A stretch of DNA of 64,000 bases from Dietzia alimentaria 72 (GTDB lineage: Bacteria; Actinomycetota; Actinomycetes; Mycobacteriales; Mycobacteriaceae): positions 62,001 to 126,000 of the forward strand of contig NZ_AGFF01000005.1 of assembly GCF_000226215.1 (NCBI RefSeq), read 5' to 3'. The notes under the pieces are model-generated. The model saw nothing but the letters and a program-made list of their open reading frames with translations. It was not told where the DNA came from and made no database searches. The position numbers and the translations under genes were made by a program. Of this stretch, positions 1-64,000 are shown piece by piece; within the stretch, counting starts at the first letter, position 1, and the number at the start of each line of letters is the position of its first letter.

Positions 1-261
1 ATGCCCGGCCAGCACCTCGGCGGCGGAGCTGACGGAATCGAGATCAGCCAGGTCCAGCTCCACCACCTCGGCCCGGTCCGGGTGCTGCAGATCGGCGCGA
101 GCGGCCCCGGCGCGCGTTGTGTCGCGGCACGCCATGAGGACGCGGGCGCCGGCGTCGGTCAACGCGCGGGTCGACTGCAGGCCCAGTCCCGCGTTGGCAC
201 CGGTGACCACGAAGGTCCGGCCGGTCTGGTCGGGGATGTCGGCGATGGTCCATCGGCTCAT
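1..261 (-). CDS. Short-chain dehydrogenase/reductase, N-terminal part (truncated by window edge)
   Basis: The first 87 codons of an SDR-family oxidoreductase lie in the window; the rest continues past base 1. The protein starts MSRWTIADIPDQTGR and shows the Rossmann cofactor motif TGANAGLG (TGxxxGxG) at about residues 19-26. It then has a CRD turn and the D-L-A-D-L segment that binds the adenine ring in NAD(P)-dependent SDRs. The ATG at 261 was chosen because a TACGCT box ends exactly 7 nt before it, implying a leaderless mRNA. The substrate cannot be told from this part; sequences with this N-terminus are often annotated as retinol or protochlorophyllide reductase-like SDRs. Confidence 0.8.
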   Translation of the reverse strand, partial: MSRWTIADIPDQTGRTFVVTGANAGLGLQSTRALTDAGARVLMACRDTTRAGAARADLQHPDRAEVVELDLADLDSVSSAAEVLAGH

Positions 262-268
262 GCGGGCC

Positions 269-274
269 AGCGTA
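269..274 (-). promoter_or_regulatory. -10 box (TACGCT) of the SDR gene
   Basis: On the minus strand TACGCT lies 7 nt before the ATG at 261, with no Shine-Dalgarno between. This is the spacing of a leaderless actinobacterial promoter. Confidence 0.5.
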
Positions 275-334
275 CGGACGCACGGCCGCCCGATGTGGGG
301 CCATCCGTCGCTGGTTCGTGGCGCCGGGTTCGGA

Positions 335-1147
335 CTACTCCCACGTGGCAGTCTCGGGATCCACACCGTGTGCACGGGCGTTGGCCTCCACGACGGCTTG
401 CAGCCACTCCGTCAGGCCCGGCTCGAGGGTCTCGTAGACCTCCGTGAACCTCGGATCCTGGCGGTACATCCGGGCCAGGCAGACCTGCATCGAGTAGCTG
501 CAGTCGTAGAACTGTTCGATCGACGCCCGGTGTCGTTCCGCCAACTCGGTAGCCGCCGGCGAACCCGGATCCACTCCGGCGCGCTTGGCTGCGGCCAGAT
601 CTGCGTTCAGCGCATCGCCGCGGGCCTTGACTCCTCTCCAGTCGTCCTTGCCCATGGTTGCCGTCTTCGCCTGGGACTGCTCCCACTGCGGGGTGTTGCC
701 CCAGCGCTCCTCGGCCTCGCCTTGGTACTCGGGATGCCAGTCCGTGCCGAAGATCTCGACCCGGTCCTCGGGGGTCAACGGTGCATTCATCGCGATCGCC
801 TCCTTCAGGCGTTCTACTGCGGAGACCATCTCCTGCAGGTGAGCGATCTGCTGCAGGAGTAAGTCGCGTTGCCTGCCCAGATGGGACTGCTCGTCCACCG
901 CGGGGTCGTCGAGCAGACCGCCGATCTCCGCCAGCGAGAACCCGAGCTCCCGATAGACGAGCACCCGGTGGATGCGGGCGATGTCGTCGTCGTCATACAC
1001 CCGGTAGTCCGACCCGGTACGGCCGCTCGCCGTTGCCAGACCGATCCGATCCCAGTGGTGCAGGGTTCGCACGCTCACACCTACGAGCCCGGCCACCGCG
1101 CCCACCGTGAGGCCACCGCTCGATGTCATTCCTCCAGCATCACTCAC
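335..1147 (-). CDS. MerR-family regulator with TipAS drug-recognition domain
   Basis: Cytoplasmic transcription factor of about 270 residues. Residues about 10-80 form a MerR winged helix-turn-helix, with the typical VSVRTLHHWDRIGL and ELGFSLAEIGGLLDDP segments. A coiled coil follows (residues about 85-125), then a C-terminal TipAS domain (about 135-265; FYDCSYSMQVCLARMY is characteristic). TipA proteins bind thiopeptides and other hydrophobic drugs and activate their own and efflux promoters; the ligand here is unknown. GTG 1147 is preferred because CAGACT ends 7 nt upstream; ATG 1129 is an alternative. It lies divergent from the dehydrogenase gene at 1280, a possible target, but no operator was identified. 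Confidence 0.88.
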   Translation of the reverse strand: MSDAGGMTSSGGLTVGAVAGLVGVSVRTLHHWDRIGLATASGRTGSDYRVYDDDDIARIHRVLVYRELGFSLAEIGGLLDDPAVDEQSHLGRQRDLLLQQIAHLQEMVSAVERLKEAIAMNAPLTPEDRVEIFGTDWHPEYQGEAEERWGNTPQWEQSQAKTATMGKDDWRGVKARGDALNADLAAAKRAGVDPGSPAATELAERHRASIEQFYDCSYSMQVCLARMYRQDPRFTEVYETLEPGLTEWLQAVVEANARAHGVDPETATWE

Positions 1148-1154
1148 GCGGATG

Positions 1155-1160
1155 AGTCTG
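1155..1160 (-). promoter_or_regulatory. Possible -10 box (CAGACT) of the MerR gene
   Basis: CAGACT on the minus strand ends 7 nt before GTG 1147. The first base departs from TANNNT, so support is modest. Confidence 0.35.
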
Positions 1161-1266
1161 GGGCCTGACGTGGCGTCAGGGTCAAGAAGAATTGCGAGAT
1201 GCCGACGTCAGGGCCCGCTGCGCGCATTGAACGTCCAAGGCGGATGCCATACCGGTTACCCGCCGG

Positions 1267-1272
1267 TAGCCT
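1267..1272 (+). promoter_or_regulatory. -10 box (TAGCCT) of the gabD2-type gene
   Basis: TAGCCT ends 7 nt before ATG 1280, and no Shine-Dalgarno lies between. This supports a leaderless start and argues against the longer upstream reading from 1199. Confidence 0.5.
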
Positions 1273-1279
1273 CGACCTC

Positions 1280-2845
1280 ATGAGCCGCCCCACGTCCCGT
1301 GTGTACGACCGTCTCCGCAACCTCGTCGCGATCCCCGAGTTCCGCGCTGATCCGTCCAGTCGCCCGTCCGCGGTGATCAACGAGGTCTTCACAGGCGAAC
1401 CGCTGGCCGAGATCCCGGTGGGCACCGCCGACGACGTGAGCGACGCCGTGGAACGCGCCCGGGTCGCGCAGGTCGCGTGGGCCGAACGCGACGTCAAGGA
1501 CCGCGTGGCCGTGGTCGAACGCTTTGCCAAGCAGGTCATGAGCAACCGCTCCCAGCTCATGGACATCATCCAGGCAGAGACCGGCAAGAGCCGCGCCTCC
1601 GCCCAGGAAGAGGTTCTCGACTGCCTCATCACCGCACGTCACTACGCCCGCACCGCGCCCGGGCTGCTCGCCCCCAAGCGGGTTCAGGGCATGCTGCCGG
1701 TCTTCACCAAGGCCGTCGTCCGGCGCCAGCCCAAGGGCGTGGTGGGCGTGATCGGCCCGTGGAACTACCCGCTCAACCTCGCTGCGACGGACGCGCTCGC
1801 GGCCCTGATCGCCGGCAATGCCGTGGTGATCAAGCCGGCCTCCCTCACCCCGTTCTGCGCCCTCGCCGCCGCAGACATGCTCTACCGCGCAGGGCTGCCG
1901 AAGGACCTGTTCCAGGTGGTCCCGGGCTCCGGCGGGACCGTCGGCGGCGCCATCGTCGGATGCGTCGACTACCTGATGTTCACCGGCTCCACCGCCACGG
2001 GCCGGACGCTGGGTCGACAGTGCGGCGAGCGACTGATCGGGTACTCAGCGGAGCTGGGCGGCAAGAACGCCATGATCGTCACCGAGGGTGCCGACCTGGA
2101 CAAGGTCGCCGAGGTGGCCACCCGCGCCTTCTTCTCGAACTCAGGCCAACTGTGCATCTCTGTCGAGCGTGTGTACGTGGAGAAGTCGGTTGCTCCGAAG
2201 CTCATCGAGACCCTCACCGCGCGGGTGCGGGCGATGAGCGTGGGGCCCGGCTACGACTTCGAGGCGGAGATGGGCAGCCTCATCTCCCAGGACCAGCTAG
2301 ACACGGTCATCGCCCACGTCGACGATGCCGTGGCCAAGGGCGCTCGCGTACTGGCCGGTGGGCGCCCGCGGCCCGACCTGGGTCCGCTGTTCTACGAGCC
2401 CACCCTGCTGGCAGATGTGCCGGAGGACGCCACCTGCTACGGCGAGGAGACTTTTGGTCCCGTCGTGTCGATCTACCCGGTCACCTCGGTGGAGGAAGCC
2501 ATCAGCAGGGCCAATGACACCGAGTACGGTCTCAACTCGTCGGTGTTCGCCGGCTCGGACGCAGAGGGCGAAAAGATCGCCGCGCGTCTGCGGACCGGCA
2601 CCGTCAACGTCGGCGAGGGCTACGTCGCTGGCTGGGGTTCCATCGCGGGCCCGATGGGCGGTATGGGTGCGTCCGGGGTGGGCCGCCGTCACGGTGACGA
2701 GGGGCTGCTCAAGTACACAGAGTCGCAAACCATCGCCACCCAGCGCGTCATGCACATGGGTGGACCGTCGTTCCTGCCTCGGAAGCGCTGGCAGCAAGCC
2801 CTTGCACCCGCCACCGACGCGCTGAGGTTCCTGCCCGGACGCTGA
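1280..2845 (+). CDS. gabD2: Succinate-semialdehyde dehydrogenase (NADP+), GabD2 type
   Basis: Aldehyde dehydrogenase of 521 residues that should oxidise succinic semialdehyde to succinate in the cytoplasm. It matches mycobacterial GabD2 over its full length as I recall that sequence: N-terminal VYDRLRNL, the IDEVFTG-like NEVFTGEPL, SPWNYP-like GPWNYP, ELGGKN with Glu258 as general base, SGQLC with Cys292 as nucleophile, TFGPVVSIYPV, and the C-terminal GVGRRHG and LKYTESQTIA. An in-frame GTG or ATG further upstream (from 1199) is possible, but the -10 box and conserved N-terminus favour ATG 1280. It ends tail to tail with the CopC gene. Confidence 0.9.
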   Translation: MSRPTSRVYDRLRNLVAIPEFRADPSSRPSAVINEVFTGEPLAEIPVGTADDVSDAVERARVAQVAWAERDVKDRVAVVERFAKQVMSNRSQLMDIIQAETGKSRASAQEEVLDCLITARHYARTAPGLLAPKRVQGMLPVFTKAVVRRQPKGVVGVIGPWNYPLNLAATDALAALIAGNAVVIKPASLTPFCALAAADMLYRAGLPKDLFQVVPGSGGTVGGAIVGCVDYLMFTGSTATGRTLGRQCGERLIGYSAELGGKNAMIVTEGADLDKVAEVATRAFFSNSGQLCISVERVYVEKSVAPKLIETLTARVRAMSVGPGYDFEAEMGSLISQDQLDTVIAHVDDAVAKGARVLAGGRPRPDLGPLFYEPTLLADVPEDATCYGEETFGPVVSIYPVTSVEEAISRANDTEYGLNSSVFAGSDAEGEKIAARLRTGTVNVGEGYVAGWGSIAGPMGGMGASGVGRRHGDEGLLKYTESQTIATQRVMHMGGPSFLPRKRWQQALAPATDALRFLPGR

Positions 2846-2866
2846 CCGGCCGGGTGGTCGGGTCAG
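2842..2866. terminator. Hairpin holding both stop codons of a convergent gene pair
   Basis: CTGACC (2842-2847) pairs with GGTCAG (2861-2866). The dehydrogenase TGA (2843-2845) lies in the left arm and the CopC stop (2863-2865, minus) in the right. There is no T-tract; it may act as a bidirectional terminator. Confidence 0.45.
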
Positions 2867-3438
2867 TCTCCGCGCCGCAGCAGCACGAACGCGCCGCCCA
2901 GGAGAACCACGGCCAGGCCGCCGACCACCCAGATCGCGGGATTCATGCCGGTCGACTCGCCGGAGGTCTCGTCGGAGATGTCGGCCTCGTCGTCGCCGTC
3001 TTCTGCGGCTGCGTCGGAGGCCGCGCCGCCGTCAGAACCTCCGGCCTCGCCCGCCACGGTGAAGACCGACGACCCGCTCACGACGTGGCCGTCAGCGGAG
3101 GTGACGCGGTAGCCGACGGTGTACGCGCCGGGGGCGAGGTCCTCTACTTCCACGGCGACCGTGGAGCCCTCGACGACAGGGTCTCCGGCAACTCGGTTTG
3201 TCTTGTCCTGGTCCGAAGTCACCGCCACCGATGCGAAGGACTGGTTGATCTCCTCGTTGAAGACCATCTCGATCTGCCCTGGGGAGCGGTCGAGGTCTGA
3301 GCCGTCCTCCGGGTCGATCGAGACCAGAACGGAGTGCGCGGCTGCGACGGGCGCGAGCACCACGGCGGGCACGGTAGCTGCCCCCAGCAGGGCCGCGGCC
3401 ACGGTTGCAGAGGCCAGACGTCGACGCATTCCGGTCAC
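2863..3438 (-). CDS. CopC-domain copper-binding envelope protein
   Basis: Exported protein of 191 residues. It has a Sec signal peptide ending near AAAHS (residues about 33-36), a CopC beta-barrel domain (about 36-128), an acidic Ala/Gly/Asp-rich linker, and one C-terminal membrane helix (WVVGGLAVVLLGGAFVLL) followed by RRGD. Cleavage after AAA would leave His at the mature N-terminus, the known Cu(II) ligand of CopC, and a second ligand is likely the His of DGHVVSG. It probably holds or delivers copper outside the membrane. The GTG start at 3438 overlaps the stop of the upstream DUF6474 gene (GTGA), so the two are translationally coupled; ATG 3429 is an alternative start. Confidence 0.88.
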   Translation of the reverse strand: MTGMRRRLASATVAAALLGAATVPAVVLAPVAAAHSVLVSIDPEDGSDLDRSPGQIEMVFNEEINQSFASVAVTSDQDKTNRVAGDPVVEGSTVAVEVEDLAPGAYTVGYRVTSADGHVVSGSSVFTVAGEAGGSDGGAASDAAAEDGDDEADISDETSGESTGMNPAIWVVGGLAVVLLGGAFVLLRRGD

Positions 3439-4280
3439 GCCCGGACGCCCAGGCGAGCCAGCACGTCCTTGTTCACGCGGTCGAGCTCACCGGAGATGGA
3501 GGCGTGGACCTCACGACGCTGCGCGGTGGGCGTGGCCTCGGCGGCCTCGATGGCGGTGCGCAGGTCCTTGAGCCGGCTTCGGGTGGAGTCGATGAAGTCC
3601 TTGACCTCTCGTTCGCTCCCGCGTCCCACCTCGAGCTGGTCGAGGGTCTGCTCCAGGCGGACGATGCGAACCCCGAGCGCGGCTCCGGGGCCGGTGGCGT
3701 TGATCCCGGCGGCCTTGAGGTCCACAGCGCCGCCGCCGGCGGGTTTGTCGGCCGGCCCCTGGGCGTTGGAGATGAACTTGTAGATCAGCGGAAGTAGGAC
3801 CGGCGTGGCGATCTTGGCCAGGCCCAACCAGCGCTGGAGGTCTTCCTTGCCCAGCTTGGTGCCGTCCAGCTTGTTGAGCTCCATCTCGGCGAGCTGGTAC
3901 TCGTGCTTGCGACCAGCGGCGTCGATCTTCTCGGCGAGCTTGCGGTCCTTGGCCTGGAGCTTGGCCTCACGCTTAAGGGTGGCACGCTCCTGCTTGGAGA
4001 GTGCCTTTTCGGTCTTGCGGTCCCGCTTGGCAGCCTTGCGGGCCAGTTTGTCGTGCTTCTCTGCGCGCTTGGCTTCGCGCCGCACCTTGCGGTCTGCGGT
4101 CTTGCCGGCCAGCTTGGCCCGTTCCTTGGCTTCGGCGAGTTCCACGCGATGGGCCTCCTTGGCCTTCTTGCGGGTTTCCTTGGCCGCGAGCTTGGCCTCG
4201 GTCATGGCGGTGGACTTGAGTGCCGCGGCACGGGCGCGGAGGTCGGCACGCTTGTCGCGGTAGGTCGTCAGCTTGCCCAT
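3435..4280 (-). CDS. DUF6474-type Lys/Arg/Ala-rich coiled-coil protein
   Basis: Protein of 281 residues with no assigned biochemical role. Residues about 1-135 are highly charged, full of K, R, A and E (AKETRKKAKEAHR-type heptads), and predict a long coiled coil. Residues about 145-165 form a hydrophobic stretch (LAKIATPVLLPLIYKFISNA) that may be a membrane or buried helix. The C-terminus is a second helical region. ATG 4280 was chosen because MGKLTTYRDKRADL looks like the native N-terminus and AAGGA lies 8 nt upstream; ATG 4310, close to the likely transcription start, is possible. It overlaps the CopC gene by 4 nt. The family name rests on recollection. Confidence 0.7.
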   Translation of the reverse strand: MGKLTTYRDKRADLRARAAALKSTAMTEAKLAAKETRKKAKEAHRVELAEAKERAKLAGKTADRKVRREAKRAEKHDKLARKAAKRDRKTEKALSKQERATLKREAKLQAKDRKLAEKIDAAGRKHEYQLAEMELNKLDGTKLGKEDLQRWLGLAKIATPVLLPLIYKFISNAQGPADKPAGGGAVDLKAAGINATGPGAALGVRIVRLEQTLDQLEVGRGSEREVKDFIDSTRSRLKDLRTAIEAAEATPTAQRREVHASISGELDRVNKDVLARLGVRA

Positions 4281-4319
4281 GGGCGTCGATCCTTCTCTCG
4301 TCGCGAACATCAGACCTCC

Positions 4320-4325
4320 AGCCTA
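4320..4325 (-). promoter_or_regulatory. -10 box (TAGGCT) of the DUF6474-CopC operon
   Basis: TAGGCT on the minus strand puts transcription start close to 4312. The mRNA would begin at or just before ATG 4310, or carry a leader of about 30 nt to ATG 4280. Confidence 0.45.
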
Positions 4326-4377
4326 GGCGAATCCGTCGCCGCTGAGGACCGGACGGTCGTTGGGGCGGCCCCTGCGT

Positions 4378-4383
4378 CATGAT
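4378..4383 (+). promoter_or_regulatory. Possible -10 box (CATGAT) of the RecB-like nuclease gene
   Basis: CATGAT ends 8 nt before ATG 4392 and 5 nt before GTG 4389. An identical box precedes the NUDIX gene at 10614 with 7-nt spacing. Confidence 0.3.
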
Positions 4384-4388
4384 GGACG

Positions 4389-6071
4389 GTGATGGAGGCT
4401 TCCGGTGGTGACGCACGGCGAACTTCCGACGCAGCGGTGGTGGGGCCGGCGTCGGGGTCACGGTGTCTCCACCGCGTGGCGCGTGAGCGGGACGCGGGTC
4501 CCGGGTGGTGGCTGGACGCTCCGCTCGACGAGGGGGTCCGACTGCGCGCGATGGCGACGGCCGATCGCCGCGCGGGTCTGAGAGAGCGGGTCCTGCGACA
4601 CGCGGGCCCCGGCGCCCGGGTGGTGGACGTGGTGGGGGACCGCTGGGCGGACCTGCCGGGAGAAAGACCGGGGTACGACGACGAGGAGGCGACGCGTCGG
4701 GCCCTGGCAGACGGAGTGACTCTGGTGTGGGGCGCGGCTCTGCCCACCGACGAGGGCAGCGGGCGGGAGGGCCTGCGCTGCACCGTGGCCGCTGTGCCCG
4801 GGGGTGGATACGCACCCGTCCTGGTGGTCAACCACAAGGTGGTGGATCCGCGTCGGGGTCGGAGTTCGTCGGAGGCGGTGGTCACCCGACTGCTGGACTG
4901 GGGCCCGGCTCCGGATGCGACGCTGCGGGTACGGCGTCATCCCGGTGACCTGGAGCGCCTGGTCCACGCCTGGTTCCTGCTCGACGAACTCGGCTACGCC
5001 GCATCGGCTCCGGTCGGTGCGGTTCTGGGTCTCGGCTCGTCGCGAGCAGTGGTGCACGACTTGGAGCCAGTTCTGGAGGCGGCCGGTCGCACCCATTCGA
5101 TGCGGTTGGCGGTGGCCCGCGGTGACCTCGTCACGGCCCCGAGCCGGATCGGCGAATGCCGCACCTGCCCCTGGTGGCAGGGCTGGGAGGGGACTCGACA
5201 GCACGTCACGGGTTGTCGCGACCGGCTGATCACGGACGACGACGTGAGCCTGGTCGTGGGCGGTGGCCAGGCCGGCCCGCTGCGAGCGCAAGGCATCCGG
5301 ACCGTCGCCGAACTGGCGGAGGCCGGGCCAGAACGTCCGCCCGACTGGAACGGTGAACCATTCTCCGACGCGGTTCTTCGGGCCCGGGCGCACAGGGACG
5401 GTGAGACGGTGGTGCCCAAGGTGGCCCGCCCGAGCATCCCGCGCGCGGATATCGAGGTGGACGTGGATCTGGAGAGCCACCTGGACGACGGCGCGTACCT
5501 GTGGGGCACTCTGTTGACCCTGAGGGATGGCCGACCTCTGGAGCCGGAGGGTTACAAACCTTTCGTCACCTGGGCCCGGTTACCCGGTCCCGATGAGGGG
5601 CACTCGTTCGCGGAGTTTTGGCGCTGGCTCGCCGGGATACGGGACAGAGCAGCAGGTCAGGGCCGGTCATTCCGGGCTTACTGTTATTCGCGGTCCGCCG
5701 AGAACGGCTGGATGCTCTCGACGGCAGCCAGGTTCGGGCCGGAGGGCACCGTCGCCGTCGTCAAGGGTGTCCCTTCCGTCGCCGAGGTGCGACGCTTCGT
5801 CTCCTCCCCGCAGTGGGTGGACGTTCACGAGGCGGTCACCACCCAGTTCGTCTCGACGTCCGGGCTGGGACTCAAGGTGGTGGCACCGGTCGCGGGTTTT
5901 CACTGGCGTGACCCCGAGGCGGGGGGCGAGGCATCGATCGGCTGGTACCGCGATGCGCAGACCGCGAGCGGGTCCGAGCGCGATGCTGGGCGTGGAAGAA
6001 TTCTCACCTACAACGAGGACGATGTGCGGGCTACGCGCGCTGTGCGGGAGTGGATAACAAAACAGCGTTGA
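4389..6071 (+). CDS. RecB-like nuclease with Fe-S cluster motif and RNase-H-like domain (TM0106 type)
   Basis: Cytoplasmic protein of about 560 residues. The N-terminal half resembles RecB/Cas4-type nucleases and has a cysteine cluster near residues 255-275 (ECRTCPWWQGW, then TGC), the kind that binds a 4Fe-4S cluster. A short helix-hairpin-helix-like segment follows (GPLRAQGIRTVAELAEAG, about 295-312). The C-terminal half looks like a predicted 3'-5' exonuclease of RNase-H fold: acidic motif IEVDVDLES near 355, and YNEDDVRATRAV near the C-terminus. The family is uncharacterised; a role in DNA repair or processing is inferred. Starts GTG 4389 and ATG 4392 are equivalent. No partner gene adjoins it. 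Confidence 0.75.
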   Translation: MMEASGGDARRTSDAAVVGPASGSRCLHRVARERDAGPGWWLDAPLDEGVRLRAMATADRRAGLRERVLRHAGPGARVVDVVGDRWADLPGERPGYDDEEATRRALADGVTLVWGAALPTDEGSGREGLRCTVAAVPGGGYAPVLVVNHKVVDPRRGRSSSEAVVTRLLDWGPAPDATLRVRRHPGDLERLVHAWFLLDELGYAASAPVGAVLGLGSSRAVVHDLEPVLEAAGRTHSMRLAVARGDLVTAPSRIGECRTCPWWQGWEGTRQHVTGCRDRLITDDDVSLVVGGGQAGPLRAQGIRTVAELAEAGPERPPDWNGEPFSDAVLRARAHRDGETVVPKVARPSIPRADIEVDVDLESHLDDGAYLWGTLLTLRDGRPLEPEGYKPFVTWARLPGPDEGHSFAEFWRWLAGIRDRAAGQGRSFRAYCYSRSAENGWMLSTAARFGPEGTVAVVKGVPSVAEVRRFVSSPQWVDVHEAVTTQFVSTSGLGLKVVAPVAGFHWRDPEAGGEASIGWYRDAQTASGSERDAGRGRILTYNEDDVRATRAVREWITKQR

Positions 6072-6119
6072 TCGGGAGTGACCTAAGTGATTTCTGTTCT
6101 CTACCTAAGAGTTCTCGGC

Positions 6120-6125
6120 TATGCT
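6120..6125 (+). promoter_or_regulatory. Possible -10 box (TATGCT) upstream of the degenerate Gly/Ser-rich ORF
   Basis: TATGCT would put transcription start near 6132. No start codon follows at leaderless spacing. Confidence 0.25.
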
Positions 6126-6157
6126 GAAGTGCTGGTCCCCGGCAACTCCGCCGGTAA

Positions 6158-6636
6158 CGGCTCTGCAGGCTAGGACTTCAGTTCGATCAAACTGGAAGCA
6201 GATGTCGGAGAGACGGTTCGGTTGACACCACCGGCTCCGCGCTTCAGGGCGAGCCCACCTTTGGTTCGCTGTCCGGTTCGCTGTGCCAGGTCATCGCCTC
6301 CTTTGGCGTCGACTCTCTCAGCCCGGCAGAGGGCACAGGCTCCCTCGGCTCGCGCTCGGGTTCGCTGCTGGGCTCCAGCGGTTCGGCTTCGGGCTCGCTG
6401 CCCGGCACCGGCTCGCTCGTTCCCGCGGCCCTGGGCCTCGGTTCGGTCGCCGCCATCGGCGCCGGCATCTACTTCGCGCCGGAGATCCACGACGCCCTCA
6501 CCGCCGCCGGCATCGCCCTCCCGCCGCTGCCGCCGCTGCCATGGGCCCCGGTTGTCGGTGCAGAAGCACCGGCCCAGGAGGCGCCTGTCGCCCCCGGCCC
6601 CCCCCAACCCGAACGGCCGCGGCTGATACGCCGTAG
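6158..6636 (+). pseudogene. Degenerate Gly/Ser/Leu-rich probable surface-protein ORF (no start, frame lost at a C8 tract)
   Basis: From 6158 one frame has strong G/C bias in third positions and reads as a low-complexity protein. It has repeated GSLSGSL, GSRSGSLLGSSGSASG and SLPGTGSL units, then a hydrophobic segment (LVPAALGLGSVAAIGAGIYF) and a Pro-rich tail (ALPPLPPLP). Similar C-termini occur in small exported corynebacterial proteins, as I recall. The frame has no ATG, GTG or TTG start before the repeats. It also lacks a stop before the terminator and runs on into the next gene. One extra C in the run at 6598-6605 would stop it at TAG 6634-6636; one fewer would stop it at TGA 6624-6626. 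It is either a decayed gene, a phase-variable gene or a sequence error. Confidence 0.45.
6598..6605. repeat. C8 homopolymer tract in the degenerate ORF
   Basis: Eight consecutive C, preceded by CCCCCGG. A one-base length change restores a stop codon just before the terminator. Confidence 0.7.
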
Positions 6637-6641
6637 TACGC

Positions 6642-6680
6642 AACTGAGGCCCGCTCCCTTTGTGGGGGCGGGCCTCAGTT
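6642..6680. terminator. Strong bidirectional hairpin terminator
   Basis: A perfect 13-bp stem: AACTGAGGCCCGC (6642-6654) and GCGGGCCTCAGTT (6668-6680). A short loop and further C/G pairs sit inside. It lies between the degenerate plus-strand ORF and the end of the minus-strand SDR gene and could serve both. Confidence 0.8.
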
Positions 6681-6697
6681 ATGCCTGCTGGACGCTT

Positions 6698-7465
6698 TTA
6701 GCGCGGCGCCATGCGCAGGGCGCCGTCCATGCGGAAGCTCTCGCCGTTGAGGTAATCCTGCTCGACGATCGCGTTGGCCAGCGCCGCGTAGTCCGACGGA
6801 CGGCCCAGGCGCGACGGGAACGGGATCGCGGCCTCGAGGGTCCTCTGGAACTCCTCGGTCAGGCCACGCAGCATCGGGGTCTCGATGGTGCCCGGGGCGA
6901 TGGTGTTCACGCGGATGCCGAACTGCGCCAGGTCACGCGCGGCACAGATGCCCATCGAGTAGACGCCACCCTTTGACGCGGCGTACGCGATCTGTCCGAC
7001 CTGGCCCTCGTAGGCAGCCACGGAGGCGGTGTTGATGATGACGCCACGCTGGCCGTCCTCGTCCACGGTGTCCTGGGTGGACATGGCCTCGGCGGCCAGT
7101 CGGAGCACGTTGAAGGTGCCCACCAGGTTCACGGAGATGCAGGTCTGGAACATGTCCAGGGCGTGGACACCCTTCTTGGAGACGATGCGGGCGGCCGGGG
7201 CGATGCCGGCGCAGTTCACCACGACACGTAGCGGCGCGGCTTCGGTGGCCTTGGCGATGGCAGCCTTGACGTCGTCCTCGCTGGTCACATCGGCGGCGAG
7301 GAGCGTGATGCCGGAGTCGATGCCCTGCTCGACGGCCTTGTCGATGGACTGCTGGAGGTCCAGACCGAAGACGGTCGCACCCTTCTCGGCGAATGAGCGT
7401 GCGGTGGCGTTGCCCAGGCCGGAGGCGGCACCGGTGACGATGACGGAAGCACCCTTGATGTCCAC
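6698..7465 (-). CDS. SDR-family 3-hydroxyacyl-CoA dehydrogenase (HSD10-like)
   Basis: Cytoplasmic NAD(H)-dependent oxidoreductase of 255 residues. It has the cofactor motif TGAASGLG (residues 11-18), an NCAG motif, and the catalytic Ser...Tyr-x-x-x-Lys set in NTASVAAYEGQVGQIAYAASK-like sequence. The segment RVNTIAPGTIETPMLRGL and the C-terminal NGESFRMDGALRM are typical of type-2 3-hydroxyacyl-CoA dehydrogenases. It likely oxidises 3-hydroxyacyl-CoA in fatty-acid beta-oxidation, or a related hydroxysteroid. GTG 7465 has AAAGGA 6 nt upstream. An inverted repeat in its upstream region may be an operator. Confidence 0.88.
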   Translation of the reverse strand: MDIKGASVIVTGAASGLGNATARSFAEKGATVFGLDLQQSIDKAVEQGIDSGITLLAADVTSEDDVKAAIAKATEAAPLRVVVNCAGIAPAARIVSKKGVHALDMFQTCISVNLVGTFNVLRLAAEAMSTQDTVDEDGQRGVIINTASVAAYEGQVGQIAYAASKGGVYSMGICAARDLAQFGIRVNTIAPGTIETPMLRGLTEEFQRTLEAAIPFPSRLGRPSDYAALANAIVEQDYLNGESFRMDGALRMAPR

Positions 7466-7491
7466 GGGATGTCCTTTCGTTGGAGGTTGAG

Positions 7492-7524
7492 CACTAGGAA
7501 GTGCAAGTGACTACGGTCCTAGTG
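7492..7524. promoter_or_regulatory. Inverted repeat CACTAGGA-N17-TCCTAGTG upstream of the SDR gene
   Basis: Perfect 8-bp arms at 7492-7499 and 7517-7524 lie 26-59 nt upstream of the GTG at 7465, in the expected promoter area. Possible repressor-binding site; no regulator gene adjoins it. Confidence 0.4.
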
Positions 7525-7538
7525 TCCCAGAACCGCGG

Positions 7539-9632
7539 TCAGCGCACGTCGAAGGCCTGGCTCTCCCCCCGCACAGGGAACAGGCTGCCGTCGATCGCGC
7601 GGCCCGAGGCGGTGTAGACCACGCGGTACCGACCGGCCGGGGTCCCCGCCGGGATGTCCCAGGTGACGAGGGCGTTGGTCACGGTGAGGAACCCCTCGAA
7701 CACGATCATGGTGGACCAGTCGCCGTCGTCGTGGACCCGGACCCAGCCGCTTCCCTCGCGTCGTTCCACGGCGAGGTAGGTGTCACCTCGACGCAGGTCG
7801 GAGTTGGGATTTGTGCCGCAGAACCGGACGGTTACGCGTTGGCCGGTCCGGTAAGCGGCCAGGGGCGGGTCCAGGACGTCGCCGAAATTCCGGAGCGGCG
7901 CCGGGGTGTCCACCACCGGGTTGCCGAGCGGGGAGACCGGGATCTGGCTGGTGAGGTCGCGTTCGGAGGTCCCCGGATCCAGCGGGGTCCCGGCGCGCAG
8001 CGAGCGCGCGAGGTCGGCGGCGACCTGCTGAACGGCCGGCAGCGTCCAGGGGCCGAACAGCGTTGCGCCGCCCTCGTAGTTCTGTGCCGAATACTCTTCG
8101 GGAGTCGTGAGGTAGTGACCGTAGGCGTTGGAGTAACCCTGGATCGTGATGTGGTCTTCGGGTACGCCGAGTTCGGCGGCGAGGGTGCGGCGCAGGCGTA
8201 GTCCGGCCACCACCGTGGGCTCGAACCCCAGCGAGAACAGATAGTGACCACCGAGTCGGACCAGGTGGAATGGGTACACGCGCTGGACGGCGTGGGGGAC
8301 CAGGCCGACGGGCAGGAGAATGTCCTTGGCGCCGTGCGCCTCGCGGAGCCACGCCGGAACCACCACGTCGGCGATGGATTTGACCACGGGGTTGCCGCCG
8401 CGATCCCCCTCGGCGAAGGGCAGCTCGCCGCCACCGCCCCCGTCCTCCTGGCTGCCGGAGGCGAACGCCGCGCCGAGGGCGGCTGTCGCGGTGCGGTGGG
8501 TGCGGCCGTCGCCGGTGAACTCGGGACGGATCTCGACCGCCGACATGTCGACCCACCGGTGGCGCACGTCGATCCCGCTGCCGAGTGACCGCACGTCGCG
8601 GCCCACCTGCGCGCGGGCCGCAGCGAACTGACGCTCGCCGATGATGCGGGTGTTGTGCCACTCGTCGGCGGTCGGGCCCCGGCCGGGTGCCAGGTCGAGG
8701 TTGGGGCTCACGTCGCCGGGGTTGGTCTGGGCGAACGCCGTGATCAGCGCCGGTGTGCCCTCGGTCAAGTAGGTCTGCCCGGCCACCTCGCGCTCCCAGT
8801 GCCAGGCGGCGTAGCCCTTGTTGTCGGAGGAAGCGAGTTTGTTGTGCGACGTCATGGAGGTGGCGTGCGTAGCGAACCAGTTGAGCACGCCCACCAACTG
8901 CCCGCCCCGGGTGATCTGCAGCGACTGCGATCGCGGGTCGATCCCGGCGGGGAAATGGGCACGCTCGTCGACGGTGTCGCGATCGAACGAGCCACGCGAT
9001 CGGTTGACGCCGGCGTCGTGGAGGGCGCCGGTGGTCACGCCGACAGCGGACGGCGCGAGGTCGTGGTGCGCCATGCGGATCGCATCGACGATGCCGGCGC
9101 AGTTGGCCTCGAATGTGACGGGTCGAAAGCCCAGCATTGATAGATCGACCATCGGATGACCGGAGGTGCCGCCGGGCGCTACGTGGGTGTGCGTCGCGGT
9201 GACCACCACGTTGCCCTCGTGATAGGTCTCGCCGAACTCCGCGGCGAGGCGGCGCAGGACCTCCTGTTGAATCGACTGGAAGATCAGTCCGATTTCGGCG
9301 GTGACGTGGACGAACCGGGGTGACGACGACGAGTCCGCGAGCACGAACGCGCGCGCCCTCTGCCGGAGGTGTAGTCCTACGGAGTGCTGCTCGGTGTCCG
9401 CGTACCCGTTCATGCCCGCGCCCAACGGCTCGCCGGTGATGTCACCGATGCCACGGCCGACGTACATCGCAGTGGCCTGCCCGGACGCAACCGCCGGCAG
9501 AAGGGACTGCAGTGCCGTGGCCCCGCCTAGCGCAGCGGCTCCGGCTAGGACCGTGCGGCGACTGACGTTGCCCACGGAGGCGGCGTTCGTATTGCGTGTG
9601 TTCGGTGTACCGGTGGTCCGGTCGTCGTTCAT
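7539..9632 (-). CDS. Secreted neutral/alkaline ceramidase
   Basis: Exported hydrolase of 697 residues that splits ceramide-type N-acyl bonds into fatty acid and sphingoid base. The N-terminus carries a Tat-like signal (VSRRTVLAGAAALGG near residues 22-36). The catalytic domain shows the zinc-ligand region VTATHTHVAPGG, the NWFATHATSM segment, and GDVSPN, whose Ser matches the nucleophile of bacterial neutral ceramidases. The C-terminal 120 residues form the Ig-like domain of the family (from about VRFCGTNPNSD). ATG 9632 has GGGAG 5 nt upstream. Actinobacteria seldom make sphingolipids, so the substrate may be host or environmental, or another N-acyl lipid. Confidence 0.88.
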   Translation of the reverse strand: MNDDRTTGTPNTRNTNAASVGNVSRRTVLAGAAALGGATALQSLLPAVASGQATAMYVGRGIGDITGEPLGAGMNGYADTEQHSVGLHLRQRARAFVLADSSSSPRFVHVTAEIGLIFQSIQQEVLRRLAAEFGETYHEGNVVVTATHTHVAPGGTSGHPMVDLSMLGFRPVTFEANCAGIVDAIRMAHHDLAPSAVGVTTGALHDAGVNRSRGSFDRDTVDERAHFPAGIDPRSQSLQITRGGQLVGVLNWFATHATSMTSHNKLASSDNKGYAAWHWEREVAGQTYLTEGTPALITAFAQTNPGDVSPNLDLAPGRGPTADEWHNTRIIGERQFAAARAQVGRDVRSLGSGIDVRHRWVDMSAVEIRPEFTGDGRTHRTATAALGAAFASGSQEDGGGGGELPFAEGDRGGNPVVKSIADVVVPAWLREAHGAKDILLPVGLVPHAVQRVYPFHLVRLGGHYLFSLGFEPTVVAGLRLRRTLAAELGVPEDHITIQGYSNAYGHYLTTPEEYSAQNYEGGATLFGPWTLPAVQQVAADLARSLRAGTPLDPGTSERDLTSQIPVSPLGNPVVDTPAPLRNFGDVLDPPLAAYRTGQRVTVRFCGTNPNSDLRRGDTYLAVERREGSGWVRVHDDGDWSTMIVFEGFLTVTNALVTWDIPAGTPAGRYRVVYTASGRAIDGSLFPVRGESQAFDVR

Positions 9633-9849
9633 CGGGGCTCCCAGGGTGCGCGTACGGCAGGTGAGTCAGGTCACCTCGCTGCCGGTGACGGTACCCAACC
9701 GGACGCTCGTCCGGTGGATCACCTCGGGCGCGGCAACGACCGTGAGAACTAGGGTCGACGCCAGAAGACCCGGCTGGGATGGTGTCCCGGCCGGGCCTTC
9801 CGTGCTCATGGAAACTAGCGGGGCGTCGCAACCCCTGTCAGGCGAGAAT

Positions 9850-10452
9850 TCAGCCCTTGGCGGCAGCGTAGCGCTGGGCCACGTCCTCCCAGTTGACGAC
9901 GTTCCACCAGGCCTTGACGTAGTCCGGCTTCACGTTCTTGTACTGGAGGTAGAAGGCGTGCTCCCACATATCCAGCATCAGCAGCGGCGTGATGTTGATG
10001 GAGATATTGCCCTGCTGGTCGGTGAGCTGCTGGATGACCAAGCGCTGACCGATGTGGTCGTAACCCAGAACGGACCAGCCGGAACCCTGCAGCGTGGTGG
10101 CCGCAGCGTTGAAGTGTGCCTGGAACTTGTCGAACGAGCCGAACTCTGCGTTGATGGCGTCGCCCAGGTCGCCCTCGGGCTGGCCGCCACCGTTCGGCGA
10201 CATGTTGGTCCAGAACACCGAGTGGTTGGTGTGTCCACCGAGGTGGAACGCCAGGTTCTTGCTCAACAGCGGGGCCTTGGAGGAGATGGAGCCGTCCTCG
10301 CGGGCCGCAGCGAGCTGCTCGAGGGCATCGTTGGCGCCCTTGACGTAAGTGGCGTGGTGCTTGGAGTGGTGAAGCTCCATGATCTCGCCGGAGATGTGCG
10401 GCTCAAGAGCACCGTAGTCGTAGTCGAGATCGGGAAGAACGTACTCGGCCAT
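9850..10452 (-). CDS. sodA: Superoxide dismutase, Mn/Fe family (probably Mn type)
   Basis: Enzyme of 200 residues that converts superoxide to O2 and H2O2. It has the family N-terminus [20 protein letters not shown]. Metal ligands are the His of HSKHHATYV (near residue 28), the His of [11 protein letters not shown] (near 76), and Asp and His of [13 protein letters not shown]. Where the Fe enzyme of M. tuberculosis reads DHQTN, as I recall it, this protein reads DQQGN; Gln there is typical of Mn enzymes. Start ATG 10452 has AGAGAGGA 9 nt upstream. There is no signal peptide, as is usual for this family even where it is found outside the cell. Confidence 0.96.
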
Positions 10453-10529
10453 GGTGGAGTGTCCTCTCTGTTAGGTGACAAGCTGCTCGCGAACGTTGCT
10501 CGTGGCGCCTGTCACGACTTCCACTTGCC

Positions 10530-10535
10530 ACCATA
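10530..10535 (-). promoter_or_regulatory. Possible -10 box (TATGGT) of sodA
   Basis: TATGGT on the minus strand implies transcription from about 10523 and a leader of about 70 nt to the Shine-Dalgarno-bearing start at 10452. Confidence 0.35.
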
Positions 10536-10600
10536 GTGATCTCGACAATGACGTGTTGGCACTGTTGGCAGGTGGCGCAGGTCCGTGCGCCTCGACCTGC

Positions 10601-10606
10601 CATGAT
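10601..10606 (+). promoter_or_regulatory. -10 box (CATGAT) of the NUDIX gene
   Basis: CATGAT ends 7 nt before GTG 10614. This supports a leaderless start there rather than at ATG 10602 or 10536. Confidence 0.4.
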
Positions 10607-10613
10607 CGGAGGG

Positions 10614-11051
10614 GTGGATCAGTCTGATACTTCGCCGGCCCGCGTCATCTCCGTCTCAGCGGTGGTGCTTACGCGCCCGGACGGCGCGGTGGTGACCGTG
10701 CGTAAGGCGGGCACCGACCGGTTCATGTTGCCGGGCGGCAAGTGGGAAGAGGGGGAGTCGCCTCTCGGCTGTGCGATACGAGAGGTCGGCGAGGAACTAG
10801 GAACGATCCTCGAACCTCAGGCCCTGACGCCGCTCGGACGGTTCGACACCGCCACAGCCAACGAACCCGGGTTCCTTCTGGTGTCGGAGGTCTTTGCGGC
10901 CGAGGTCGACGGACTGCAGGAACCACGCGCGGAGATCGCGGAGGCGCGCTGGGTCAGGCAAGCGGAGCTGAAGGGGATCGCCGAATTGGACGAGGCCGAC
11001 TGTGCACCGTGGGCGCCGCTGCTGGTCCGCGTGGCGCGCGTGTGCTTCTAG
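10614..11051 (+). CDS. NUDIX hydrolase
   Basis: Hydrolase of 145 residues for a nucleoside diphosphate linked to another moiety. The Nudix box is complete: GGKWEEGESPLGCAIREVGE with following ELGTI matches Gx5Ex7REUxEExGU. A beta-strand N-terminus (VISVSAVVLTRPDGAVVTVRK) precedes it. Such enzymes near sod and msrA may clean oxidised nucleotides, but the substrate cannot be read from sequence. GTG 10614 is preferred from the -10 spacing; in-frame starts exist at 10602 and 10536. The stop TAG shares the palindrome CTAG with the stop of the opposite small gene. Confidence 0.85.
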   Translation: MDQSDTSPARVISVSAVVLTRPDGAVVTVRKAGTDRFMLPGGKWEEGESPLGCAIREVGEELGTILEPQALTPLGRFDTATANEPGFLLVSEVFAAEVDGLQEPRAEIAEARWVRQAELKGIAELDEADCAPWAPLLVRVARVCF

Positions 11052-11221
11052 ATGATGATCAGCACGATGAGAACGACTAACAGTAGGGCAGCGATCGCCA
11101 CACTCACCCGAAGGTTGCGGCGCCGGACGTGATCGCTGCAGCCCGTCTCGTCGAAGTGTTGGCGTGGGTCACCTCTCAGAATGTCGCGCAACTCCTGCGC
11201 CGTGGACTTTGAAGCGGTCAC
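11048..11221 (-). CDS. Small C-tail-anchored membrane protein
   Basis: Protein of 57 residues (68 if the earlier GTG at 11254 is used) with no family I recognise. It has a charged N-terminal part (STAQELRDILRGDPRQHF), a basic stop-transfer-like run (DHVRRRNLRVS) and a single C-terminal hydrophobic helix (IAALLLVVLIVLIII) that ends the protein. This is the layout of a tail-anchored membrane protein with the N-terminus inside. GTG 11221 has GAGGGG about 9 nt upstream, and a TAGGGT box places transcription start near 11246. It overlaps the NUDIX gene by 4 nt, tail to tail. Confidence 0.55.
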   Translation of the reverse strand: MTASKSTAQELRDILRGDPRQHFDETGCSDHVRRRNLRVSVAIAALLLVVLIVLIII

Positions 11222-11252
11222 GTCTGGATTCCCCTCGGTCGTTCGTGGACCC

Positions 11253-11258
11253 ACCCTA
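11253..11258 (-). promoter_or_regulatory. -10 box (TAGGGT) of the small membrane-protein gene
   Basis: TAGGGT on the minus strand puts the mRNA start near 11246, about 25 nt before GTG 11221. Confidence 0.4.
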
Positions 11259-11314
11259 GCCCCGGAGTATGGCGTTCGTCACATCACATTCGGAGCACGA
11301 TCGTCGAACAGGGT

Positions 11315-11320
11315 TACGCT
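11315..11320 (+). promoter_or_regulatory. -10 box (TACGCT) of msrA
   Basis: TACGCT ends 6 nt before ATG 11327 and no Shine-Dalgarno is present, implying a leaderless mRNA. Confidence 0.5.
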
Positions 11321-11326
11321 GGCTGC

Positions 11327-12004
11327 ATGGGCTGGCTACAGGACGCGATCAGACAATCCGCAATGCGAAGGGCGACCGATGTCGTCGACGCCGAATCGGC
11401 GCTCCCGGGTCGGCAGGAGCCGATCACGGTGGCACCGGCGAATCTCGCCACGGGCAATCCGATGGTCCCGCCCTTCCCCGAGGGCTACGAGTCGATGGTG
11501 CTGGGGATGGGCTGCTTCTGGGGCGCCGAGAAAATTCTCTGGCAGATGGACGGGGTGTGGACCACCGCCGCCGGATACGCCGGGGGATGGACGCTCAACC
11601 CCACGTACGACGAGACCTGTACCGGCGCAACCGGCCATACCGAGGTTGTGCTGGTGGTATTCGACCCTGCGGTGCTCTCGGCGGAGGAACTGTTGGCCAC
11701 CTTCTTTGAGTGGCACGACCCGACCCAGGGAATGCGTCAGGGCAACGATGTGGGAACTCAGTATCGTTCAGCGATCTTCACTACCACGCCCGACCAGCTG
11801 GAAGCTGCACACCGGGTGGCGGCGAACTACCAGAAGGAACTTGATGCGGCCGGTTACGGGCCCCTGACCACCGAGATCGGCATGCTCGATGAGGTGCGGT
11901 CAGGTCAGTTCTCTTACGCCGAGGACGTCCATCAGCAATACCTGCTCAAGAACCCGGGCGGCTACGACTGCCACGTTCGCAGCGGTATCGCCTGCCCGAT
12001 CTGA
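11327..12004 (+). CDS. msrA: Peptide-methionine (S)-S-oxide reductase
   Basis: Repair enzyme of 225 residues that reduces methionine-S-sulfoxide in proteins and free amino acid. It has the active-site GCFWG with Cys63 as nucleophile, then GYAGG and the TGHTEVVLVVFDP segment. The C-terminal GYDCHVRSGIACPI holds two candidate resolving cysteines for thioredoxin recycling. The N-terminal extension of about 55 residues before the catalytic domain is usual for actinobacterial MsrA. Its place near sodA suggests an oxidative-stress neighbourhood; the same pairing is known from Corynebacterium glutamicum, as I recall. Confidence 0.95.
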   Translation: MGWLQDAIRQSAMRRATDVVDAESALPGRQEPITVAPANLATGNPMVPPFPEGYESMVLGMGCFWGAEKILWQMDGVWTTAAGYAGGWTLNPTYDETCTGATGHTEVVLVVFDPAVLSAEELLATFFEWHDPTQGMRQGNDVGTQYRSAIFTTTPDQLEAAHRVAANYQKELDAAGYGPLTTEIGMLDEVRSGQFSYAEDVHQQYLLKNPGGYDCHVRSGIACPI

Positions 12005-12069
12005 CCCTGTCGCGCTGGATGTTCGGCGGGGGGTGTTGGCGGACTACTTGGCCGTCTTGACTTCCCTGA

Positions 12070-12085
12070 CATCCGCACCCGTGCC
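12070..12085 (+). repeat. Partial copy of the GCATCCGCACCCGCGCCTG repeat
   Basis: CATCCGCACCCGTGCC matches the first 16 nt of the shared core with one mismatch (T for C). Confidence 0.45.
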
Positions 12086-12100
12086 ACATCCGCTCCTGTG

Positions 12101-12142
12101 GATGGCGTCCCGCCACCGCCTCGGCGCACGCGGGACGCCATG
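12101..12142. repeat. 42-nt palindromic element, copy 1
   Basis: Arms ATGGCGTCCCGC (12102-12113) and GCGGGACGCCAT (12130-12141) pair perfectly over 12 bp. An inner CGCC-TC-GGCG hairpin sits in the loop. Length, CCACCGCC core and layout match copies at 27867 and 55310. Confidence 0.75.
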
Positions 12143-12158
12143 CGCGGAGGCCGGCGTG

Positions 12159-12177
12159 CAGGCGCGGGTGCGGATGC
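12159..12177 (-). repeat. Inverted copy of GCATCCGCACCCGCGCCTG
   Basis: An exact 19-nt match, on the minus strand, to the two direct copies at 55210-55230 and 55262-55282. Confidence 0.75.
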
Positions 12178-12274
12178 TCGCGGACGCACATGCAGTCGCG
12201 GATGCTCGCTGGTTTAAATGGCGGAGAGGGCTGCTCCGGCGGCGCAGATGGCCTCAAGGGCCGGCTCTGGACAT

Positions 12275-12318
12275 GAGAAAAGGCCCGACCGGGAATTTCT
12301 TCCTGGTCGGGCCTTCTC
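12275..12318. terminator. Hairpin terminator between msrA and the cold-shock gene
   Basis: AAGGCCCGACC (12280-12290) pairs perfectly with GGTCGGGCCTT (12305-12315), with GAGA/TTCTC flanks. It suits the cold-shock gene on the minus strand and could also end msrA read-through. Confidence 0.75.
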
Positions 12319-12356
12319 GTCAATCCTGAGGGACGTCAGATTGCTCTGACGTCACA

Positions 12357-12560
12357 TCACAGAGCGGTGATGTTCTCCGCCTGCAGGCCCTTGGCGCCCT
12401 GCGCGACGTCGAAGGAAACCTGCTGGTTCTCCTCGAGCGAGCGGTAGCCCGAGCCCTGGATTGCGGAGAAGTGGGCGAAGACGTCGGCCGAGCCGTCGTC
12501 GGGGGCGATGAAGCCGAAGCCCTTGTCGGCGTTGAACCACTTCACGGTACCGGTAGCCAT
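12357..12560 (-). CDS. Cold-shock protein (CspA family)
   Basis: Nucleic-acid-binding protein of 67 residues, the whole length of one cold-shock domain. It shows [18 protein letters not shown] with the RNP1 motif KGFGFI and the RNP2 motif VFAHF, followed by [15 protein letters not shown]. Such proteins melt RNA secondary structure and help translation. The ATG at 12560 has AAAGGA about 8 nt upstream. About 260 nt of gene-free sequence lies upstream, less GC-rich than its surroundings, which fits a long regulated leader, but no defined cold-box was identified. A terminator follows the stop. Confidence 0.95.
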
Positions 12561-12821
12561 ATTGGCGTCCTTTCGAGAGTTGATACTCCGCTTGTCGGAA
12601 TATCAGATGCTGCAGCAGAGAGCGTGCTGTGTGTTTCCCTGCGGTGCCGCACTGTCCTCTCGCAAGGACGGTGGATCTACAGAAATACAACGAACGATTT
12701 CGACTACTGAGCACCACCATACACACACCGGACGGCTTCGTCACCAACAATGTGACGATGAATACACGCGCCGCTCGTTCCGCGCTCCGCCAGCGACCGT
12801 ATCCGGGACTGAAATACCTGG
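12561..12821 (-). other. Upstream region and probable leader of the cold-shock gene
   Basis: 261 nt without a supported gene, A/T-richer than its neighbours between about 12660 and 12780. It includes a small inverted repeat GTCAC-N7-GTGAC at 12740-12756. Promoter and leader lie here, but no -10 box could be picked with confidence. Confidence 0.4.
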
Positions 12822-13211
12822 TCAGCGCGCTACCGAGCGGAGTTCGTCCGCGAGCACCATGGCGTGATTGTGCTCGGTATCCCGGGCGGCATAGGCGAGC
12901 ACCAGGTCTCCGTCGGCCGCCACAGCCGCCAGGCGGTCAACCTCACCTGCCGCCGGATCCCGGGCCAGCTCCTGCCGGTACCGCTCCGCGAACCGGTCGA
13001 AATCGAGTTCACCCTGGTGGAATTCGCGGCGCAGGTCCGGGGACGGGGCCACGTCTTTGCACCACTCGTCGTGATCGAAGGACTCCTTGCTGACGCCCCG
13101 GGGCCACAATCGGTCCACAAGGACGACGTGGGCGCCCTCGGGGTCGGACTCTCCCGAGACGAGGTCGTGGACACGTAGGCAGTACACAGACATGTACCCA
13201 GGTTCCGACAT
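12822..13211 (-). CDS. DUF488 family protein
   Basis: Cytoplasmic protein of 129 residues of the DUF488 family, whose function is not established. Family hallmarks are VLVDRLWPRGVSKESF near residue 34, the WCKDVAPSPDLRREFH segment, FAERYRQEL, and the C-terminal VLAYAARDTEHNHAMVLADEL. The start was set at ATG 13211, with AGGG 8 nt upstream; ATG 13193 six codons on is also possible. It is divergent from the DUF4328 gene, about 50 nt away, and its 3' end faces the cold-shock leader. Confidence 0.85.
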   Translation of the reverse strand: MSEPGYMSVYCLRVHDLVSGESDPEGAHVVLVDRLWPRGVSKESFDHDEWCKDVAPSPDLRREFHQGELDFDRFAERYRQELARDPAAGEVDRLAAVAADGDLVLAYAARDTEHNHAMVLADELRSVAR

Positions 13212-13254
13212 GCGGTCGCCCTGCGCCACCCGTCCGGATCGGCGCGCCTTGTGC

Positions 13255-13260
13255 CAGCAT
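13255..13260 (+). promoter_or_regulatory. Possible -10 box (CAGCAT) of the DUF4328 gene
   Basis: CAGCAT ends 7 nt before ATG 13268. Its first base is not T, so support is weak, but it favours 13268 over 13259. Confidence 0.25.
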
Positions 13261-13267
13261 GGTCGGC

Positions 13268-14110
13268 ATGACCACACCGCGGCGGCAGGGACAGTGGCGT
13301 TGGGTCGCGCACCCGCCGTGGAGGCCACCCGGTCCAGTCCAACGCCCGCCCGCCCCGCGGTACCGCTCCGGGCCCGCGTGGCGGACGCGCACTCCGGCTT
13401 ACACCTCGACTCCCCGGTGGGGGCTGCCGCTGATCGCGATCCCGCGTCCTCTGGAGCAGCAGCCCGCGCCGAAGCCCGCGAAGCTGGCCGCGGCCGCGCC
13501 CGGCATGATGTCCGCCGCTCGGTCGTGGTTCGTCGCCACTGCAGTCGCCCACGGGCTGCGCTACGCAGTGCTCGCCTGGTACGCGCACCGGCTCGCGCCC
13601 CGGTGGCTGGAGGCGGCCACCACAGCATTCGTGTGGGTGTCGGGGATCGTCGCTATCGCCATCGGGCTGGCTGCGGCGCTCACGGCCACCGCGTGGCTCG
13701 TCGAGGCCCGCCGGCGTGTGTATGCGCCCGCTCCGGACCCCCGGCCCCGGGCGGGCCTGTGGGCGGGCTGCCTCGTCGTCGTCGTCAATTTCTTCCGCAT
13801 CCCCGTGTACCTCGAAGAGTTGCGCAGGGCGTCGCCCCGTGCCCCGTCCCGAACCGACCTCCGGCGCTGGTGGGCCGCTTGGTTCGTCAACATGGTCGCC
13901 GTGGTCGTGGCCGTATGGAGGAGCACGGGCGAGGGCTCGCAAGCCGCCGCCGACAGCGTTCTCCTCACGGCACTCGCGGCCCTGGCGGCGAGCTGGGCCA
14001 TCACGGAGACACTGGCTGTCATGCGGAGTTTCGGCGATCTACCTCCGGTGTTTGCCCGGCGGTTCATCGTGAAGGGGATCGTGACGACGTCAGCATCTCG
14101 GAAGGAGTGA
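13268..14110 (+). CDS. DUF4328 multi-pass membrane protein
   Basis: Membrane protein of 280 residues. The first about 70 residues are Pro/Arg-rich and cytosolic. About six hydrophobic helices follow, among them FVATAVAHGLRYAVLAW, VWVSGIVAIAIGLAAALTATAW, WWAAWFVNMVAVVVAVW and LLTALAALAASWAI. The VYLEELRRASPRAP / RRWWAAWFVNMV pair fits the DUF4328 family, usually found in actinobacterial membrane proteins of unknown role. It ends 3 nt before the phosphodiesterase gene, so the two probably form an operon. Confidence 0.7.
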   Translation: MTTPRRQGQWRWVAHPPWRPPGPVQRPPAPRYRSGPAWRTRTPAYTSTPRWGLPLIAIPRPLEQQPAPKPAKLAAAAPGMMSAARSWFVATAVAHGLRYAVLAWYAHRLAPRWLEAATTAFVWVSGIVAIAIGLAAALTATAWLVEARRRVYAPAPDPRPRAGLWAGCLVVVVNFFRIPVYLEELRRASPRAPSRTDLRRWWAAWFVNMVAVVVAVWRSTGEGSQAAADSVLLTALAALAASWAITETLAVMRSFGDLPPVFARRFIVKGIVTTSASRKE

Positions 14111-14113
14111 GAC

Positions 14114-14938
14114 GTGACGGGCCCAGCGAACACCCACCTTCCGTCCCCCGTGTCAACGCGCAGCGGGGTCGTCGGCCACCGTGGTGCCTCCGCGGAATTT
14201 CCCGAACTCACCCTGATCTCCTTCCAGAAGGCGCTCGAGCAGGGTGCCGAGGCTCTCGAGGCGGACATCCGCCTCACCTCCGACGGGGTGCCCGTCCTCC
14301 TCCACGACCCCCGCACCACCCGGGTCGGCGACAAGGACCTATGGGTGCACGCCAGCACGCTCGACCAGCTCTCCGCCCTCGACGTGGGGTCGTGGCACCC
14401 CGTTCACCGGTCGCCCGAGCCCGTGCTCACGTTGCGCAGCCTCCTCGTCATGATGGAGGCGTACCCGCAGGTCAAGCTGTTCCTCGAGGCCAAGCATCCC
14501 GTGCCTTCCGGTGCCAGGATCGAGACCGCCCTCCACGATGAACTCACCTACTTCGGCATGGACAAGCCGGCGTCGTTCGCAGAGTCGCGGGCCGTGATGA
14601 TGAGCTTCTCCGTGCGGGCCGTGAGACGGTTCCGGCAGCTGGCCGGGGGAGTGCCCACGGTGCAGCTGCGGGAACGCCGCAACGTGCTCAAGTCGTGGCC
14701 GGCCGAAGGGTGCGGCGCTCAGCTGATGGGCCCGAGCATCGGGACCCTCCGGGCCCGGCCGTGGTTGGTGGAGTACTGGCGGTCGCGGGGCATGGGCACG
14801 TATTGCTGGACCGTCGACGAACCCGCTGATCTCCTCCTGTGCCGCGATCTCGGCGTGGACTGGGTGGGCACCAACGTCCCCGCGCGAGCGCTGACGGTCC
14901 TCGAAGGCGGCAGTCGCGGGAGCGGTCAGGAATTCTGA
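14114..14938 (+). CDS. Glycerophosphodiester phosphodiesterase (GlpQ1-like)
   Basis: Enzyme of 274 residues that hydrolyses glycerophosphodiesters to glycerol-3-phosphate and an alcohol. The GDPD signature is present: HRGASAEFPE with His22, then Glu49 and Asp51 of EALEADIRL, and LLHDP with His64 as acid/base. Lys and Glu of LFLEAKHP belong to the same active site. No signal peptide is visible, so a cytoplasmic role in phospholipid head-group recycling is likely. The start has AAGGAG upstream in the end of the preceding gene. In M. tuberculosis glpQ1 lies in the corresponding chromosomal neighbourhood, as I recall. Confidence 0.9.
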   Translation: MTGPANTHLPSPVSTRSGVVGHRGASAEFPELTLISFQKALEQGAEALEADIRLTSDGVPVLLHDPRTTRVGDKDLWVHASTLDQLSALDVGSWHPVHRSPEPVLTLRSLLVMMEAYPQVKLFLEAKHPVPSGARIETALHDELTYFGMDKPASFAESRAVMMSFSVRAVRRFRQLAGGVPTVQLRERRNVLKSWPAEGCGAQLMGPSIGTLRARPWLVEYWRSRGMGTYCWTVDEPADLLLCRDLGVDWVGTNVPARALTVLEGGSRGSGQEF

Positions 14939-14985
14939 CCGGCGCCGCGACGGGCGTCCTGCGCACTGGCGGCGGAGGTGCACCG

Positions 14986-14991
14986 TATCGT
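14986..14991 (+). promoter_or_regulatory. -10 box (TATCGT) of the DUF5926 gene
   Basis: TATCGT ends 7 nt before GTG 14999. This decides the start in favour of 14999 over in-frame GTG codons at 14978 and 14990. Confidence 0.45.
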
Positions 14992-14998
14992 GGCCGTC

Positions 14999-15904
14999 GT
15001 GGGAAGAAGAAACCGAGACAACGCGCCCAAGTCCGGCGGCAACCGCCAGGCAAAGCTCGCCGCTCGCGCGGCCGAACGCGAGGAGATGAGCGTCGACCCG
15101 CGGCCCTTTGCCGGGTTCGCCGGTGAGTGCGACATGGTCGCCATGCGGGAGTTCGTCCCGTCGGCCACCGCCACCCTCACCACGACCGGTGGTCGCGAGG
15201 TCACGCTGGCCACGGTGCTGCCCGGCGCCATCGCCGGCCTGGTCCGCGACGGCGACCTGGGTGGCGAGGCGATAGTGGGGCTGCAGGTACAGGTCCACGG
15301 GCCCGACCCGGCCGCCGACCTGGCGTATGCGGTCGACTGGGCGACCCGCGCCGGCGGCGGGGAGACCCTCTCCACCGCGCATCCCGGCGAGGACACCCCG
15401 GCGCTGGCGGACGTGGTGGACAAGGACGCTCCGCTGGAGATCCGCGTGCACAACGATTTTGCGTGGTGGGTGGCAGAGGGCGTGGAGGTCGGTCCGGAGA
15501 TCGCGCAGGCGATCAAGAACGCCAACGACATCATGATGCCGACTGCGCGCGTCGACGCCGAGGGTATCGAGGCCGCGTGGTGGGTCGACGCGGGCGAGAA
15601 GGCGCACATCCGCTGGGTCCGCCCCGAGGACGAGGACGCGTTGTTCGAGGCGCTCGCGCGCGTCCACGCCGCCGGTGGACTGCACCTGGGCGAGGGGTCC
15701 CGGTTCGCCGGGTCGTTCCGCACGCACGGATTGCTGGTTCCGGTGTTCGACCTCGACCCGGAGATGCATCACCAGGAGTGGGCGCCGGGCCTCACCGAGC
15801 TCGACGCGCGACTGCGTGAGGCGCTCGCGACGGATGAGCCGCTCTCCTCCGATGAGCGGTCCTCTCGCGACGGCCTGCGCGCCCGCCAGGTCACCCTGCG
15901 CTGA
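14999..15904 (+). CDS. DUF5926 family protein
   Basis: Cytoplasmic protein of 301 residues with no known activity; family assignment is from recollection. The N-terminus is short and basic (MGRRNRDNAPKSGGNRQAKLAARAAERE) and may bind nucleic acid or anionic partners. The remainder is acidic and globular, with DPRPFAGFAGECDMVAMREFVPSA and the repeated EVGPEIAQAIKNAND / ARVDAEGIEAAWWVD segments. It contains no transmembrane helix or obvious catalytic motif. It follows the phosphodiesterase gene, but a separate promoter is suggested by the -10 box. Confidence 0.75.
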   Translation: MGRRNRDNAPKSGGNRQAKLAARAAEREEMSVDPRPFAGFAGECDMVAMREFVPSATATLTTTGGREVTLATVLPGAIAGLVRDGDLGGEAIVGLQVQVHGPDPAADLAYAVDWATRAGGGETLSTAHPGEDTPALADVVDKDAPLEIRVHNDFAWWVAEGVEVGPEIAQAIKNANDIMMPTARVDAEGIEAAWWVDAGEKAHIRWVRPEDEDALFEALARVHAAGGLHLGEGSRFAGSFRTHGLLVPVFDLDPEMHHQEWAPGLTELDARLREALATDEPLSSDERSSRDGLRARQVTLR

Positions 15905-15949
15905 CGGGGAGCGGGACGGCACGGTTCCCCGCGCTGCTGCGGCGGCCTC

Positions 15950-15955
15950 TAGGAT
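15950..15955 (+). promoter_or_regulatory. -10 box (TAGGAT) of the single-pass membrane-protein gene
   Basis: TAGGAT implies an mRNA start near 15962 and a leader of about 50 nt with GGAGG before the start codon. Confidence 0.4.
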
Positions 15956-16011
15956 CCACTCGGGCGCGGTGAACAGCCGCGCAGTTGTACGAGGTGGAGG
16001 GGGTGGGCCGC

Positions 16012-16950
16012 ATGACCGACGAGCCGAAGAATGACGACGACGAGTCAGCTGTCCCCCCGGAAGTAACCGTGCCGCCGTGGCTTCGTACCGGGCCCACGCC
16101 CGAACAGTCGATGGCCGGAACCGCCGAGCCCGGCAGGCCGTACAGGGCGGAAGGTCCCGCGGAGGGCGCGCGGGCCGACCCCGGGGTGCCGGAGCCGCGG
16201 CGGGAGGTCCCGCCCAACCGCATCACTCTGGACGCACGACGACGCGCTGATCAGCCGACTGCTGGTCCGGCCGGGCCTCCGCCCGGGCAGACCCCCGTGG
16301 CTGCACAGGAATCGGGCGTGAGCCCTGAGCGGGGGCCGGTGGACCGGAGTCCCGCCGGGCGGGGTGAACCCGATCCGTTGTCGCGATTGCGGTTGGGGGC
16401 CTCGTCGTCGACCCAGGGGGTTACCCCCGGTAGCCCGGTAGCGCCGACCACCGAGCCGAACCGACGTCCGTTGCGGATCGCGCTGCTGGCCGCGGCCGGA
16501 GTGGCGGTTCTCGGGGGCTCGGCCGTGCTCGGCTACGTCGTCACGCGCGGGGCCGCGAGCCCGGAGGCGCAGGAGTCGGCGGGGTGCATCGAGAGGGCGG
16601 AACCGGGCCGCGTTTCAGGCGCGGGCCCGGGCTCGCTTGACACCCCGGCCGAGACGGTGCTCGCGTTCGACCACGCCTACTACGCGGAGCGGTCGGCCGA
16701 GAAGGCCTTCGAGGCGGTCTCCCCGTCCAGCCGGATGACCGAGGAGCAGTTGCGCGTCGACGGCGTGGACGCGCTCGCGGAGGGCACTGGGCACTGTGTG
16801 CAGATCAGTGAGCTGTCGCCGACGCTGTTGGAGGTCGAACTGACCGAGTACCCGCCGGACGCGGACCCGGTGCTGATCCGCCAGCGGATACGGGTCGCCG
16901 AGAACCCTGACGGCACGTGGGGCATCGTCTCCATCACTCCCGCCGGCTGA
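16012..16950 (+). CDS. Single-pass membrane protein with NTF2-like exported domain
   Basis: Protein of 312 residues. Residues 1 to about 155 are hydrophilic, Pro/Gly/Arg-rich and cytosolic. One helix follows (IALLLAAAGVAVLGGSAVLGYVV-like, about 158-180). The exported C-terminal domain of about 125 residues (from ETVLAFDHAYYAERSAEKAF) resembles the Mce-associated or NTF2/lumazine-binding-like domains of actinobacterial envelope proteins, with paired Cys possible (SAGCIE and GHCVQIS). ATG 16012 was chosen from GGAGG upstream; GTG 16003 is an alternative. It is convergent with the LCP gene, which suggests but does not prove a cell-wall role. I cannot name a function. Confidence 0.7.
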   Translation: MTDEPKNDDDESAVPPEVTVPPWLRTGPTPEQSMAGTAEPGRPYRAEGPAEGARADPGVPEPRREVPPNRITLDARRRADQPTAGPAGPPPGQTPVAAQESGVSPERGPVDRSPAGRGEPDPLSRLRLGASSSTQGVTPGSPVAPTTEPNRRPLRIALLAAAGVAVLGGSAVLGYVVTRGAASPEAQESAGCIERAEPGRVSGAGPGSLDTPAETVLAFDHAYYAERSAEKAFEAVSPSSRMTEEQLRVDGVDALAEGTGHCVQISELSPTLLEVELTEYPPDADPVLIRQRIRVAENPDGTWGIVSITPAG

Positions 16951-16967
16951 CCGCCACACCGCGGTCA
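16948..16967. terminator. Perfect hairpin containing both stop codons of a convergent pair
   Basis: TGACCGC (16948-16954) pairs with GCGGTCA (16961-16967) over a 6-nt loop. The left TGA ends the plus gene; the right TCA is the stop of the LCP gene on the minus strand. Confidence 0.55.
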
Positions 16968-18419
16968 GGGTTCCGGGTCGAGGTACTCCTGCGGCGGCGT
17001 CTGGCCGTTGGCCACGGCATCAAAGAATGCCGAAGTGCTGGGGCCCCAGACGAGGTATGAACCCACGGATCCCGACTCCATGCCGTCGTGCGGGGCGGTC
17101 ACGGTCAGCGGGTCGCCCTTGAGCTTCCACATGACCGAGGCCAGGTTCCAGATGTGGTCGCCGGTGTCCACGGTGACGGCCTCGGCGGTCGACTCCAGCA
17201 GCGGGAACGCTTTGAACGGGTTGAGGAGATTCGACGGCTGCATGGTCTGGCGCATGAGCGCACCCAGGAACTGCCGCTGATTACGAACGCGCTGGAGGTC
17301 CTGCTCGGCGAATCCGTAGCGGGTACGGACAAATCCCAGGGCCTGCGGACCGGCCAGGGTCTGACAGCCGGGGGCCAGATCGAGACCGGCGAGTGGATCG
17401 TTGATCGGCTCGTCAATACAGAGGTCCACCCCGCCGATCGCGTCCACGACGCCGGCGAATCCCCCGAACCCGATCTCCGCGTAGTGGTCGATCCGCGCGC
17501 CCGTCTGCTGCTCGAGGGTCTGCGTGAGCAGGGGTGGGCCACCGAATGTGTAGGCCGCGTTGAGCTTGTTCTCCCCGTAGCCGGGAATGTCGACGAGCAT
17601 GTCGCGGGGCAGGGAGATGAGCAGGGTCTGGCCACCCCGGCGCGGCGTGTAGACCAGCATCATCGTGTCGGTGCGCTTACCGCCGGCGTCGGACTCCGAG
17701 CCGGTCGACAGCTGCGCCTGCTGCTCGGGTGTCAGCCCCTCACGCGAGTCTGTGCCCACGAGCAGTGTCAGAGTTCCGGGGCTGTTACCGACCCGGCCGG
17801 GGTAGTCCACGAGGGCGTCGATCCGCTGGAGTTTTGAGTCCGCCCACAGCGCGGTGACCACGCCCACGGTGAGAATCAGGATCAGCACCAGCCCGATGAT
17901 CCGCAGCGGCCCGACCCTGAACCTGCGGGGTGCGCGGGCGGGACGACGTGACCGGGGCGGCCTGGCGGGTGCCCCCGCGCGATCCCGCGGGCCACGACGG
18001 TCGACCGGCTGCCGGTAGGGGTCGCGCGCGTCGGTTCGGGCGCGGCCTACGGGCGGGGGTTCGTGGCGGGCCCGGGGATCACGGCGGTCCCGCGGGTCGC
18101 GTGCCGCGTACCGGGCGCGCTCCTCCGGAGTCAGGGGCTCGGGCTGCTGTCGCGGCTGGTATCCGGCGCGCTCGTCCGGGCGACCCGCCCCGCCTGCCGC
18201 CGCCCCACGACCTCGCGCGCGACGCGGATCGCGACCGGGATCGCGACCGGGATCGGGCCTGGGGGCCGAAGCGCCACGGTCCGCCGAGCGCGGGTCGCGC
18301 CGGGGTGCGGGGTCCCGTGGCACCCCGGGGTCGGCGTACCCACGGCGTTCGCGCGCGCGTCGCCGGAGTTCGGCGGCTTCCTCGGGAGTGAGGTGCCGGC
18401 GCCTTGGGTCGTCGGTCAT
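16965..18419 (-). CDS. LytR-CpsA-Psr (LCP) family cell-wall ligase
   Basis: Type II membrane protein of 484 residues. LCP enzymes attach polymers such as arabinogalactan to peptidoglycan by phosphotransfer from a polyprenyl carrier. The first about 165 residues are a disordered cytosolic region rich in Arg, Asp and Pro (DPGRDPGRDPRR-type repeats). One helix follows (IIGLVLILILTVGVVTALW). The LCP domain shows LLVGTDSREG, RTDTMMLVYTPRRGGQTLLI, SLPRDMLVDIPGYGENKLNAAY, DAIGGVDLCIDEPI and GFVRTRYGFAEQDLQRVRNQR, all family landmarks. ATG 18419 was chosen from MTDDPRRRHLTPEEA and the -10 box 8 nt upstream. The M. tuberculosis homolog lies in the equivalent region, as I recall. Confidence 0.92.
   Translation of the reverse strand: MTDDPRRRHLTPEEAAELRRRARERRGYADPGVPRDPAPRRDPRSADRGASAPRPDPGRDPGRDPRRARGRGAAAGGAGRPDERAGYQPRQQPEPLTPEERARYAARDPRDRRDPRARHEPPPVGRARTDARDPYRQPVDRRGPRDRAGAPARPPRSRRPARAPRRFRVGPLRIIGLVLILILTVGVVTALWADSKLQRIDALVDYPGRVGNSPGTLTLLVGTDSREGLTPEQQAQLSTGSESDAGGKRTDTMMLVYTPRRGGQTLLISLPRDMLVDIPGYGENKLNAAYTFGGPPLLTQTLEQQTGARIDHYAEIGFGGFAGVVDAIGGVDLCIDEPINDPLAGLDLAPGCQTLAGPQALGFVRTRYGFAEQDLQRVRNQRQFLGALMRQTMQPSNLLNPFKAFPLLESTAEAVTVDTGDHIWNLASVMWKLKGDPLTVTAPHDGMESGSVGSYLVWGPSTSAFFDAVANGQTPPQEYLDPEP
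18226..18255. repeat. 12-bp tandem repeat within the LCP gene
   Basis: GGATCGCGACCG occurs at 18226-18237 and 18238-18249, followed by a partial third unit. It encodes the GRDP repeats on the minus strand. Confidence 0.7.
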
Positions 18420-18427
18420 GGGATCGG

Positions 18428-18433
18428 ACTCTA
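18428..18433 (-). promoter_or_regulatory. -10 box (TAGAGT) of the LCP gene
   Basis: TAGAGT on the minus strand ends 8 nt before ATG 18419 with no Shine-Dalgarno, so the mRNA is probably leaderless. Confidence 0.45.
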
Positions 18434-18490
18434 CTTGCCCGCCCGTCCGTACGGCTGGCCCCACCGCGCTGCGGAGTCGAGTGTCACAAC

Positions 18491-18508
18491 CCGCTCGCGG
18501 CCGAGCGG
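18491..18508 (-). terminator. Hairpin just after the CPBP gene
   Basis: CCGCTCG (18491-18497) pairs with CGAGCGG (18502-18508) over a 4-nt loop, a few bases beyond the CPBP stop. Possible weak terminator. Confidence 0.4.
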
Positions 18509-18511
18509 TGG

Positions 18512-19363
18512 TCAGAGCCAGGACAGGTGTGGTGCGAGCAGCGCGTAACCGAGAAACGCCACCACGTCCAGAAGCGTGTGCGCGAGGATGAGTGGCCACA
18601 ACCGGCGGGTCCGCATCCACCACAGTGCAAAGACGAGCCCCATGGCGAGATTGCCCAGCCCTCCGCCGAAGCCCTGATAAAGGTGGTACGAGCCACGCAG
18701 CAGGGCGGTCGCGAACAGGGCGGCGGCGGGCGGCACCCCGAGCTGGCGCGCACGCACGAGCAGGTAGCCCACCACGAGGATCTCCTCGGCGGCCCCATTG
18801 CCCGCCGCGGCCAGCACCAACACGATCGGTCGCCACCACGTCTCACCCAGCCCCGATGCCGCGACCTGCAGGTTGAGCCCCGCCGCGACCGCGCCCACGT
18901 ACAGCGCCAGCCCGGGGATCCCGATCACGGCCGTCAGGGCCAGGCCGGCGCACACCTGTCGGACTGGACGGTCGCGCACGAGCCCCACCGCCCGCGTCCC
19001 GATCCCGGTGTGGGCAAGCAGCACCAGCGGCAGCAGCGCCCACGCGAGCAGCCGCACCACGCCGAGCAGTTGGTAGGCCAGGTCGAGCCAGGAATGCGTG
19101 GATCGTGACACGTTGAGCGAGGCGGTCTGGTCGGCGAGGTCCTCCGGGGCGATCAGCGCGGACGTCAGGTCGAGGACGGCGTAGGCGCCGGACAGGCCGA
19201 AGGTCACCAGGAGTACGACGACGACCTCGGCCATCAACAGTCGGCGGACACGTGGATCGGTGACCGGGGTGAATCGCCGGGCGTAGTGCGTCAGTGCCGA
19301 ACGCGGGGACAGGGCCCGCGCCAACCCGCCGTTCGGCGGGGCGGGGGTCGTGGAACCGCTCAC
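18512..19363 (-). CDS. CPBP-family intramembrane metalloprotease-like protein
   Basis: Multi-pass membrane protein of 283 residues with about eight hydrophobic segments. The CPBP (Abi, type II CAAX-protease-like) motifs are present: GAAEEILVVGYLLVRARQLG, holding the paired Glu, and later SYHLYQGFGGGLGNLAMGLVF and LILAHTLLDVVAF with the two His-containing helices. The usual Arg after EExxx is not in its canonical place, so catalysis is uncertain. GTG 19363 overlaps the stop of the upstream gene (GTGA), which indicates coupling to the membrane-anchored protein before it. Its substrate is unknown. Confidence 0.85.
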   Translation of the reverse strand: MSGSTTPAPPNGGLARALSPRSALTHYARRFTPVTDPRVRRLLMAEVVVVLLVTFGLSGAYAVLDLTSALIAPEDLADQTASLNVSRSTHSWLDLAYQLLGVVRLLAWALLPLVLLAHTGIGTRAVGLVRDRPVRQVCAGLALTAVIGIPGLALYVGAVAAGLNLQVAASGLGETWWRPIVLVLAAAGNGAAEEILVVGYLLVRARQLGVPPAAALFATALLRGSYHLYQGFGGGLGNLAMGLVFALWWMRTRRLWPLILAHTLLDVVAFLGYALLAPHLSWL

Positions 19364-20052
19364 TCGGCCAGCCGGATGTCGTTGACGATCCGGTCCATCC
19401 ACCGGGTACCGGGGGTGGACTGCTGCTCGGTGGTCACGTAGGCCACCCACCAGCGGCGTCCCTCGGAGCCGAAGACCGCTGCGTAGACCAGCCCGCCGAC
19501 ATCGGAGGCCGCGGGATCGTCCGAGACCACGACGTACGAGATGGCTGCGCCCTCGCCCGCCTTATTATCGATTTCCGTGACGCGCTTCTCGTCGCGCAGA
19601 CCGCTGATACCCAGGACGTACTGCTGCACGGTCTCGGCGAGCGCGGTGGCGGCGCCCTGGTTGTCGGAGATCGCCGCGGCGGCAATGCCCGGATCGAGGG
19701 TGCCGGCCAGGATGCGGGTGGTCAGGGCGCGACCGGTGCCCACGGGGGCCAACCGGACGGTGCCCAGTTCCGGTTCACCGAACGCGCGCCACCCCACCGG
19801 GATCGAGATCTGCAACCCGGAGGCCTCGTCCGTGTAGTGGGCACCGGCCAGGGTCGAGTCCCGCGGCAGCACGGAGGCGGGGTCGGTGGCCACGGTCAGG
19901 ACCAGCAAGGCGGCCAGAAGCGCCAGCGCCACATAGATCGTCTTCGGGCCGCGCTTCTCCTCGGGAGTGAGGTGCGAGGCGTCGTCGGCGTCGTCGGGTG
20001 CTGGGGTGTAGTCGGCCGCGTATTCGGGGCCATCGGAGTCGTCGGAACCCAT
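19360..20052 (-). CDS. Membrane-anchored exported protein of unknown function
   Basis: Protein of 230 residues. An acidic N-terminal tail (MGSDDSDGPEYAADYTPAPDDAD) is followed by KRGPK and one helix (TIYVALALLAALLVLTVA, about residues 37-54), which puts the rest outside. The exported domain of about 170 residues has SGLQISIPVGWRAFGEPELG, a start seen in PsbP-like or lipoprotein domains, and ends with WWVAYVTTEQQSTPGTRWMDRIVNDIRLAE. I do not recognise the family. ATG 20052 is set by a TACTCT box 8 nt upstream; 20070 is an earlier option. Translationally coupled to the CPBP gene. Confidence 0.7.
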   Translation of the reverse strand: MGSDDSDGPEYAADYTPAPDDADDASHLTPEEKRGPKTIYVALALLAALLVLTVATDPASVLPRDSTLAGAHYTDEASGLQISIPVGWRAFGEPELGTVRLAPVGTGRALTTRILAGTLDPGIAAAAISDNQGAATALAETVQQYVLGISGLRDEKRVTEIDNKAGEGAAISYVVVSDDPAASDVGGLVYAAVFGSEGRRWWVAYVTTEQQSTPGTRWMDRIVNDIRLAE

Positions 20053-20060
20053 CGGTGGAG

Positions 20061-20066
20061 AGAGTA
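20061..20066 (-). promoter_or_regulatory. -10 box (TACTCT) of the membrane-anchored protein / CPBP operon
   Basis: TACTCT on the minus strand ends 8 nt before ATG 20052. It lies only 14 nt from the opposite-facing box at 20081. Confidence 0.45.
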
Positions 20067-20080
20067 GCAACGCGCGGGTG

Positions 20081-20086
20081 TAGACC
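20081..20086 (+). promoter_or_regulatory. Possible -10 box (TAGACC) of the hypothetical gene at 20094
   Basis: TAGACC ends 7 nt before ATG 20094. The last base is C rather than T, so the call is tentative. Confidence 0.3.
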
Positions 20087-20093
20087 TGAGGTC

Positions 20094-20645
20094 ATGACGG
20101 TCTCACTCGAACTCCTCGCCCGTGGGCCCTCCCGGCCGGACCTTCTGCAGGACCTGGTTGTGGCGGAGGGTCCCCTCGACGCGCCCCTCGTTGCCACACT
20201 GGCCCGCTGGTCGGTTCCGGCCCCCGTGGCCGTGGACGCCGATCCCGGGATCGGGCTGGCGGGACTCGACGCGGTGGGGGGCGTCCTCACCGCCGGCTCA
20301 GCGGCCGTGATCGACGTGGTCCCCGGACTGGCCGGGCCGGGCCCCGCCGAGGATCGATTGGTCGATCTGCTGGCCGTGGCCGCGCATTCCGGTGTCGGGT
20401 TCGGCTCCGGACTGGTGCCGCGTTGCGCTGACGCCGGGCAGGTGTGGTCACTGTTGTCCGGGGCGGTGGCCGCCATGACCGGCGCGGACGTCCGGGCCGC
20501 ACTCGCCACGCCGGATCCGGCCCGGCTGGTGGCCCTGTCGAGGTCTGCGCGGGAAGCGATCCGCGACGTGGTGACGTGCGTCGTCGTGCCTGCGGACAAC
20601 GCCGAAGCGATCGCCGCGGCCCTGGCATCCGCCGACGGTCCCTGA
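20094..20645 (+). CDS. Hypothetical cytoplasmic protein
   Basis: Protein of 183 residues with no family I recognise and no membrane helix or signal peptide. It is rich in Ala, Val, Leu and Asp, with segments such as VAVDADPGIGLAGLDAVGGVL and DRLVDLLAVAAHSGVGFGSGLV that suggest an alpha/beta fold. Codon usage is high-GC3 and normal for the region, so it is very likely translated. ATG 20094 is the first start compatible with the promoter layout; the longer reading from 19998 would run into the opposite gene. It ends about 20 nt before pheA, which has its own -10 box. Confidence 0.6.
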   Translation: MTVSLELLARGPSRPDLLQDLVVAEGPLDAPLVATLARWSVPAPVAVDADPGIGLAGLDAVGGVLTAGSAAVIDVVPGLAGPGPAEDRLVDLLAVAAHSGVGFGSGLVPRCADAGQVWSLLSGAVAAMTGADVRAALATPDPARLVALSRSAREAIRDVVTCVVVPADNAEAIAAALASADGP

Positions 20646-20652
20646 CGCTGGC

Positions 20653-20658
20653 TAGTCT
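20653..20658 (+). promoter_or_regulatory. -10 box (TAGTCT) of pheA
   Basis: TAGTCT ends 7 nt before GTG 20666 with no Shine-Dalgarno, implying a leaderless start. Confidence 0.5.
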
Positions 20659-20665
20659 TGTCGTC

Positions 20666-21598
20666 GTGGTCACCGTCGCCTACCTCGGCCCTCCCGGCAC
20701 GTTCACCGATGCCGCCCTGCACCGACTCCGCACCGACGGACTCACCGCGGGTCTGCTCACCGACGCCGAGGCCGTGCCCGCGGCAACCCCCGACGAGGCT
20801 CTGGCCATGGTCCGAGCGGGCACGGCCGACTACGCGTGTGTGCCGTTCGAGAACTCCGTGGACGGCACCGTCAACCCCACCAGCGATGGCCTGGCGGTGG
20901 GGGAGCGGCTCCAGATCTTCGCCGAGACCGAGCTTGACGTGGTGTTCTCCATCCTGGTCCGGCCCGGTGTCAGCCCCGACGACGTAAGGGTCCTGCGGAC
21001 GCACCCGGTGGCCGCCGCGCAGGTACGGCGCTGGGTGGGTGTGAACCTCCCGCGCGCCCACATCGAGACCACCTCCTCCACGGCGGCGGGGGCGGAGGAG
21101 GTGGCCGCCGGAACGGCCGACGCCACCGCCGCTCCCGCCCGCGCGGGCGAGATCAACGGGCTCGTCCCGCTCGCCGCCGACGTGGCCGACGTGGGCGGCG
21201 CCCGAACCCGCTTCGTCCTGGTGGGACGGCCCGCCCGGCCACCCGCGCGCACCGGCAGCGACCGGACCTGCGTGATCTTCGGTCTACCCCACCAGCCCAA
21301 CGCGCTGGTGCAGGCGCTGACCGAACTGTCCATCCGCGACATCGATCTCACGCGCATCGGCTCCAGGCCCACTCGTGTCGCACGGTTCACGTACCTGTTC
21401 CATGTGGACCTGGTGGGGCACATCGACGACCCGGTGGTCGCCGAGGCGCTCGTCGCGCTGCGCCACCGGACCGCTGACCTTCGGTTCCTCGGCTCCTGGC
21501 CCGTGGCCGACGGCGGCGATACCGGGTCGCGCCCGCCGGACCGCACCGACGAACTGGCCTGGCTCGAGGGTCTGCGCCGCGGTGAGAGTTCCTCATGA
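20666..21598 (+). CDS. pheA: Prephenate dehydratase
   Basis: Enzyme of 310 residues that converts prephenate to phenylpyruvate, the committed step to phenylalanine. The periplasmic-binding-like catalytic domain begins VTVAYLGPPGTFTDAAL, includes VPFENSVDGTVNPT, and has the TRFVLVG motif near residue 180, whose Thr and Phe are catalytic. The C-terminal ACT domain (about 195-285, CVIFGLPHQPNALVQALTEL) binds phenylalanine for feedback control. It is not fused to chorismate mutase, as is usual in actinobacteria. GTG 20666 follows from the -10 box. Its stop overlaps the next gene (ATGA). Confidence 0.95.
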   Translation: MVTVAYLGPPGTFTDAALHRLRTDGLTAGLLTDAEAVPAATPDEALAMVRAGTADYACVPFENSVDGTVNPTSDGLAVGERLQIFAETELDVVFSILVRPGVSPDDVRVLRTHPVAAAQVRRWVGVNLPRAHIETTSSTAAGAEEVAAGTADATAAPARAGEINGLVPLAADVADVGGARTRFVLVGRPARPPARTGSDRTCVIFGLPHQPNALVQALTELSIRDIDLTRIGSRPTRVARFTYLFHVDLVGHIDDPVVAEALVALRHRTADLRFLGSWPVADGGDTGSRPPDRTDELAWLEGLRRGESSS

Positions 21599-22227
21599 GT
21601 GCCCGCCTGCACCTCGTCCGCCACGGGCAGACCCCCTCCAATGTCGCCGGCGCGCTCGACACCGCGCTACCCGGGGCTCCGCTCACCGAACTGGGGCGCG
21701 ACCAGGCGCGAACGGTGGGGGCGCAACTCGCCGACTCGGGGATCTCCCCGTCGGTCATCATGAGTTCCCGGGCAGACAGGGCGCGCGAGACCGCCGGACT
21801 CATCGCCGAGGCCATGGGCCTGGACACACAAGCCGTCCCCGGGGTGCACGAGGTGCAAGCCGGTAGCTACGAGATGCAGACCGGTGCCGAGGCGTTGTTG
21901 GCCTATAACCGGGTCGTGCGCGACTGGCTTGAGGAGGGCGATCTCACCTCCTCGCTTCCCCGTGGCGAGAGCGCGCTGGATGTGCGGGAACGGGCCATGC
22001 CGCTGGTCTCCGAACTGCGCGAGTCCTACCTCGACAACGGCATCGACGTGGTGCTGGTGGTGCACGGCACGCTCATGCGGATGATGGCCGTGTTCGCCGG
22101 AGCCGTGCCCTCCCAGTGGGCGCTGACCAACCGGATACCCAATTGCGGCGTGATCGAACTGGCCCCCGACGGCGGGGGCTGGTCCTGCGAACGGTGGGGC
22201 GATCACCCGGGTCGGCCGCGGTTCTGA
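21595..22227 (+). CDS. Histidine phosphatase / phosphoglycerate mutase-like protein
   Basis: Cytoplasmic phosphatase of 210 residues of the histidine phosphatase (GpmB-like) superfamily. It has the phosphohistidine motif LVRHGQTPSN at residues 7-16, SRADRARETAGLIAE, a Glu-rich middle, and VVLVVHGTLMRMM with the second His. The substrate is not given by sequence; in mycobacteria the equivalent gene follows pheA. ATG 21595 overlaps the pheA stop by 4 nt, so it is co-translated with it. A link to aromatic amino-acid synthesis is only inferred from this coupling. Confidence 0.9.
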   Translation: MSARLHLVRHGQTPSNVAGALDTALPGAPLTELGRDQARTVGAQLADSGISPSVIMSSRADRARETAGLIAEAMGLDTQAVPGVHEVQAGSYEMQTGAEALLAYNRVVRDWLEEGDLTSSLPRGESALDVRERAMPLVSELRESYLDNGIDVVLVVHGTLMRMMAVFAGAVPSQWALTNRIPNCGVIELAPDGGGWSCERWGDHPGRPRF

Positions 22228-22230
22228 CGG

Positions 22231-22273
22231 TGGGGCCCAGGGTCTGACTCTGCTGTCGACCGGGTCAGCCCCA
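22231..22273. terminator. Possible bidirectional hairpin between convergent genes
   Basis: TGGGGC (22231-22236) pairs with GCCCCA (22268-22273), with an inner GGTC/GACC pair. The internal loops make it weaker than the other hairpins. Confidence 0.35.
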
Positions 22274-22615
22274 GCCGAGTTCGTGCAGGGTCTCCTCGTC
22301 GATCCCGAAGTGGTGGGCGATCTCGTGGATCACCGTCACCGCGACCTCGTGCACCAGCTGCTCCTCGGACGAGCAGAAGTCGCTCAGTGCATCCCGGTAG
22401 ATCGTGATGGTGTCCGGTAGGAACCCCGAGTAGGTGGTGTCACGCTCGGTGAGCGCGACCCCCTCGTAAAGACCCAGGAGGTCCGGCTCGTCCGGATTGC
22501 GGTCGGCGATGAGGACCACGACGTTGTCCATCGCCCGGAACAACGCGTCCGGCACGGAGTCCAGGGCGTCGTCGACCAGTTGCTCGAACCGTTTCTCGTC
22601 GACCTCGAGGCTCAC
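22265..22615 (-). CDS. Small zincin-type metallopeptidase family protein
   Basis: Cytoplasmic protein of 116 residues with a zinc-binding HExxH motif extended by Gly: VTVIHEIAHHFGIDEETLHELGW, near the C-terminus. It belongs to the small predicted metalloprotease family found across actinobacteria (mycobacterial counterpart next to the septum-formation gene). The N-terminal part (FEQLVDDALDSVPDALFRAMDNVVVLI) is a conserved helix-strand unit. Activity has not been shown. It overlaps the preceding gene by 4 nt (ATGA), so the two are translationally coupled. Confidence 0.85.
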   Translation of the reverse strand: MSLEVDEKRFEQLVDDALDSVPDALFRAMDNVVVLIADRNPDEPDLLGLYEGVALTERDTTYSGFLPDTITIYRDALSDFCSSEEQLVHEVAVTVIHEIAHHFGIDEETLHELGWG

Positions 22616-23748
22616 GGCGTCCCGCCGGGCACCGGCACCGACACCGTTCCGCTGTCCGGCGGGATGGCCTCTCCCGGCTGGTCTGACTGGCCGCCGGACC
22701 GGCCCGGCTGCTGTCCGGGTGGCGGGATCTCGGTCGTCGTGGGGGCGACTGGCGTCTGACCATCGACCAACACGCCCTGGAGTGCCGAGCCCTGGAGAAC
22801 CGCGAACGGCCCCGGCTCGGAGGCCTTCATCAGCCCGCAGTTGACGATCCGGCTACCGGTGGCCCAGGAGAGCTCCGAGATGGGGTTGACGAGCGTCGAG
22901 ATGAGCGTCGTGCGTCGCAGGGCCTCCTCATCACCCAGGTAGGCGATCCCGGCCTGACGGCACGCGTCAGCGGTGAGTTCGGACTGCACACGCGGCTCCG
23001 GAGGGAACGGGCCCTCGGGGAACACCCCGTTGACGTCGAGGCCCGAGACGATCTCGATCGAGTGGTTGTCCGAGCACGGCACCGGAGCTCCGGGCAGGCC
23101 CTCCTCGGTGAACCCTAGGCAGGTGCCGGGATCCCACCGGCGATGTTGGTCGGCGTCCACAAACCGCCCGGTGGACAGTGCCGACCGGCCGTCCAGCTCG
23201 GAGGCGGCGATCCCGCACAACACGCTGTGGTCGCCCTTGTTCCACCCCTCCTCGGATGGAGGTACCACCGTCCCGGTGAACCGCCCCACCGGATCGATCG
23301 GTCGGTCGCCCGCGTAGCGGGTGGCCAGTGGCAGGCAGCGGTCCGTGCCGACGGGTGCGAGATCCGCGGGACCCGGCAGCGGTGTCTTGTCACCGAAGCC
23401 GGGATCCTCCGACAGGTCGATCCGGCCGGCCACCTCGAACCGGTGGGGCTCGTCGCAGTCCACCGTGTCGAACGTGGACACGGTGTCCGCCGAGCCAATC
23501 GACCAGGTCAGACAGGTCCCGGGCGCGGCCTCCGCATAGGCGGGGCCCGACAGGGTGCGGGGATCGACCTGCGGCACGATCACTTTGATTCGCTCAGCCC
23601 GCGCGGAGTTGGGGTCGTCGATGGCCGAAGCCATGAGAGCGCCCGTCACCGCGGCGCCGGAGAGGACGGCGAGAAGTGAGGCCATGACCGCGCCCCGTGT
23701 CCGGAGCAGCGACCGGCCCGGTCGGGACGATCTGGTGGTAGGGGTCAT
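22612..23748 (-). CDS. Septum-formation-domain membrane protein
   Basis: Protein of 378 residues with a short cytosolic N-terminus (MTPTTRSSRPGRSLLRTRG), one membrane helix (VMASLLAVLSGAAVTGALMAS) and a large exported domain. It contains two septum-formation-like repeats, each with paired Cys: GTCLTWSIGSADTVSTFDTVDC followed by PHRFEVAGRIDL, and GTCLGFTEEGLPGAPVPCSDNHSIEIV. The C-terminus is Pro/Gln/Gly-rich. The family is tied to cell division in name only; a direct role is not proven. ATG 23757 is an alternative start. Coupled to the small metallopeptidase and divergent from the ankyrin gene, as in mycobacteria. Confidence 0.85.
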   Translation of the reverse strand: MTPTTRSSRPGRSLLRTRGAVMASLLAVLSGAAVTGALMASAIDDPNSARAERIKVIVPQVDPRTLSGPAYAEAAPGTCLTWSIGSADTVSTFDTVDCDEPHRFEVAGRIDLSEDPGFGDKTPLPGPADLAPVGTDRCLPLATRYAGDRPIDPVGRFTGTVVPPSEEGWNKGDHSVLCGIAASELDGRSALSTGRFVDADQHRRWDPGTCLGFTEEGLPGAPVPCSDNHSIEIVSGLDVNGVFPEGPFPPEPRVQSELTADACRQAGIAYLGDEEALRRTTLISTLVNPISELSWATGSRIVNCGLMKASEPGPFAVLQGSALQGVLVDGQTPVAPTTTEIPPPGQQPGRSGGQSDQPGEAIPPDSGTVSVPVPGGTP

Positions 23749-23781
23749 CGCGTCCATGATGCCGTAATCGCGCCGTCCGGA

Positions 23782-23787
23782 TAGGAT
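23782..23787 (+). promoter_or_regulatory. -10 box (TAGGAT) of the ankyrin gene
   Basis: TAGGAT ends 7 nt before ATG 23795 with no Shine-Dalgarno, implying a leaderless mRNA. Confidence 0.5.
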
Positions 23788-23794
23788 TGCCGCC

Positions 23795-24238
23795 ATGAGC
23801 GGACAGAATCACGGCGGGCCCGACGGGTCGGACGGCGACGTGCGCTCTCCCCGAGAGGGCCTGGACCCCGAAGTCCTGGAGTTCGCCCAGATGCTGTTCC
23901 AGCTGGCACGCGACGGGGAGACCGAACGCCTGGCCGCCTACGTCGATGCCGGCGTCAGCCCCGACCTCACCAATGAGCGTGGCGACGCACTGCTCATGCT
24001 GGCGGCCTATAACGGCAACCCCGACACCGTGCGGGCACTCGTCGAGCGGGGCGCCGAGGTCGACAGGGCCAATGACCGGGGTCAGACCCCGCTCGCCGGT
24101 GCCGTGTTCAAGGGCTACGGCGAGGTGGTCCGCGTACTCTTCGAAGCCGGCGCCGACCCGCACGGCGGGACACCCACCGCGGTGGACACGGCTCGCATGT
24201 TCGAGAAGCACGCTTTCCTCGAACTCTTCGGCGTCTGA
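23795..24238 (+). CDS. Ankyrin-repeat protein
   Basis: Cytoplasmic protein of 147 residues made of about three ankyrin repeats. The repeat pattern is visible in GVSPDLTNERGDALLMLAAYNG, GAEVDRANDRGQTPLAGAVFKG and GADPHGGTPTAVDTARMFEKH, each with the loop and paired helices of the fold. Ankyrin domains bind other proteins; the partner is not known. It has its own leaderless promoter and sits between the septum-formation gene and serS. No catalytic motif is seen. Confidence 0.9.
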   Translation: MSGQNHGGPDGSDGDVRSPREGLDPEVLEFAQMLFQLARDGETERLAAYVDAGVSPDLTNERGDALLMLAAYNGNPDTVRALVERGAEVDRANDRGQTPLAGAVFKGYGEVVRVLFEAGADPHGGTPTAVDTARMFEKHAFLELFGV

Positions 24239-24261
24239 TCAGGGCCACAAACGCGGGCCGC

Positions 24262-24267
24262 TAGGCT
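24262..24267 (+). promoter_or_regulatory. -10 box (TAGGCT) of serS
   Basis: TAGGCT ends 7 nt before GTG 24275, implying a leaderless mRNA. Confidence 0.5.
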
Positions 24268-24274
24268 GGGGTCC

Positions 24275-25537
24275 GTGATCGATCTCAAGCTGCTCCGCGA
24301 GAACCCCGACGTCGTCCGCGAATCCCAACGCACCCGCGGTGAGGACCCTTCGCTGGTCGACCAGTTGCTGGCCGCCGATGAGTCGCGTCGTTCGTCGATC
24401 GCCGCCGCCGACGGCGCGCGCGCCGAGCAGAAGGCCCACGGCAAGAAGGTCGGACAGGCCTCGCCCGAGGACCGCCCCGCCCTCCTCGAGGCCGCCGGTG
24501 CGCTGAAGAAGGCGGTCAAGGACGCCGAGGAGTCCGAGAAGACCGCCGCCGCAGAGGTGGAGCGGCTCCAACGGATGCTCTCCAACGTGGTCGAGGACGG
24601 CACCCCCGCGGGCGGCGAGGACGACTTCGTGGAGATCGAGCGCATCGGTGAGATCCCGACCTTCGACTTCGAGCCCAAAGACCACCTCGAGCTGGGTGAG
24701 AGCCTGGGCCTGCTCGACATGGAGCGCGGCGCCAAGGTCTCCGGCGCCCGCTTCTACTTCCTCACCGGCTACGGCGCCCTACTCCAGCTGGGAATGCTGC
24801 AGCTCGCGGCGCAGAAGGCCACCGCCAACGGGTTCACCATGATGATCCCGCCCGTGCTCGTGCGTCCCGAGATCATGCAGGGCACCGGTTTCCTCGGTGC
24901 CCACGCCGACGAGGTCTACAAGCTCGAGGCCGACGACCTCTACCTGGTAGGCACCTCCGAAGTCGCGCTCGCCGGCTACCACCAGGGCGAGATCCTCGAC
25001 CTGTCCGACGGTCCCAAGCGCTACTGCGGCTGGTCCTCCTGCTTCCGTCGGGAGGCCGGCAGCCACGGCAAGGACACCCGCGGCATCATCCGCGTCCACC
25101 AGTTCGACAAGGTGGAGATGTTCTCCTGGTGCAAGCCCGAGGACGCCCGCGAGGAGCATCTGCGCCTGCTGTCCTTCGAGAAGGAGATGCTGCAGGCGAT
25201 GGGCCTGCCGTTCCGCGTGATCGACATCGCCGGCGGCGATCTCGGGTCCTCCGCCGCCCGCAAGTACGACTGTGAGGCGTGGGTCCCCACGCAGAACGCC
25301 TACCGCGAACTCACCTCCACGTCGAACTGCACGACGTTCCAGGCCCGTCGTCTGGGCGTCCGCTACCGGGACGACGAGGGTCGCACCCAGATCGCCGCCA
25401 CGCTCAACGGGACGCTCGCGACCACCCGCTGGCTCGTGGCGATCCTCGAGAACCACCAGCAGGCGGACGGCTCCGTGGTGGTCCCCGAAGCCCTGCGTCC
25501 GTTCGTGGGCAAGGACGTACTCGAGCCGATCCGCTGA
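24275..25537 (+). CDS. serS: Seryl-tRNA synthetase
   Basis: Class II aminoacyl-tRNA synthetase of 420 residues that charges tRNA-Ser (and tRNA-Sec where present). The N-terminal long antiparallel coiled coil (about residues 25-105) contacts the tRNA long variable arm. Class II motif 2 is in [22 protein letters not shown] and motif 3 in [20 protein letters not shown]. The serine-specific TSEVAL and [14 protein letters not shown] segments are also present. Length is standard. It converges with the thioesterase gene through a hairpin that holds both stops. Confidence 0.98.
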
Positions 25538-25556
25538 CCCGGCCGACGGTCAGCGG
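25531..25556. terminator. Perfect 9-bp hairpin containing both stop codons (serS / thioesterase)
   Basis: CCGCTGACC (25531-25539) pairs with GGTCAGCGG (25548-25556) over 8 nt. TGA 25535-25537 ends serS, and TCA 25550-25552 is the stop of the opposite gene. Confidence 0.6.
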
Positions 25557-26065
25557 AACAACATCATCACACCGCTCGCGCTGGCGCACGTGCGCCTGTC
25601 CGTGTCGGTGACCCTGACCTGCACCACACAGGTGGAGCGACCCACATGTTCCACCTCGGCGTGGATCGTCGCGGGCGTCTTCTCCAACCGCAGGGCGCGG
25701 ATGTAGCGGACGTTGAGATCCAGGGTGCTGTAGCCGACGCCCTCCTCGAGCACGGTCGCCGTGGCGTAGCCCAGAGCCGAGTCCACCCATCCGGAGACGA
25801 TCCCGCCGTGGACCGTCCCGCCGTTGTTGAGCGCCCACTCCGCGGGCTCGGCGGCCATGGTCACCGCGCCCACCTCCGCGGAGGCCAGGCGGATGCCGAG
25901 CGAGTGTGCACCGGGGGAGAGGTGACGCTCGCCGGAGATGACCCGGTTAAGGGCATCGAGTCCCGCGTGCGCGATCCGCTCATCCGAAGGAGGGAGGGCG
26001 GGCCAGGAGTAATGGCGACTGCGCGCCGCCGGATCTACCGAATCAAAGGGGGCGTCGTGGTCCAC
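25550..26065 (-). CDS. PaaI-type acyl-CoA thioesterase (hotdog fold)
   Basis: Cytoplasmic thioesterase of 171 residues. The hotdog-fold core runs from about residue 55 to the end and has the PaaI signature LNNGGTVHGGIVSGWVDSALGYA, with Asn/Gly and the helix carrying the catalytic Asp equivalent. The sheet ends with VRVTDTDRRTCASASGVMML. It likely hydrolyses acyl- or aryl-CoA; the exact chain is unknown. GTG 26065 is set by TAGGTT 7 nt upstream. The next gene, divergent, encodes an acyltransferase, so both may act on acyl-CoA, but that is context only. Confidence 0.88.
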   Translation of the reverse strand: MDHDAPFDSVDPAARSRHYSWPALPPSDERIAHAGLDALNRVISGERHLSPGAHSLGIRLASAEVGAVTMAAEPAEWALNNGGTVHGGIVSGWVDSALGYATATVLEEGVGYSTLDLNVRYIRALRLEKTPATIHAEVEHVGRSTCVVQVRVTDTDRRTCASASGVMMLFR

Positions 26066-26072
26066 GCTGCCG

Positions 26073-26078
26073 AACCTA
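26073..26078 (-). promoter_or_regulatory. -10 box (TAGGTT) of the thioesterase gene
   Basis: TAGGTT on the minus strand ends 7 nt before GTG 26065, implying a leaderless mRNA. Confidence 0.5.
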
Positions 26079-26113
26079 CCGGCAGAGCTCGACCGTCTGC
26101 GGGGACGGGCCGC

Positions 26114-26119
26114 TACGCT
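26114..26119 (+). promoter_or_regulatory. -10 box (TACGCT) of the acyltransferase gene
   Basis: TACGCT ends 7 nt before GTG 26127. This favours that start over GTG 26121. Confidence 0.5.
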
Positions 26120-26126
26120 GGTGGTC

Positions 26127-26957
26127 GTGGAGCTGCTCTATACGGGGATCATCGGGTTCGCCCGCACGATGTTCAAGGTCCAGGGCCTTGACCTGACCGT
26201 CCGCGGGGAACGACATTTCCCCGAGCGGGGCGGCGCGGTGGTGGTGATCAACCACACCGGCTACTTCGACTTCGTCTACGGCGGCATACCGGCCCGGGTG
26301 CACAAGCGGTTCATTCGCTACATGGCCAAGGTCGAGGTCTTCGACCACAAGATCTCCGGCCCGATCATGCGCGAGCTCAAGCACATCCCCGTGGACCGCA
26401 CCGCCGGCAAGGCGTCTTTCGACGAGGCGGTGAACAGACTCAGGGCGGGTGAACTGGTCGGCGTTTTTCCCGAGGCGACCATCAGCCGTAGCTTCGAGGT
26501 CAAGGAATTCAAGACCGGTGCCGTCCGGATGGCGCTCGCCGCGGATGTCCCGATCATCACCGTGACGCTGTGGGGATCGCAGCGCGTCTGGACCAAGGGC
26601 CTACCCAAGAAGCTGCTGCGCCCCAAGGTGCCCATCATGATGCAGGTGGGCGTCCCCATGAAGGCCTATGAGCCCGTCGAGGAGTGCACCCAGGAGATCC
26701 GCTCCCGCATGCAGGCGACCCTCGAGCGGATGCAGCAGGAGTACGCGCAGAAGTACGGTCCCTACCCGGCCGGTGCCAGCTGGGTTCCCGCGCGCCTCGG
26801 TGGATCCGCGCCCACGCTCGACGAGGCAACGGCGCTCGACGAGGCTGAGCACGCAGAACGGATGCGTCTGCGGGCCGAGAAGGCCGCGTCCGAGGGGACC
26901 GCGGCACTCGACGATCCTGATGTGCCGAAGGGACCGGCCGGCCCGGGCGCTCCGTGA
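26127..26957 (+). CDS. Lysophospholipid / 1-acylglycerol-3-phosphate-type acyltransferase
   Basis: Membrane-associated acyltransferase of 276 residues of the PlsC family. It transfers a fatty acyl chain to a glycerolipid hydroxyl. Motif I is NHTGYFD (HxxxxD), motif III is FPEATISRSF in place of the usual FPEGTRS, and KTGAVRMALAADVPIITVT is motif IV. The C-terminal 60 residues are charged and Ala-rich. Mycobacteria have a paralog array of such genes at the equivalent site; here there is only one copy. Its stop overlaps the HAD gene start (GTGA), so they form an operon. Confidence 0.88.
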   Translation: MELLYTGIIGFARTMFKVQGLDLTVRGERHFPERGGAVVVINHTGYFDFVYGGIPARVHKRFIRYMAKVEVFDHKISGPIMRELKHIPVDRTAGKASFDEAVNRLRAGELVGVFPEATISRSFEVKEFKTGAVRMALAADVPIITVTLWGSQRVWTKGLPKKLLRPKVPIMMQVGVPMKAYEPVEECTQEIRSRMQATLERMQQEYAQKYGPYPAGASWVPARLGGSAPTLDEATALDEAEHAERMRLRAEKAASEGTAALDDPDVPKGPAGPGAP

Positions 26958-27781
26958 CCCACTCCAGACCGCTGCTCGTCGCCACTGATATCGACGGCAC
27001 CCTGATCGGCAGCGACAACCTGCTGCCCGCCGCCAACCGTGCTGTCGTGGCGGATCTCGTGGCGGACGGGGCCACCTTCGTCCTGGCCACCGGACGGCCC
27101 CCGCGCTGGATGGACCAGATCGTCGACCAGTTGCCCGTGGCACCGCTGGCCGTGTGTGCCAACGGCGCCGTGATCATGGACACCAACAGTGGCGAGTACC
27201 TCTCCACCAACCTGTTGCAGCCGGAGGCTCTCGCCGCGATCGATCGGATCCTCCGCGAACGACTGCCGGGCAGCGGCATCGCCGCGGAACGGTTGGGTAC
27301 CGACGCCGCCGATGCTGAATTCGTGGCCAGTCCCGACTACGAACACGCCTGGATCAACCCGTCCCACCTTCAGGTAGGCCACTTCGAGGTGTTGTCCGAG
27401 CCGGTGCTCAAGATGCTCGTCCGGGTGCCGGGTGTGCCCAGCGCCGAGTTGGTGGCTGCGCTGCGCGGGGAGGTCGACCACCTCGCGGACGTCACGTTCT
27501 CCACCACTGACGGATTGATCGAGCTCGCCGCGCGCGGGATCACCAAGGCCAGTGGACTTACCGAACTCGCCTCCGCGACCACCGCCGCCGCCGGCCCATC
27601 CGGGGTGCCCGTCACCGTGGCGTTCGGCGACATGCCCAACGACGTGGACATGCTGCGCTGGGCGGACCACGGCGTCGCTATGGGAAACGCCATCCCCGCG
27701 GTGCGCGCAGTGGCGGACGAGGTCACCCTGACCAATGATGAGGCGGGTCTGGCGCACGTGCTGCGTCGCTGGTGGACCTGA
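26954..27781 (+). CDS. HAD-superfamily phosphatase (Cof type)
   Basis: Cytoplasmic phosphatase of 275 residues, HAD subfamily IIB. Motif I is ATDIDGTLIG with Asp nucleophile and Asp+2 acid/base near residues 12-14, motif II is LATGRPP, and motif IV is VAFGDMPNDVDMLRWADHGVAMGNA, which binds Mg2+. The C2-type cap lies between (about 85-190). Such enzymes dephosphorylate sugar phosphates and flavin or pyridoxal phosphates; the substrate here is unknown. GTG 26954 overlaps the acyltransferase stop. The M. tuberculosis counterpart lies in the same neighbourhood, as I recall. Confidence 0.9.
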   Translation: MTHSRPLLVATDIDGTLIGSDNLLPAANRAVVADLVADGATFVLATGRPPRWMDQIVDQLPVAPLAVCANGAVIMDTNSGEYLSTNLLQPEALAAIDRILRERLPGSGIAAERLGTDAADAEFVASPDYEHAWINPSHLQVGHFEVLSEPVLKMLVRVPGVPSAELVAALRGEVDHLADVTFSTTDGLIELAARGITKASGLTELASATTAAAGPSGVPVTVAFGDMPNDVDMLRWADHGVAMGNAIPAVRAVADEVTLTNDEAGLAHVLRRWWT

Positions 27782-27866
27782 GCGGTCTCGACGGAACGCG
27801 TTCCGGAGTGGTCAGTGGCCGTCCGGCAGTGAGTCGGCCCGCCTCGCTCAGAATCCGCCCCCCGCG

Positions 27867-27908
27867 ATGAACTCCGGCCACCGCCGGGGCGCACGCGCGA
27901 GTTCATCG
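27867..27908. repeat. 42-nt palindromic element, copy 2
   Basis: Arms CGATGAACTC (27866-27875) and GAGTTCATCG (27900-27909) pair perfectly over 10 bp, with an inner CGCC-GG-GGCG hairpin. Same length and CCACCGCC core as copies at 12101 and 55310. It lies in the convergent gap between the HAD and amidase genes. Confidence 0.75.
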
Positions 27909-27935
27909 AGAGGGGCGTCTGTGTTCTTGGGGTTG

Positions 27936-28019
27936 CGGACCGGTCCCCACCACTTCCCCGGTGTGCCCGCCGCCCCATGGGTGGGGGAGGCGGGCACACC
28001 TGGTGGGATCCGGTCCGCG
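27936..28019. terminator. Long 84-nt two-part hairpin between HAD and amidase genes
   Basis: Inner stem: GGTGTGCCCGCC (27961-27972) with GGCGGGCACACC (27990-28001), perfect over 12 bp. Outer stem: 27936-27953 with 28002-28019, 18 nt with two mismatches, joined by a 7-nt one-sided bulge. Likely bidirectional terminator. Confidence 0.65.
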
Positions 28020-28027
28020 AGTGTGAG

Positions 28028-28066
28028 CGGCCGACGGGCGCGGGATCTCCACGTGCTCGTCGGCCG
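28028..28066. terminator. Second hairpin beside the amidase stop
   Basis: CGGCCGACG (28028-28036) pairs perfectly with CGTCGGCCG (28058-28066), just after the amidase stop on the minus strand. Confidence 0.5.
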
Positions 28067-28071
28067 GGGGT

Positions 28072-30141
28072 CTACGGGTTGGGCTCGACCGTGAGCTCCT
28101 TGGTGGCGGGGTCGAAGACGAGCGTTCCGCCGACGAACCGCTGAGCCACGGTGCCGTCCCCGCGGGTGGCCTCGGAGGACACCGGCAGGCCGAGCGGGCC
28201 GTGCTCGTAACCCTGGGCGGCCCAGGCGTCTCCGATCAAGCCCCACACGGGGTGGGTGCCGGTCTCGGGAGACGAGTACAGTGCACCGTTCTCGTGCTTG
28301 ACCAGCGACACATCCCCGAACTTCTGGACCCCGGACAGTGCCTTGCCGAGTGGCCCGGACAGTTTCGACGCCAGCGCTGCGAACTGGCCGAGGTCTCCGC
28401 CGAGCGCGTCCTGCACGGAGCCTGCGCCGAGCGGCAGGTCAGCAAGCGTCTTGCCGCCGGTCAGGATGCGGGTCAGGGTCTCGGCGTCAAGCTTGCCGCC
28501 GCTGAGCACGGTGCGCAGTGCGGTGGCCACCGCGTCCTGGACACTTCCCGTGGAGACCTCGGGGCGGGAGCTGCCGTTGGCGCCGGTGGGCGGGGTGCTG
28601 GGCGGGGTCGCGGTGCCTCCACCGGCGCCGGGAGCGGGCGTGCTGGGCTTGGTCCCCCCACCGCCGCCCTTGGCGTATGCGGCCGCGATGTCGCGGATCT
28701 GGCCCATCTTCGCGTAGCCGGCGTTGCCGGGGCAGGAGGTCAGGCCCACGTCACGATGGGCGAAGATGTTGGGCAGCCGGACCGAGGTCCCGTACGAGTA
28801 CTTGGTGTACGAGGTCCCCTCGGAGTAGTGGGTGTCGGAGCCCTTGGGGTCGATGCCGGCCAGGGACAGACGCCAGCCGAGGATCTCGCCGACCTTGCGG
28901 ATGGTCGCGTCCGACGGGGAGACGGTCGAGTAGTCGCCCATCATCGAGATGCCCCAGGTGTTGCTGTTGAAGCCGCCGGCGTGGGCGCCCTGGACGTTCC
29001 GGCTCAGTCCGCCGGCCCGCCCCTCGAACGCCTGGCCGTACTTGTCGACCAGCACGTTGTAGCCGACGTCGCACCAGCCCAGCGTGCGCGCGTGGTACGT
29101 GTAGATCCCACGCATGACGCTGGCCGAGCCCTCGCGGCTGTAGTCGTTGCTGCCGGCAGTGTGGTGAACGGTGCCGGCCGCCAGTGAGTCGTCATAAGAG
29201 GCACTGCCGCAGCGGATCGACTCGTCGGCGCCCCAACCGGAACGGGAGATGATCGTCGGCTGCTTGGCTGCGATGTCGCCGTTGGTGCCGGTGCCACCGG
29301 ACGCGGCGACATCGGCGAACTGCTCTGGATCGGGGGTCGGGGTGGTGTCGGGGGAGAGCAGGACCGCCTTGACCGTGGACGGGTCTAGATCGGTGCTGTT
29401 CGCGACGGGCTTGATGTCCGCGAAGCGGGTCGGGACCGGTGGTGCATCGTCGGAGTCGGGCTTCGCGGCGGGGCCGGCCGGGACCGGAATCGACGGAGCG
29501 GGCGCGGCGGCCGGGGCCGGCGCGGGCTCTGCGGTGCGAGTGGCCGCAATGTCATCGGCGGACTCAGCCGCAGTGGTCTCAGGCTTCTCGGAGTCGCCGG
29601 CCGGCTCGTCGTCACCGGCGGTCGCCTCGGGCGCGTCGGCGAGGGAAGTGGTGTCGATGTCGACGCCGGAGAGCTTGATCTGGACCGTCGTGGTGTCGGT
29701 GCCCAGGTAAACGGCTTCGGTGCCGCCGGTACCGGTGGTGCTCTCGCCTTCGCCGTCGGTGGACTCCGCCTCGTACCAGGGGCCCCACGTGCCGTCGGGG
29801 TTCTTGGCTCGCACGGTGGCGAGCGCCTCGGGATTAAAACCCTTCCAGGTCACGCCGATCATCGAGAACGGTGTCTCGGAAGTGACTTCCTTGACGGGGG
29901 AGTCGCCCGTGGAGATATCGGAATCGACGCCGGTGGCGGATGGGGCTTCGGCGAGGGGGACCTCGGTCTCGCCGGTGGGCAATGCGCTGCCGGCGGTCGT
30001 GGCGATGTCCTCTCCGGACTCGACCAGGTGGCCCGCTCCCGAGACTGCGAGGGGCGTGACCACGGACGCCGCGACCGCCACCGCCAGGGCGAGGGTCCGG
30101 CGTCGACCGCTGAAGTGCAGGGGGCGGCGTCGTGTTCTCAA
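28072..30141 (-). CDS. Exported N-acetylmuramoyl-L-alanine amidase (PGRP type) with C-terminal LGFP repeat
   Basis: Secreted wall hydrolase of 689 residues. A signal peptide (RRRTLALAVAVAASVVTPLAVSG-like, about residues 12-35) is followed by a long Ala/Pro/Asp-rich region. The amidase-2/PGRP domain (about 320-490) has HHTAGSNDYSREG, the GWCDVGYNVLVDKYGQ core, and HRDVGLTSCPG with a zinc ligand. A Gly/Pro linker and a helical part follow. One LGFP-type repeat (WAAQGYEHGPLGLPVSSEA) lies at the C-terminus, like those of the mycolyltransferase at 42788. TTG 30141 is preferred because GGAG sits 6 nt upstream; GTG 30171 and 30213 are in frame. Divergent from glf, as the related gene is in mycobacteria. 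Confidence 0.85.
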   Translation of the reverse strand: MRTRRRPLHFSGRRRTLALAVAVAASVVTPLAVSGAGHLVESGEDIATTAGSALPTGETEVPLAEAPSATGVDSDISTGDSPVKEVTSETPFSMIGVTWKGFNPEALATVRAKNPDGTWGPWYEAESTDGEGESTTGTGGTEAVYLGTDTTTVQIKLSGVDIDTTSLADAPEATAGDDEPAGDSEKPETTAAESADDIAATRTAEPAPAPAAAPAPSIPVPAGPAAKPDSDDAPPVPTRFADIKPVANSTDLDPSTVKAVLLSPDTTPTPDPEQFADVAASGGTGTNGDIAAKQPTIISRSGWGADESIRCGSASYDDSLAAGTVHHTAGSNDYSREGSASVMRGIYTYHARTLGWCDVGYNVLVDKYGQAFEGRAGGLSRNVQGAHAGGFNSNTWGISMMGDYSTVSPSDATIRKVGEILGWRLSLAGIDPKGSDTHYSEGTSYTKYSYGTSVRLPNIFAHRDVGLTSCPGNAGYAKMGQIRDIAAAYAKGGGGGTKPSTPAPGAGGGTATPPSTPPTGANGSSRPEVSTGSVQDAVATALRTVLSGGKLDAETLTRILTGGKTLADLPLGAGSVQDALGGDLGQFAALASKLSGPLGKALSGVQKFGDVSLVKHENGALYSSPETGTHPVWGLIGDAWAAQGYEHGPLGLPVSSEATRGDGTVAQRFVGGTLVFDPATKELTVEPNP

Positions 30142-30252
30142 GGGCTTCTCCAGATCAGGTGTCTGTGTCACGCGGCTGCAGACTGCGAGGCACGTCTCCC
30201 CAAAAAGTCGCACGGCGTGCGACCAGTGGGGCGATTGTGACGAACGAGGTCA

Positions 30253-30258
30253 ATGTTA
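30253..30258 (-). promoter_or_regulatory. Possible -10 box (TAACAT) of the amidase gene
   Basis: TAACAT on the minus strand implies a leader of about 105 nt to the preferred TTG start at 30141. Confidence 0.35.
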
Positions 30259-30307
30259 GCCAAGAAACGTGTGAAACCAAGCGGTATAGGAGTGAATAAA
30301 GAGATGA

Positions 30308-31711
<1,404 letters not shown>

Positions 31712-31733
31712 CCCCGGTGCCCCGCCCCTGACT

Positions 31734-31766
31734 CGCGCTGCCGAAATGGACCACACCGGCAGCGCG
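31734..31766. terminator. Hairpin terminator after glf
   Basis: CGCGCTGCCG (31734-31743) pairs perfectly with CGGCAGCGCG (31757-31766). It lies between the convergent ends of glf and the SAVED-like gene. Confidence 0.7.
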
Positions 31767-31771
31767 GGTCC

Positions 31772-33109
31772 TCATTCCGCGGGCACTCTGCCAGCGCGAG
31801 CCGTGAAAGCTGAAGGCAGGTCGGCGACGACCGCGGCCTCGCGGACCGTGACCTCGCGCTGAGCGGCGTGCACGAGCGTCGGCTTGGCTTCGCCCAGGTG
31901 CACCAGCACCGGGGTGACCGAGCTCCAGAAGCGGCTCAGCGAGGAGAGGCCTTCGTTCTCGGCCCGCGCCTGCGCCCGTTCGGCACGGGTGTCGTCGGAA
32001 CGCGTCGGATGCATCGCCCCCCTCTTGCCCTCGATGTGGTCGTCCTTGCGCTGCGAGATCACGTAACCCAGCGCAAAGGCGACACTGCGCGGCATCCGGC
32101 CGGACAACATCACGTGCGCCTCGGGATAGTCGTCGAGCACCTGCTCGATCGCGCCCGAGAGTTCCTCCACCAGCCGCGCGAACACCCGTCGATCGATCTG
32201 ACGCCCGCTGGCGCCGGGATACCAGCGTCCCGAAGGGAGCATCCAGGGCCGGAGGGTCTCGCCGCCCGGGGGCCCGGTGGTGGGGCCCACGACGACGACG
32301 AGGTCAGCGGCGTCCCTGAGGGGATGACCCGCGTCCACCTCGGCCACGAGACCGCCCCCGTCGAGTTGAAGCGAGAGCCACACGTGCGCCACCTCGGTGC
32401 GCTCTGGAGCGGCGGTGTCCGCGGACCCGCCGACGAACGTGGTCATGACCAGCTCCGACCCTGGCCTGCTCCGGCGGGACCGCCAGCGGCGCTCGGCCCA
32501 CATGTCGTCGCCGTCGTCGAAGTACACGGTCCGCACCCCGGTGTCACCTCCGGGCAGCCGGCGGCGCCGGGCCTGGACGGGCAGTTCGGCGAGATGGGTG
32601 CGTTCCCGTAGGAGGGTGTCGTAGCCGACGGCGAGCGCAGCCGGGAACGCCAGATTGGGGGCCAGGACGTAGCCGGTCGCGTCGTCGTCGTCGTTCATCG
32701 CCCGCTCGAGCTCGCCGGAGACGTGATCGGTCTCGCGGCGCAGGTCCACCACTGCGTCGTCGGTGCCGAACCATCCCGTCGCGGACCGGAAGTCCAGACT
32801 CCGGGCGTTGGCCACGTCCACCGCTGCGCGCATCCGGTCGGCGCTCTCGGCGGGCAGGAGTCGCAGGTAGTAGAGGGTGCCGTTGTGGGCGATGAGCCAC
32901 GCCCGCAGGGCCATGGCCCCCACCAGGACGAGCAGCGTGCCGAGGAACCAGGCGAGCCGGGACGGTGACGTGCAATCCTCAGACCACAGGTCCGGCATCG
33001 CGGAGATCGTGCAGGTGGCATCCCGGCTGATGAGGTCCTCCGCGACCAGGCCGCCGAACGCGGTGGTCAGGGCGACGGTGATGGCGATAAGCGTTTCCAG
33101 GACGAACAC
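31772..33109 (-). CDS. Two-helix membrane protein with a SAVED-like C-terminal domain
   Basis: Protein of 445 residues. Two helices lie near the N-terminus: FVLETLIAITVALTTAFGGLV and LAWFLGTLLVLVGAMALRAWLI, with a short Cys-containing loop between. A cytosolic region of about 350 residues follows. Residues about 225-370 resemble the SAVED sensor domain of CBASS effectors by eye: a strand WLSLQLDGGGLVAEVDAG, DLVVVVGPTTG, then a helix and AHVMLSGRMPRSVAFALGYVI, which fits the SAVED ending with Pro and AxxLG. No CD-NTase, nuclease or other CBASS gene is present. The family is therefore a guess. GTG 33109 is set by TAACCT 6 nt upstream. Confidence 0.55.
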   Translation of the reverse strand: MFVLETLIAITVALTTAFGGLVAEDLISRDATCTISAMPDLWSEDCTSPSRLAWFLGTLLVLVGAMALRAWLIAHNGTLYYLRLLPAESADRMRAAVDVANARSLDFRSATGWFGTDDAVVDLRRETDHVSGELERAMNDDDDATGYVLAPNLAFPAALAVGYDTLLRERTHLAELPVQARRRRLPGGDTGVRTVYFDDGDDMWAERRWRSRRSRPGSELVMTTFVGGSADTAAPERTEVAHVWLSLQLDGGGLVAEVDAGHPLRDAADLVVVVGPTTGPPGGETLRPWMLPSGRWYPGASGRQIDRRVFARLVEELSGAIEQVLDDYPEAHVMLSGRMPRSVAFALGYVISQRKDDHIEGKRGAMHPTRSDDTRAERAQARAENEGLSSLSRFWSSVTPVLVHLGEAKPTLVHAAQREVTVREAAVVADLPSAFTARAGRVPAE

Positions 33110-33115
33110 CGGGCA

Positions 33116-33121
33116 AGGTTA
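33116..33121 (-). promoter_or_regulatory. -10 box (TAACCT) of the SAVED-like gene
   Basis: TAACCT on the minus strand ends 6 nt before GTG 33109. It lies 14 nt from the opposite-facing box at 33136. Confidence 0.45.
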
Positions 33122-33135
33122 TCCGCCCGGGGCAT

Positions 33136-33141
33136 TAGACT
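33136..33141 (+). promoter_or_regulatory. -10 box (TAGACT) of the DUF5129/TPM-like gene
   Basis: TAGACT ends 6 nt before ATG 33148, implying a leaderless mRNA. Confidence 0.5.
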
Positions 33142-33147
33142 CCGTGC

Positions 33148-34593
33148 ATGACCCGGTCACCGTCGGTTTCAGCCCTTCGACTTCTCGCGGTGCTCGCCGG
33201 CGCCGTGCTTCTGCTGTTTCTGGTCCTTCCGTTTGCCGTAGGTCCCGCGCGTGCCCAGGCTCCGGCGCCTGCGCCCGCGCAGGCACCGGCCGAGGGGGTC
33301 GACGTGGGGATCACCGACCGGGCGGGCGTGCTGTCGGACGGCGACAAGGACCTCCTCCGCGGCGAGACCGAACGGATCGCCTTCCCCGCGCAGGTACGGC
33401 ACGTCGAGTACCTGGTCTTTGCCGACGACGCCGACAACCTCAACGACACCACGGAGCGGTTCGCCCAGGCGGAGCGGCCGGAGCTTCTGGCACAGGACCG
33501 GAAGAAGTGGGCGCCCGGGACCCTGATCGTGGCCGATGACACGGAGGCCAGGGACGTCGGCATCTACTGCGGCGACGACGTGTGCGCCGCGCTCGACGTG
33601 TTCGAGGGCCGCCACCTCGACGGCGCGCTGGAGGCGATGAAGGACCCCATGCGGCGCCAGAACTACGCGATGGGTCTGTTGGCCGGGGCGCAGGCGGCCG
33701 CCGATCCCACCGTTCTCGCGCCGGAACCCGAGGGGATGCCGACCTGGCTGCCGTGGGCCCTCGGCGGTGCCGGAGTCGTGGGCGCGGGTGCCCTCGGTGC
33801 CGGCGTGGCCGCGTCGAGGAAGAAAAAGGCGACGACGGCGAGGGAGCGCTACGACCGGATCTCCCGCGAATACGGGCGGATCGCCGGGGAACTCGACGGG
33901 CTGAACATTCGCGCGAACTCGTTGCGGTCGCCGCTGGCCGACGACGAGCTGCGGTCCCAGTGGGCGGATGTGCGGGACAGATTCCTGGAGGTCGATGCGG
34001 TGATGGGCCGGATCGGTGACCTGCGCCCCGAGTCGAAGGACTCCGAGTTCAGGGCGGCCGCTGCCAACATCGAGACCGCTCACACCACGGTCGAGCAGAT
34101 GGAGTCAGCCGAGAAGAACATCGACCAGCTCTTCCGGATGGAGCAGGGCGACGCAGAGGTGCGTCGTCGGCAGCTCGGCGAGCTCCACAAGGACATGGCG
34201 GCGGCGGCTCTGGGAACCAACGACGAGCGGCTCGCCGCCGAGGCCCGGGCCCTGGACTCGCGTGCCGACGAGCTGGCCCGGAATGCCGCCGCCCCCGACT
34301 TTATGGACCGCTACGCGCGCCTGGTGGTGGACTACCGGCTGGTCGTAGAGGCGATCCGGGCCCGCGAGATGTCGGATGTCGAGGCGGCCGACGACGCCGG
34401 AGACCGGCACGCGCCGCGACTGTACGACCGCGACTGGCGCGCGGGCTACGGCTACAACGGCTTCGTGCCGTACTACGTGGCGTCGAGCTGGCACTCGCAC
34501 GATGTGCAGGCGGCCCAGGCTGCGTCCAGCTCCACCAACACCAGCTACTCCAACACCTCGTTCTCCGGCGGCGGCGGGTCCAGCGGCTATTAA
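33148..34593 (+). CDS. DUF5129/TPM-like membrane protein with exported N-terminal domain
   Basis: Protein of 481 residues. A signal or anchor helix (LLAVLAGAVLLLFLVLPFAVG, about 11-31) precedes an exported domain (about 50-190) of TPM type: VDVGITDRAGVLSDGDKDLL, then VEYLVFADDADNL and GTLIVADDTEARDVGIYCG. TPM domains include the photosystem-repair phosphatase TLP18.3. A second helix (LPWALGGAGVVGAGALGAGVAA, about 202-223) and a basic KKKATTARERYD lead into a cytosolic coiled-coil domain. The C-terminus is Ser/Gly-rich (FSGGGGSSGY), as in other TPM proteins. Function unknown. It is divergent from the SAVED-like gene, and the promoters nearly touch. Confidence 0.7.
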   Translation: MTRSPSVSALRLLAVLAGAVLLLFLVLPFAVGPARAQAPAPAPAQAPAEGVDVGITDRAGVLSDGDKDLLRGETERIAFPAQVRHVEYLVFADDADNLNDTTERFAQAERPELLAQDRKKWAPGTLIVADDTEARDVGIYCGDDVCAALDVFEGRHLDGALEAMKDPMRRQNYAMGLLAGAQAAADPTVLAPEPEGMPTWLPWALGGAGVVGAGALGAGVAASRKKKATTARERYDRISREYGRIAGELDGLNIRANSLRSPLADDELRSQWADVRDRFLEVDAVMGRIGDLRPESKDSEFRAAAANIETAHTTVEQMESAEKNIDQLFRMEQGDAEVRRRQLGELHKDMAAAALGTNDERLAAEARALDSRADELARNAAAPDFMDRYARLVVDYRLVVEAIRAREMSDVEAADDAGDRHAPRLYDRDWRAGYGYNGFVPYYVASSWHSHDVQAAQAASSSTNTSYSNTSFSGGGGSSGY

Positions 34594-34609
34594 CTCACCC
34601 GCCTGGGCG

Positions 34610-35347
34610 TCAGTTCTCGACGATCTTCACGGACTCGATGATGTGCTCGGTTTTCGGTGCGCCCTGGGCGCTGCCGTCGTCTTCGATGGCCGTCACGGAC
34701 TCCATGCCCTCGGTGACCGTGCCGAACAGGCTGTACTGCGGGGGCAGTGAGACGCCGGCGTCCCCGGTGACGATGAAGAACTGCGAGCCGTTGGTGTCGG
34801 GACCGGCGTTGGCCATGGCCATGGAGCCGATCTCGTACTCGCCGGGCTCGGGGAGTTCGTCGGCGAACTGGTAGCCCGGTCCGCCTCCCCCGGTGCCCTG
34901 CGGATCGCCGCCCTGGATCATGAACCCGGGTATCACGCGGTGGAACGAGACGCCGTCGTAGAACTTGTTACGGGCCAGGAACACGAAGTTGTTGACCGTC
35001 TCCGGGGCCTGGTCCTCGAGCAGGTCCACGGTGACCTCGCCGGCATCGGTGGTGATGACAGCGGAGTAGTCGGCGCCGGGCGTCAGGCACATCGGCGGTG
35101 CGGAGCTGAACTTCTGCGTGGCCTCGTCGGCACCCTCGGCGGGCGGGCACTCCGGCTCGGCGGCCGCGGAGCGTGAGTTCGACTCCGAAGCGGAGGCGGC
35201 GGTGGTCGACGAGTCGGCGGCCGACGTCTCATCGGTGGAGGCGTCGTCGGAGCCGCAGCCCGCGAGAGCGAGCGGCGCGGTGAGTGCGAGCACTCCCAGT
35301 GCGGTGCGGAGGGTCGGGCGGGTTCGGACGGAAGTGGTGAGTCGCAT
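34610..35347 (-). CDS. Cyclophilin-type peptidyl-prolyl isomerase lipoprotein
   Basis: Exported folding catalyst of 245 residues. The signal peptide ends with the lipobox LAGC (near residues 27-30), so the protein should be lipid-anchored outside the membrane. A Ser/Asp/Ala-rich linker follows. The cyclophilin domain (about 90-245) has [32 protein letters not shown] with the catalytic Arg, [19 protein letters not shown], and [11 protein letters not shown]. It helps proline isomerisation in exported proteins. ATG 35347 is set by TAAGTT 6 nt upstream. It is convergent with the DUF5129 gene and divergent from glfT2. Confidence 0.93.
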
Positions 35348-35353
35348 GCGACG

Positions 35354-35359
35354 AACTTA
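35354..35359 (-). promoter_or_regulatory. -10 box (TAAGTT) of the cyclophilin lipoprotein gene
   Basis: TAAGTT on the minus strand ends 6 nt before ATG 35347, implying a leaderless mRNA. Confidence 0.5.
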
Positions 35360-35422
35360 CGTCTTCCTTGCGCTCCGGTGGGCTCCGGCGCGTGGTGAGG
35401 CTGGTAGATCGTTTCCGACGGG

Positions 35423-35428
35423 TACGAT
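35423..35428 (+). promoter_or_regulatory. -10 box (TACGAT) of the glfT2 operon
   Basis: TACGAT would start the mRNA near 35436. The leader holds GGAGG before ATG 35475. Confidence 0.4.
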
Positions 35429-35474
35429 CGACCCGGCTTTCGTCCCGCGATGCGCGGCCCGGAGGCGCAGCAGG

Positions 35475-37526
35475 ATGGACGAGGGCGGCCCCCGGCCGTC
35501 GGGACGGGGACACGCGCATATGGAACATCACGGCCACCACCATCTGGTCGACGAGGTAGAGCGGTCGGTCGACGCTCTCGCCGACCCACGTGGCCGGGAG
35601 TGCCTCCAGCGGATCATCCTTCCGCGGGCCGGCGAACCCCTGGACGTCCGTTCCCTCTACCTGGCAGAAGCGTCGACCAACGTGCGTCGCGCCCACTCCT
35701 CGACCCGCACCTCGGTCGAAATCGGTGCGGATTCCGAGGTCTCGTTCGCCACCTACTTCAACGCGTTCGCCGCGGCGTATTGGCGGCGCTGGACGGTCCT
35801 CGACGAGGTCGTGCTCCGGCTGACCGTCCGGGGGGCCGGCCGGATTGACCTGTACCGCTCCAAGATCGACGGCTCGCGTATCGCGATCACCGGCGACGTG
35901 GTGGGTGAGTCCGGCGAGTCCGGAGCCCACTCGGTGACCACCGTCGAGTTCGTCTGCGACCTGGGGCCCTTCGAGGACGGCGGGTGGATCTGGTTCGACC
36001 TCACCTCGGACACCGATGTCGAGCTGCTCGCCGGCGGCTGGTACTCCGCGGTGGACGCCCCCGCCACCCGCGCCGATGCCGGTCCGGACGGACGCCCCGA
36101 CCCGTCGGTACAGGTCCCCAACGACCGCCGCGTGACCATCGGTATCCCCACGTTCAACCGGCCCGGCGACGCGGTGGCGGCGCTGCGGGCGCTCACCTCG
36201 GACCCGCAGGTGGACGAGGTGATCGACGCGGTACTGATGCCCGACCAGGGCAACAAGAAGGTCCGTGACGAGCCGGGTTTCGCGGAGGCGGCGGACGATC
36301 TGGGCGACAGGTTGCGGATCTTCGACCAGCCGAACCTCGGCGGATCAGGCGGCTACAGCCGCATCATGTACGAGGCCAGGAGGCTGACGGACTCCCCGTA
36401 CATCCTCTATATGGACGACGACATCGAGATCGAACCCGACTCGATCCTGCGGGCACTCGCCTTCGGACGGTTCTCCACCGTCCCGATGCTGGTGGGTGGG
36501 CAGATGCTCAACCTGCAGGAGCGCAGCCACCTGCACACTATGGGCGAGGTGGTGGGGGCGCACGACTTCATGTGGACCGCCGCTCCGCACGCGGACTACG
36601 ACTACGACTTCTCGACCTACCAGTTGACGGATCGGGACAACCCCAAGCCGCTGCACCGTCGGATCGACGTGGACTACAACGGTTGGTGGATGTGCCTCAT
36701 CCCGCGGGTGGTGGCGGAGAAGATCGGCCAGCCACTGCCGCTGTTCATCAAGTGGGATGACGCCGAATACGGACTCCGCGCCCGGCGGGCCGGCCACCCC
36801 ACCGTCTCTATGCCCGGCGTGGCGATCTGGCACATGGCGTGGTCGGACAAGGACGACGCGATCGACTGGCAGGCGTACTTCCACCTGCGCAATCGCCTGG
36901 TGGTGGCCTCGATCTACCACGACGGCGACACCAAGGGGATCATGCAGTCCAGCCTCAAGGCACTGGTCAAGCATCTGGTGTGCCTCGAATACTCGACCGT
37001 CGCCATCCAGATCGAGGCGATCCGCGACTTCCTACGCGGGCCCGAGGCGCTGTACGAGTTGCTGCCCACAGCCCTGCCCAAGGTGAGGGACATGCGGTCG
37101 GAGTACTCCGACGCGGTGGTGATCCCGTCCGCCGTGGATCTGCCCGCGCCGACGGGCGGCCCGGCGGGCATCCACTCCGAGCCGCGCGGCAAGGTGCGCA
37201 AGGCCGTGGCGCTGGCCAAGGGGCTGGTCCACAGCCTGAGCGCGGACGACAAGTTCCATCACGCGGTCCCACAAGCCAACTTCCCGCCAGTCGAGGCGCG
37301 TTGGTACTCACTGAGTCGGGTCGACGGCGCCACCGTCACGACCGCAGACGGCCGCGGGGTCGTGTACCGCAAGCGCGATCGTGAACTGGCAGCATCCTTG
37401 TTCAAGGAGTCGGCAGCCGTGCACCGCGAACTGTATCGCCGGTTCCCGGAGATGCGTCGTCGCTACCGTGACGCCCATGCCGAACTTGTGACGAAGGAGG
37501 CCTGGGGCCGTGTCTTCGACGCCTGA
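35475..37526 (+). CDS. glfT2: Galactofuranosyltransferase GlfT2
   Basis: Processive cytoplasmic-face glycosyltransferase of 683 residues that builds the linear galactan of arabinogalactan from UDP-galactofuranose. An N-terminal beta-rich domain (about 1-200) precedes the GT-A domain. The metal-binding DDD triad is Asp314-316 in YMDDDIEIEPD. Asp428-Asp429 of WDDAEYGLRAR are the likely catalytic base region, and His453 of IWHMAW is the conserved metal ligand of the family. A C-terminal helical region completes it. ATG 35475 has GGAGG about 10 nt upstream. It overlaps the PAP2 gene by 17 nt, and the run continues to aftB. Confidence 0.95.
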   Translation: MDEGGPRPSGRGHAHMEHHGHHHLVDEVERSVDALADPRGRECLQRIILPRAGEPLDVRSLYLAEASTNVRRAHSSTRTSVEIGADSEVSFATYFNAFAAAYWRRWTVLDEVVLRLTVRGAGRIDLYRSKIDGSRIAITGDVVGESGESGAHSVTTVEFVCDLGPFEDGGWIWFDLTSDTDVELLAGGWYSAVDAPATRADAGPDGRPDPSVQVPNDRRVTIGIPTFNRPGDAVAALRALTSDPQVDEVIDAVLMPDQGNKKVRDEPGFAEAADDLGDRLRIFDQPNLGGSGGYSRIMYEARRLTDSPYILYMDDDIEIEPDSILRALAFGRFSTVPMLVGGQMLNLQERSHLHTMGEVVGAHDFMWTAAPHADYDYDFSTYQLTDRDNPKPLHRRIDVDYNGWWMCLIPRVVAEKIGQPLPLFIKWDDAEYGLRARRAGHPTVSMPGVAIWHMAWSDKDDAIDWQAYFHLRNRLVVASIYHDGDTKGIMQSSLKALVKHLVCLEYSTVAIQIEAIRDFLRGPEALYELLPTALPKVRDMRSEYSDAVVIPSAVDLPAPTGGPAGIHSEPRGKVRKAVALAKGLVHSLSADDKFHHAVPQANFPPVEARWYSLSRVDGATVTTADGRGVVYRKRDRELAASLFKESAAVHRELYRRFPEMRRRYRDAHAELVTKEAWGRVFDA

Positions 37527-38166
37527 TAACGGAGGAGCCGCAGTGGACGACGCCACCGAGACCCCGCATGTCGAGATCGCCGTACCCCTCGGGGAGGTGC
37601 GGTTGCTGGCGGCGATCCAGCGGCGGCTGCTGGCCGTGCCGGGCTCCCGCGAGGCGGCGGTGACGCTCTCCCACGTCGGCGAGCACGCGCTGGGTTGGAT
37701 GGGGATCGCGGCCGCCGGCATGGTGGCGGACCCCGAACGCCGAGGACGGTGGGCGATGGTCGGTGTGGGCACATTCGGTGCCCATGCGACCTCCGTCGTG
37801 ATCAAGAGGGTCGTGCGGCGTCGTCGCCCCCACCATCCGGCGGTCACCGTGGGGGTGGGCACCCCCTCCAAGCTCAGTTTTCCCTCATCGCACGCGACCT
37901 CGACCACGGCGTTCGCGCTGCTCGCGGGTTCGGTCAGCGGTGTCCCGGTCGGCCCCGGGCTCGTGCCGGTGATGCTCGCGTCCAGGCTCGTGCTGGGAGT
38001 CCACTACCCTTCTGATGTGTTCGCCGGTGCCGCGGTAGGAGCGGGCTGTGCGGCTCTCACCCGCGCGGTCTGGCCCACCGAGGCTGTTCAGCGCGTGTTG
38101 CCCGAGACACTGCGCGACAGGGCGGCCGGCCCAGGCACCACCCAGAATCCCGAGGAGAAGCGATGA
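37510..38166 (+). CDS. PAP2-type phosphatase (probable decaprenylphosphoryl-5-phosphoribose phosphatase)
   Basis: Membrane phosphatase of 218 residues of the PAP2 family. The three motifs are KRVVRRRRPH (motif 1), FPSSHATSTTAF (motif 2) and SRLVLGVHYPSDVFAG (motif 3, with the catalytic His). Between and after them lie hydrophobic helices. By position between glfT2 and ubiA it should remove the 5-phosphate from decaprenylphosphoryl-phosphoribose on the way to the arabinose donor; that is inference from the mycobacterial pathway. GTG 37510 overlaps glfT2, and its stop overlaps ubiA (ATGA). Confidence 0.88.
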   Translation: MSSTPDNGGAAVDDATETPHVEIAVPLGEVRLLAAIQRRLLAVPGSREAAVTLSHVGEHALGWMGIAAAGMVADPERRGRWAMVGVGTFGAHATSVVIKRVVRRRRPHHPAVTVGVGTPSKLSFPSSHATSTTAFALLAGSVSGVPVGPGLVPVMLASRLVLGVHYPSDVFAGAAVGAGCAALTRAVWPTEAVQRVLPETLRDRAAGPGTTQNPEEKR

Positions 38167-39200
38167 CCGATCAGACCGGAGCCCCGGCAGCCCGGGGCGG
38201 GGGAGATCACCAGCTCTTCGGTGCCGAACCACATACGGCCAACGAGATCGACGATGTCGAGGACGCACAGGTGGACTCCAAGGGTGCGCCGCCCAAGAAT
38301 CTCCTCGACGCGATGATCAAGGCGCTCCGACCTCGTCAGTGGGTCAAAAATGTCCTGGTGATCGCCGCCCCCGCTGCGGCCGGTTCCCAGACCTTGACCG
38401 ACGGCAACGTCCTCTTCTCGGTGTTCATCGCATTCGTGGCGTTCTGTATGGCGGCCTCGAGCGTCTACCTCATCAATGACGCGTTGGATGTGGAAGCGGA
38501 TCGCGCGCATCCCACCAAGCGTTTCCGGCCCATCGCCGCGGGCGTGCTGCCCGTGGGGCTGGCCTACGCGATGGCCGTGGTCCTCATCATCGCCGCCCTC
38601 GTGGTCTCGGTCGTGTTCACGCACCCGGCACTGGCGATCGTCGTGGCCGTATACATCGTGCTGCAGCTCATGTACTGCTTCGGACTCAAGCACCAGCCGG
38701 TGCTCGACATCGCGTTTGTCTCCTCGGGATTCCTGCTGCGTGCCGTCGCGGGTGGTGCGGCGGCCGAGGTCGAGATCTCCCAGTGGTTCCTGCTGGTCAT
38801 GGCGTTCGGTTCGCTGTTCATGGCCGCGGGTAAGCGGTACGCGGAGCTGAGCCTGCACCTGAAGACCGGGGCGAAGATCCGCAAGGCGCTGGAGAGCTAC
38901 ACGCCCACCTATCTGCGGTTCGTCTGGACTCTGTCGGCGACCGTCCTCGTACTCTGCTACGCCTTGTGGGCCTATGACCGAGGTTCCGACCCGACGCAAC
39001 CGGCCGGCGCCGCGATCTGGCTGCAGATCTCCATCGTGCCGTTCACCATCGCCGTCCTGCGCTACGCGGTCGACGTGGATGCAGCGCAGGCCGGTGAGCC
39101 CGAGGACATCGCGCTCGGCGATCGCGTCCTGCAGGTCCTCGCCGCACTGTGGGTGCTCACCGTGGTGATCGGCGTCTACCTCGTCCCGTCCTTCTCTTGA
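38163..39200 (+). CDS. ubiA: Decaprenyl-phosphate phosphoribosyltransferase (UbiA family)
   Basis: Integral membrane prenyltransferase of 345 residues that makes decaprenylphosphoryl-phosphoribose from PRPP, the first step to the arabinose donor. About 50 hydrophilic residues precede the domain. The UbiA Asp-rich motif is LINDALDVEADRAHPTKRFRPIAAG, including NDxxDxxxD. A second acidic segment follows in the cytosolic loop. About eight or nine helices fill the rest, and KRYAELSLH is conserved in the mycobacterial homolog. It is coupled to the PAP2 gene by a 4-nt overlap and lies 16 nt before aftB. Confidence 0.95.
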   Translation: MTDQTGAPAARGGGDHQLFGAEPHTANEIDDVEDAQVDSKGAPPKNLLDAMIKALRPRQWVKNVLVIAAPAAAGSQTLTDGNVLFSVFIAFVAFCMAASSVYLINDALDVEADRAHPTKRFRPIAAGVLPVGLAYAMAVVLIIAALVVSVVFTHPALAIVVAVYIVLQLMYCFGLKHQPVLDIAFVSSGFLLRAVAGGAAAEVEISQWFLLVMAFGSLFMAAGKRYAELSLHLKTGAKIRKALESYTPTYLRFVWTLSATVLVLCYALWAYDRGSDPTQPAGAAIWLQISIVPFTIAVLRYAVDVDAAQAGEPEDIALGDRVLQVLAALWVLTVVIGVYLVPSFS

Positions 39201-39216
39201 CCCGACTGGCCTGGCG

Positions 39217-41214
39217 ATGTCGGGGGTGACGGAGAAGCGTCCGGCGGAGGGAGCCCCTCACGCCGACGACGCCCCGCGCGAGGGGCGCGGTGGTCAGTTT
39301 GCGTTCTGGGCGGGCCTGCTCGCGGTGGTGGCGGTGTTCTTTGCCGGCGCCTGGGAGCGCAGATGGATCGCGGACGACGGACTCATCGTCCTGCGCACTG
39401 TCCGGAACCTGGTGGCCGGAAACGGCCCGGTGTTCAACGCGGGTGAACGGGTCGAGTCCAACACCTCCACGGCGTGGACTTACCTCGTCTATCTGACCCA
39501 CCAGGTGGTCGGATACCGACTCGAGCTGGTCGTGTTGGGCCTGGCCCTCACGCTGAGCATGGTCGCCGTGATGTGCGCGATGCTCGGGACCCGCGTGATG
39601 TATCGCGGCACCCGGGGAGCGCCCGCGGGCTCGCCGATGCTCCTCCTGCCGTTCGGAATCATCGTGTACGTCATGCTGCCGCCAGCGCGGGACTTCGCGT
39701 CCTCCGGACTGGAGACCGGTCTGGTGATCTGCTGGATCGCGCTGATGTGGCTGGGGCTGCAGCGCTGGGCGCGCGCGGAGCATCTTGAGGGACGTTTCCA
39801 TCTGCCCGCTCCCGAGACCGCCGCGATCGCGTTCCTCGCCGGCCTGGGTCCGCTCGTGCGACCCGAGATGGCGTTGGCCGCGGTGGTGTTTCTGGGGCTG
39901 TTGGCGGCCGCCCGGCAGACGTGGTGGCACCTGGGGTGGCTGGTCGCGATCGCGGGCGTGGTCCCGGTGCTCTATCAGGCGTGGCGCATGTCCTATTACG
40001 CGCTGCCCTACCCGCTGACGGCCGTGGCGAAGGATGCCGGCGGGTCCAAGTGGGACAAGGGCGTCGAGTACCTGTGGGATCTGCTCGCCCCGTACACGCT
40101 GCTGCTGCCGCTCGCGCTGGTACTGATCACCGGCCTGGTGATGCTGTGGGCCGTGGCCGGGCGCGCTGGTGCAGACGCGAACGCGGATGTGGAGTCCCAC
40201 GAGGACGGACTGCTCCTCCGCCTGCGGGGTCGTGCCCGATCAACCCCGGTCGTCACCGTCGCATTCCTCTGCGTCGCACTCATCATGCTGCTGTACGTCA
40301 CCCGCGTAGGTGGGGACTTCATGCACGGCCGGGTGCTCCTGCCGTCCCTGTTCCTTTTTCTTCTCCCGGTCTCCGTCGTGCCCCTGCCCATCGGTCCCGC
40401 CCGCGGGGCTGCGGACGCGTCCGTGCGCCGGGTGATGGTTCCCGTGGTGCTGGGTGCGTGGGTCGTCGTCATCGGCTGGGCGGTGGCCGTAGAGGTGACT
40501 CAGGATCCGTTCCGCGACGCGCCCGAGGCCATCACTGCGGCGGGGATCGTCGACGAGCGGCAGTACTACATCCAGCGCACCGGGCATCGTCACCCGTTGC
40601 TGGCGGATGACTACCTCGACTTCCCGCGGATGCGGGCGTTGGTGCGCGATGTCGCACAGAACCGCACCGGTGCGGTGTTCCTGCCGGTTCCGGGGTTCCA
40701 GGACCGCTGGGACGTGGTGGCCTATGACCGCCCGATGCCGGGCCTGGCGCCGTTCGAGCTGCCCGAGGAACCGGATAAGACCGTCGTGTTCCTCAACCTC
40801 GGGATGACAAGCATGAACCTCCCACTCGATGTGGACGTCTACGACACGGTGGGTCTGGCGGCACCTCTGGCCGCCCACACCGACCGCATGGAGGACGGCC
40901 GGATCGGGCACGACAAGTTCCTGCCGTACGACTGGGTGCTCGCGCACACGGGAGTGGTCGAGGATCCTACCAACTTCCCGCGGTGGATCGACGTCAACTG
41001 GGTCAATCAGGCTGAGGTAGCGCTGCAGTGTCCCGCGACACAGGCGCTGATCGAGTCGTACTCGGCTCCTCTGACCCTGGAACGGCGCTGGTCGAACCTC
41101 GTTAATGCATTCTCATTCGCCGAGTACCGGATCAACAGAATCCCTGCGTATGAGGTGCAGAGGTGTGGATTACCGATGCCTGAGAATGTGGAGAAGTACC
41201 AGGGCACTCGGTAG
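39217..41214 (+). CDS. aftB: Terminal beta-(1->2)-arabinofuranosyltransferase AftB
   Basis: GT-C membrane transferase of 665 residues that adds the terminal beta-1,2 arabinofuranose to arabinan, the residues later mycolated. A short cytosolic N-terminus is followed by a first helix and the GT-C acidic loop (WIADDGLIVLRTVRNL). About ten helices fill residues 25-420, and an exported C-terminal domain of about 240 residues ends the protein. Length (M. tuberculosis AftB is a little shorter) and position after ubiA support the name. Its stop is followed by about 185 nt before the first mycolyltransferase. Confidence 0.92.
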   Translation: MSGVTEKRPAEGAPHADDAPREGRGGQFAFWAGLLAVVAVFFAGAWERRWIADDGLIVLRTVRNLVAGNGPVFNAGERVESNTSTAWTYLVYLTHQVVGYRLELVVLGLALTLSMVAVMCAMLGTRVMYRGTRGAPAGSPMLLLPFGIIVYVMLPPARDFASSGLETGLVICWIALMWLGLQRWARAEHLEGRFHLPAPETAAIAFLAGLGPLVRPEMALAAVVFLGLLAAARQTWWHLGWLVAIAGVVPVLYQAWRMSYYALPYPLTAVAKDAGGSKWDKGVEYLWDLLAPYTLLLPLALVLITGLVMLWAVAGRAGADANADVESHEDGLLLRLRGRARSTPVVTVAFLCVALIMLLYVTRVGGDFMHGRVLLPSLFLFLLPVSVVPLPIGPARGAADASVRRVMVPVVLGAWVVVIGWAVAVEVTQDPFRDAPEAITAAGIVDERQYYIQRTGHRHPLLADDYLDFPRMRALVRDVAQNRTGAVFLPVPGFQDRWDVVAYDRPMPGLAPFELPEEPDKTVVFLNLGMTSMNLPLDVDVYDTVGLAAPLAAHTDRMEDGRIGHDKFLPYDWVLAHTGVVEDPTNFPRWIDVNWVNQAEVALQCPATQALIESYSAPLTLERRWSNLVNAFSFAEYRINRIPAYEVQRCGLPMPENVEKYQGTR

Positions 41215-41287
41215 TGTTGCCCACGTTGTTGTCTCGGAACGATAACAGTAGGGGGACGATTAGGTCCCTGACCTGTAACACCAGTCC

Positions 41288-41293
41288 CATAAT
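41288..41293 (+). promoter_or_regulatory. Possible -10 box (CATAAT) of the first mycolyltransferase gene
   Basis: CATAAT would give a leader of about 100 nt. GTAACA occurs just upstream. AAAGGA precedes ATG 41400. Confidence 0.3.
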
Positions 41294-41399
41294 GCGCGAC
41301 AGTATCGATGTCGCAGTTCCGGTCTTCCGCTAGGCGGGCCGGTCCGATGGACGTCACCGATGCCCCCGGGGCACCAGGAACGAACAAAGGAACCAACGA

Positions 41400-42533
41400 A
41401 TGTCCCAGTCAACCCTCCGGCGCCGGTTCGCCGCCGGGCTCACCGCCCTGGCGACGGCCGCAAGCCTCGTTGTCGGCGCCCCGGCCCTCGTCGCCGCGCA
41501 GGCGACCGAGCAGGGCTCGTCGGCCAGCCTCGGCTCCGCCGGCTCGGCCGGGCCCGCACCCGCCGCCGCAGCCTTCCGTCCGGCAGCCGGCGACGAGAAC
41601 CCTGTTGGCTTCCGCAGTAACCTCCGCCCCGGCTGCGTGTGGGATCCGGTCCGCTCGTGGGTCCAGCTGTGTGAGGTCTACTCCCCGGCGATGAAACGGC
41701 CGATCAAGGTCCAGGTCCAGCCGGCCCGCTTCGGCGGCAACGCCGGTCTGTACCTGCTCGACGGCCTGCGCGCCCGCGACGACTGGAACGCGTGGACCCA
41801 CGACGCCCAGGCGCAGCGCACCTTCCTGCAGGACAACATCACGCTGGTCATGCCCGTCGGCGGCCAGGTGTCCTTCTACTCCGACTGGCAGCGGCCCATC
41901 AACCTGGGTGGCAACCTGCTCGAGTACAAGTACGAGACGTTCCTCACCGAGGAGCTGCCGAACTATCTGGCGGCGCACTTCGGCGTCAATCGCGACAACA
42001 ACGCGATCGCCGGACTGTCGATGGGCGGCTCCGCCGCAGCGACCCTCGCTGCTGACCATCCGGGCCAGTTCAAGCAGGTCTCGGTGTTCTCCGGCTACAT
42101 GAATCCGACCGCCCCCGGTATGTACACCATGATCCCGCTGGCGATGTTCGACCAGTGCAAGTGCGACCCGTTCGCCATGTGGGGACTGCCGGGCTCGCCC
42201 GAGTGGGGCGCGCACGACCCGCTGCTCAAGGCTGACAAGTTGCGCGGCATCCCGATGTACGTCACCGCGGGATCCGCGATCCCGGGCCAGTACGACCAGC
42301 CCACCAGCCTCCAGGCAGTGTTCAACACGTTCAACGGCATCATCCTCGAGGGCCTGTCACGTGGCTCGACCCTCGCGTTCCAGAACACCATGAACGCGGC
42401 ACCGAACCAGGCGAAGTTCGAGTACCGCACCACCGGCGTCCACGGATGGGGCTACTGGAACGACGACCTCATCGCGGCCCGTTCGGAGCAGATCCTGAAG
42501 GTGATGAACGCCGGCGCCTGGGCGGGCTACTGA
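41400..42533 (+). CDS. Mycolyltransferase (antigen 85 / FbpA family)
   Basis: Secreted acyltransferase of 377 residues that moves mycolate between trehalose monomycolates and onto arabinogalactan. A signal peptide (about 1-36, LTALATAASLVVGAPALVAAQ) and a short Ala/Gly linker precede the alpha/beta-hydrolase domain. The nucleophile is Ser207 in IAGLSMGGSA. His348 of TGVHGWGYW is the catalytic histidine. The LLDGLRARDDWNAW and SFYSDWQRPI segments match the Ag85 pocket. AAAGGA lies upstream of ATG 41400, and a terminator follows. It lacks the LGFP tail of the next gene. Confidence 0.93.
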   Translation: MSQSTLRRRFAAGLTALATAASLVVGAPALVAAQATEQGSSASLGSAGSAGPAPAAAAFRPAAGDENPVGFRSNLRPGCVWDPVRSWVQLCEVYSPAMKRPIKVQVQPARFGGNAGLYLLDGLRARDDWNAWTHDAQAQRTFLQDNITLVMPVGGQVSFYSDWQRPINLGGNLLEYKYETFLTEELPNYLAAHFGVNRDNNAIAGLSMGGSAAATLAADHPGQFKQVSVFSGYMNPTAPGMYTMIPLAMFDQCKCDPFAMWGLPGSPEWGAHDPLLKADKLRGIPMYVTAGSAIPGQYDQPTSLQAVFNTFNGIILEGLSRGSTLAFQNTMNAAPNQAKFEYRTTGVHGWGYWNDDLIAARSEQILKVMNAGAWAGY

Positions 42534-42603
42534 GCTGGCCCGCTGGACCTGACGACTGAATAATGGTGGATTCGCCCCTTTACAGCGAGTCCTCACCCGT
42601 CAC

Positions 42604-42643
42604 ACCGGGGCCCCGCGCGTAGATTCTCGTGCGGGGCCCCGGT
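42604..42643 (+). terminator. Hairpin terminator after the first mycolyltransferase
   Basis: ACCGGGGCCCCGC (42604-42616) pairs perfectly over 13 bp with GCGGGGCCCCGGT (42631-42643), followed by CGTTTGT. It separates the two mycolyltransferase genes. Confidence 0.8.
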
Positions 42644-42787
42644 CGTTTGTGACCACCGGGTTCGGCCGTGGGAGGGGAACTCACGGACGCGCCGCGGACC
42701 CGGGCTTCGGACACAGGTGGGACAGGCGTATGTGGCCCGCCCCCATGACAGATTTCGAGACGACGCGGCAAGGAAGAGAACAACACC

Positions 42788-44785
42788 ATGGCGACCCCCA
42801 GCGCACACGCGAGCCCCCGTTCCAGGTGGGCGTCCCTCCTCGCGGCCCCACTCGTCGTGGGTGTTGTCGGTTCCGGACTCGTCCTGACCCCGGTCGTGGC
42901 GGCTCAGGAGACGCCGGCCAGCCCGGCGGAGTCGACTCGAGCCGAGGCGCCGAGGGCCGATGCGGGCCCCGCCGGGGCCACCTCCGCGCAGGTATCGCCG
43001 TCTCAGGCCACCCCGGCGCCGAACCCGGCCAACACCCCTGATGCGCCGACGCTGCGGGTGCCGACCACCCCGCCGTCCGGCGTCCGGCTGGACAAGGTCG
43101 AGTGGAAGAGCGCCAATCGCGTGGCCCTGTGGGTGCAGTCGCCCGCCATGGAGCAGGCCGTCCAGGTGCAACTCATGCTCCCGGCCCAGTGGAACGCCGA
43201 ACCGGAGCGCACCTACCCGTCGCTGCTCCTGCTCGACGGACTGCGCGCTCGCGCCGACGCGAGCGGGTGGACCCTGGAGACCAAGATCTCCCAGTTCTTC
43301 GACGCCAAGAACGCGATCATCGTGCTGCCCGTCGGCGGAGAGTCGAGTTTCTACACCGACTGGGTGGGCGACGCCAAGGGGTCGACCTACCAGTGGGAGA
43401 CGTTCCTCATGGAGGAGCTGCCGCCTCTGTTGGCCCGTGACTGGCGCGTCAACGACAAGCACGGCGTGGCCGGATTGTCCATGGGCGGCACCGCCGCCAT
43501 GATGCTCTCCCAGCGCTACCCGGATCACTTCCAGTTCGCGGCGAGCTATTCGGGTTTCCTGGACACCACGAGTTTCGGGATGCCCGAAGCCGTCAAGGTC
43601 GCCATGCAGGACGCCGGCGGTTACCCCGCCGAGAATATGTGGGGGCCGCTGGGCTCGGACCGCTGGCTGGAGCAGGACCCCAAGCTCCATACCGACAAGA
43701 TGAAGGGGCAAAGCCTGTACGTCTCCGCGGGCAGTGGCAACACCGGCCCGTGGGACCAGCCCTCAGGGCTGCCGGGCATCCCCACCAACTTCCCCGGTTA
43801 CGGCCTCGAGTTGCTGTCCCGGATGACCACGCAGACCTTCGTCAACAAGGCCCGCGGGTCCGGCGCCCAGGTCACGGCGAATTTCCGGCCGTCCGGCACC
43901 CACACCTGGCCGTACTGGCAGTTCGAGATGACGCAGGCCTGGCCGCAGTACGCGGCGGCGGTCGGCATCGAGAACGTTGAGCCCCCGTGCGCGGCGGCCG
44001 GCGAGATCGCCAGGGTGGCCGAGCGGCAGCCGGGCCTCGGTCCGTGCCTGACGGGCGAGTACGACGTCCGTGGCGGCAAGGCCACCGACTTCCGCTTCGG
44101 CCGGGTTTTCTGGTCGCCGCAGACCGGCGCCCATTCGGTCCTCGGCGCCATCGGCGCCGCCTATCAGGCCGAGGGCGGCCCCGATGGTCGACTCGGCCTG
44201 CCGACCTCCGGCGAGACCGCCACCCCGGACGGCAAGGGGCGCTTCTCCACGTTCCAGAACGGTGCCATCTACTGGTCGCCGACCACGGGCGCGCACGCGG
44301 TCCGTGGCGCGATCCGGACCATGTGGCAGGAGCAGGGCTCCGAGCGCGGTGATCTGGGCTACCCGACCACCGACGAGATCGCCAACCCCAATAAGCCGGG
44401 CGCGGTCCAAGGGTTCTCCGGCGGCACCGTCTACTGGTCCGAGGAAACCGGACCGAAGGTCGTCGAGGGTTCGATCCTCAAGGCCTACCGCGAAGCCGGG
44501 GCGGAGAACTCGGAGCTCGGCTACCCGACCACCAACGAGATCGCGCTGAGCACCCGCAACGGGGCATTCAGCCGATTCCAGGGCGGCGCGATCTACTGGT
44601 CCAGGAGCACCGGCGCCCATGTGGTGCCGCGGGGACCGGTGTTCGATGCCTGGGGCACGGTCGACTACGAGCGCGGCCGGCTCGGCTACCCGACCAGCGG
44701 ACTGCGCAACACCCGGGACGGCCAGGTGATGGAGTTCGAAGGCGGCACGATCACGGTGTCCGGCGGCCGGGCGGAGATCTCGTGA
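42788..44785 (+). CDS. Mycolyltransferase with four C-terminal LGFP repeats (PS1/Cop1 type)
   Basis: Secreted protein of 665 residues. A signal peptide ending near VVAAQ (about residue 40) and a Pro/Ala linker precede the Ag85-type domain. The nucleophile is Ser231 in AGLSMGGTA, and His372 of SGTHTWPYW is the likely catalytic His. From about 430 to the end lie four repeats of about 50 residues, each with an LG(L/Y)PT turn: LGLPTS, LGYPTT, LGYPTT and LGYPTS. LGFP repeats are thought to bind the cell wall, and the same plan is found in corynebacterial PS1. AAGGAAG precedes ATG 42788. Its stop overlaps the lipoprotein gene (GTGA). Confidence 0.93.
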   Translation: MATPSAHASPRSRWASLLAAPLVVGVVGSGLVLTPVVAAQETPASPAESTRAEAPRADAGPAGATSAQVSPSQATPAPNPANTPDAPTLRVPTTPPSGVRLDKVEWKSANRVALWVQSPAMEQAVQVQLMLPAQWNAEPERTYPSLLLLDGLRARADASGWTLETKISQFFDAKNAIIVLPVGGESSFYTDWVGDAKGSTYQWETFLMEELPPLLARDWRVNDKHGVAGLSMGGTAAMMLSQRYPDHFQFAASYSGFLDTTSFGMPEAVKVAMQDAGGYPAENMWGPLGSDRWLEQDPKLHTDKMKGQSLYVSAGSGNTGPWDQPSGLPGIPTNFPGYGLELLSRMTTQTFVNKARGSGAQVTANFRPSGTHTWPYWQFEMTQAWPQYAAAVGIENVEPPCAAAGEIARVAERQPGLGPCLTGEYDVRGGKATDFRFGRVFWSPQTGAHSVLGAIGAAYQAEGGPDGRLGLPTSGETATPDGKGRFSTFQNGAIYWSPTTGAHAVRGAIRTMWQEQGSERGDLGYPTTDEIANPNKPGAVQGFSGGTVYWSEETGPKVVEGSILKAYREAGAENSELGYPTTNEIALSTRNGAFSRFQGGAIYWSRSTGAHVVPRGPVFDAWGTVDYERGRLGYPTSGLRNTRDGQVMEFEGGTITVSGGRAEIS

Positions 44786-45285
44786 GGCCCCGCGGCGCCG
44801 CCCGGGTCACCGCATCGGTGGCAGCACTGCTCATGGCGGGAGGGATGCTCACCGCCTGCGGCGGAGGTGATTCGACCGTCTCCGGCGTCCCCGACTCCGA
44901 GACGTTGGCGCCACCGCCAGGCGGCGCGGGCTCGCCGTCGTCGCGGGTCCCGGCGTCCGAGGACTCCGGACGTTTCACCGAGGCTCCCGCACCGGTTGCC
45001 ACTGACTCCAGCGGATTCACCAGTCCCGCCATCGGAGCGCGCGAACGCGGCTACCTCGCGGTGCTCGAGGGTGAGGGGATCGAGACCGACGAACTCTCGG
45101 ACGCGCTCGTAGCGGCGGGGAACACCATCTGCCGCATACGCACGACCGGCGGGGCGGCGGGGGAGACCACCACCATCGCCGACGCCGTGGCGGGACAGAT
45201 CTCGGCGGGCGGGTACTCCGACCGCGGCGTCGACGAGCTCTCGCGCACCGTCGTCGACGCGGCCGCCGGTCAGCTCTGCCCGTAG
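44782..45285 (+). CDS. DUF732-type lipoprotein
   Basis: Exported lipoprotein of 167 residues. The signal peptide ends with lipobox LTAC (near residues 24-27). A Pro/Ser-rich linker leads to a DUF732-like domain of about 75 residues (from GYLAVLEGEGIET), with paired Cys in NTICRIR and the terminal QLCP, usual for this actinobacterial secreted domain. GTG 44782 overlaps the stop of the LGFP mycolyltransferase, so it is made with it. A related small secreted protein stands at this place in C. glutamicum, as I recall. Function unknown; a helper of mycolate transfer is a guess. Confidence 0.75.
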   Translation: MRPRGAARVTASVAALLMAGGMLTACGGGDSTVSGVPDSETLAPPPGGAGSPSSRVPASEDSGRFTEAPAPVATDSSGFTSPAIGARERGYLAVLEGEGIETDELSDALVAAGNTICRIRTTGGAAGETTTIADAVAGQISAGGYSDRGVDELSRTVVDAAAGQLCP

Positions 45286-45404
45286 CGGGTCGTGAGCCCG
45301 GACACCCGGGCGGCGTCTCCGGAACCCCGGGGGCCCGCCGGGCGTTGAACCTGTCGTCGACCCTCCGCCGCACCGTGCGGGCTGGTCGGGAAGGAGTTCG
45401 TATC

Positions 45405-46370
45405 GTGGCTCGTGGATCACGTGCTGGAGGTGGCCGCCGTCTCGGGTGCGCAGTCGGAGCGCTCATCATGGTGGTCCTGCTGGTGCTGGGGATCGGCTGG
45501 TGGATCGGTCAACGCGGGCTCCCCTCGGGGCCCGACGGTCCCGGGCCGGGTCCGGATGTGCCGCAGCGGTCCCAGCCCGCCGACTGTCCCGATGTGGAGA
45601 TGATCGCCGTCCCGGGGACATGGGAGAGCAGTCCGACAGACGACCCGTTCACTCCCACGTTCCTGCCCAACGCACTACTGCGGACAGTGACCGATCCGCT
45701 CAGCGAGCAGTATCCGGGCGAGAGACTGCGCGTGTTCACCGTCCCGTACATCGCTCAGTTCCGGAATCCGCAGCAGCCCGACCAGGTCACCTACGACCAG
45801 AGCCGTGCCGAGGGCACTGATCGGGCGCGCGCCCAGCTGGTGGCCACGCACGAGCACTGCCCCTACACCTCGTTCGTCCTGCTGGGTTTCTCCCAGGGCG
45901 CGGTGATCGCCGGCGACCTCACGAGCGAGATCGGCACGGGTAACGGTCCGATCCCGGCCGAGTTGGTGCGCGGCAGCGTCCTCATCGCCGATGGCCGCCG
46001 CATCCCCGGCGAAGGACAGTCGCCCGGGCTCTCGCCCGGGAACGGGCAGGGCATGGAGATCTCACTGCAGCCGGCCACCGGGCTCACCCAGCTCATCGCC
46101 GGGGCCACGATGACCGGACCGCGACCAGGCGGGTTCGGTGTCCTCGACGACCGCACCGCCCAGATCTGCGACTCGCGCGACCTCATCTGCAACGCGCCGC
46201 TCAACGTGGTCGACGGCGCAGCCCGGTTCCAGGAGTTCCTGGCTAACAACGCGATCCACGCGATGTATGCCACGAACCCGGACGTGATCGAGGGAACGAC
46301 GGTGCCGGAGTGGACTATCGACCACGTACGAGGACTCGTCGACGACGCCCCGGAGATCGCCCACGAGTGA
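45405..46370 (+). CDS. Cutinase-family lipase (Culp6 / Rv3802c type)
   Basis: Membrane-anchored esterase of 321 residues. One N-terminal helix (LGCAVGALIMVVLLVLGIGWWI) anchors it, and the cutinase domain lies outside. CPDVEMIAVPGTWES starts the domain. The nucleophile is Ser163 in LLGFSQGAV. Later acidic and His residues (CDSRDLICNAP and NNAIHAMYAT) complete the triad region. The mycobacterial homolog is an essential phospholipase/thioesterase encoded beside fadD32-pks13. GTG 45405 has AAGGAG about 8 nt upstream. It precedes fadD32 by about 170 nt. Confidence 0.92.
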   Translation: MARGSRAGGGRRLGCAVGALIMVVLLVLGIGWWIGQRGLPSGPDGPGPGPDVPQRSQPADCPDVEMIAVPGTWESSPTDDPFTPTFLPNALLRTVTDPLSEQYPGERLRVFTVPYIAQFRNPQQPDQVTYDQSRAEGTDRARAQLVATHEHCPYTSFVLLGFSQGAVIAGDLTSEIGTGNGPIPAELVRGSVLIADGRRIPGEGQSPGLSPGNGQGMEISLQPATGLTQLIAGATMTGPRPGGFGVLDDRTAQICDSRDLICNAPLNVVDGAARFQEFLANNAIHAMYATNPDVIEGTTVPEWTIDHVRGLVDDAPEIAHE

Positions 46371-46455
46371 TCACGCTGCCCCGGGGTCGGGTGTCGCGAC
46401 GACACGCCTGGCGAGAAGGATGATTCGGAGTTCGGGCGTGCCCTGGGGCACGCTG

Positions 46456-46461
46456 TAGGAT
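46456..46461 (+). promoter_or_regulatory. -10 box (TAGGAT) of the fadD32-pks13-accD4 operon
   Basis: TAGGAT would start the mRNA near 46468 with a leader of about 75 nt. Confidence 0.4.
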
Positions 46462-46542
46462 CGATCAAGCCTGTCGTCAGTTCACCCGGCATCTCCGCGG
46501 TCGACGACGTCGACCAATCGAAACGGATCGGAACGGAGCAAC

Positions 46543-48495
46543 GTGGAGTTCGAGCAATACCACGACGCCAGCGGGGCGATCATCATCCCCGATCGCACCA
46601 CCCTGGTTGACTTCGTCGAGTTCAACGTGGCCGCGGCTCGACAAGACGAGTCGGCTGATCATCTGATCTACCGGTATATGGACTACTCCAGCACGCGTGA
46701 CGGCGAGGTCCAGGAACTGACGTGGTCGCGGTTTGGGGACCGGCTTTACGCTATCGCCGCACGTCTGCAGCAGGTGGCCAAGCCAGGCGACCGCGTGGCG
46801 ATCCTCGCGCCGCAGGGGCTCGACTACATCGTGTCGTTCTTCGCCGCCATCCACGCGGGCCTCATCGCGGTGCCGCTGTTCGACCCGGACGAGCCGGGTC
46901 ATCACGACCGTCTTCACGCCGTCCTGGGGGACTGTGCCCCGGCGGTCATCCTCACCTCGACCGAATCCGCCGCCGGCGTAAGGAAGCTCTTCCGTGAGCT
47001 GCCCGCCCGCGAACGGCCGCGCACCGTCGCCGTCGACGCCATTCCCGACGAGCTCGGCACCGGTTGGACGCGTCCGGAGCTGGGTGCCGACGATATCGCC
47101 TACCTGCAGTACACCTCGGGTTCGACCCGGGTGCCCGCGGGCGTGGAGATCACTCACCGCAACGTGGTCACCAACGTCATCCAGCTCTTCGACGGTCTCG
47201 GATTGTCCCGCGACTCGCGCGGTGTCACCTGGCTGCCGCTGTTCCACGACATGGGTCTGCTCAAGGTCATCGTGCCCGCGATGGGTGGCGCGACGATCAC
47301 GGTCATGAGCCCCCGCGCATTTGTGCAGCGGCCCGGCCGGTGGGTCAACCAGCTCGCCGAGATGGCGGCCGAGGAGGGGGTCGACGGTGTGTTCGCCGCC
47401 GCACCCAACTTCGCGTTCGAGCACGCGGCGCGTCGCGGGCTGCCCCGCGAGGGCGAGACCCTCGACCTGTCGGGCGTCACCAGCATCATCAACGGCTCTG
47501 AGCCGGTCACGCCGGCCTCCATGCGCGCGTTCAACGAGGCGTTCGCACCCCACGGCCTGGCGCCGACGGTCATCAAGCCGTCCTACGGCATGGCTGAGGC
47601 GACACTCTTCGTCTCCTCCCCGCGTAAGAACGACGAGGCAATCGTCATCCACGTCGACCGCGGCGATCTCAACAAAGGCGTCATGACCGTTCTCGACGAG
47701 TCACAGGTCGACGGGAACGACGAGGCCATCCCGCAGGTCGCCTGCGGCTTTGTGGCGCCCAGCCAGTGGGCGACGATCGTCGATGCGAACGTCAACGAGG
47801 CCGGCGAGCACGATGGGACCGGGCGCGAACTCCCCGAGGGGCGGGTCGGTGAGATCTGGCTCCACGGCACCAACATCGGTCGCGCGTACTGGGATCGCCC
47901 GGAGGAGTCGCACGCCACGTTCGGGAATCTCCTGACCGAGCGGCTGTCCGAGGGGTCCAAGACCGTGCGCGAGTTCGGCACCGTCCCCGAGGACGGGCGC
48001 TGGCTGCGGACGGGCGACTACGGCGCCTACGTCGACGGCCAGCTCTACATCACCGGACGCGTCAAGGATCTTGTGATCGTCGCGGGCCGCAACCACTACC
48101 CGCAGGATCTGGAGAACACGGCGCAGGACGCCTCCGACGCGCTCAGGCCCGGCTTTGTCGCCGCGTTCGCCGTGCCGGCCAACCAGCTGCCGATCGACGC
48201 CCGTAACGGTGAGGAGATCGCGACCGATGACTCGTCGGAGACGCTGGTCGTCGTGGGCGAGCGCGCTCCCGGTGCAGGCAAGGCGGACCCGGTGCCCATC
48301 GCGGATGCGGTCCGCTCGGCCATCTCCGCACGGCACGGGGTCACGGCCCAGGACGTGATCCTGGTGCCGGCGGGATCCATCCCGCGCACGTCGAGCGGCA
48401 AGATCGCGCGGCGCGCGTGCAAGGCTGCTTATGTGGACGGCACACTGCGTGGTGGCCACCAGCAGACCGCCTTCCCCGACCTGCCGACGCAGTAG
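46543..48495 (+). CDS. fadD32: Long-chain fatty acid--AMP ligase FadD32
   Basis: Acyl-AMP ligase of 650 residues that activates the meromycolic chain and loads it on the N-terminal ACP of Pks13. Adenylation motifs are YTSGSTRVPAG (residues 190-200), SYGMAEATLFVS, and WLRTGDYGAYVDGQLYITG followed by GRVKDLVIVAGRNHYPQDLE. The insertion that prevents CoA use in the FAAL class is expected in the C-terminal half. GTG 46543 has GGAG about 9 nt upstream. It is followed by pks13 about 60 nt later. Confidence 0.96.
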   Translation: MEFEQYHDASGAIIIPDRTTLVDFVEFNVAAARQDESADHLIYRYMDYSSTRDGEVQELTWSRFGDRLYAIAARLQQVAKPGDRVAILAPQGLDYIVSFFAAIHAGLIAVPLFDPDEPGHHDRLHAVLGDCAPAVILTSTESAAGVRKLFRELPARERPRTVAVDAIPDELGTGWTRPELGADDIAYLQYTSGSTRVPAGVEITHRNVVTNVIQLFDGLGLSRDSRGVTWLPLFHDMGLLKVIVPAMGGATITVMSPRAFVQRPGRWVNQLAEMAAEEGVDGVFAAAPNFAFEHAARRGLPREGETLDLSGVTSIINGSEPVTPASMRAFNEAFAPHGLAPTVIKPSYGMAEATLFVSSPRKNDEAIVIHVDRGDLNKGVMTVLDESQVDGNDEAIPQVACGFVAPSQWATIVDANVNEAGEHDGTGRELPEGRVGEIWLHGTNIGRAYWDRPEESHATFGNLLTERLSEGSKTVREFGTVPEDGRWLRTGDYGAYVDGQLYITGRVKDLVIVAGRNHYPQDLENTAQDASDALRPGFVAAFAVPANQLPIDARNGEEIATDDSSETLVVVGERAPGAGKADPVPIADAVRSAISARHGVTAQDVILVPAGSIPRTSSGKIARRACKAAYVDGTLRGGHQQTAFPDLPTQ

Positions 48496-48555
48496 CGCCC
48501 GGCGACCGGGACGGTCGAAGGCACCACGGGTGCCCCGCCGCGCGGGACACACCGG

Positions 48556-51500
48556 ATGACACCCGAGGAAAGGCGAGCCGCTCAGATGGCACAGAGTGAG
48601 ATGACGGTAGTAGAGCTCCGCGAATGGTTGCGGGGCTGGGTCTGCCGGGCCACCGGCCTCGACCTCTCCAAGGTGACCGATGACCGCTCGTTGGAGGAGT
48701 ACGGACTCTCGTCCAGGGACGCCGTGACCCTCTCCGCCGACCTCGAGGACCTCGTGGGTCGGCCCCTCGACGCCACCGTCGCCTACCAGCACCCGACCAT
48801 CGCCTCCCTCGCCGAATACGTGGTCAACGGACCGGCCGAGCTCGACGAACCCACCGATCTGCACACCTTCCGCGAGCGCGGCGCCGGCATGGAGTTCGAC
48901 GTGGCCGTGATCGGCTTCGCCACCCGCTTCCCGGGAGGGGCCGACACCCCGGAGTCCACGTGGGAGTTGCTCGCCTCCGGCCGCGACGCCACCTCACCTC
49001 GCCCGGCGACCCGCTGGTCCGAGTGGGCTGGTGACGCGTACGTCCAGCAGGTCTTGGCCGAGGCCCCCGACCGCGGCGGCTGGCTGGACGATTCCGAGGT
49101 TCGCGACTTCGACGCCGAGTTCTTCGGTATGAGTCCCCGTGAGGCCGAAATGGTGGATCCGCAGCAGCGGCTCGCCCTCGAGCTCACCTGGGAGGCTCTG
49201 GAAAACGCGCACCTGCCCGCCAGCGACCTCAAGGGTCGCGAGGTCGGCGTGTTCATCGGATCGTCCTCAAGCGACTACCAGGTATTCCTGACCTCCGACT
49301 CCGCCGCGGCCTCGCCGTACGCCGTCACCGGCGCCTCCAACTCGATCATCTCCAACCGGGTGTCGTACACGTTCGACTTCCGCGGGCCCTCCATGACGCT
49401 CGACACGGCCTGCTCCACTTCGCTCGTCACGGTCCACGAGGCCGTCAACTCCCTGCGGTTGCACGAGTCGGACCTGGCTGTGGCCGGTGGCGTCAACATG
49501 ATGCTCGCGCCCGCCGCGACGATGGGCTTCGCCAAGACGGGCGCCGCGCTCAGCCCCGACGGGCGGATCAAGGCCTTCTCCTCGGACGCCAACGGCATCT
49601 GCCGCGCCGAGGGCGGCGGTGTGTTCATCCTGAAGCGTCTGTCTGAGGCCGAACGGGACGGGGACGAGATCCTCGCCGTCATCAAGGGGTCCGCGGTGAA
49701 CTCGGACGGCCGGTCGAACGGCATGACCGCACCCAACCCCGACGCCCAGGTCGCGGTACTGCGCCAGGCGTACGCCGACGCCGGCGTCGACCCCAAGACG
49801 GTCGACTACATCGAGGCACACGGCACCGGCACGATCCTCGGGGACCCGATCGAGGCCACGGCGCTGGGACAGGTACTCGGCCGCGGCCGCGACGCGGACC
49901 GCCCCACGCTGCTTGGCTCGGCCAAGACCAACTTCGGCCACATGGAGTCGGCTGCCGGCGCCGCCGGCCTGGCCAAGGTCATCCTCGGCATCGGCAAGAA
50001 CGCGCTCCCACCCACACTCAACTTCGCGGGCCCCAACCCGTACATCGACTTCGATGCCGCCCGGCTCAGCGTCGTCACCGAGACCACTCCGTGGCCCCGC
50101 TACAGCGGTCGGGCCGTGGCCGGCGTCTCCGGATTCGGTTTCGGCGGCACCAATGCGCACGTCGTGGTGGCCGAGTACCAACCGTCCCGGGCCCCTGCAC
50201 CGGTGGGGGCCGTCGACACCGCGGTCGACGACGTCGCCCGCAGCGTCTCCGACGCCGTGATCCGCAACGCCGACGAGCTCGCGACCACCGGCACCTCCGT
50301 CGCGGGGGCCGCGGCCACCGTGCTCGTGGTCTCGGGGTCGCTGCCGTCGCGCCGCAAGGCGACGGCCGGGCAGATCGCAGACTGGCTCGAGGCGCAGGAC
50401 GACTCGGTGGATCTCGGGGCCGTCGCGCGAACCCTGGCCGCCCGCAACCACGGGCGCTCCCGTGGTGCCGTGGTGGGCCACACCCGCGCCGAACTCGTCG
50501 CCGGACTGCGTGCCCTGTCCGTCGGTGACCCCGGCCCCGGCGTGTTCAGCGCCGACGCTCCCGCCGGCACCGGCGACGTCTGGGTGTTCTCGGGCTTCGG
50601 CGCCCAGCACCGCAAGATGGCCAAGGAGCTCTACCTGTCCAACCCGCTGTTCGCCCACTGCCTGGACGCGGTGGACGAGCTCATCGACTTCGAGGCCGGC
50701 TACCGGATGGTCGAGCTGTTCCTCGACGACTCGGTCACCTATGAGGTCGAGAACGCGCAGGTCGGGATCTTCGCCATCCAGGTGGCACTGATCGACACGC
50801 TGCGCGCGCTCGGCGCCAAGCCGGAGGCCGTGATCGGCCACTCGATGGGTGAGGTGGCCGCTGCGTACGCCACCGGTGGTCTCAGCCTCGAGGACGCGGT
50901 GCGCGTGATCTGCGTGCGCTCGCGACTCATGGGCGACGCCGAGGGGCAGGTTTCCGACGCCGAAGCCGGCGCCATGGCGCTGGTCGAATACTCGGCTGAC
51001 GAGGTCGCGCAGATCATCGCCGACAACCCGCAGTTCGCCTCCATCGAGCCGGCCGTCTACGCCGCGCCCACCCACACCACGGTCGGCGGCCGCGCCAAGC
51101 CCGTCGCCGAGTTCGTGGCCTGGGTCGAGGAGCAGGGTAAGTTCGCCCGGCAGCTCCAGGTCCGGGGCGCCGGTCACACCTCGGACGTCGACATGTTGCT
51201 CGGTGAGCTGGCTGCGGAGATTGCCGGCCTCGAACCGCGCACCCTCACCTCCGGCCTGTTCTCCTCCGTCGACCGCGAGACCTTCTACCGCGCCGGCCAC
51301 GAGCCGATCCACGCGGAGGAGTACTGGGTCAAGGGCATGCGCCACCAGGTGTGGTTCACGCAGGCGGTCCGCAAGGCCGTCGACGCCGGTTACGTGACGT
51401 TCCTCGAGCTGGCGCCCAATCCGGTGGCCGCGATGTCCGTGGCGGCCACGTGCTTCGACGCCGGGCTGATGGAGCCCAACCTGGTGTACACGCTCAAGCG

Positions 51501-53586
51501 CAAGGAATCCGAGGCGGACACCCTGCTGAGCGCGATCGCCCAGCTCTACGTCCACGGCCATGAGGTGGACATGCCCTCGGTGGTGGAGATGCTGCACGGG
51601 CACGTCACCGGTCCGGGGCGATACGCACAGGTTCCGGGGACCGCCTGGAAGCGTCGCACCCTCTGGCCCACGGTCACTGCGGGGGGCGGTTCGGGCGAGG
51701 GCCGCATGCCCGGCTCGTACGTCGCTCTCCCGGACGGTCGCCACGCGTGGCAGGTCCGTGCCGAGGTGGTTCCGAGTGTGGACGCGCTGATGACCTCGGC
51801 CGCCGCGTCGGTGGTCGAGGGCGCCACCCTCACCGCAGTCAACCGCCCCGGCGTGCTGCCGGCGGCGGGCACGGTCACCACCACCATGACGCCCCACCCG
51901 GGAGGTGCGTCGTTGCGGGTGCACGCGCACACCGGCACCGCCGCCGCCCCGGCGTTCTCGCTGGTCGCGGAGTGCGCGGTGACGGGTGGTACTCCCGTGG
52001 ACCCGGACAGTGCTCCGGAGACCCACTACGTGTCGGCCGAGTCCGACGCGCCGGTGGTGGAGAGTGACGACGACGAGGCCGACAACCGCTGGACCCCCGA
52101 CTCGGGCGAGGAGATCGGCGACCGTCTGGCCCGGATCATCGGCTCCTCGATGGGGTACAGCCCCGACGACCTGCCCCGGGAGCTCCCGCTCCTCGATCTC
52201 GGCCTGGATTCGCTCATGGCGGTCCGGATCAAGAACCGTGTCGAGCACGAGTTCGCCATTCCGCCGCTCGAGCTACAGGCCATGCGTGACGCGTCGTTGA
52301 ACGATGTCGCCGAGATGGTCCGCTTCGCCGTGGAGAACCCCGAGCAGGTGGGCGAGCTGGCCGCGCAGCAGGCTCGTGGCGAGGGCAACGGCGCGGTCGA
52401 CGTTGCCGCGCTGCGGGACCACGACGCCACTTCCGGTTCGTTTGACGGCGCGGACGCCGGCTCTCCGAGTAGTGCGGGCGCGGGCGGCGACGCCGTGTCC
52501 ATCGCCCCGCGTGACGACACCGAGCGCATGGCGTTCGGTGCGTGGGCCGTGGTGACCGGCGCGGCCGCGCCCGGCGTGACCGGCACCCTGCCCGCGATCG
52601 ACGACGCCACCCGGTCCGCACTGGCTGCGCGGCTGTCGGATCGCACCGGCGGCGACATCACGGTCGACCAGCTGGCCGCTGCGGGGACCATCGCCGATAT
52701 CGCGGACCTACTGCGGCCGTTCACCGAGGTCGCGGTGGAAGGCAACATCCGCGTGCTCGCCGAGGGCACAGCCCAGGCGACCCCGCTGTTCCTGTTCCAC
52801 GCGGCCGGTGGCTCATCGTTCGTCTACGAGCCGCTCGTCGACCGTCTGGGTGGCGGGAACCCCGTGTACGGGGTCGAGCGCACCGAGGGCCCGCTGGTAG
52901 AGCGGGCCGCCGGTTACCTCGACCGGATCCGCGAGCTCGCCGCCGGTCGTCCCGTTGCCCTGGGTGGCTGGTCATTCGGTGGCGCCCTGGCGGTGGAGGT
53001 CGCGCGGCAGTTGCGGCTCGCCGGCGACGAGGTGGCTCTGGTCGCCCTGCTGGACACCGTGCAGCCGTCGGAACCCATCCCGGACACCCTCGACGAGGCC
53101 GAGGCGCGCTGGAAGCGTTACTCGGACTTCGCCAAGCGCACCTACGGACTCGACGTGGAGGTCCCGCGGGAATTCCTGGCCGAGCACGGAGAGGACGGCG
53201 TCCTGGGTATGCTCCTCGGGGCTCTGGGCGCGGAGGCCAACGCCATGGGCGGGGGCGTGATCGAGCACCAGCGCGCCAGCTTCGTGGACAACCGCATCCT
53301 GCAGAGCGCGGATCTGTCCTCGTGGGCGGGAGTGGGGGCCGAGGTGCCTTTCGTGCTCTACCGTGCTGAGCGCATGCACGGCGGCGCGATCGAGCTGGAG
53401 CCGCGCTACGCACACGTCGATCCAGACGGCGGTTGGGCCGGGATCGTCACTGATCTCGAGATCGTACAACTGAGAGGAGACCACCTCGCGGTGGTCGACG
53501 AGCCGGTTGTCGGTACGGTCGGTAAGCATTTGGCGCGTCGGCTCTCCGAGCTCGACGCGGGAGTACGGAAGGAATCGGACGCGTGA
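48556..53586 (+). CDS. pks13: Polyketide synthase Pks13 (mycolate condensase)
   Basis: Multidomain synthase of 1676 residues that joins the meromycolyl chain to the carboxylated alpha chain to give the beta-keto precursor of mycolic acids. Domains in order: N-terminal ACP (GLSSRDAV, Ser53); ketosynthase (DTACSTSL, Cys286; EAHGTGT; NFGH); acyltransferase (GHSMGE, Ser763); second ACP (GLDSLMAV, Ser1219); thioesterase (GGWSFGGA, Ser1473). There is no ketoreductase, which is normal, since reduction is separate. Numbering is from ATG 48556; ATG 48586 has a better Shine-Dalgarno (AGGAAAGG) and is a real alternative. The stop overlaps accD4. Confidence 0.97.
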
Positions 53587-55136
53587 CGGCGAAGACCACC
53601 GCGGAGAAGTTGGCGGAACTGCGGGTCAAGACCGAGGAGGCCCAGGACCCGGGTAGCGAACGGGCCAAGGCCCGCCGGGATGCCGCGGGTCTGACCCCGC
53701 CGCGGGTCCGCATCGACGAACTCCTCGACGCGGGGAGCTTTGTGGAGATGGGCCAGTTGGCCAAGGCCCCCGGCGACGCCACGAATCCGTTCGGCGATGG
53801 CGTGGTGACCGGCCGGGGGACCATCGATGGCCGCCCGGTGGCCGTGTACGCCCACGACAACACGGTGTTCGGCGGGTCCGTGGGGGAGGCCTTCGGGAAG
53901 AAGGTCTGCGCCATCATGGACTTCGCCATCAAGGTCGGATGCCCCATCATCGGCATCAACGACTCCGGTGGCGCCCGTGTCCAGGACGCCGTCACCTCGC
54001 TGGCCTACTACTCGGAGATCTCGCGGCGCCAGTACCCTGCGTCCGGGCACGTCCCGCAGATCTCGATCATGCTGGGCAAGTGCGCGGGCGGCGCCGTCTA
54101 CGCGCCCGTGACCACGGATTTCGTGGTCGCGGTCCAGGATCAGGCGTACATGTTCATCACCGGCCCGGACGTCATCAAAAAGATCACCGGTGAGGAGATC
54201 TCGATGGAGGATCTCGGGTCGGCCCTGGTGCAGGCCAAGAACGGCAACGTCAACCACGTGGCCGTGAGTGAGCACGAAGCATTCATGTACGTGCGTAACC
54301 TGCTGAGCTACCTGCCGTCCTCGGCCGCCGAGAAGGCGCCACTGATCAATCCGGGCCTCGAGCCCGAGCCGACTGAGTCGGACCTGCAACTCGACTCGAT
54401 CATCCCCGACTCGGACAACGCGGCGTACGACATGCACGACGTGCTGATCCGCATGTTCGACGACGGGGAGTTCATGGAGACGTCGGGGCAGTTCGCCCCC
54501 AACATGATCACCGGTTTCGCCCGCGTCGACGGTGAGTCCGTGGGTGTGGTCGCCAACCAACCGCTGCACCTGTCCGGGGCGCTCGACATCGATGCCTCGG
54601 AGAAGGCCTCACGCTTCATGTCGATCTGCGATGCCTATTCGATCCCGATCGTCTATCTGGTCGACACGCCCGGATACCTGCCCGGCGTGCAGCAGGAGAA
54701 GCTCGGCATCATCCACCGTGGCGCCAAGATGGGCTTCGCGGTGGTCGCCGCCTCCGTCCCCAAGGTCACCTTTGTCGTCCGCAAGGCCTATGGCGGGGCG
54801 TACGCGGTGATGGGGTCCAAGAATCTCGGTGGCGACCTGAACTTCGCCTGGCCCACGGCCCGCATCGCCGTGATGGGAGCCGAGGGCGCGGTCGATCTGC
54901 TGCAGCGCCGTCAGATCGAGGAGGCGGGCCCCGAGGAGGGACCGAAACTCCGCAAGCAGCTCATCGACATGTACAACGAGTTCATCGCGACCCCGTACAC
55001 CGCCGCAGAGCGGGGTTACATCGACGCCGTGATTGAGCCGTCGCAGACCCGTCTGGTGCTGCGCGGTGCGCTCAATCAGCTGCGGGACAAGGTCCGCAAC
55101 GAACTCCCGCGTAAGCACCCGATCGCCCCGATGTGA
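53583..55136 (+). CDS. accD4: Acyl-CoA carboxylase beta subunit AccD4
   Basis: Carboxyltransferase of 517 residues that, with a biotin-carrying alpha subunit encoded elsewhere, makes the carboxyacyl extender unit for Pks13. The N-terminal half has [30 protein letters not shown] and [14 protein letters not shown], the acyl-CoA oxyanion site. The C-terminal half has [27 protein letters not shown] and [13 protein letters not shown], the biotin site. GTG 53583 overlaps the pks13 stop. It is the last gene of the operon before a repeat-rich convergent gap. Confidence 0.95.
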
Positions 55137-55209
55137 CCCGGCGGCCGGCCGGTTCTGCCCGTCGCCCGCCACTTCCTCCTCGTCCCGCTTCGTCCCGCCG
55201 CGCCCGCCT

Positions 55210-55230
55210 GGGCATCCGCACCCGCGCCTG
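55210..55230 (+). repeat. Direct repeat copy a (19-nt core GCATCCGCACCCGCGCCTG)
   Basis: GG plus the 19-nt core, 21 nt identical to copy b, starting 52 nt before it. Both are preceded by CCGCC and one variable base. Confidence 0.8.
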
Positions 55231-55261
55231 CTCACGCCGCGTTTGCCGGCCCGTCCCGCCC

Positions 55262-55282
55262 GGGCATCCGCACCCGCGCCTG
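55262..55282 (+). repeat. Direct repeat copy b
   Basis: The same 21 nt as copy a. The 19-nt core also occurs inverted at 12159-12177. Confidence 0.8.
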
Positions 55283-55309
55283 TACGGCTGACGCATAGGC
55301 GCTACCGTC

Positions 55310-55351
55310 CATGAACTCTCGCCACCGCCGAAGCGGCCGCCCGAGTTCATG
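55310..55351. repeat. 42-nt palindromic element, copy 3
   Basis: CATGAACTC (55310-55318) pairs with GAGTTCATG (55343-55351). The stem extends outward by ACCGT/ACGGT (55304-55308 and 55353-55357) with one mismatch. The CCACCGCC core and length match copies 1 and 2. Confidence 0.75.
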
Positions 55352-55465
55352 AACGGTGGCGGATCCGTTGAGCGGCGACCCGCGACCCGTGGCGAGCGAC
55401 TTGCGGCCCGTCAGCTCGAGGCCCGGCGGGGGGCGGCACCAGCGTGAGCCGCGCCCCTGCCGGTG

Positions 55466-58400
55466 CTACTCCGGGTCGGTTACCAGAATCGGTCCCTCGG
55501 GCTTCCACCAGCCCCAGCGCGTCTCGGTGCCGGTGGTGACCTCAGCGGGCGTCGGAGGCTCGTCCTGGAAGGTGCCCAGGGGGGTGTACGCCTCGATCGA
55601 GCCCCAGTCCCGGTTCCAGTCGTGGCGCAGGTACGAGGGCATCGTGCGTGCCCGCTGGACGGTCTCCACCCAGCCGAGCGGACCGCCGCCCTCGTACGAC
55701 ATCCACGTGCTCGTGGCGCTCACGGCGAGAGGACGGTCCGGCATGATCCGAAATTCCGGGAGCTCCGCCACGCCCGCGTGGTGCGAGAACGGCCGCTGGC
55801 ACGGGAACTGCAGGCTCACGGCCCAGTCGAGCAGGACCGGCGAATCGGATCCGACCATCTCCTGAACAGTCACCAGCTCGGGTGCACGGGGCGGCGTGAT
55901 GGCTGCCCACTGGTCGGGGGTGAGGTCGTGGTCGTCGACGCGGATGCGCATCACGTCGGCGTCGGCGGGGACGTCGTTCATGTCCACGCGCAGGTTTCGC
56001 CAGGTGGGGGCGGGGCCGATGTCGAACGGCACGACAGGCTCGCCCACCATCTCGGCACCGGAACCGGGCTCGCCGGACCGGCCGAACTCGACCACCACGT
56101 CCTGGCCGTACTTGAAGAGGCCGTCGGCGTCGTAGCGTCCGATCCGCCCGGCGGCCGAGATGACGAGCAGCGGGTGCGACTCCCGGTTCTCGGGTAGTCG
56201 GTACCAGCCGGTCTCCAGGCTCGCCTCGCGCTGCGGGCCCACGAGGTGGGATCCGAGGACCGGGGTGGTGGCGGGATCGAGTCCGAACGGCAGCGCCACA
56301 GTGGACTCGTTGACTCCCTCGGTGCCACTGCCGCCTCCGGTGCCGGCGCTCTGACCGGTGTTCACGGCCGGGCCGCCGCCGGGGTCGGAGGTGGTGTTGG
56401 CGGCGCCGGGGTCGGACACCACCGCGTCCGCGGACAGATCGGGTGCCACACCGTCGGGCGAGAAGGCGGTGTTCTCCCCGGCGTCGATTGCGGCTGCGCG
56501 GTCCCGCGGGTCGATGCTGCCGTCGGGCAGAGGGGTGGCGTCGAGCGGGTCGAGCATCCCGGCGTTGGCGTCGGGCTCCACCAGGACGCGGTCGGCGAGC
56601 ATGCAGGGATTACCCGCGAGTGCGGAGAGGTTGCCCGCACCGACCGTGTACGCGGGGAACTGCTTCTGGACGCCCTTCGCGAAGGAGGCGATGGAGAACA
56701 CCACGAGAAGACCGGCGACGACGGCGATGGGCGCTGCCGCGAACGTCCGCATCCTGCGGCGGCCTTCAGAGGTCCTGGGGGCCTGGTCCCCGGTGTAGTC
56801 GCGGCGTAGGTGCTGCCACCCGGCGTAGGCGAAGGTGAGCACCGCCAGCCCCAGGAGCACGGTGGCCGCGTCGACGCCTCGGACGCTCGGGGCCTTGTCC
56901 CACCATGGGAGTCCGTAGCTCGACACGTACCACCAGCCGTTGGGGCCGGCGAACGCCACCGCCAACACCATGAGGATCACACCGAAGAACAGCGTGCGGT
57001 TGCGGGCGGTGCGGACGGCGGAGGCCGAGATCGCGAGTGCACCGAGGGCGGCGACTGCCGCGCCGATGCCTGCGTAGACACCGAAGTGGTGCGTCCACTT
57101 GGTGGGGGAGAACATCATGAAGAACGCGGTGCCCACCACCACACCGACGAGACGCCACACCGGGCCGGAGGCGGCGCCGGGCACCTTGCCGCGGCGCAAC
57201 AGGGTGCCGATGACCAGAGCCAGGCACAGGAGCACCAGCAGAACGGGCAGACGGCGGGCGAGCGAGCCGTCGACCGTCGGGATCATCAGGTAGTAATAGC
57301 GGACGAATTCCTCGAACCACTGCAGGTTGGGGCCGATCTCGCCGCGGACGCGGATGGCCTCGAGAACCGAGGCGAGGCTCTGCACGCCAAAGACGCTGAT
57401 GAAGACCATCGTCCCGGAGGCCAGGATCGGGGCCACCAGGGCGAGGTACGAGCCCACCTGGCGGCCACGCACCACCACGGTGCGCACGACGGCACGCAAC
57501 CCCATGATGAGGGCGGCAACGGCCATGAGTCCGGTGGGGCCCGTGGCGAGCGAGAACGAGGCGATGATCACGGCCACCGCGAACGGCAACATTCGACGGG
57601 TGGCGATGGCGCGTTCGACGGACACCCAGGTGAGCAGTGCTCCCAAGGCGATGGCGGGCTCGGGGCGCAGGCCGTTGTTGAACGCCATCCAGAACGCCAG
57701 GAACACCGCGGCGGCACTCCACACGGCCACCGGGGTGGTGCGGGCGGCTCGGCCGAGTCGGGGCAGGACCTCGCGGCTGATGACCAGCCAGCAGAGGATG
57801 GCTGCGATCAGCGCGGGTAGGCGCATCCACGGACTGGCAGTGGAGACGTGTGAGAACAGTGTCAGCAGGTCGTAGTAGGGCGAGCCGAACGGGGACTCCG
57901 GCACGCCGTACCAACGGTAGTAGTTGGCCATGTAGCCGGCCGGGTCGGCGGCTCGGGCCATGGTCAGGATGTAGCCGTCGTCTGAGGTGTTGCCACCGAC
58001 GAAGTGCCAGATACCGAGGGTGCCGACCACGGCGACGTCCGGCGGGCGGATTCGGAACCAGCCGCGGGGGAGGAAGCGCAGGGATCGACGACCGTCGGTC
58101 TGGTCGAGGCCGTGCAGCGCCCACAGGGCCACGGCGGTCGACAGGAGGCCGATCACGATGGCCGCCCACTTCAGGGCCGTGGGGTCGGTGGTGAAGCGCG
58201 AATCCACGTCGACGGTCACGTCGAGGCCGGCGGGAGCGGCGGTGTCGGCGGCAAGGTCGGTGTAGACACCCACGACCATCGGCCGCAGGTCATTGGCGTC
58301 GACGCGACGGGCGGCGCCCTCGATGCCTTCGAAGTCCGCCTCGACGAAGGTCGGCCCGGCCATCACCCGCAGTTGCGTGCAGTCCCCGGCTGCAACCTGC

Positions 58401-58795
58401 TCGCGCGGGGCGGAGACGATCACCCGGTTGCGGGAGACCACGTCCACGGTGTCAGAGGACGCGCGGACGAACAGTGCTCGCTCCCCGGCCTCCTCACCGC
58501 CCGCGGGGGCGGTCGAGAGCAGGATCCCGCCGCTCTCGGGCAGCTCCGAGACGAGCGTGCACGGCACGGTCGCGGTGACGGACTGCGGGGAGTGCGCCAT
58601 GAGCGGCGCGGTGACGGAATTCAGCGTTCCGTTCTGCGGCCACTGCACGGTCGAGGTGGTCTGGGAGACCGGCAGAAAAGGCAGAGACAGGAAGCACAGG
58701 GTGCCCAGAAGGCCACTGACGATGGCCACGAGGCGGAGCCTCGCGACACGGGCGTCGGCGGCGACCGGGCCGGAGGCGGCGGGAGAGTCTGACAC
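55466..58795 (-). CDS. Arabinosyltransferase, Emb family (EmbB-like by position)
   Basis: GT-C membrane arabinosyltransferase of 1109 residues that extends arabinan from decaprenylphosphoryl-arabinose. An N-terminal helix and exported beta-sandwich (about 45-205) precede a long run of helices. The catalytic loop holds Asp272-Asp273 in NTSDDGYILTMARAADPAGYM. Aligned by eye, Met279 matches EmbB Met306 of M. tuberculosis, the main ethambutol-resistance site. The C-terminal exported carbohydrate-binding domain (about 730 to the end) has PCQRPFSHHAGVAELPEFRIM. It lies 22 nt after the other emb gene. EmbA or EmbB identity cannot be set by eye. Confidence 0.93.
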   Translation of the reverse strand: MSDSPAASGPVAADARVARLRLVAIVSGLLGTLCFLSLPFLPVSQTTSTVQWPQNGTLNSVTAPLMAHSPQSVTATVPCTLVSELPESGGILLSTAPAGGEEAGERALFVRASSDTVDVVSRNRVIVSAPREQVAAGDCTQLRVMAGPTFVEADFEGIEGAARRVDANDLRPMVVGVYTDLAADTAAPAGLDVTVDVDSRFTTDPTALKWAAIVIGLLSTAVALWALHGLDQTDGRRSLRFLPRGWFRIRPPDVAVVGTLGIWHFVGGNTSDDGYILTMARAADPAGYMANYYRWYGVPESPFGSPYYDLLTLFSHVSTASPWMRLPALIAAILCWLVISREVLPRLGRAARTTPVAVWSAAAVFLAFWMAFNNGLRPEPAIALGALLTWVSVERAIATRRMLPFAVAVIIASFSLATGPTGLMAVAALIMGLRAVVRTVVVRGRQVGSYLALVAPILASGTMVFISVFGVQSLASVLEAIRVRGEIGPNLQWFEEFVRYYYLMIPTVDGSLARRLPVLLVLLCLALVIGTLLRRGKVPGAASGPVWRLVGVVVGTAFFMMFSPTKWTHHFGVYAGIGAAVAALGALAISASAVRTARNRTLFFGVILMVLAVAFAGPNGWWYVSSYGLPWWDKAPSVRGVDAATVLLGLAVLTFAYAGWQHLRRDYTGDQAPRTSEGRRRMRTFAAAPIAVVAGLLVVFSIASFAKGVQKQFPAYTVGAGNLSALAGNPCMLADRVLVEPDANAGMLDPLDATPLPDGSIDPRDRAAAIDAGENTAFSPDGVAPDLSADAVVSDPGAANTTSDPGGGPAVNTGQSAGTGGGSGTEGVNESTVALPFGLDPATTPVLGSHLVGPQREASLETGWYRLPENRESHPLLVISAAGRIGRYDADGLFKYGQDVVVEFGRSGEPGSGAEMVGEPVVPFDIGPAPTWRNLRVDMNDVPADADVMRIRVDDHDLTPDQWAAITPPRAPELVTVQEMVGSDSPVLLDWAVSLQFPCQRPFSHHAGVAELPEFRIMPDRPLAVSATSTWMSYEGGGPLGWVETVQRARTMPSYLRHDWNRDWGSIEAYTPLGTFQDEPPTPAEVTTGTETRWGWWKPEGPILVTDPE

Positions 58796-58817
58796 GACCG
58801 CCGATTCTAGGCCACGA

Positions 58818-61800
58818 TCAGTTCATCGGCCCCGGTGCGGCCCAGCCCCAGCGGCGCTCGCTTCCCCGAACGAGCTCGGCGGGGGTCGCGTCCGGGTCCA
58901 GTGGCTCGAACCGCTGGAGCGATCCCCAGTCGCGGGACCAGTCGTGGTCGAGGTATGTGGGAACGGTGACCGCCTCGACCGTCTGGGTGGTCCAGAGCAG
59001 TGGGCCGCCGCCGCCGGCACTCTGCCACCAGTTGGCGGCGGACGAGGATTCGCGGTCGGCGAGGATCCGATAGCGGGGGATCTCGGCGACGCCACCGTTG
59101 TGGATGAACGGCCGCTGGCAGGGGAAGGCGAGCGCCACGACCCAGTCGATCAGGACGGGGTCGTCCGAACCTACGACCTCCTGGAGGGTCCTCAGACGCG
59201 GGTTCCGTGGAGGGGTCACCGCGAGCCAGCGGTCTGGGTCGAGGCTCCCGTCCTCCGCTACCACGCGCACGACCTGGGCCTCATCGGGGATCTGGTCGAG
59301 CGGGATCCGCAGGTTTCGCCAGGCGGGGGCGGGGCCGATGTCGACGGGGGCCATGGAACCCAACACCTCGAAGTCGGTGGGGCCGGCGGCGCCCACGCGG
59401 CCCGGGCGACCATATTCGATCCGTAGCGAGTCGGGGCCGATACGGCCGGCGGCGGCCATCACGAGCAGCGGCCGGTTGGGGCTTCGAGCGGGCAGCTCGT
59501 ACCAGGCCGAGGTGAGATCGGCGGCGACCTGCGGGCCGCGTCGGTAGGAGCCGAGGACCGGGGTGGTGTCGGGGTCGAGCCCGAACGGCAGTGCCACGGT
59601 CGAGCCGTTGACGGTGACCGCGCCGCGGCCGCCGGTGGTGCCCGCGTCGACACCGTCGTCCGGGTCGCGTTCGTCGGAGTCGGACTGGGCCAGGGAGCCG
59701 GACGACTCGGTGCTGTCGACGGTAATCGAGTCGGGCAGGCCGTTGGGCGCGAACCCGTTGACCACACCGGCGCCCAGCGAGATGTCGGGGCCCGCCCCGA
59801 CCGCCCGGAGCAGTCCGTCGTTGGAGTCCTCCTCGACGAGCACGGAATCCGCCAGCGAGCACGGCTCGCCGGACAACGCCCGGATGTTGGCGCGCCCGAC
59901 GGTGTAGGCGGGGGTCTGGACGAATACCGCGGTCACGGCGGAGACGAGTTCGAAGATCACCACCGAGAACGCCACGGCCGTCAACGGGGCACCGCCGATG
60001 CCGGGATTACGGTCGGGAGACCGGACCCGGCCGTGCGGGCCGCCGGGAGTCGAGAGAGCGACGGCGTCGGCCGAGGTGCGGCCCTGATCTCGCAGGCGCG
60101 CCGCGGGTGTGTCCGCCGACCGGCGCAGGAACGGCGCCACCGTGGTGAGGCGACGCCAGAGGGCTGCCCCGGGCTCGTCGGGCACGACCCCGGAGTGGAT
60201 GAGCCCGGCGATGAGCAGGCACACGAACCCGCCGATGAACGCCACGTACTGCACCTGGACCCCGAGGACGGCGGGGAAGGAGTCCGAGTAGGGGATTCCG
60301 TAGTCGGAGACGTACCACCAGGTGTTGTTGGTGGCGGTGGACAGGCCCACGACGAGGCACAGCGCCGCCCACACGAGCCAGCGACTGCGCGCAAGGGATA
60401 CGGACGAGGAACGCAGGGCGATCACGGCGAGGACGGCCAGTGCGCCCGCGAGTCCGGCGAAGACGCCGAAGTGGTGGGTCCACTTGGTGGGGGTGAACAC
60501 GAGGAACAGCAGCGATCCCGCGATAACGCCGACGAGTCGCCGGGACGGCCCGGTCGCTGCGCCGGGGATCCTGCCGCGCCGCAGCATGACCGCTGAGACC
60601 AGCACCAGGAACATGAGCATGAGCAGAACGGGGAAGCGGCGGGCCACGCCACCGTCGGCGGACACCCCGAACAGTGCCTCCCAGCGTTCCTTCTCCCCGT
60701 ACCAGGGCAGGCTGGGTCCGAGCTCGGTGCGGATGCGGGTGGCCTCGAGCACGGCGGCCATCGTCTGGTCCGCGAACACCGTGTAGAGCAGCGCCAGACC
60801 CACGGCGAGGACGGGACCGAGGATCGGCGCCCAACCCACCACCTGCGCACGCTTGCGCACCATGCCGATGAACTCGCGGGCACCCGCGGCCAGGGCGGCC
60901 ACGCACATGAGGCCGGTGGGCCCGGCACCGAGGGAGAACGCAGCCACGCCGATCGCGGCGGCTCCGGGCACGAGCCGGCGGGTGGCGATGGACCTCTCGA
61001 CCAGGGACCAGGTGAGCAGGGCACCCAGGGCGATAACGGGCTCGGGGCGCAGTCCGTTGTTGAACGCCATCCAGAACGCGAGGAACACCGCGGCGCCGGT
61101 CCAACGCGGTCCACGCCACGTGCGGGCCAGGCGGCCGAGTCGGGGCACCACCTCGCGGCTGATGATCAGCCACGCGAAGATGCCGCACAGCAGCGTGGGC
61201 AGTCGCATCCACGGGCTGGCGGTGGAGACCTCGGCGAACAGACGGAGGATCTCGTAGTACCAGCCGACCGGGGATTCGGGTGAGCCCAGCCAGCGGTAGT
61301 AGTTGGTCATGTACCCGCTGGGGCCGGCGGAGCGGGCCATGGTGAGCAGGTAGCCGTCGTCGGAGGTGTTGGCGCCGACGAGGTGCCAGAACGCCAGGAC
61401 GCCGATCACCACGCCGTCGACCCCCGACAGTCGCAGCCACGAACGCGGAACAAATCGCCGGTCGGAGCGTCCGTCGATTCGGTCGAGACGGTGCAGGAAC
61501 ACCAGGGAGGCGAGGGTGGCCAGGACGCCGATCACCATCAGCAGCAGCTTGATCGTGGTGGGGCTGGAGGAGTAGCGGGAGTCGACCGTCACCTCGACCG
61601 TCGACTCGCCCAGGCCGTCGGGTGCGGTGGTGGGGGTCAGGTCGGTGAACACGCCGGTGACCTGCGGACGCATGGTGCCGGGGACGGCGGCGCTGACCGG
61701 GTCTTCCACACCGTCGGGATCTGGTTCGAGACCGGTGAACTCGGCTGTGAGGATGCCGGTCTCGGCCCGCACACGCAGCGCTTCGCAGGCGGGGTCGCGC

Positions 61801-62267
61801 AGCGTGGAGACCGGGACCGAGAGCAGAGTGATATTGCGGACCGCCACCTCGAGCACCGAGTCGCCGGCAGCGTTGGTGACGCGCTGGACGACCAGCCCGT
61901 CCGAGATCCGGCCGGGTGCCCCGTCGGGCAGCGTCGAGAAGATGATGGTGTTGGCGGGTACCTCGGCCAGGGGTCCGCAGGGCGCGGTGATGGTCAGATC
62001 GAGTGGCCGGCCGGAGACCAGCGGTGCCGTGACCGACGCGTAGTCGGGCCCGGCCGTCCAGTCCACACGGGTCGTGTCCTGCTCGACGGGGAGCAGGCCG
62101 GCCAGGATTGCCAGGAACGCCCCGAGGAACCCGGTGATGACCGCCCATCGGCGGTCGCGGTCCATGCCGGGGTAGGGGTGTAGTCCGAGTGGTCGTTCAC
62201 GGTCGGCGTCGTGGACCTCGTCGTCGTCGCCGGACCGTGCACGGTCCCCCGCGGTTCGTGTCGTCAT
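58818..62267 (-). CDS. Arabinosyltransferase, Emb family (EmbC/EmbA-like by position)
   Basis: Second GT-C arabinosyltransferase, 1149 residues. A hydrophilic N-terminal tail of about 40 residues precedes the first helix (WAVITGFLGAFLAILAGLL). The catalytic loop is NTSDDGYLLTMARSAGPSGYM with Asp303-Asp304, and Met310 matches EmbB Met306 by eye. The C-terminal exported domain ends with PCQRPFIHNGGVAEIPRYRIL and WRNLRIPLDQIP. It lies 7 nt after aftA and 22 nt before the other emb gene, so all three form one operon. Mycobacteria have three emb genes and corynebacteria one; two are seen here. Confidence 0.93.
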   Translation of the reverse strand: MTTRTAGDRARSGDDDEVHDADRERPLGLHPYPGMDRDRRWAVITGFLGAFLAILAGLLPVEQDTTRVDWTAGPDYASVTAPLVSGRPLDLTITAPCGPLAEVPANTIIFSTLPDGAPGRISDGLVVQRVTNAAGDSVLEVAVRNITLLSVPVSTLRDPACEALRVRAETGILTAEFTGLEPDPDGVEDPVSAAVPGTMRPQVTGVFTDLTPTTAPDGLGESTVEVTVDSRYSSSPTTIKLLLMVIGVLATLASLVFLHRLDRIDGRSDRRFVPRSWLRLSGVDGVVIGVLAFWHLVGANTSDDGYLLTMARSAGPSGYMTNYYRWLGSPESPVGWYYEILRLFAEVSTASPWMRLPTLLCGIFAWLIISREVVPRLGRLARTWRGPRWTGAAVFLAFWMAFNNGLRPEPVIALGALLTWSLVERSIATRRLVPGAAAIGVAAFSLGAGPTGLMCVAALAAGAREFIGMVRKRAQVVGWAPILGPVLAVGLALLYTVFADQTMAAVLEATRIRTELGPSLPWYGEKERWEALFGVSADGGVARRFPVLLMLMFLVLVSAVMLRRGRIPGAATGPSRRLVGVIAGSLLFLVFTPTKWTHHFGVFAGLAGALAVLAVIALRSSSVSLARSRWLVWAALCLVVGLSTATNNTWWYVSDYGIPYSDSFPAVLGVQVQYVAFIGGFVCLLIAGLIHSGVVPDEPGAALWRRLTTVAPFLRRSADTPAARLRDQGRTSADAVALSTPGGPHGRVRSPDRNPGIGGAPLTAVAFSVVIFELVSAVTAVFVQTPAYTVGRANIRALSGEPCSLADSVLVEEDSNDGLLRAVGAGPDISLGAGVVNGFAPNGLPDSITVDSTESSGSLAQSDSDERDPDDGVDAGTTGGRGAVTVNGSTVALPFGLDPDTTPVLGSYRRGPQVAADLTSAWYELPARSPNRPLLVMAAAGRIGPDSLRIEYGRPGRVGAAGPTDFEVLGSMAPVDIGPAPAWRNLRIPLDQIPDEAQVVRVVAEDGSLDPDRWLAVTPPRNPRLRTLQEVVGSDDPVLIDWVVALAFPCQRPFIHNGGVAEIPRYRILADRESSSAANWWQSAGGGGPLLWTTQTVEAVTVPTYLDHDWSRDWGSLQRFEPLDPDATPAELVRGSERRWGWAAPGPMN

Positions 62268-62274
62268 CTCACGA

Positions 62275-64000
62275 TCACCTGACCACGATCACAGCGAACG
62301 GACCCACGTCGTGGACCTCGAAATGGGGGCCTTCCACAGCCTCGGCGGGGATGGTGACCCCGAAGCGGCGGACGTTCGGGTCGTTGGGATAGGTGTCCTC
62401 GGCCAGGCGGAGTGTGTAGCCATCGCCGGAGGAGCGGGCGACGATCGCGTCCGGGCCTCGCCAGGGGGTGTCGGACATCATCGCGAATAGTTCCTCGCCG
62501 CTCGTGGCCTCCTCCCAGCCGACCATGGCCGCGTTGCGGTCCGCGTAGTGGCCGAGGGGGTTGGCGTAGTGCGAGGTCACCGCCTGATAGGCCAGGTACG
62601 GGTGGTACGACAGGAAGGCGTCGGCGGTGCTGACGACGACGAGGTCGGTCCGCTCGCGTCCGGGGAACGCCTTCAGGATGACCGAGTCGACCTCTGCGTA
62701 ATGGGACTCGGGCCCGGGAGGGTAGCGGTCCGCGCGTTCGCCGGCGCCGTCGGTGTCCGTGTAGGCGAGTCGGATCTCCTCGTGCAGATGATCCGGGATG
62801 CCCTGCGCGTGGGCGAGCGCGGCGAGCGTGGCCACCACGCCCACGGAGGCGGTGGCACCCCGACGCAGCCGGGCAGCCTCCGCGGCCGGCCGCTCGGCAC
62901 CGGCCTGCCGGCCGGCGGCGTGGACGATCAGCCCCGCGATCTCGGCGAGCGCGAACACGCCGGCAACAACGAGCAGCAGGATGAGCACCGGCTCCAGCCG
63001 GAATCCCAGCATGGTGGTGCCCAGGACAGTGACCGCCATCGAGGCGAGGCACCAGAGGTAGACGGCCACCACGCCCAGACCCAGTGCCTGCGCGCGACGG
63101 GAGTTCCAAGCGCGGGCCACGATCCAGATGAGGCCGGCCAGGCAGACCCAGCCGGTGAGGCCGCCCGCGGTCATGGGCAGTGGCAGGCGGGCGCCGGAAT
63201 CGGGGAGGTAGTGCATCGCGGTGCCCGACTCCGTGGGCGTGCCCCGCAGGGTCGCGACGAGGTAGGGGGCCCACACGATCAGTGCTATGGCGCTCGACCC
63301 GAAGCCGATCACCGCCAGACGCGCCGCGGGCAGCCAGATCGGGATCGATGGCTGCCCGGCACCGGCCTCAGCTCCGGTTCCGCCCCCGCCCCCGGCTCGG
63401 GCGATGCGCCGGCGATCGAGCATGGCGGCACCTGTCGCGACGACCGCCATGAGCGTCACGGTGCCCGCCGCGAGACCCGTGTACAGGGTGTACGTGCTGG
63501 CAGAGGCGCCGAGAAACAGCATGGTTGCCAGGGTGGCGCCCCGACCGCTCCCCCGCGAGGTGGGGTGAACCGCGTGCCAGGCCAGGATCAGCACGGGTGG
63601 GATGAACAGCGCCACGACGGCCCCGTACGGCTCGGGGCTGGCATAGGCCAACATCACCGACGTGGACACCAGGCCCACAACGGCGCCGAGGTCGGTGCGC
63701 AGGAGACGGGTCCACAGCACGGTGACCAATGCCGCCGCGACAGCCAGGGAGAGGATCGCCCATGGTTTGTATGCCGCCCACCCCTGCAGGCCGGCGAGGT
63801 TGGCGAAGCGTCCGCCCAGCCAGAACCAGCCCGAGGGGTAGAACGACGGGAGGTCGGCATAGGCCATGTCAGGCAGGCCGAATGACGTGGTGGAGCGGGT
63901 GAGGAACTGGGTGCGGAACTCCTGGTCGACGCTCACGCCGTGCAGGTAGAGTCGCGATGCGGCCAACGGGATGCCCAGAGTGACGGCCACCAGCAACGCG
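62275..64000 (-). CDS. aftA: Galactan 5-O-arabinofuranosyltransferase AftA (5' end beyond window)
   Basis: GT-C membrane transferase that adds the first arabinose to galactan. 574 codons are in the window, and the first about 70 residues are cut off by its right edge. The visible part opens with ALLVAVTLGIPLAASRLYLHG and has the acidic motif region VDQEFRTQFLTRSTTSFGL, followed by about ten helices. The C-terminal exported domain of about 190 residues has ESHYAEVDSVILKAFPGRERTD and WEEATSGEELFAMM. Its stop lies 7 nt before the emb gene, so it heads the arabinosyltransferase operon. No start can be assigned. Confidence 0.9.
   Translation of the reverse strand, partial: ALLVAVTLGIPLAASRLYLHGVSVDQEFRTQFLTRSTTSFGLPDMAYADLPSFYPSGWFWLGGRFANLAGLQGWAAYKPWAILSLAVAAALVTVLWTRLLRTDLGAVVGLVSTSVMLAYASPEPYGAVVALFIPPVLILAWHAVHPTSRGSGRGATLATMLFLGASASTYTLYTGLAAGTVTLMAVVATGAAMLDRRRIARAGGGGGTGAEAGAGQPSIPIWLPAARLAVIGFGSSAIALIVWAPYLVATLRGTPTESGTAMHYLPDSGARLPLPMTAGGLTGWVCLAGLIWIVARAWNSRRAQALGLGVVAVYLWCLASMAVTVLGTTMLGFRLEPVLILLLVVAGVFALAEIAGLIVHAAGRQAGAERPAAEAARLRRGATASVGVVATLAALAHAQGIPDHLHEEIRLAYTDTDGAGERADRYPPGPESHYAEVDSVILKAFPGRERTDLVVVSTADAFLSYHPYLAYQAVTSHYANPLGHYADRNAAMVGWEEATSGEELFAMMSDTPWRGPDAIVARSSGDGYTLRLAEDTYPNDPNVRRFGVTIPAEAVEGPHFEVHDVGPFAVIVVR

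Follow-up and report, generated by a model that had tools for sequence, protein, structure and literature searches.

The window (the whole stretch analysed here, 64,000 nt in length) lies on contig G000:C35 of the Dietzia alimentaria 72 genome, which we call G000 (3.35 Mb, 39 contigs). Pfam identifies in it genes of a kind known from mycolate-bearing bacteria, coding for a polyketide synthase, a carboxyltransferase, and an arabinosyltransferase; the names pks13, accD4, and accD5 are used for such genes in this analysis. The window contains three palindromic elements. Element 1 is flanked by genes that Pfam assigns to a methionine sulfoxide reductase (+) and a cold-shock protein (-). Element 2 separates a HAD hydrolase gene (+) from an LGFP/amidase gene (-), and element 3 separates the accD4-like carboxyltransferase gene (+) from the arabinosyltransferase gene (-). 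The elements, their arms (R and R' units, placed by pair counts in alignment A6, see below), and a 19-nt companion motif A (GCATCCGCACCCGCGCCTG) are as follows, with scores from model R2:

12087..12156, + strand: element 1, GGCGTC dialect, 70-nt hairpin (60.9 bits; folding z -4.37 / -2.98)
12087..12113, + strand: element 1, R unit (left arm)
12130..12156, - strand: element 1, R' unit (right arm, inverted)
12159..12177, - strand: companion motif A beside element 1, offset 25, exact GCATCCGCACCCGCGCCTG match
27852..27921, + strand: element 2, GAACTC dialect (68.4 bits)
27852..27878, + strand: element 2, R unit (left arm)
27895..27921, - strand: element 2, R' unit
55212..55230, + strand: companion motif A, outer copy near element 3, exact GCATCCGCACCCGCGCCTG match
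55264..55282, + strand: companion motif A near element 3, at the usual offset (36), exact GCATCCGCACCCGCGCCTG match
55296..55365, + strand: element 3, GAACTC dialect (62.9 bits)
55296..55322, + strand: element 3, R unit (left arm)
55339..55365, - strand: element 3, R' unit

Inspection of all three sites showed palindromes with a common length and plan, as the first-pass annotation had described; two of its coordinates were right, and the middle 42-nt element starts at 27866, where GATGAACTC begins, rather than at 27867. The 42-nt element that it recognised stands as a core but not as the full unit, being the centre of a 70-nt hairpin that extends 14 nt past either end. The plan is R (27 nt), 16 nt, and R' (27 nt, inverted). 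In A6, a gapless alignment of 59 copies by 70 nt from seven genomes, these two inverted unit copies form one hairpin of 30 pairs, with 86.9 per cent of cells paired. The outer stem is paired in most A6 copies, and the outward continuation of pairing was also seen in the flanks of further copies. The stretch CCACCGCC, earlier called invariant, varies among the 59.

The likeness among the three window elements exceeds chance. Allowing up to 3 mismatches, the ATGAACTCNCGCCNCCGCC pattern matches the window 5 times, each time within one of the three elements, against 0.54 expected, and 0 of 100 shuffles reach 5. Scores with R2 run from 60.9 to 68.4 bits (E 4e-12 to 6e-14), the three elements being themselves among the 59 copies from which that model was built. 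When stretches of 60-68 nt were folded, the three elements and loci L001 and L002 beat their shuffles on both strands (z -2.98 to -9.94); L003 folded no better than its shuffles (z -0.70 and 0.16 on the two strands). A loose pattern for the elements was discarded because chance matches swamped it (64 places matched, versus 35 for its reversal).

The HAD/amidase gap holds a second, separate hairpin at 27935-28018. A pattern based on CACTTCCCCGG finds it in 17 of the 21 genomes for which this locus was fetched; 16 copies were aligned, and the diverged G012 copy retains the motif with different stem letters. It matches no Rfam family at the gathering score and is a candidate terminator or structured RNA.

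A covariance-model search, which the first-pass annotation had proposed, found further copies in both the window's own and related genomes. With model R1, G000 has at least 32 distinct loci at E <= 1e-3, from which 4 extra loci at E 0.29-0.94 were excluded. Over 41 genomes at E <= 0.01, R1 matched 20, namely 18 of 23 Dietzia and 2 of 18 others (one weak match each), and R2, built from seven genomes, matched 8 of 12 low- or zero-copy genomes, one of them just, at E 0.009. A coarse scan of 298 genomes of the order (297 besides our own, 16 candidates scored in each) matched 4: our own genome with at least 16 matches and three others with one weak match each. The family is thus nearly restricted to Dietzia, among whose species copy number ranges from none found to 32. 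The loci listed per genome (G000 32, six relatives 11-31, six others 1-8) are lower bounds, with one 74.9-bit R2 copy in G015 and one 44-bit copy in G013 known to have escaped. Scanning genome contigs with CGATGAACTC-gap-GAGTTCATCG returned 8 scattered matches of the sort expected by chance, none in Dietzia, in a collection that may omit near relatives.

Matches in a plasmid collection came only from Dietzia lutea records. Two of these (L335 and L336; NZ_CP015451 and NZ_CP015452) have 17 and 15 places, and enrichment on plasmids was considered and rejected: their annotation is mostly one gene block of about 6.3 kb repeated, like a chromosomal stretch of G015 that carries an element of the same score. 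Both records are probably assembly concatemers rather than real plasmids.

Placement was determined with a home-made GC3-based gene caller, which is crude. Among 147 copies in seven genomes, 71 lie between convergent genes, 50 between tandem genes, 11 between divergent genes, 10 within an ORF (a placement that is the caller's alone), and 5 at contig edges. Confinement to convergent gaps, as first described, is true of the window, where elements occupy 3 of the 4 convergent gaps of at least 62 nt and 0 of 16 others, but the family as a whole is not so confined. Since a circular genome has as many convergent as divergent gaps, the ratio of 71 to 11 represents a real bias (P = 7e-12), and it remains after orthologues are collapsed to 86 sites (39 versus 8, P = 6e-6). 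The family prefers gene 3' ends.

Many copies are accompanied by half units or by a companion motif. Companion motif A has 3 exact matches in the window against 0.13 expected, and with up to 3 mismatches it lies within 80 nt of 20 of the 32 G000 copies, exactly 36 nt off in 14. In G015, 24 of 30 copies have a direct half unit 54-58 nt upstream (exactly 55 in 19), compared with 6 matches at 194,734 control positions. A half unit lies within 90 nt of 14 of 27 copies in G011 and 15 of 25 in G008; the GGCGTC-type half-unit pattern was found beside 1 of 32 copies in G000 and 0 of 22 in G009. About four tandem units of about 20 nt follow one G011 copy. R units occur singly and in tandem as well as paired. 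Two loci, L261 and L293, are hybrids in which the left arm is of the GGCGTC type and the right of the GAGTTC type, as though one arm had been swapped.

The arms themselves come in lineage dialects. Most G000 copies have GAACTC as their left core arm, most copies in G008, G011, and G015 have GGCGTC, and G003 and G005 are mixed. Both core arms are exactly ATGAACTC/GAGTTCAT in 15 of 32 G000 copies and exactly ATGGCGTC/GACGCCAT in 21 of 26 copies in G011, 19 of 24 in G008, and 24 of 29 in G015. The first-pass annotation had taken covariation of the arms as a sign that structure is selected. The data bear this out only in part: the covariation is there (score 0.322 versus 0.139 shuffled, 59 copies), but much of it tracks these dialects. 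The compensating change that it noted between the 12101 element and the other two is a comparison of different sites. The GGCGTC arms at 12101 are probably an inherited variant, because G008, G011, and G015 share GGCGTC arms at that site. These three genomes also have a GGCGTC-dialect element in the element 3 gap.

We dealt out right arms among copies of the same genome in 1000 shuffles. Core-stem pairing after dealing was 0.88 in G000 (observed 0.93, reached by 0 shuffles), 0.95 in G015 (observed 0.98, reached by 28), and 0.77 in G009 (observed 0.76). For the variable segment, the excess was clear in G000 (0.68 versus 0.52, 0/1000) and G011 (0.64 versus 0.51, 2/1000), weaker in G008 (0.62 versus 0.49, 13/1000), and little or none in G015 (0.53 versus 0.47, 98/1000) and G009 (0.47 versus 0.46, 362/1000). 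Most covariation is therefore between lineages, and inside one genome it is weak or absent. Because dealing within a genome keeps most pairing, the two arms are for the most part copies of a single lineage-specific unit, and paired changes are partly built in, since both arms copy that unit.

Some sites can be followed across species. Of the 22 genomes in which the accD5-like site was examined, 13 have an element there, 265-343 nt downstream of the gene. The element covaries across these 13 species, with 9 pairs changed on both sides (score 0.144 versus 0.084; pairing 83.1 versus 79.4 per cent; 12 distinct rows). When both flanks were required to match, 16 sites were common to different clades. 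A comparison of copies (44 pairs, 43 full-length) gave an identity of 0.659 for inter-clade orthologues, 0.686 for own-genome paralogues, and 0.626 for random inter-clade pairs. Descent and re-insertion are hard to separate because the orthologues are barely more alike than the random pairs. Of the loci fetched for the 27867 gap, only those of G000 and G016 contain a clear element by R1. This presence and absence, like the missing upstream element of an AbiEi-like gene in G011, comes without precise ends; no empty site with exact ends and a target duplication was seen, and no movement was observed. A presumed empty site in G015 proved to be occupied.

The AbiEi-like gene stands out in the spacing of the elements. 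Five element pairs in a set of 150 copies are less than 4 kb apart. Four enclose a gene for a 318-aa protein, and the fifth, in G009, is 75 nt apart and leaves no room for a gene. An extra pair in G005 encloses the gene as well, and so all five gene-length pairs of clear elements (G000, G009, G008, G015, G005) enclose this same AbiEi-like gene. An R2 re-search at E <= 0.05 of 140 loci and three Tsukamurella stretches found no further pair of clear elements. It did find pairs with weak members: in G015 (L334), a 74.9-bit element with others of 26.1 and 24.2 bits around an SDR oxidoreductase gene (by a matching plasmid record), and in G011 (L187), 60.7 with 21.4 bits. In G003 the downstream element of the AbiEi-like gene is present and the upstream side meets the contig end after a partial element; in G011 the downstream element is accompanied upstream by degenerate half units only. 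The gene has two chromosomal contexts, with a BrkB-family neighbour in G000 and G009 and an enolase-like neighbour in G003, G005, and G015; the same neighbour sequence puts the G008 gene in the enolase-like context.

The G000 protein passes Pfam cut-offs for AbiEi_4 (26.9 bits, cut-off 25) and AbiEi_1 (22.3 bits, cut-off 22.2). The G015 protein passes AbiEi_4 alone and the G008 protein neither; the best PADLOC AbiEi E-values are 1e-18 (G000) and 2e-20 (G015). The C-terminal part matches no Pfam family, and the protein's profile has no PDB match. In alignment A7, the G000 protein is 65-71 per cent identical to four others, compared with 90-93 per cent for the unlinked AccD4-like protein of the same four species. 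The N-terminal region is nearly invariant across dialects, and this conservation disfavours a simple change of specificity. No AbiEii (DUF1814) toxin gene was found among 7 neighbour proteins at 5 loci (by Pfam BrkB, flavin reductase, and enolase-like proteins); the upstream neighbour in G000 falls past the contig end.

An AbiEi-like gene adjoins an element in all seven genomes with at least 11 listed loci (inspected: G000 32/32, G003 11/11, G005 12/12, G008 25/29, G009 22/24, G011 27/30, G015 30/31). In six genomes with 1-8 listed loci (G002 5, G010 1, G014 2, G016 4, G017 8, G022 1), every listed locus was inspected and the gene adjoins none; nor does it adjoin any of the inspected part of the loci in G001, G006, G007, G019, and G020. 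The association of high copy number with the gene is suggestive, in related species, some with incomplete assemblies, and for a gene that was sought beside elements only.

Distant homologues occur singly in three Tsukamurella tyrosinosolvens records (L357, L358, L359; NZ_LR134451, NZ_LR134465, NZ_LR134463), each without an annotated toxin partner beside it. The records are labelled as plasmids, yet they carry the housekeeping genes tatB, hadA, rpmG, and pdxS and are probably chromosome contigs. R2 had no match at E <= 0.05 in the three stretches; L359 has one 27-nt inverted repeat.

Taken as a whole, these dispersed inverted repeats are probably a REP/REPIN-like family, which we regard as their best explanation. 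One of the identities first suggested for them, a REP-like element, fits well: they are mostly intergenic, multicopy, inverted pairs of a short unit, restricted to one genus and divided into lineage subfamilies. Classical REPs are served by a RAYT, and the same annotation had suggested looking for one. Y1_Tnp (PF01797, E <= 0.01) was found in 0 of 23 Dietzia genomes, 8 of them less than 90 per cent complete, and in 6 of 14 control genomes, so we rejected a RAYT as partner.

A REP/REPIN-like family of this kind would spread or turn over by the copying of R units into tolerated 3'-end gaps, the R unit being a putative binding site of a trans-acting protein. The hairpin would probably be kept by paired-site binding or by arm-to-arm correction rather than by an RNA function common to all copies. 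The best candidate for that protein is the 318-aa AbiEi-like protein, which might act as RAYT does for classical REPs, the bracketed gene then being the counterpart of a REPtron. According to PMC7319586, the targets of Streptococcus agalactiae AbiEi are two 23-bp inverted repeats with a 3-bp gap, and Rv2827c recognises two such pairs, with gaps of 13 bp. R is a likely predicted site for the AbiEi-like protein because 27-nt units with a 16-nt gap, found upstream of the gene too, fit this layout. Counting against the partnership, the link comes down to two chromosomal contexts and the gene was found by looking beside elements. We offer it tentatively, and slightly less firmly than before because the weaker G015 pair surrounds another gene.

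A fuller version of the proposal, which we consider doubtful and have marked down a little for the same reason, would be a new kind of REPtron. Here an AbiEi-type protein would replace RAYT, recognise R, and drive both spread and lineage turnover, with dialect and protein changing together; its C-terminal domain is possibly nuclease-like, on our reading of its motifs.

Alternatively, the elements could be regulatory or nucleoid sites of the AbiEi-like protein, selected in place like operators and not mobile. AbiEi-type proteins do bind paired inverted repeats, according to PMC7319586, the 16 sites shared between clades and the frequent accD5-site element would be expected of fixed sites, and lineage-wide dialects would suit a changing trans factor. 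However, copies are scarcest between divergent genes (11/147), where operators belong, the 27867 gap has a clear element in only two genomes, and a copy number that goes from none found to 32 within one genus speaks against host sites. We consider this reading unlikely. A MITE moved by an unrelated transposase (DDE or other) that is not yet recognised is more improbable again. A palindromic, genus-restricted, patchy family with per-lineage subfamilies and no Y1 transposase in 23 genomes could be one, and our transposase search covered the Y1_Tnp family alone; but a non-systematic look recognised no target duplication, and single and tandem R units are unlike a MITE with fixed ends. Least probable is a family of bidirectional terminators or 3' UTR structured RNAs, for although the hairpins are strong on both strands (5 of 6 copies folded), sit at 3' ends, and show compensating changes at the accD5 site, a run of at least 4 T follows within 12 nt in only 2 of 149 copies (at least 3 T in 7 of 149; terminators without T runs remain compatible), the window has no Rfam family at the gathering score, a shared unit sequence and half units are needless for a terminator, and the 27867 gap already has its separate conserved hairpin.

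The REP/REPIN-like family has both likenesses to and differences from known systems. According to PMC3116915 and PMC2817692, REPINs and GTAG REPs share with it an inverted short-unit hairpin, an intergenic location, and common compensating changes, and they too include singlets and clusters beside doublets. By analogy with REPtrons, the Dietzia family also has a gene flanked by its repeats, though that gene is AbiEi-like and the 23 genomes are without Y1_Tnp, where REPINs have a RAYT. The GTAG tag at the base of those repeats is absent here: of 298 arm flanks, each taken as the 8 nt beyond an arm of the 62-mer, 3 contain GTAG and 1 contains CGTC. REP copy number is usually over 100 per genome according to PMC2817692, and the tens of copies in Dietzia fall below that. 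CGTC REPs, said in PMC3733652 to be without a dedicated transposase, resemble the Dietzia family in their preference for convergent and unidirectional gaps, the placement described there for REPs being similar to ours. They differ in that their stems are 8-9 bp, their loops are 4-5 nt, and a CGTC tag is left unpaired, compared with a 70-nt hairpin without a tag. A word search of that paper found no mention of Dietzia, Rhodococcus, corynebacter-, or actinomycet-. The AbiE type IV toxin-antitoxin operators, as set out in PMC7319586, have an AbiEi-type DNA-binding domain and inverted-repeat pairs upstream of the gene, as in Dietzia, where by contrast no AbiEii was found among the Pfam-tested neighbours, the repeats are dispersed over the genome, and the protein has an extra C-terminal region without a Pfam match.

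As far as our literature searches show, the palindrome family is undescribed. Searches on Dietzia palindromic, intergenic, interspersed, or REP repeats returned nothing relevant, and no paper was found that joins AbiEi with DUF559, AbiEi with REPs, or actinobacteria with RAYT and REPs. PMC3733652 leaves open the origin and persistence of transposase-less REP-like repeats such as CGTC REPs. Because the Dietzia family has lineage dialects, a single candidate partner, and sites that can be traced from species to species, it makes binding, co-evolution, and spread directly testable, and it may point to something that AbiEi-like genes do when they stand alone, outside toxin-antitoxin pairs.

The accD4 gap carries a different repeat-like sequence in several other species (L123 in G013, L126 in G017, L131 in G002, L136 in G005, and L140 in G004). 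Its motifs, like TTGACCTATGCG and GGTCCATTC, lie near AGCGCA, and the sequence is perhaps a second palindromic family.
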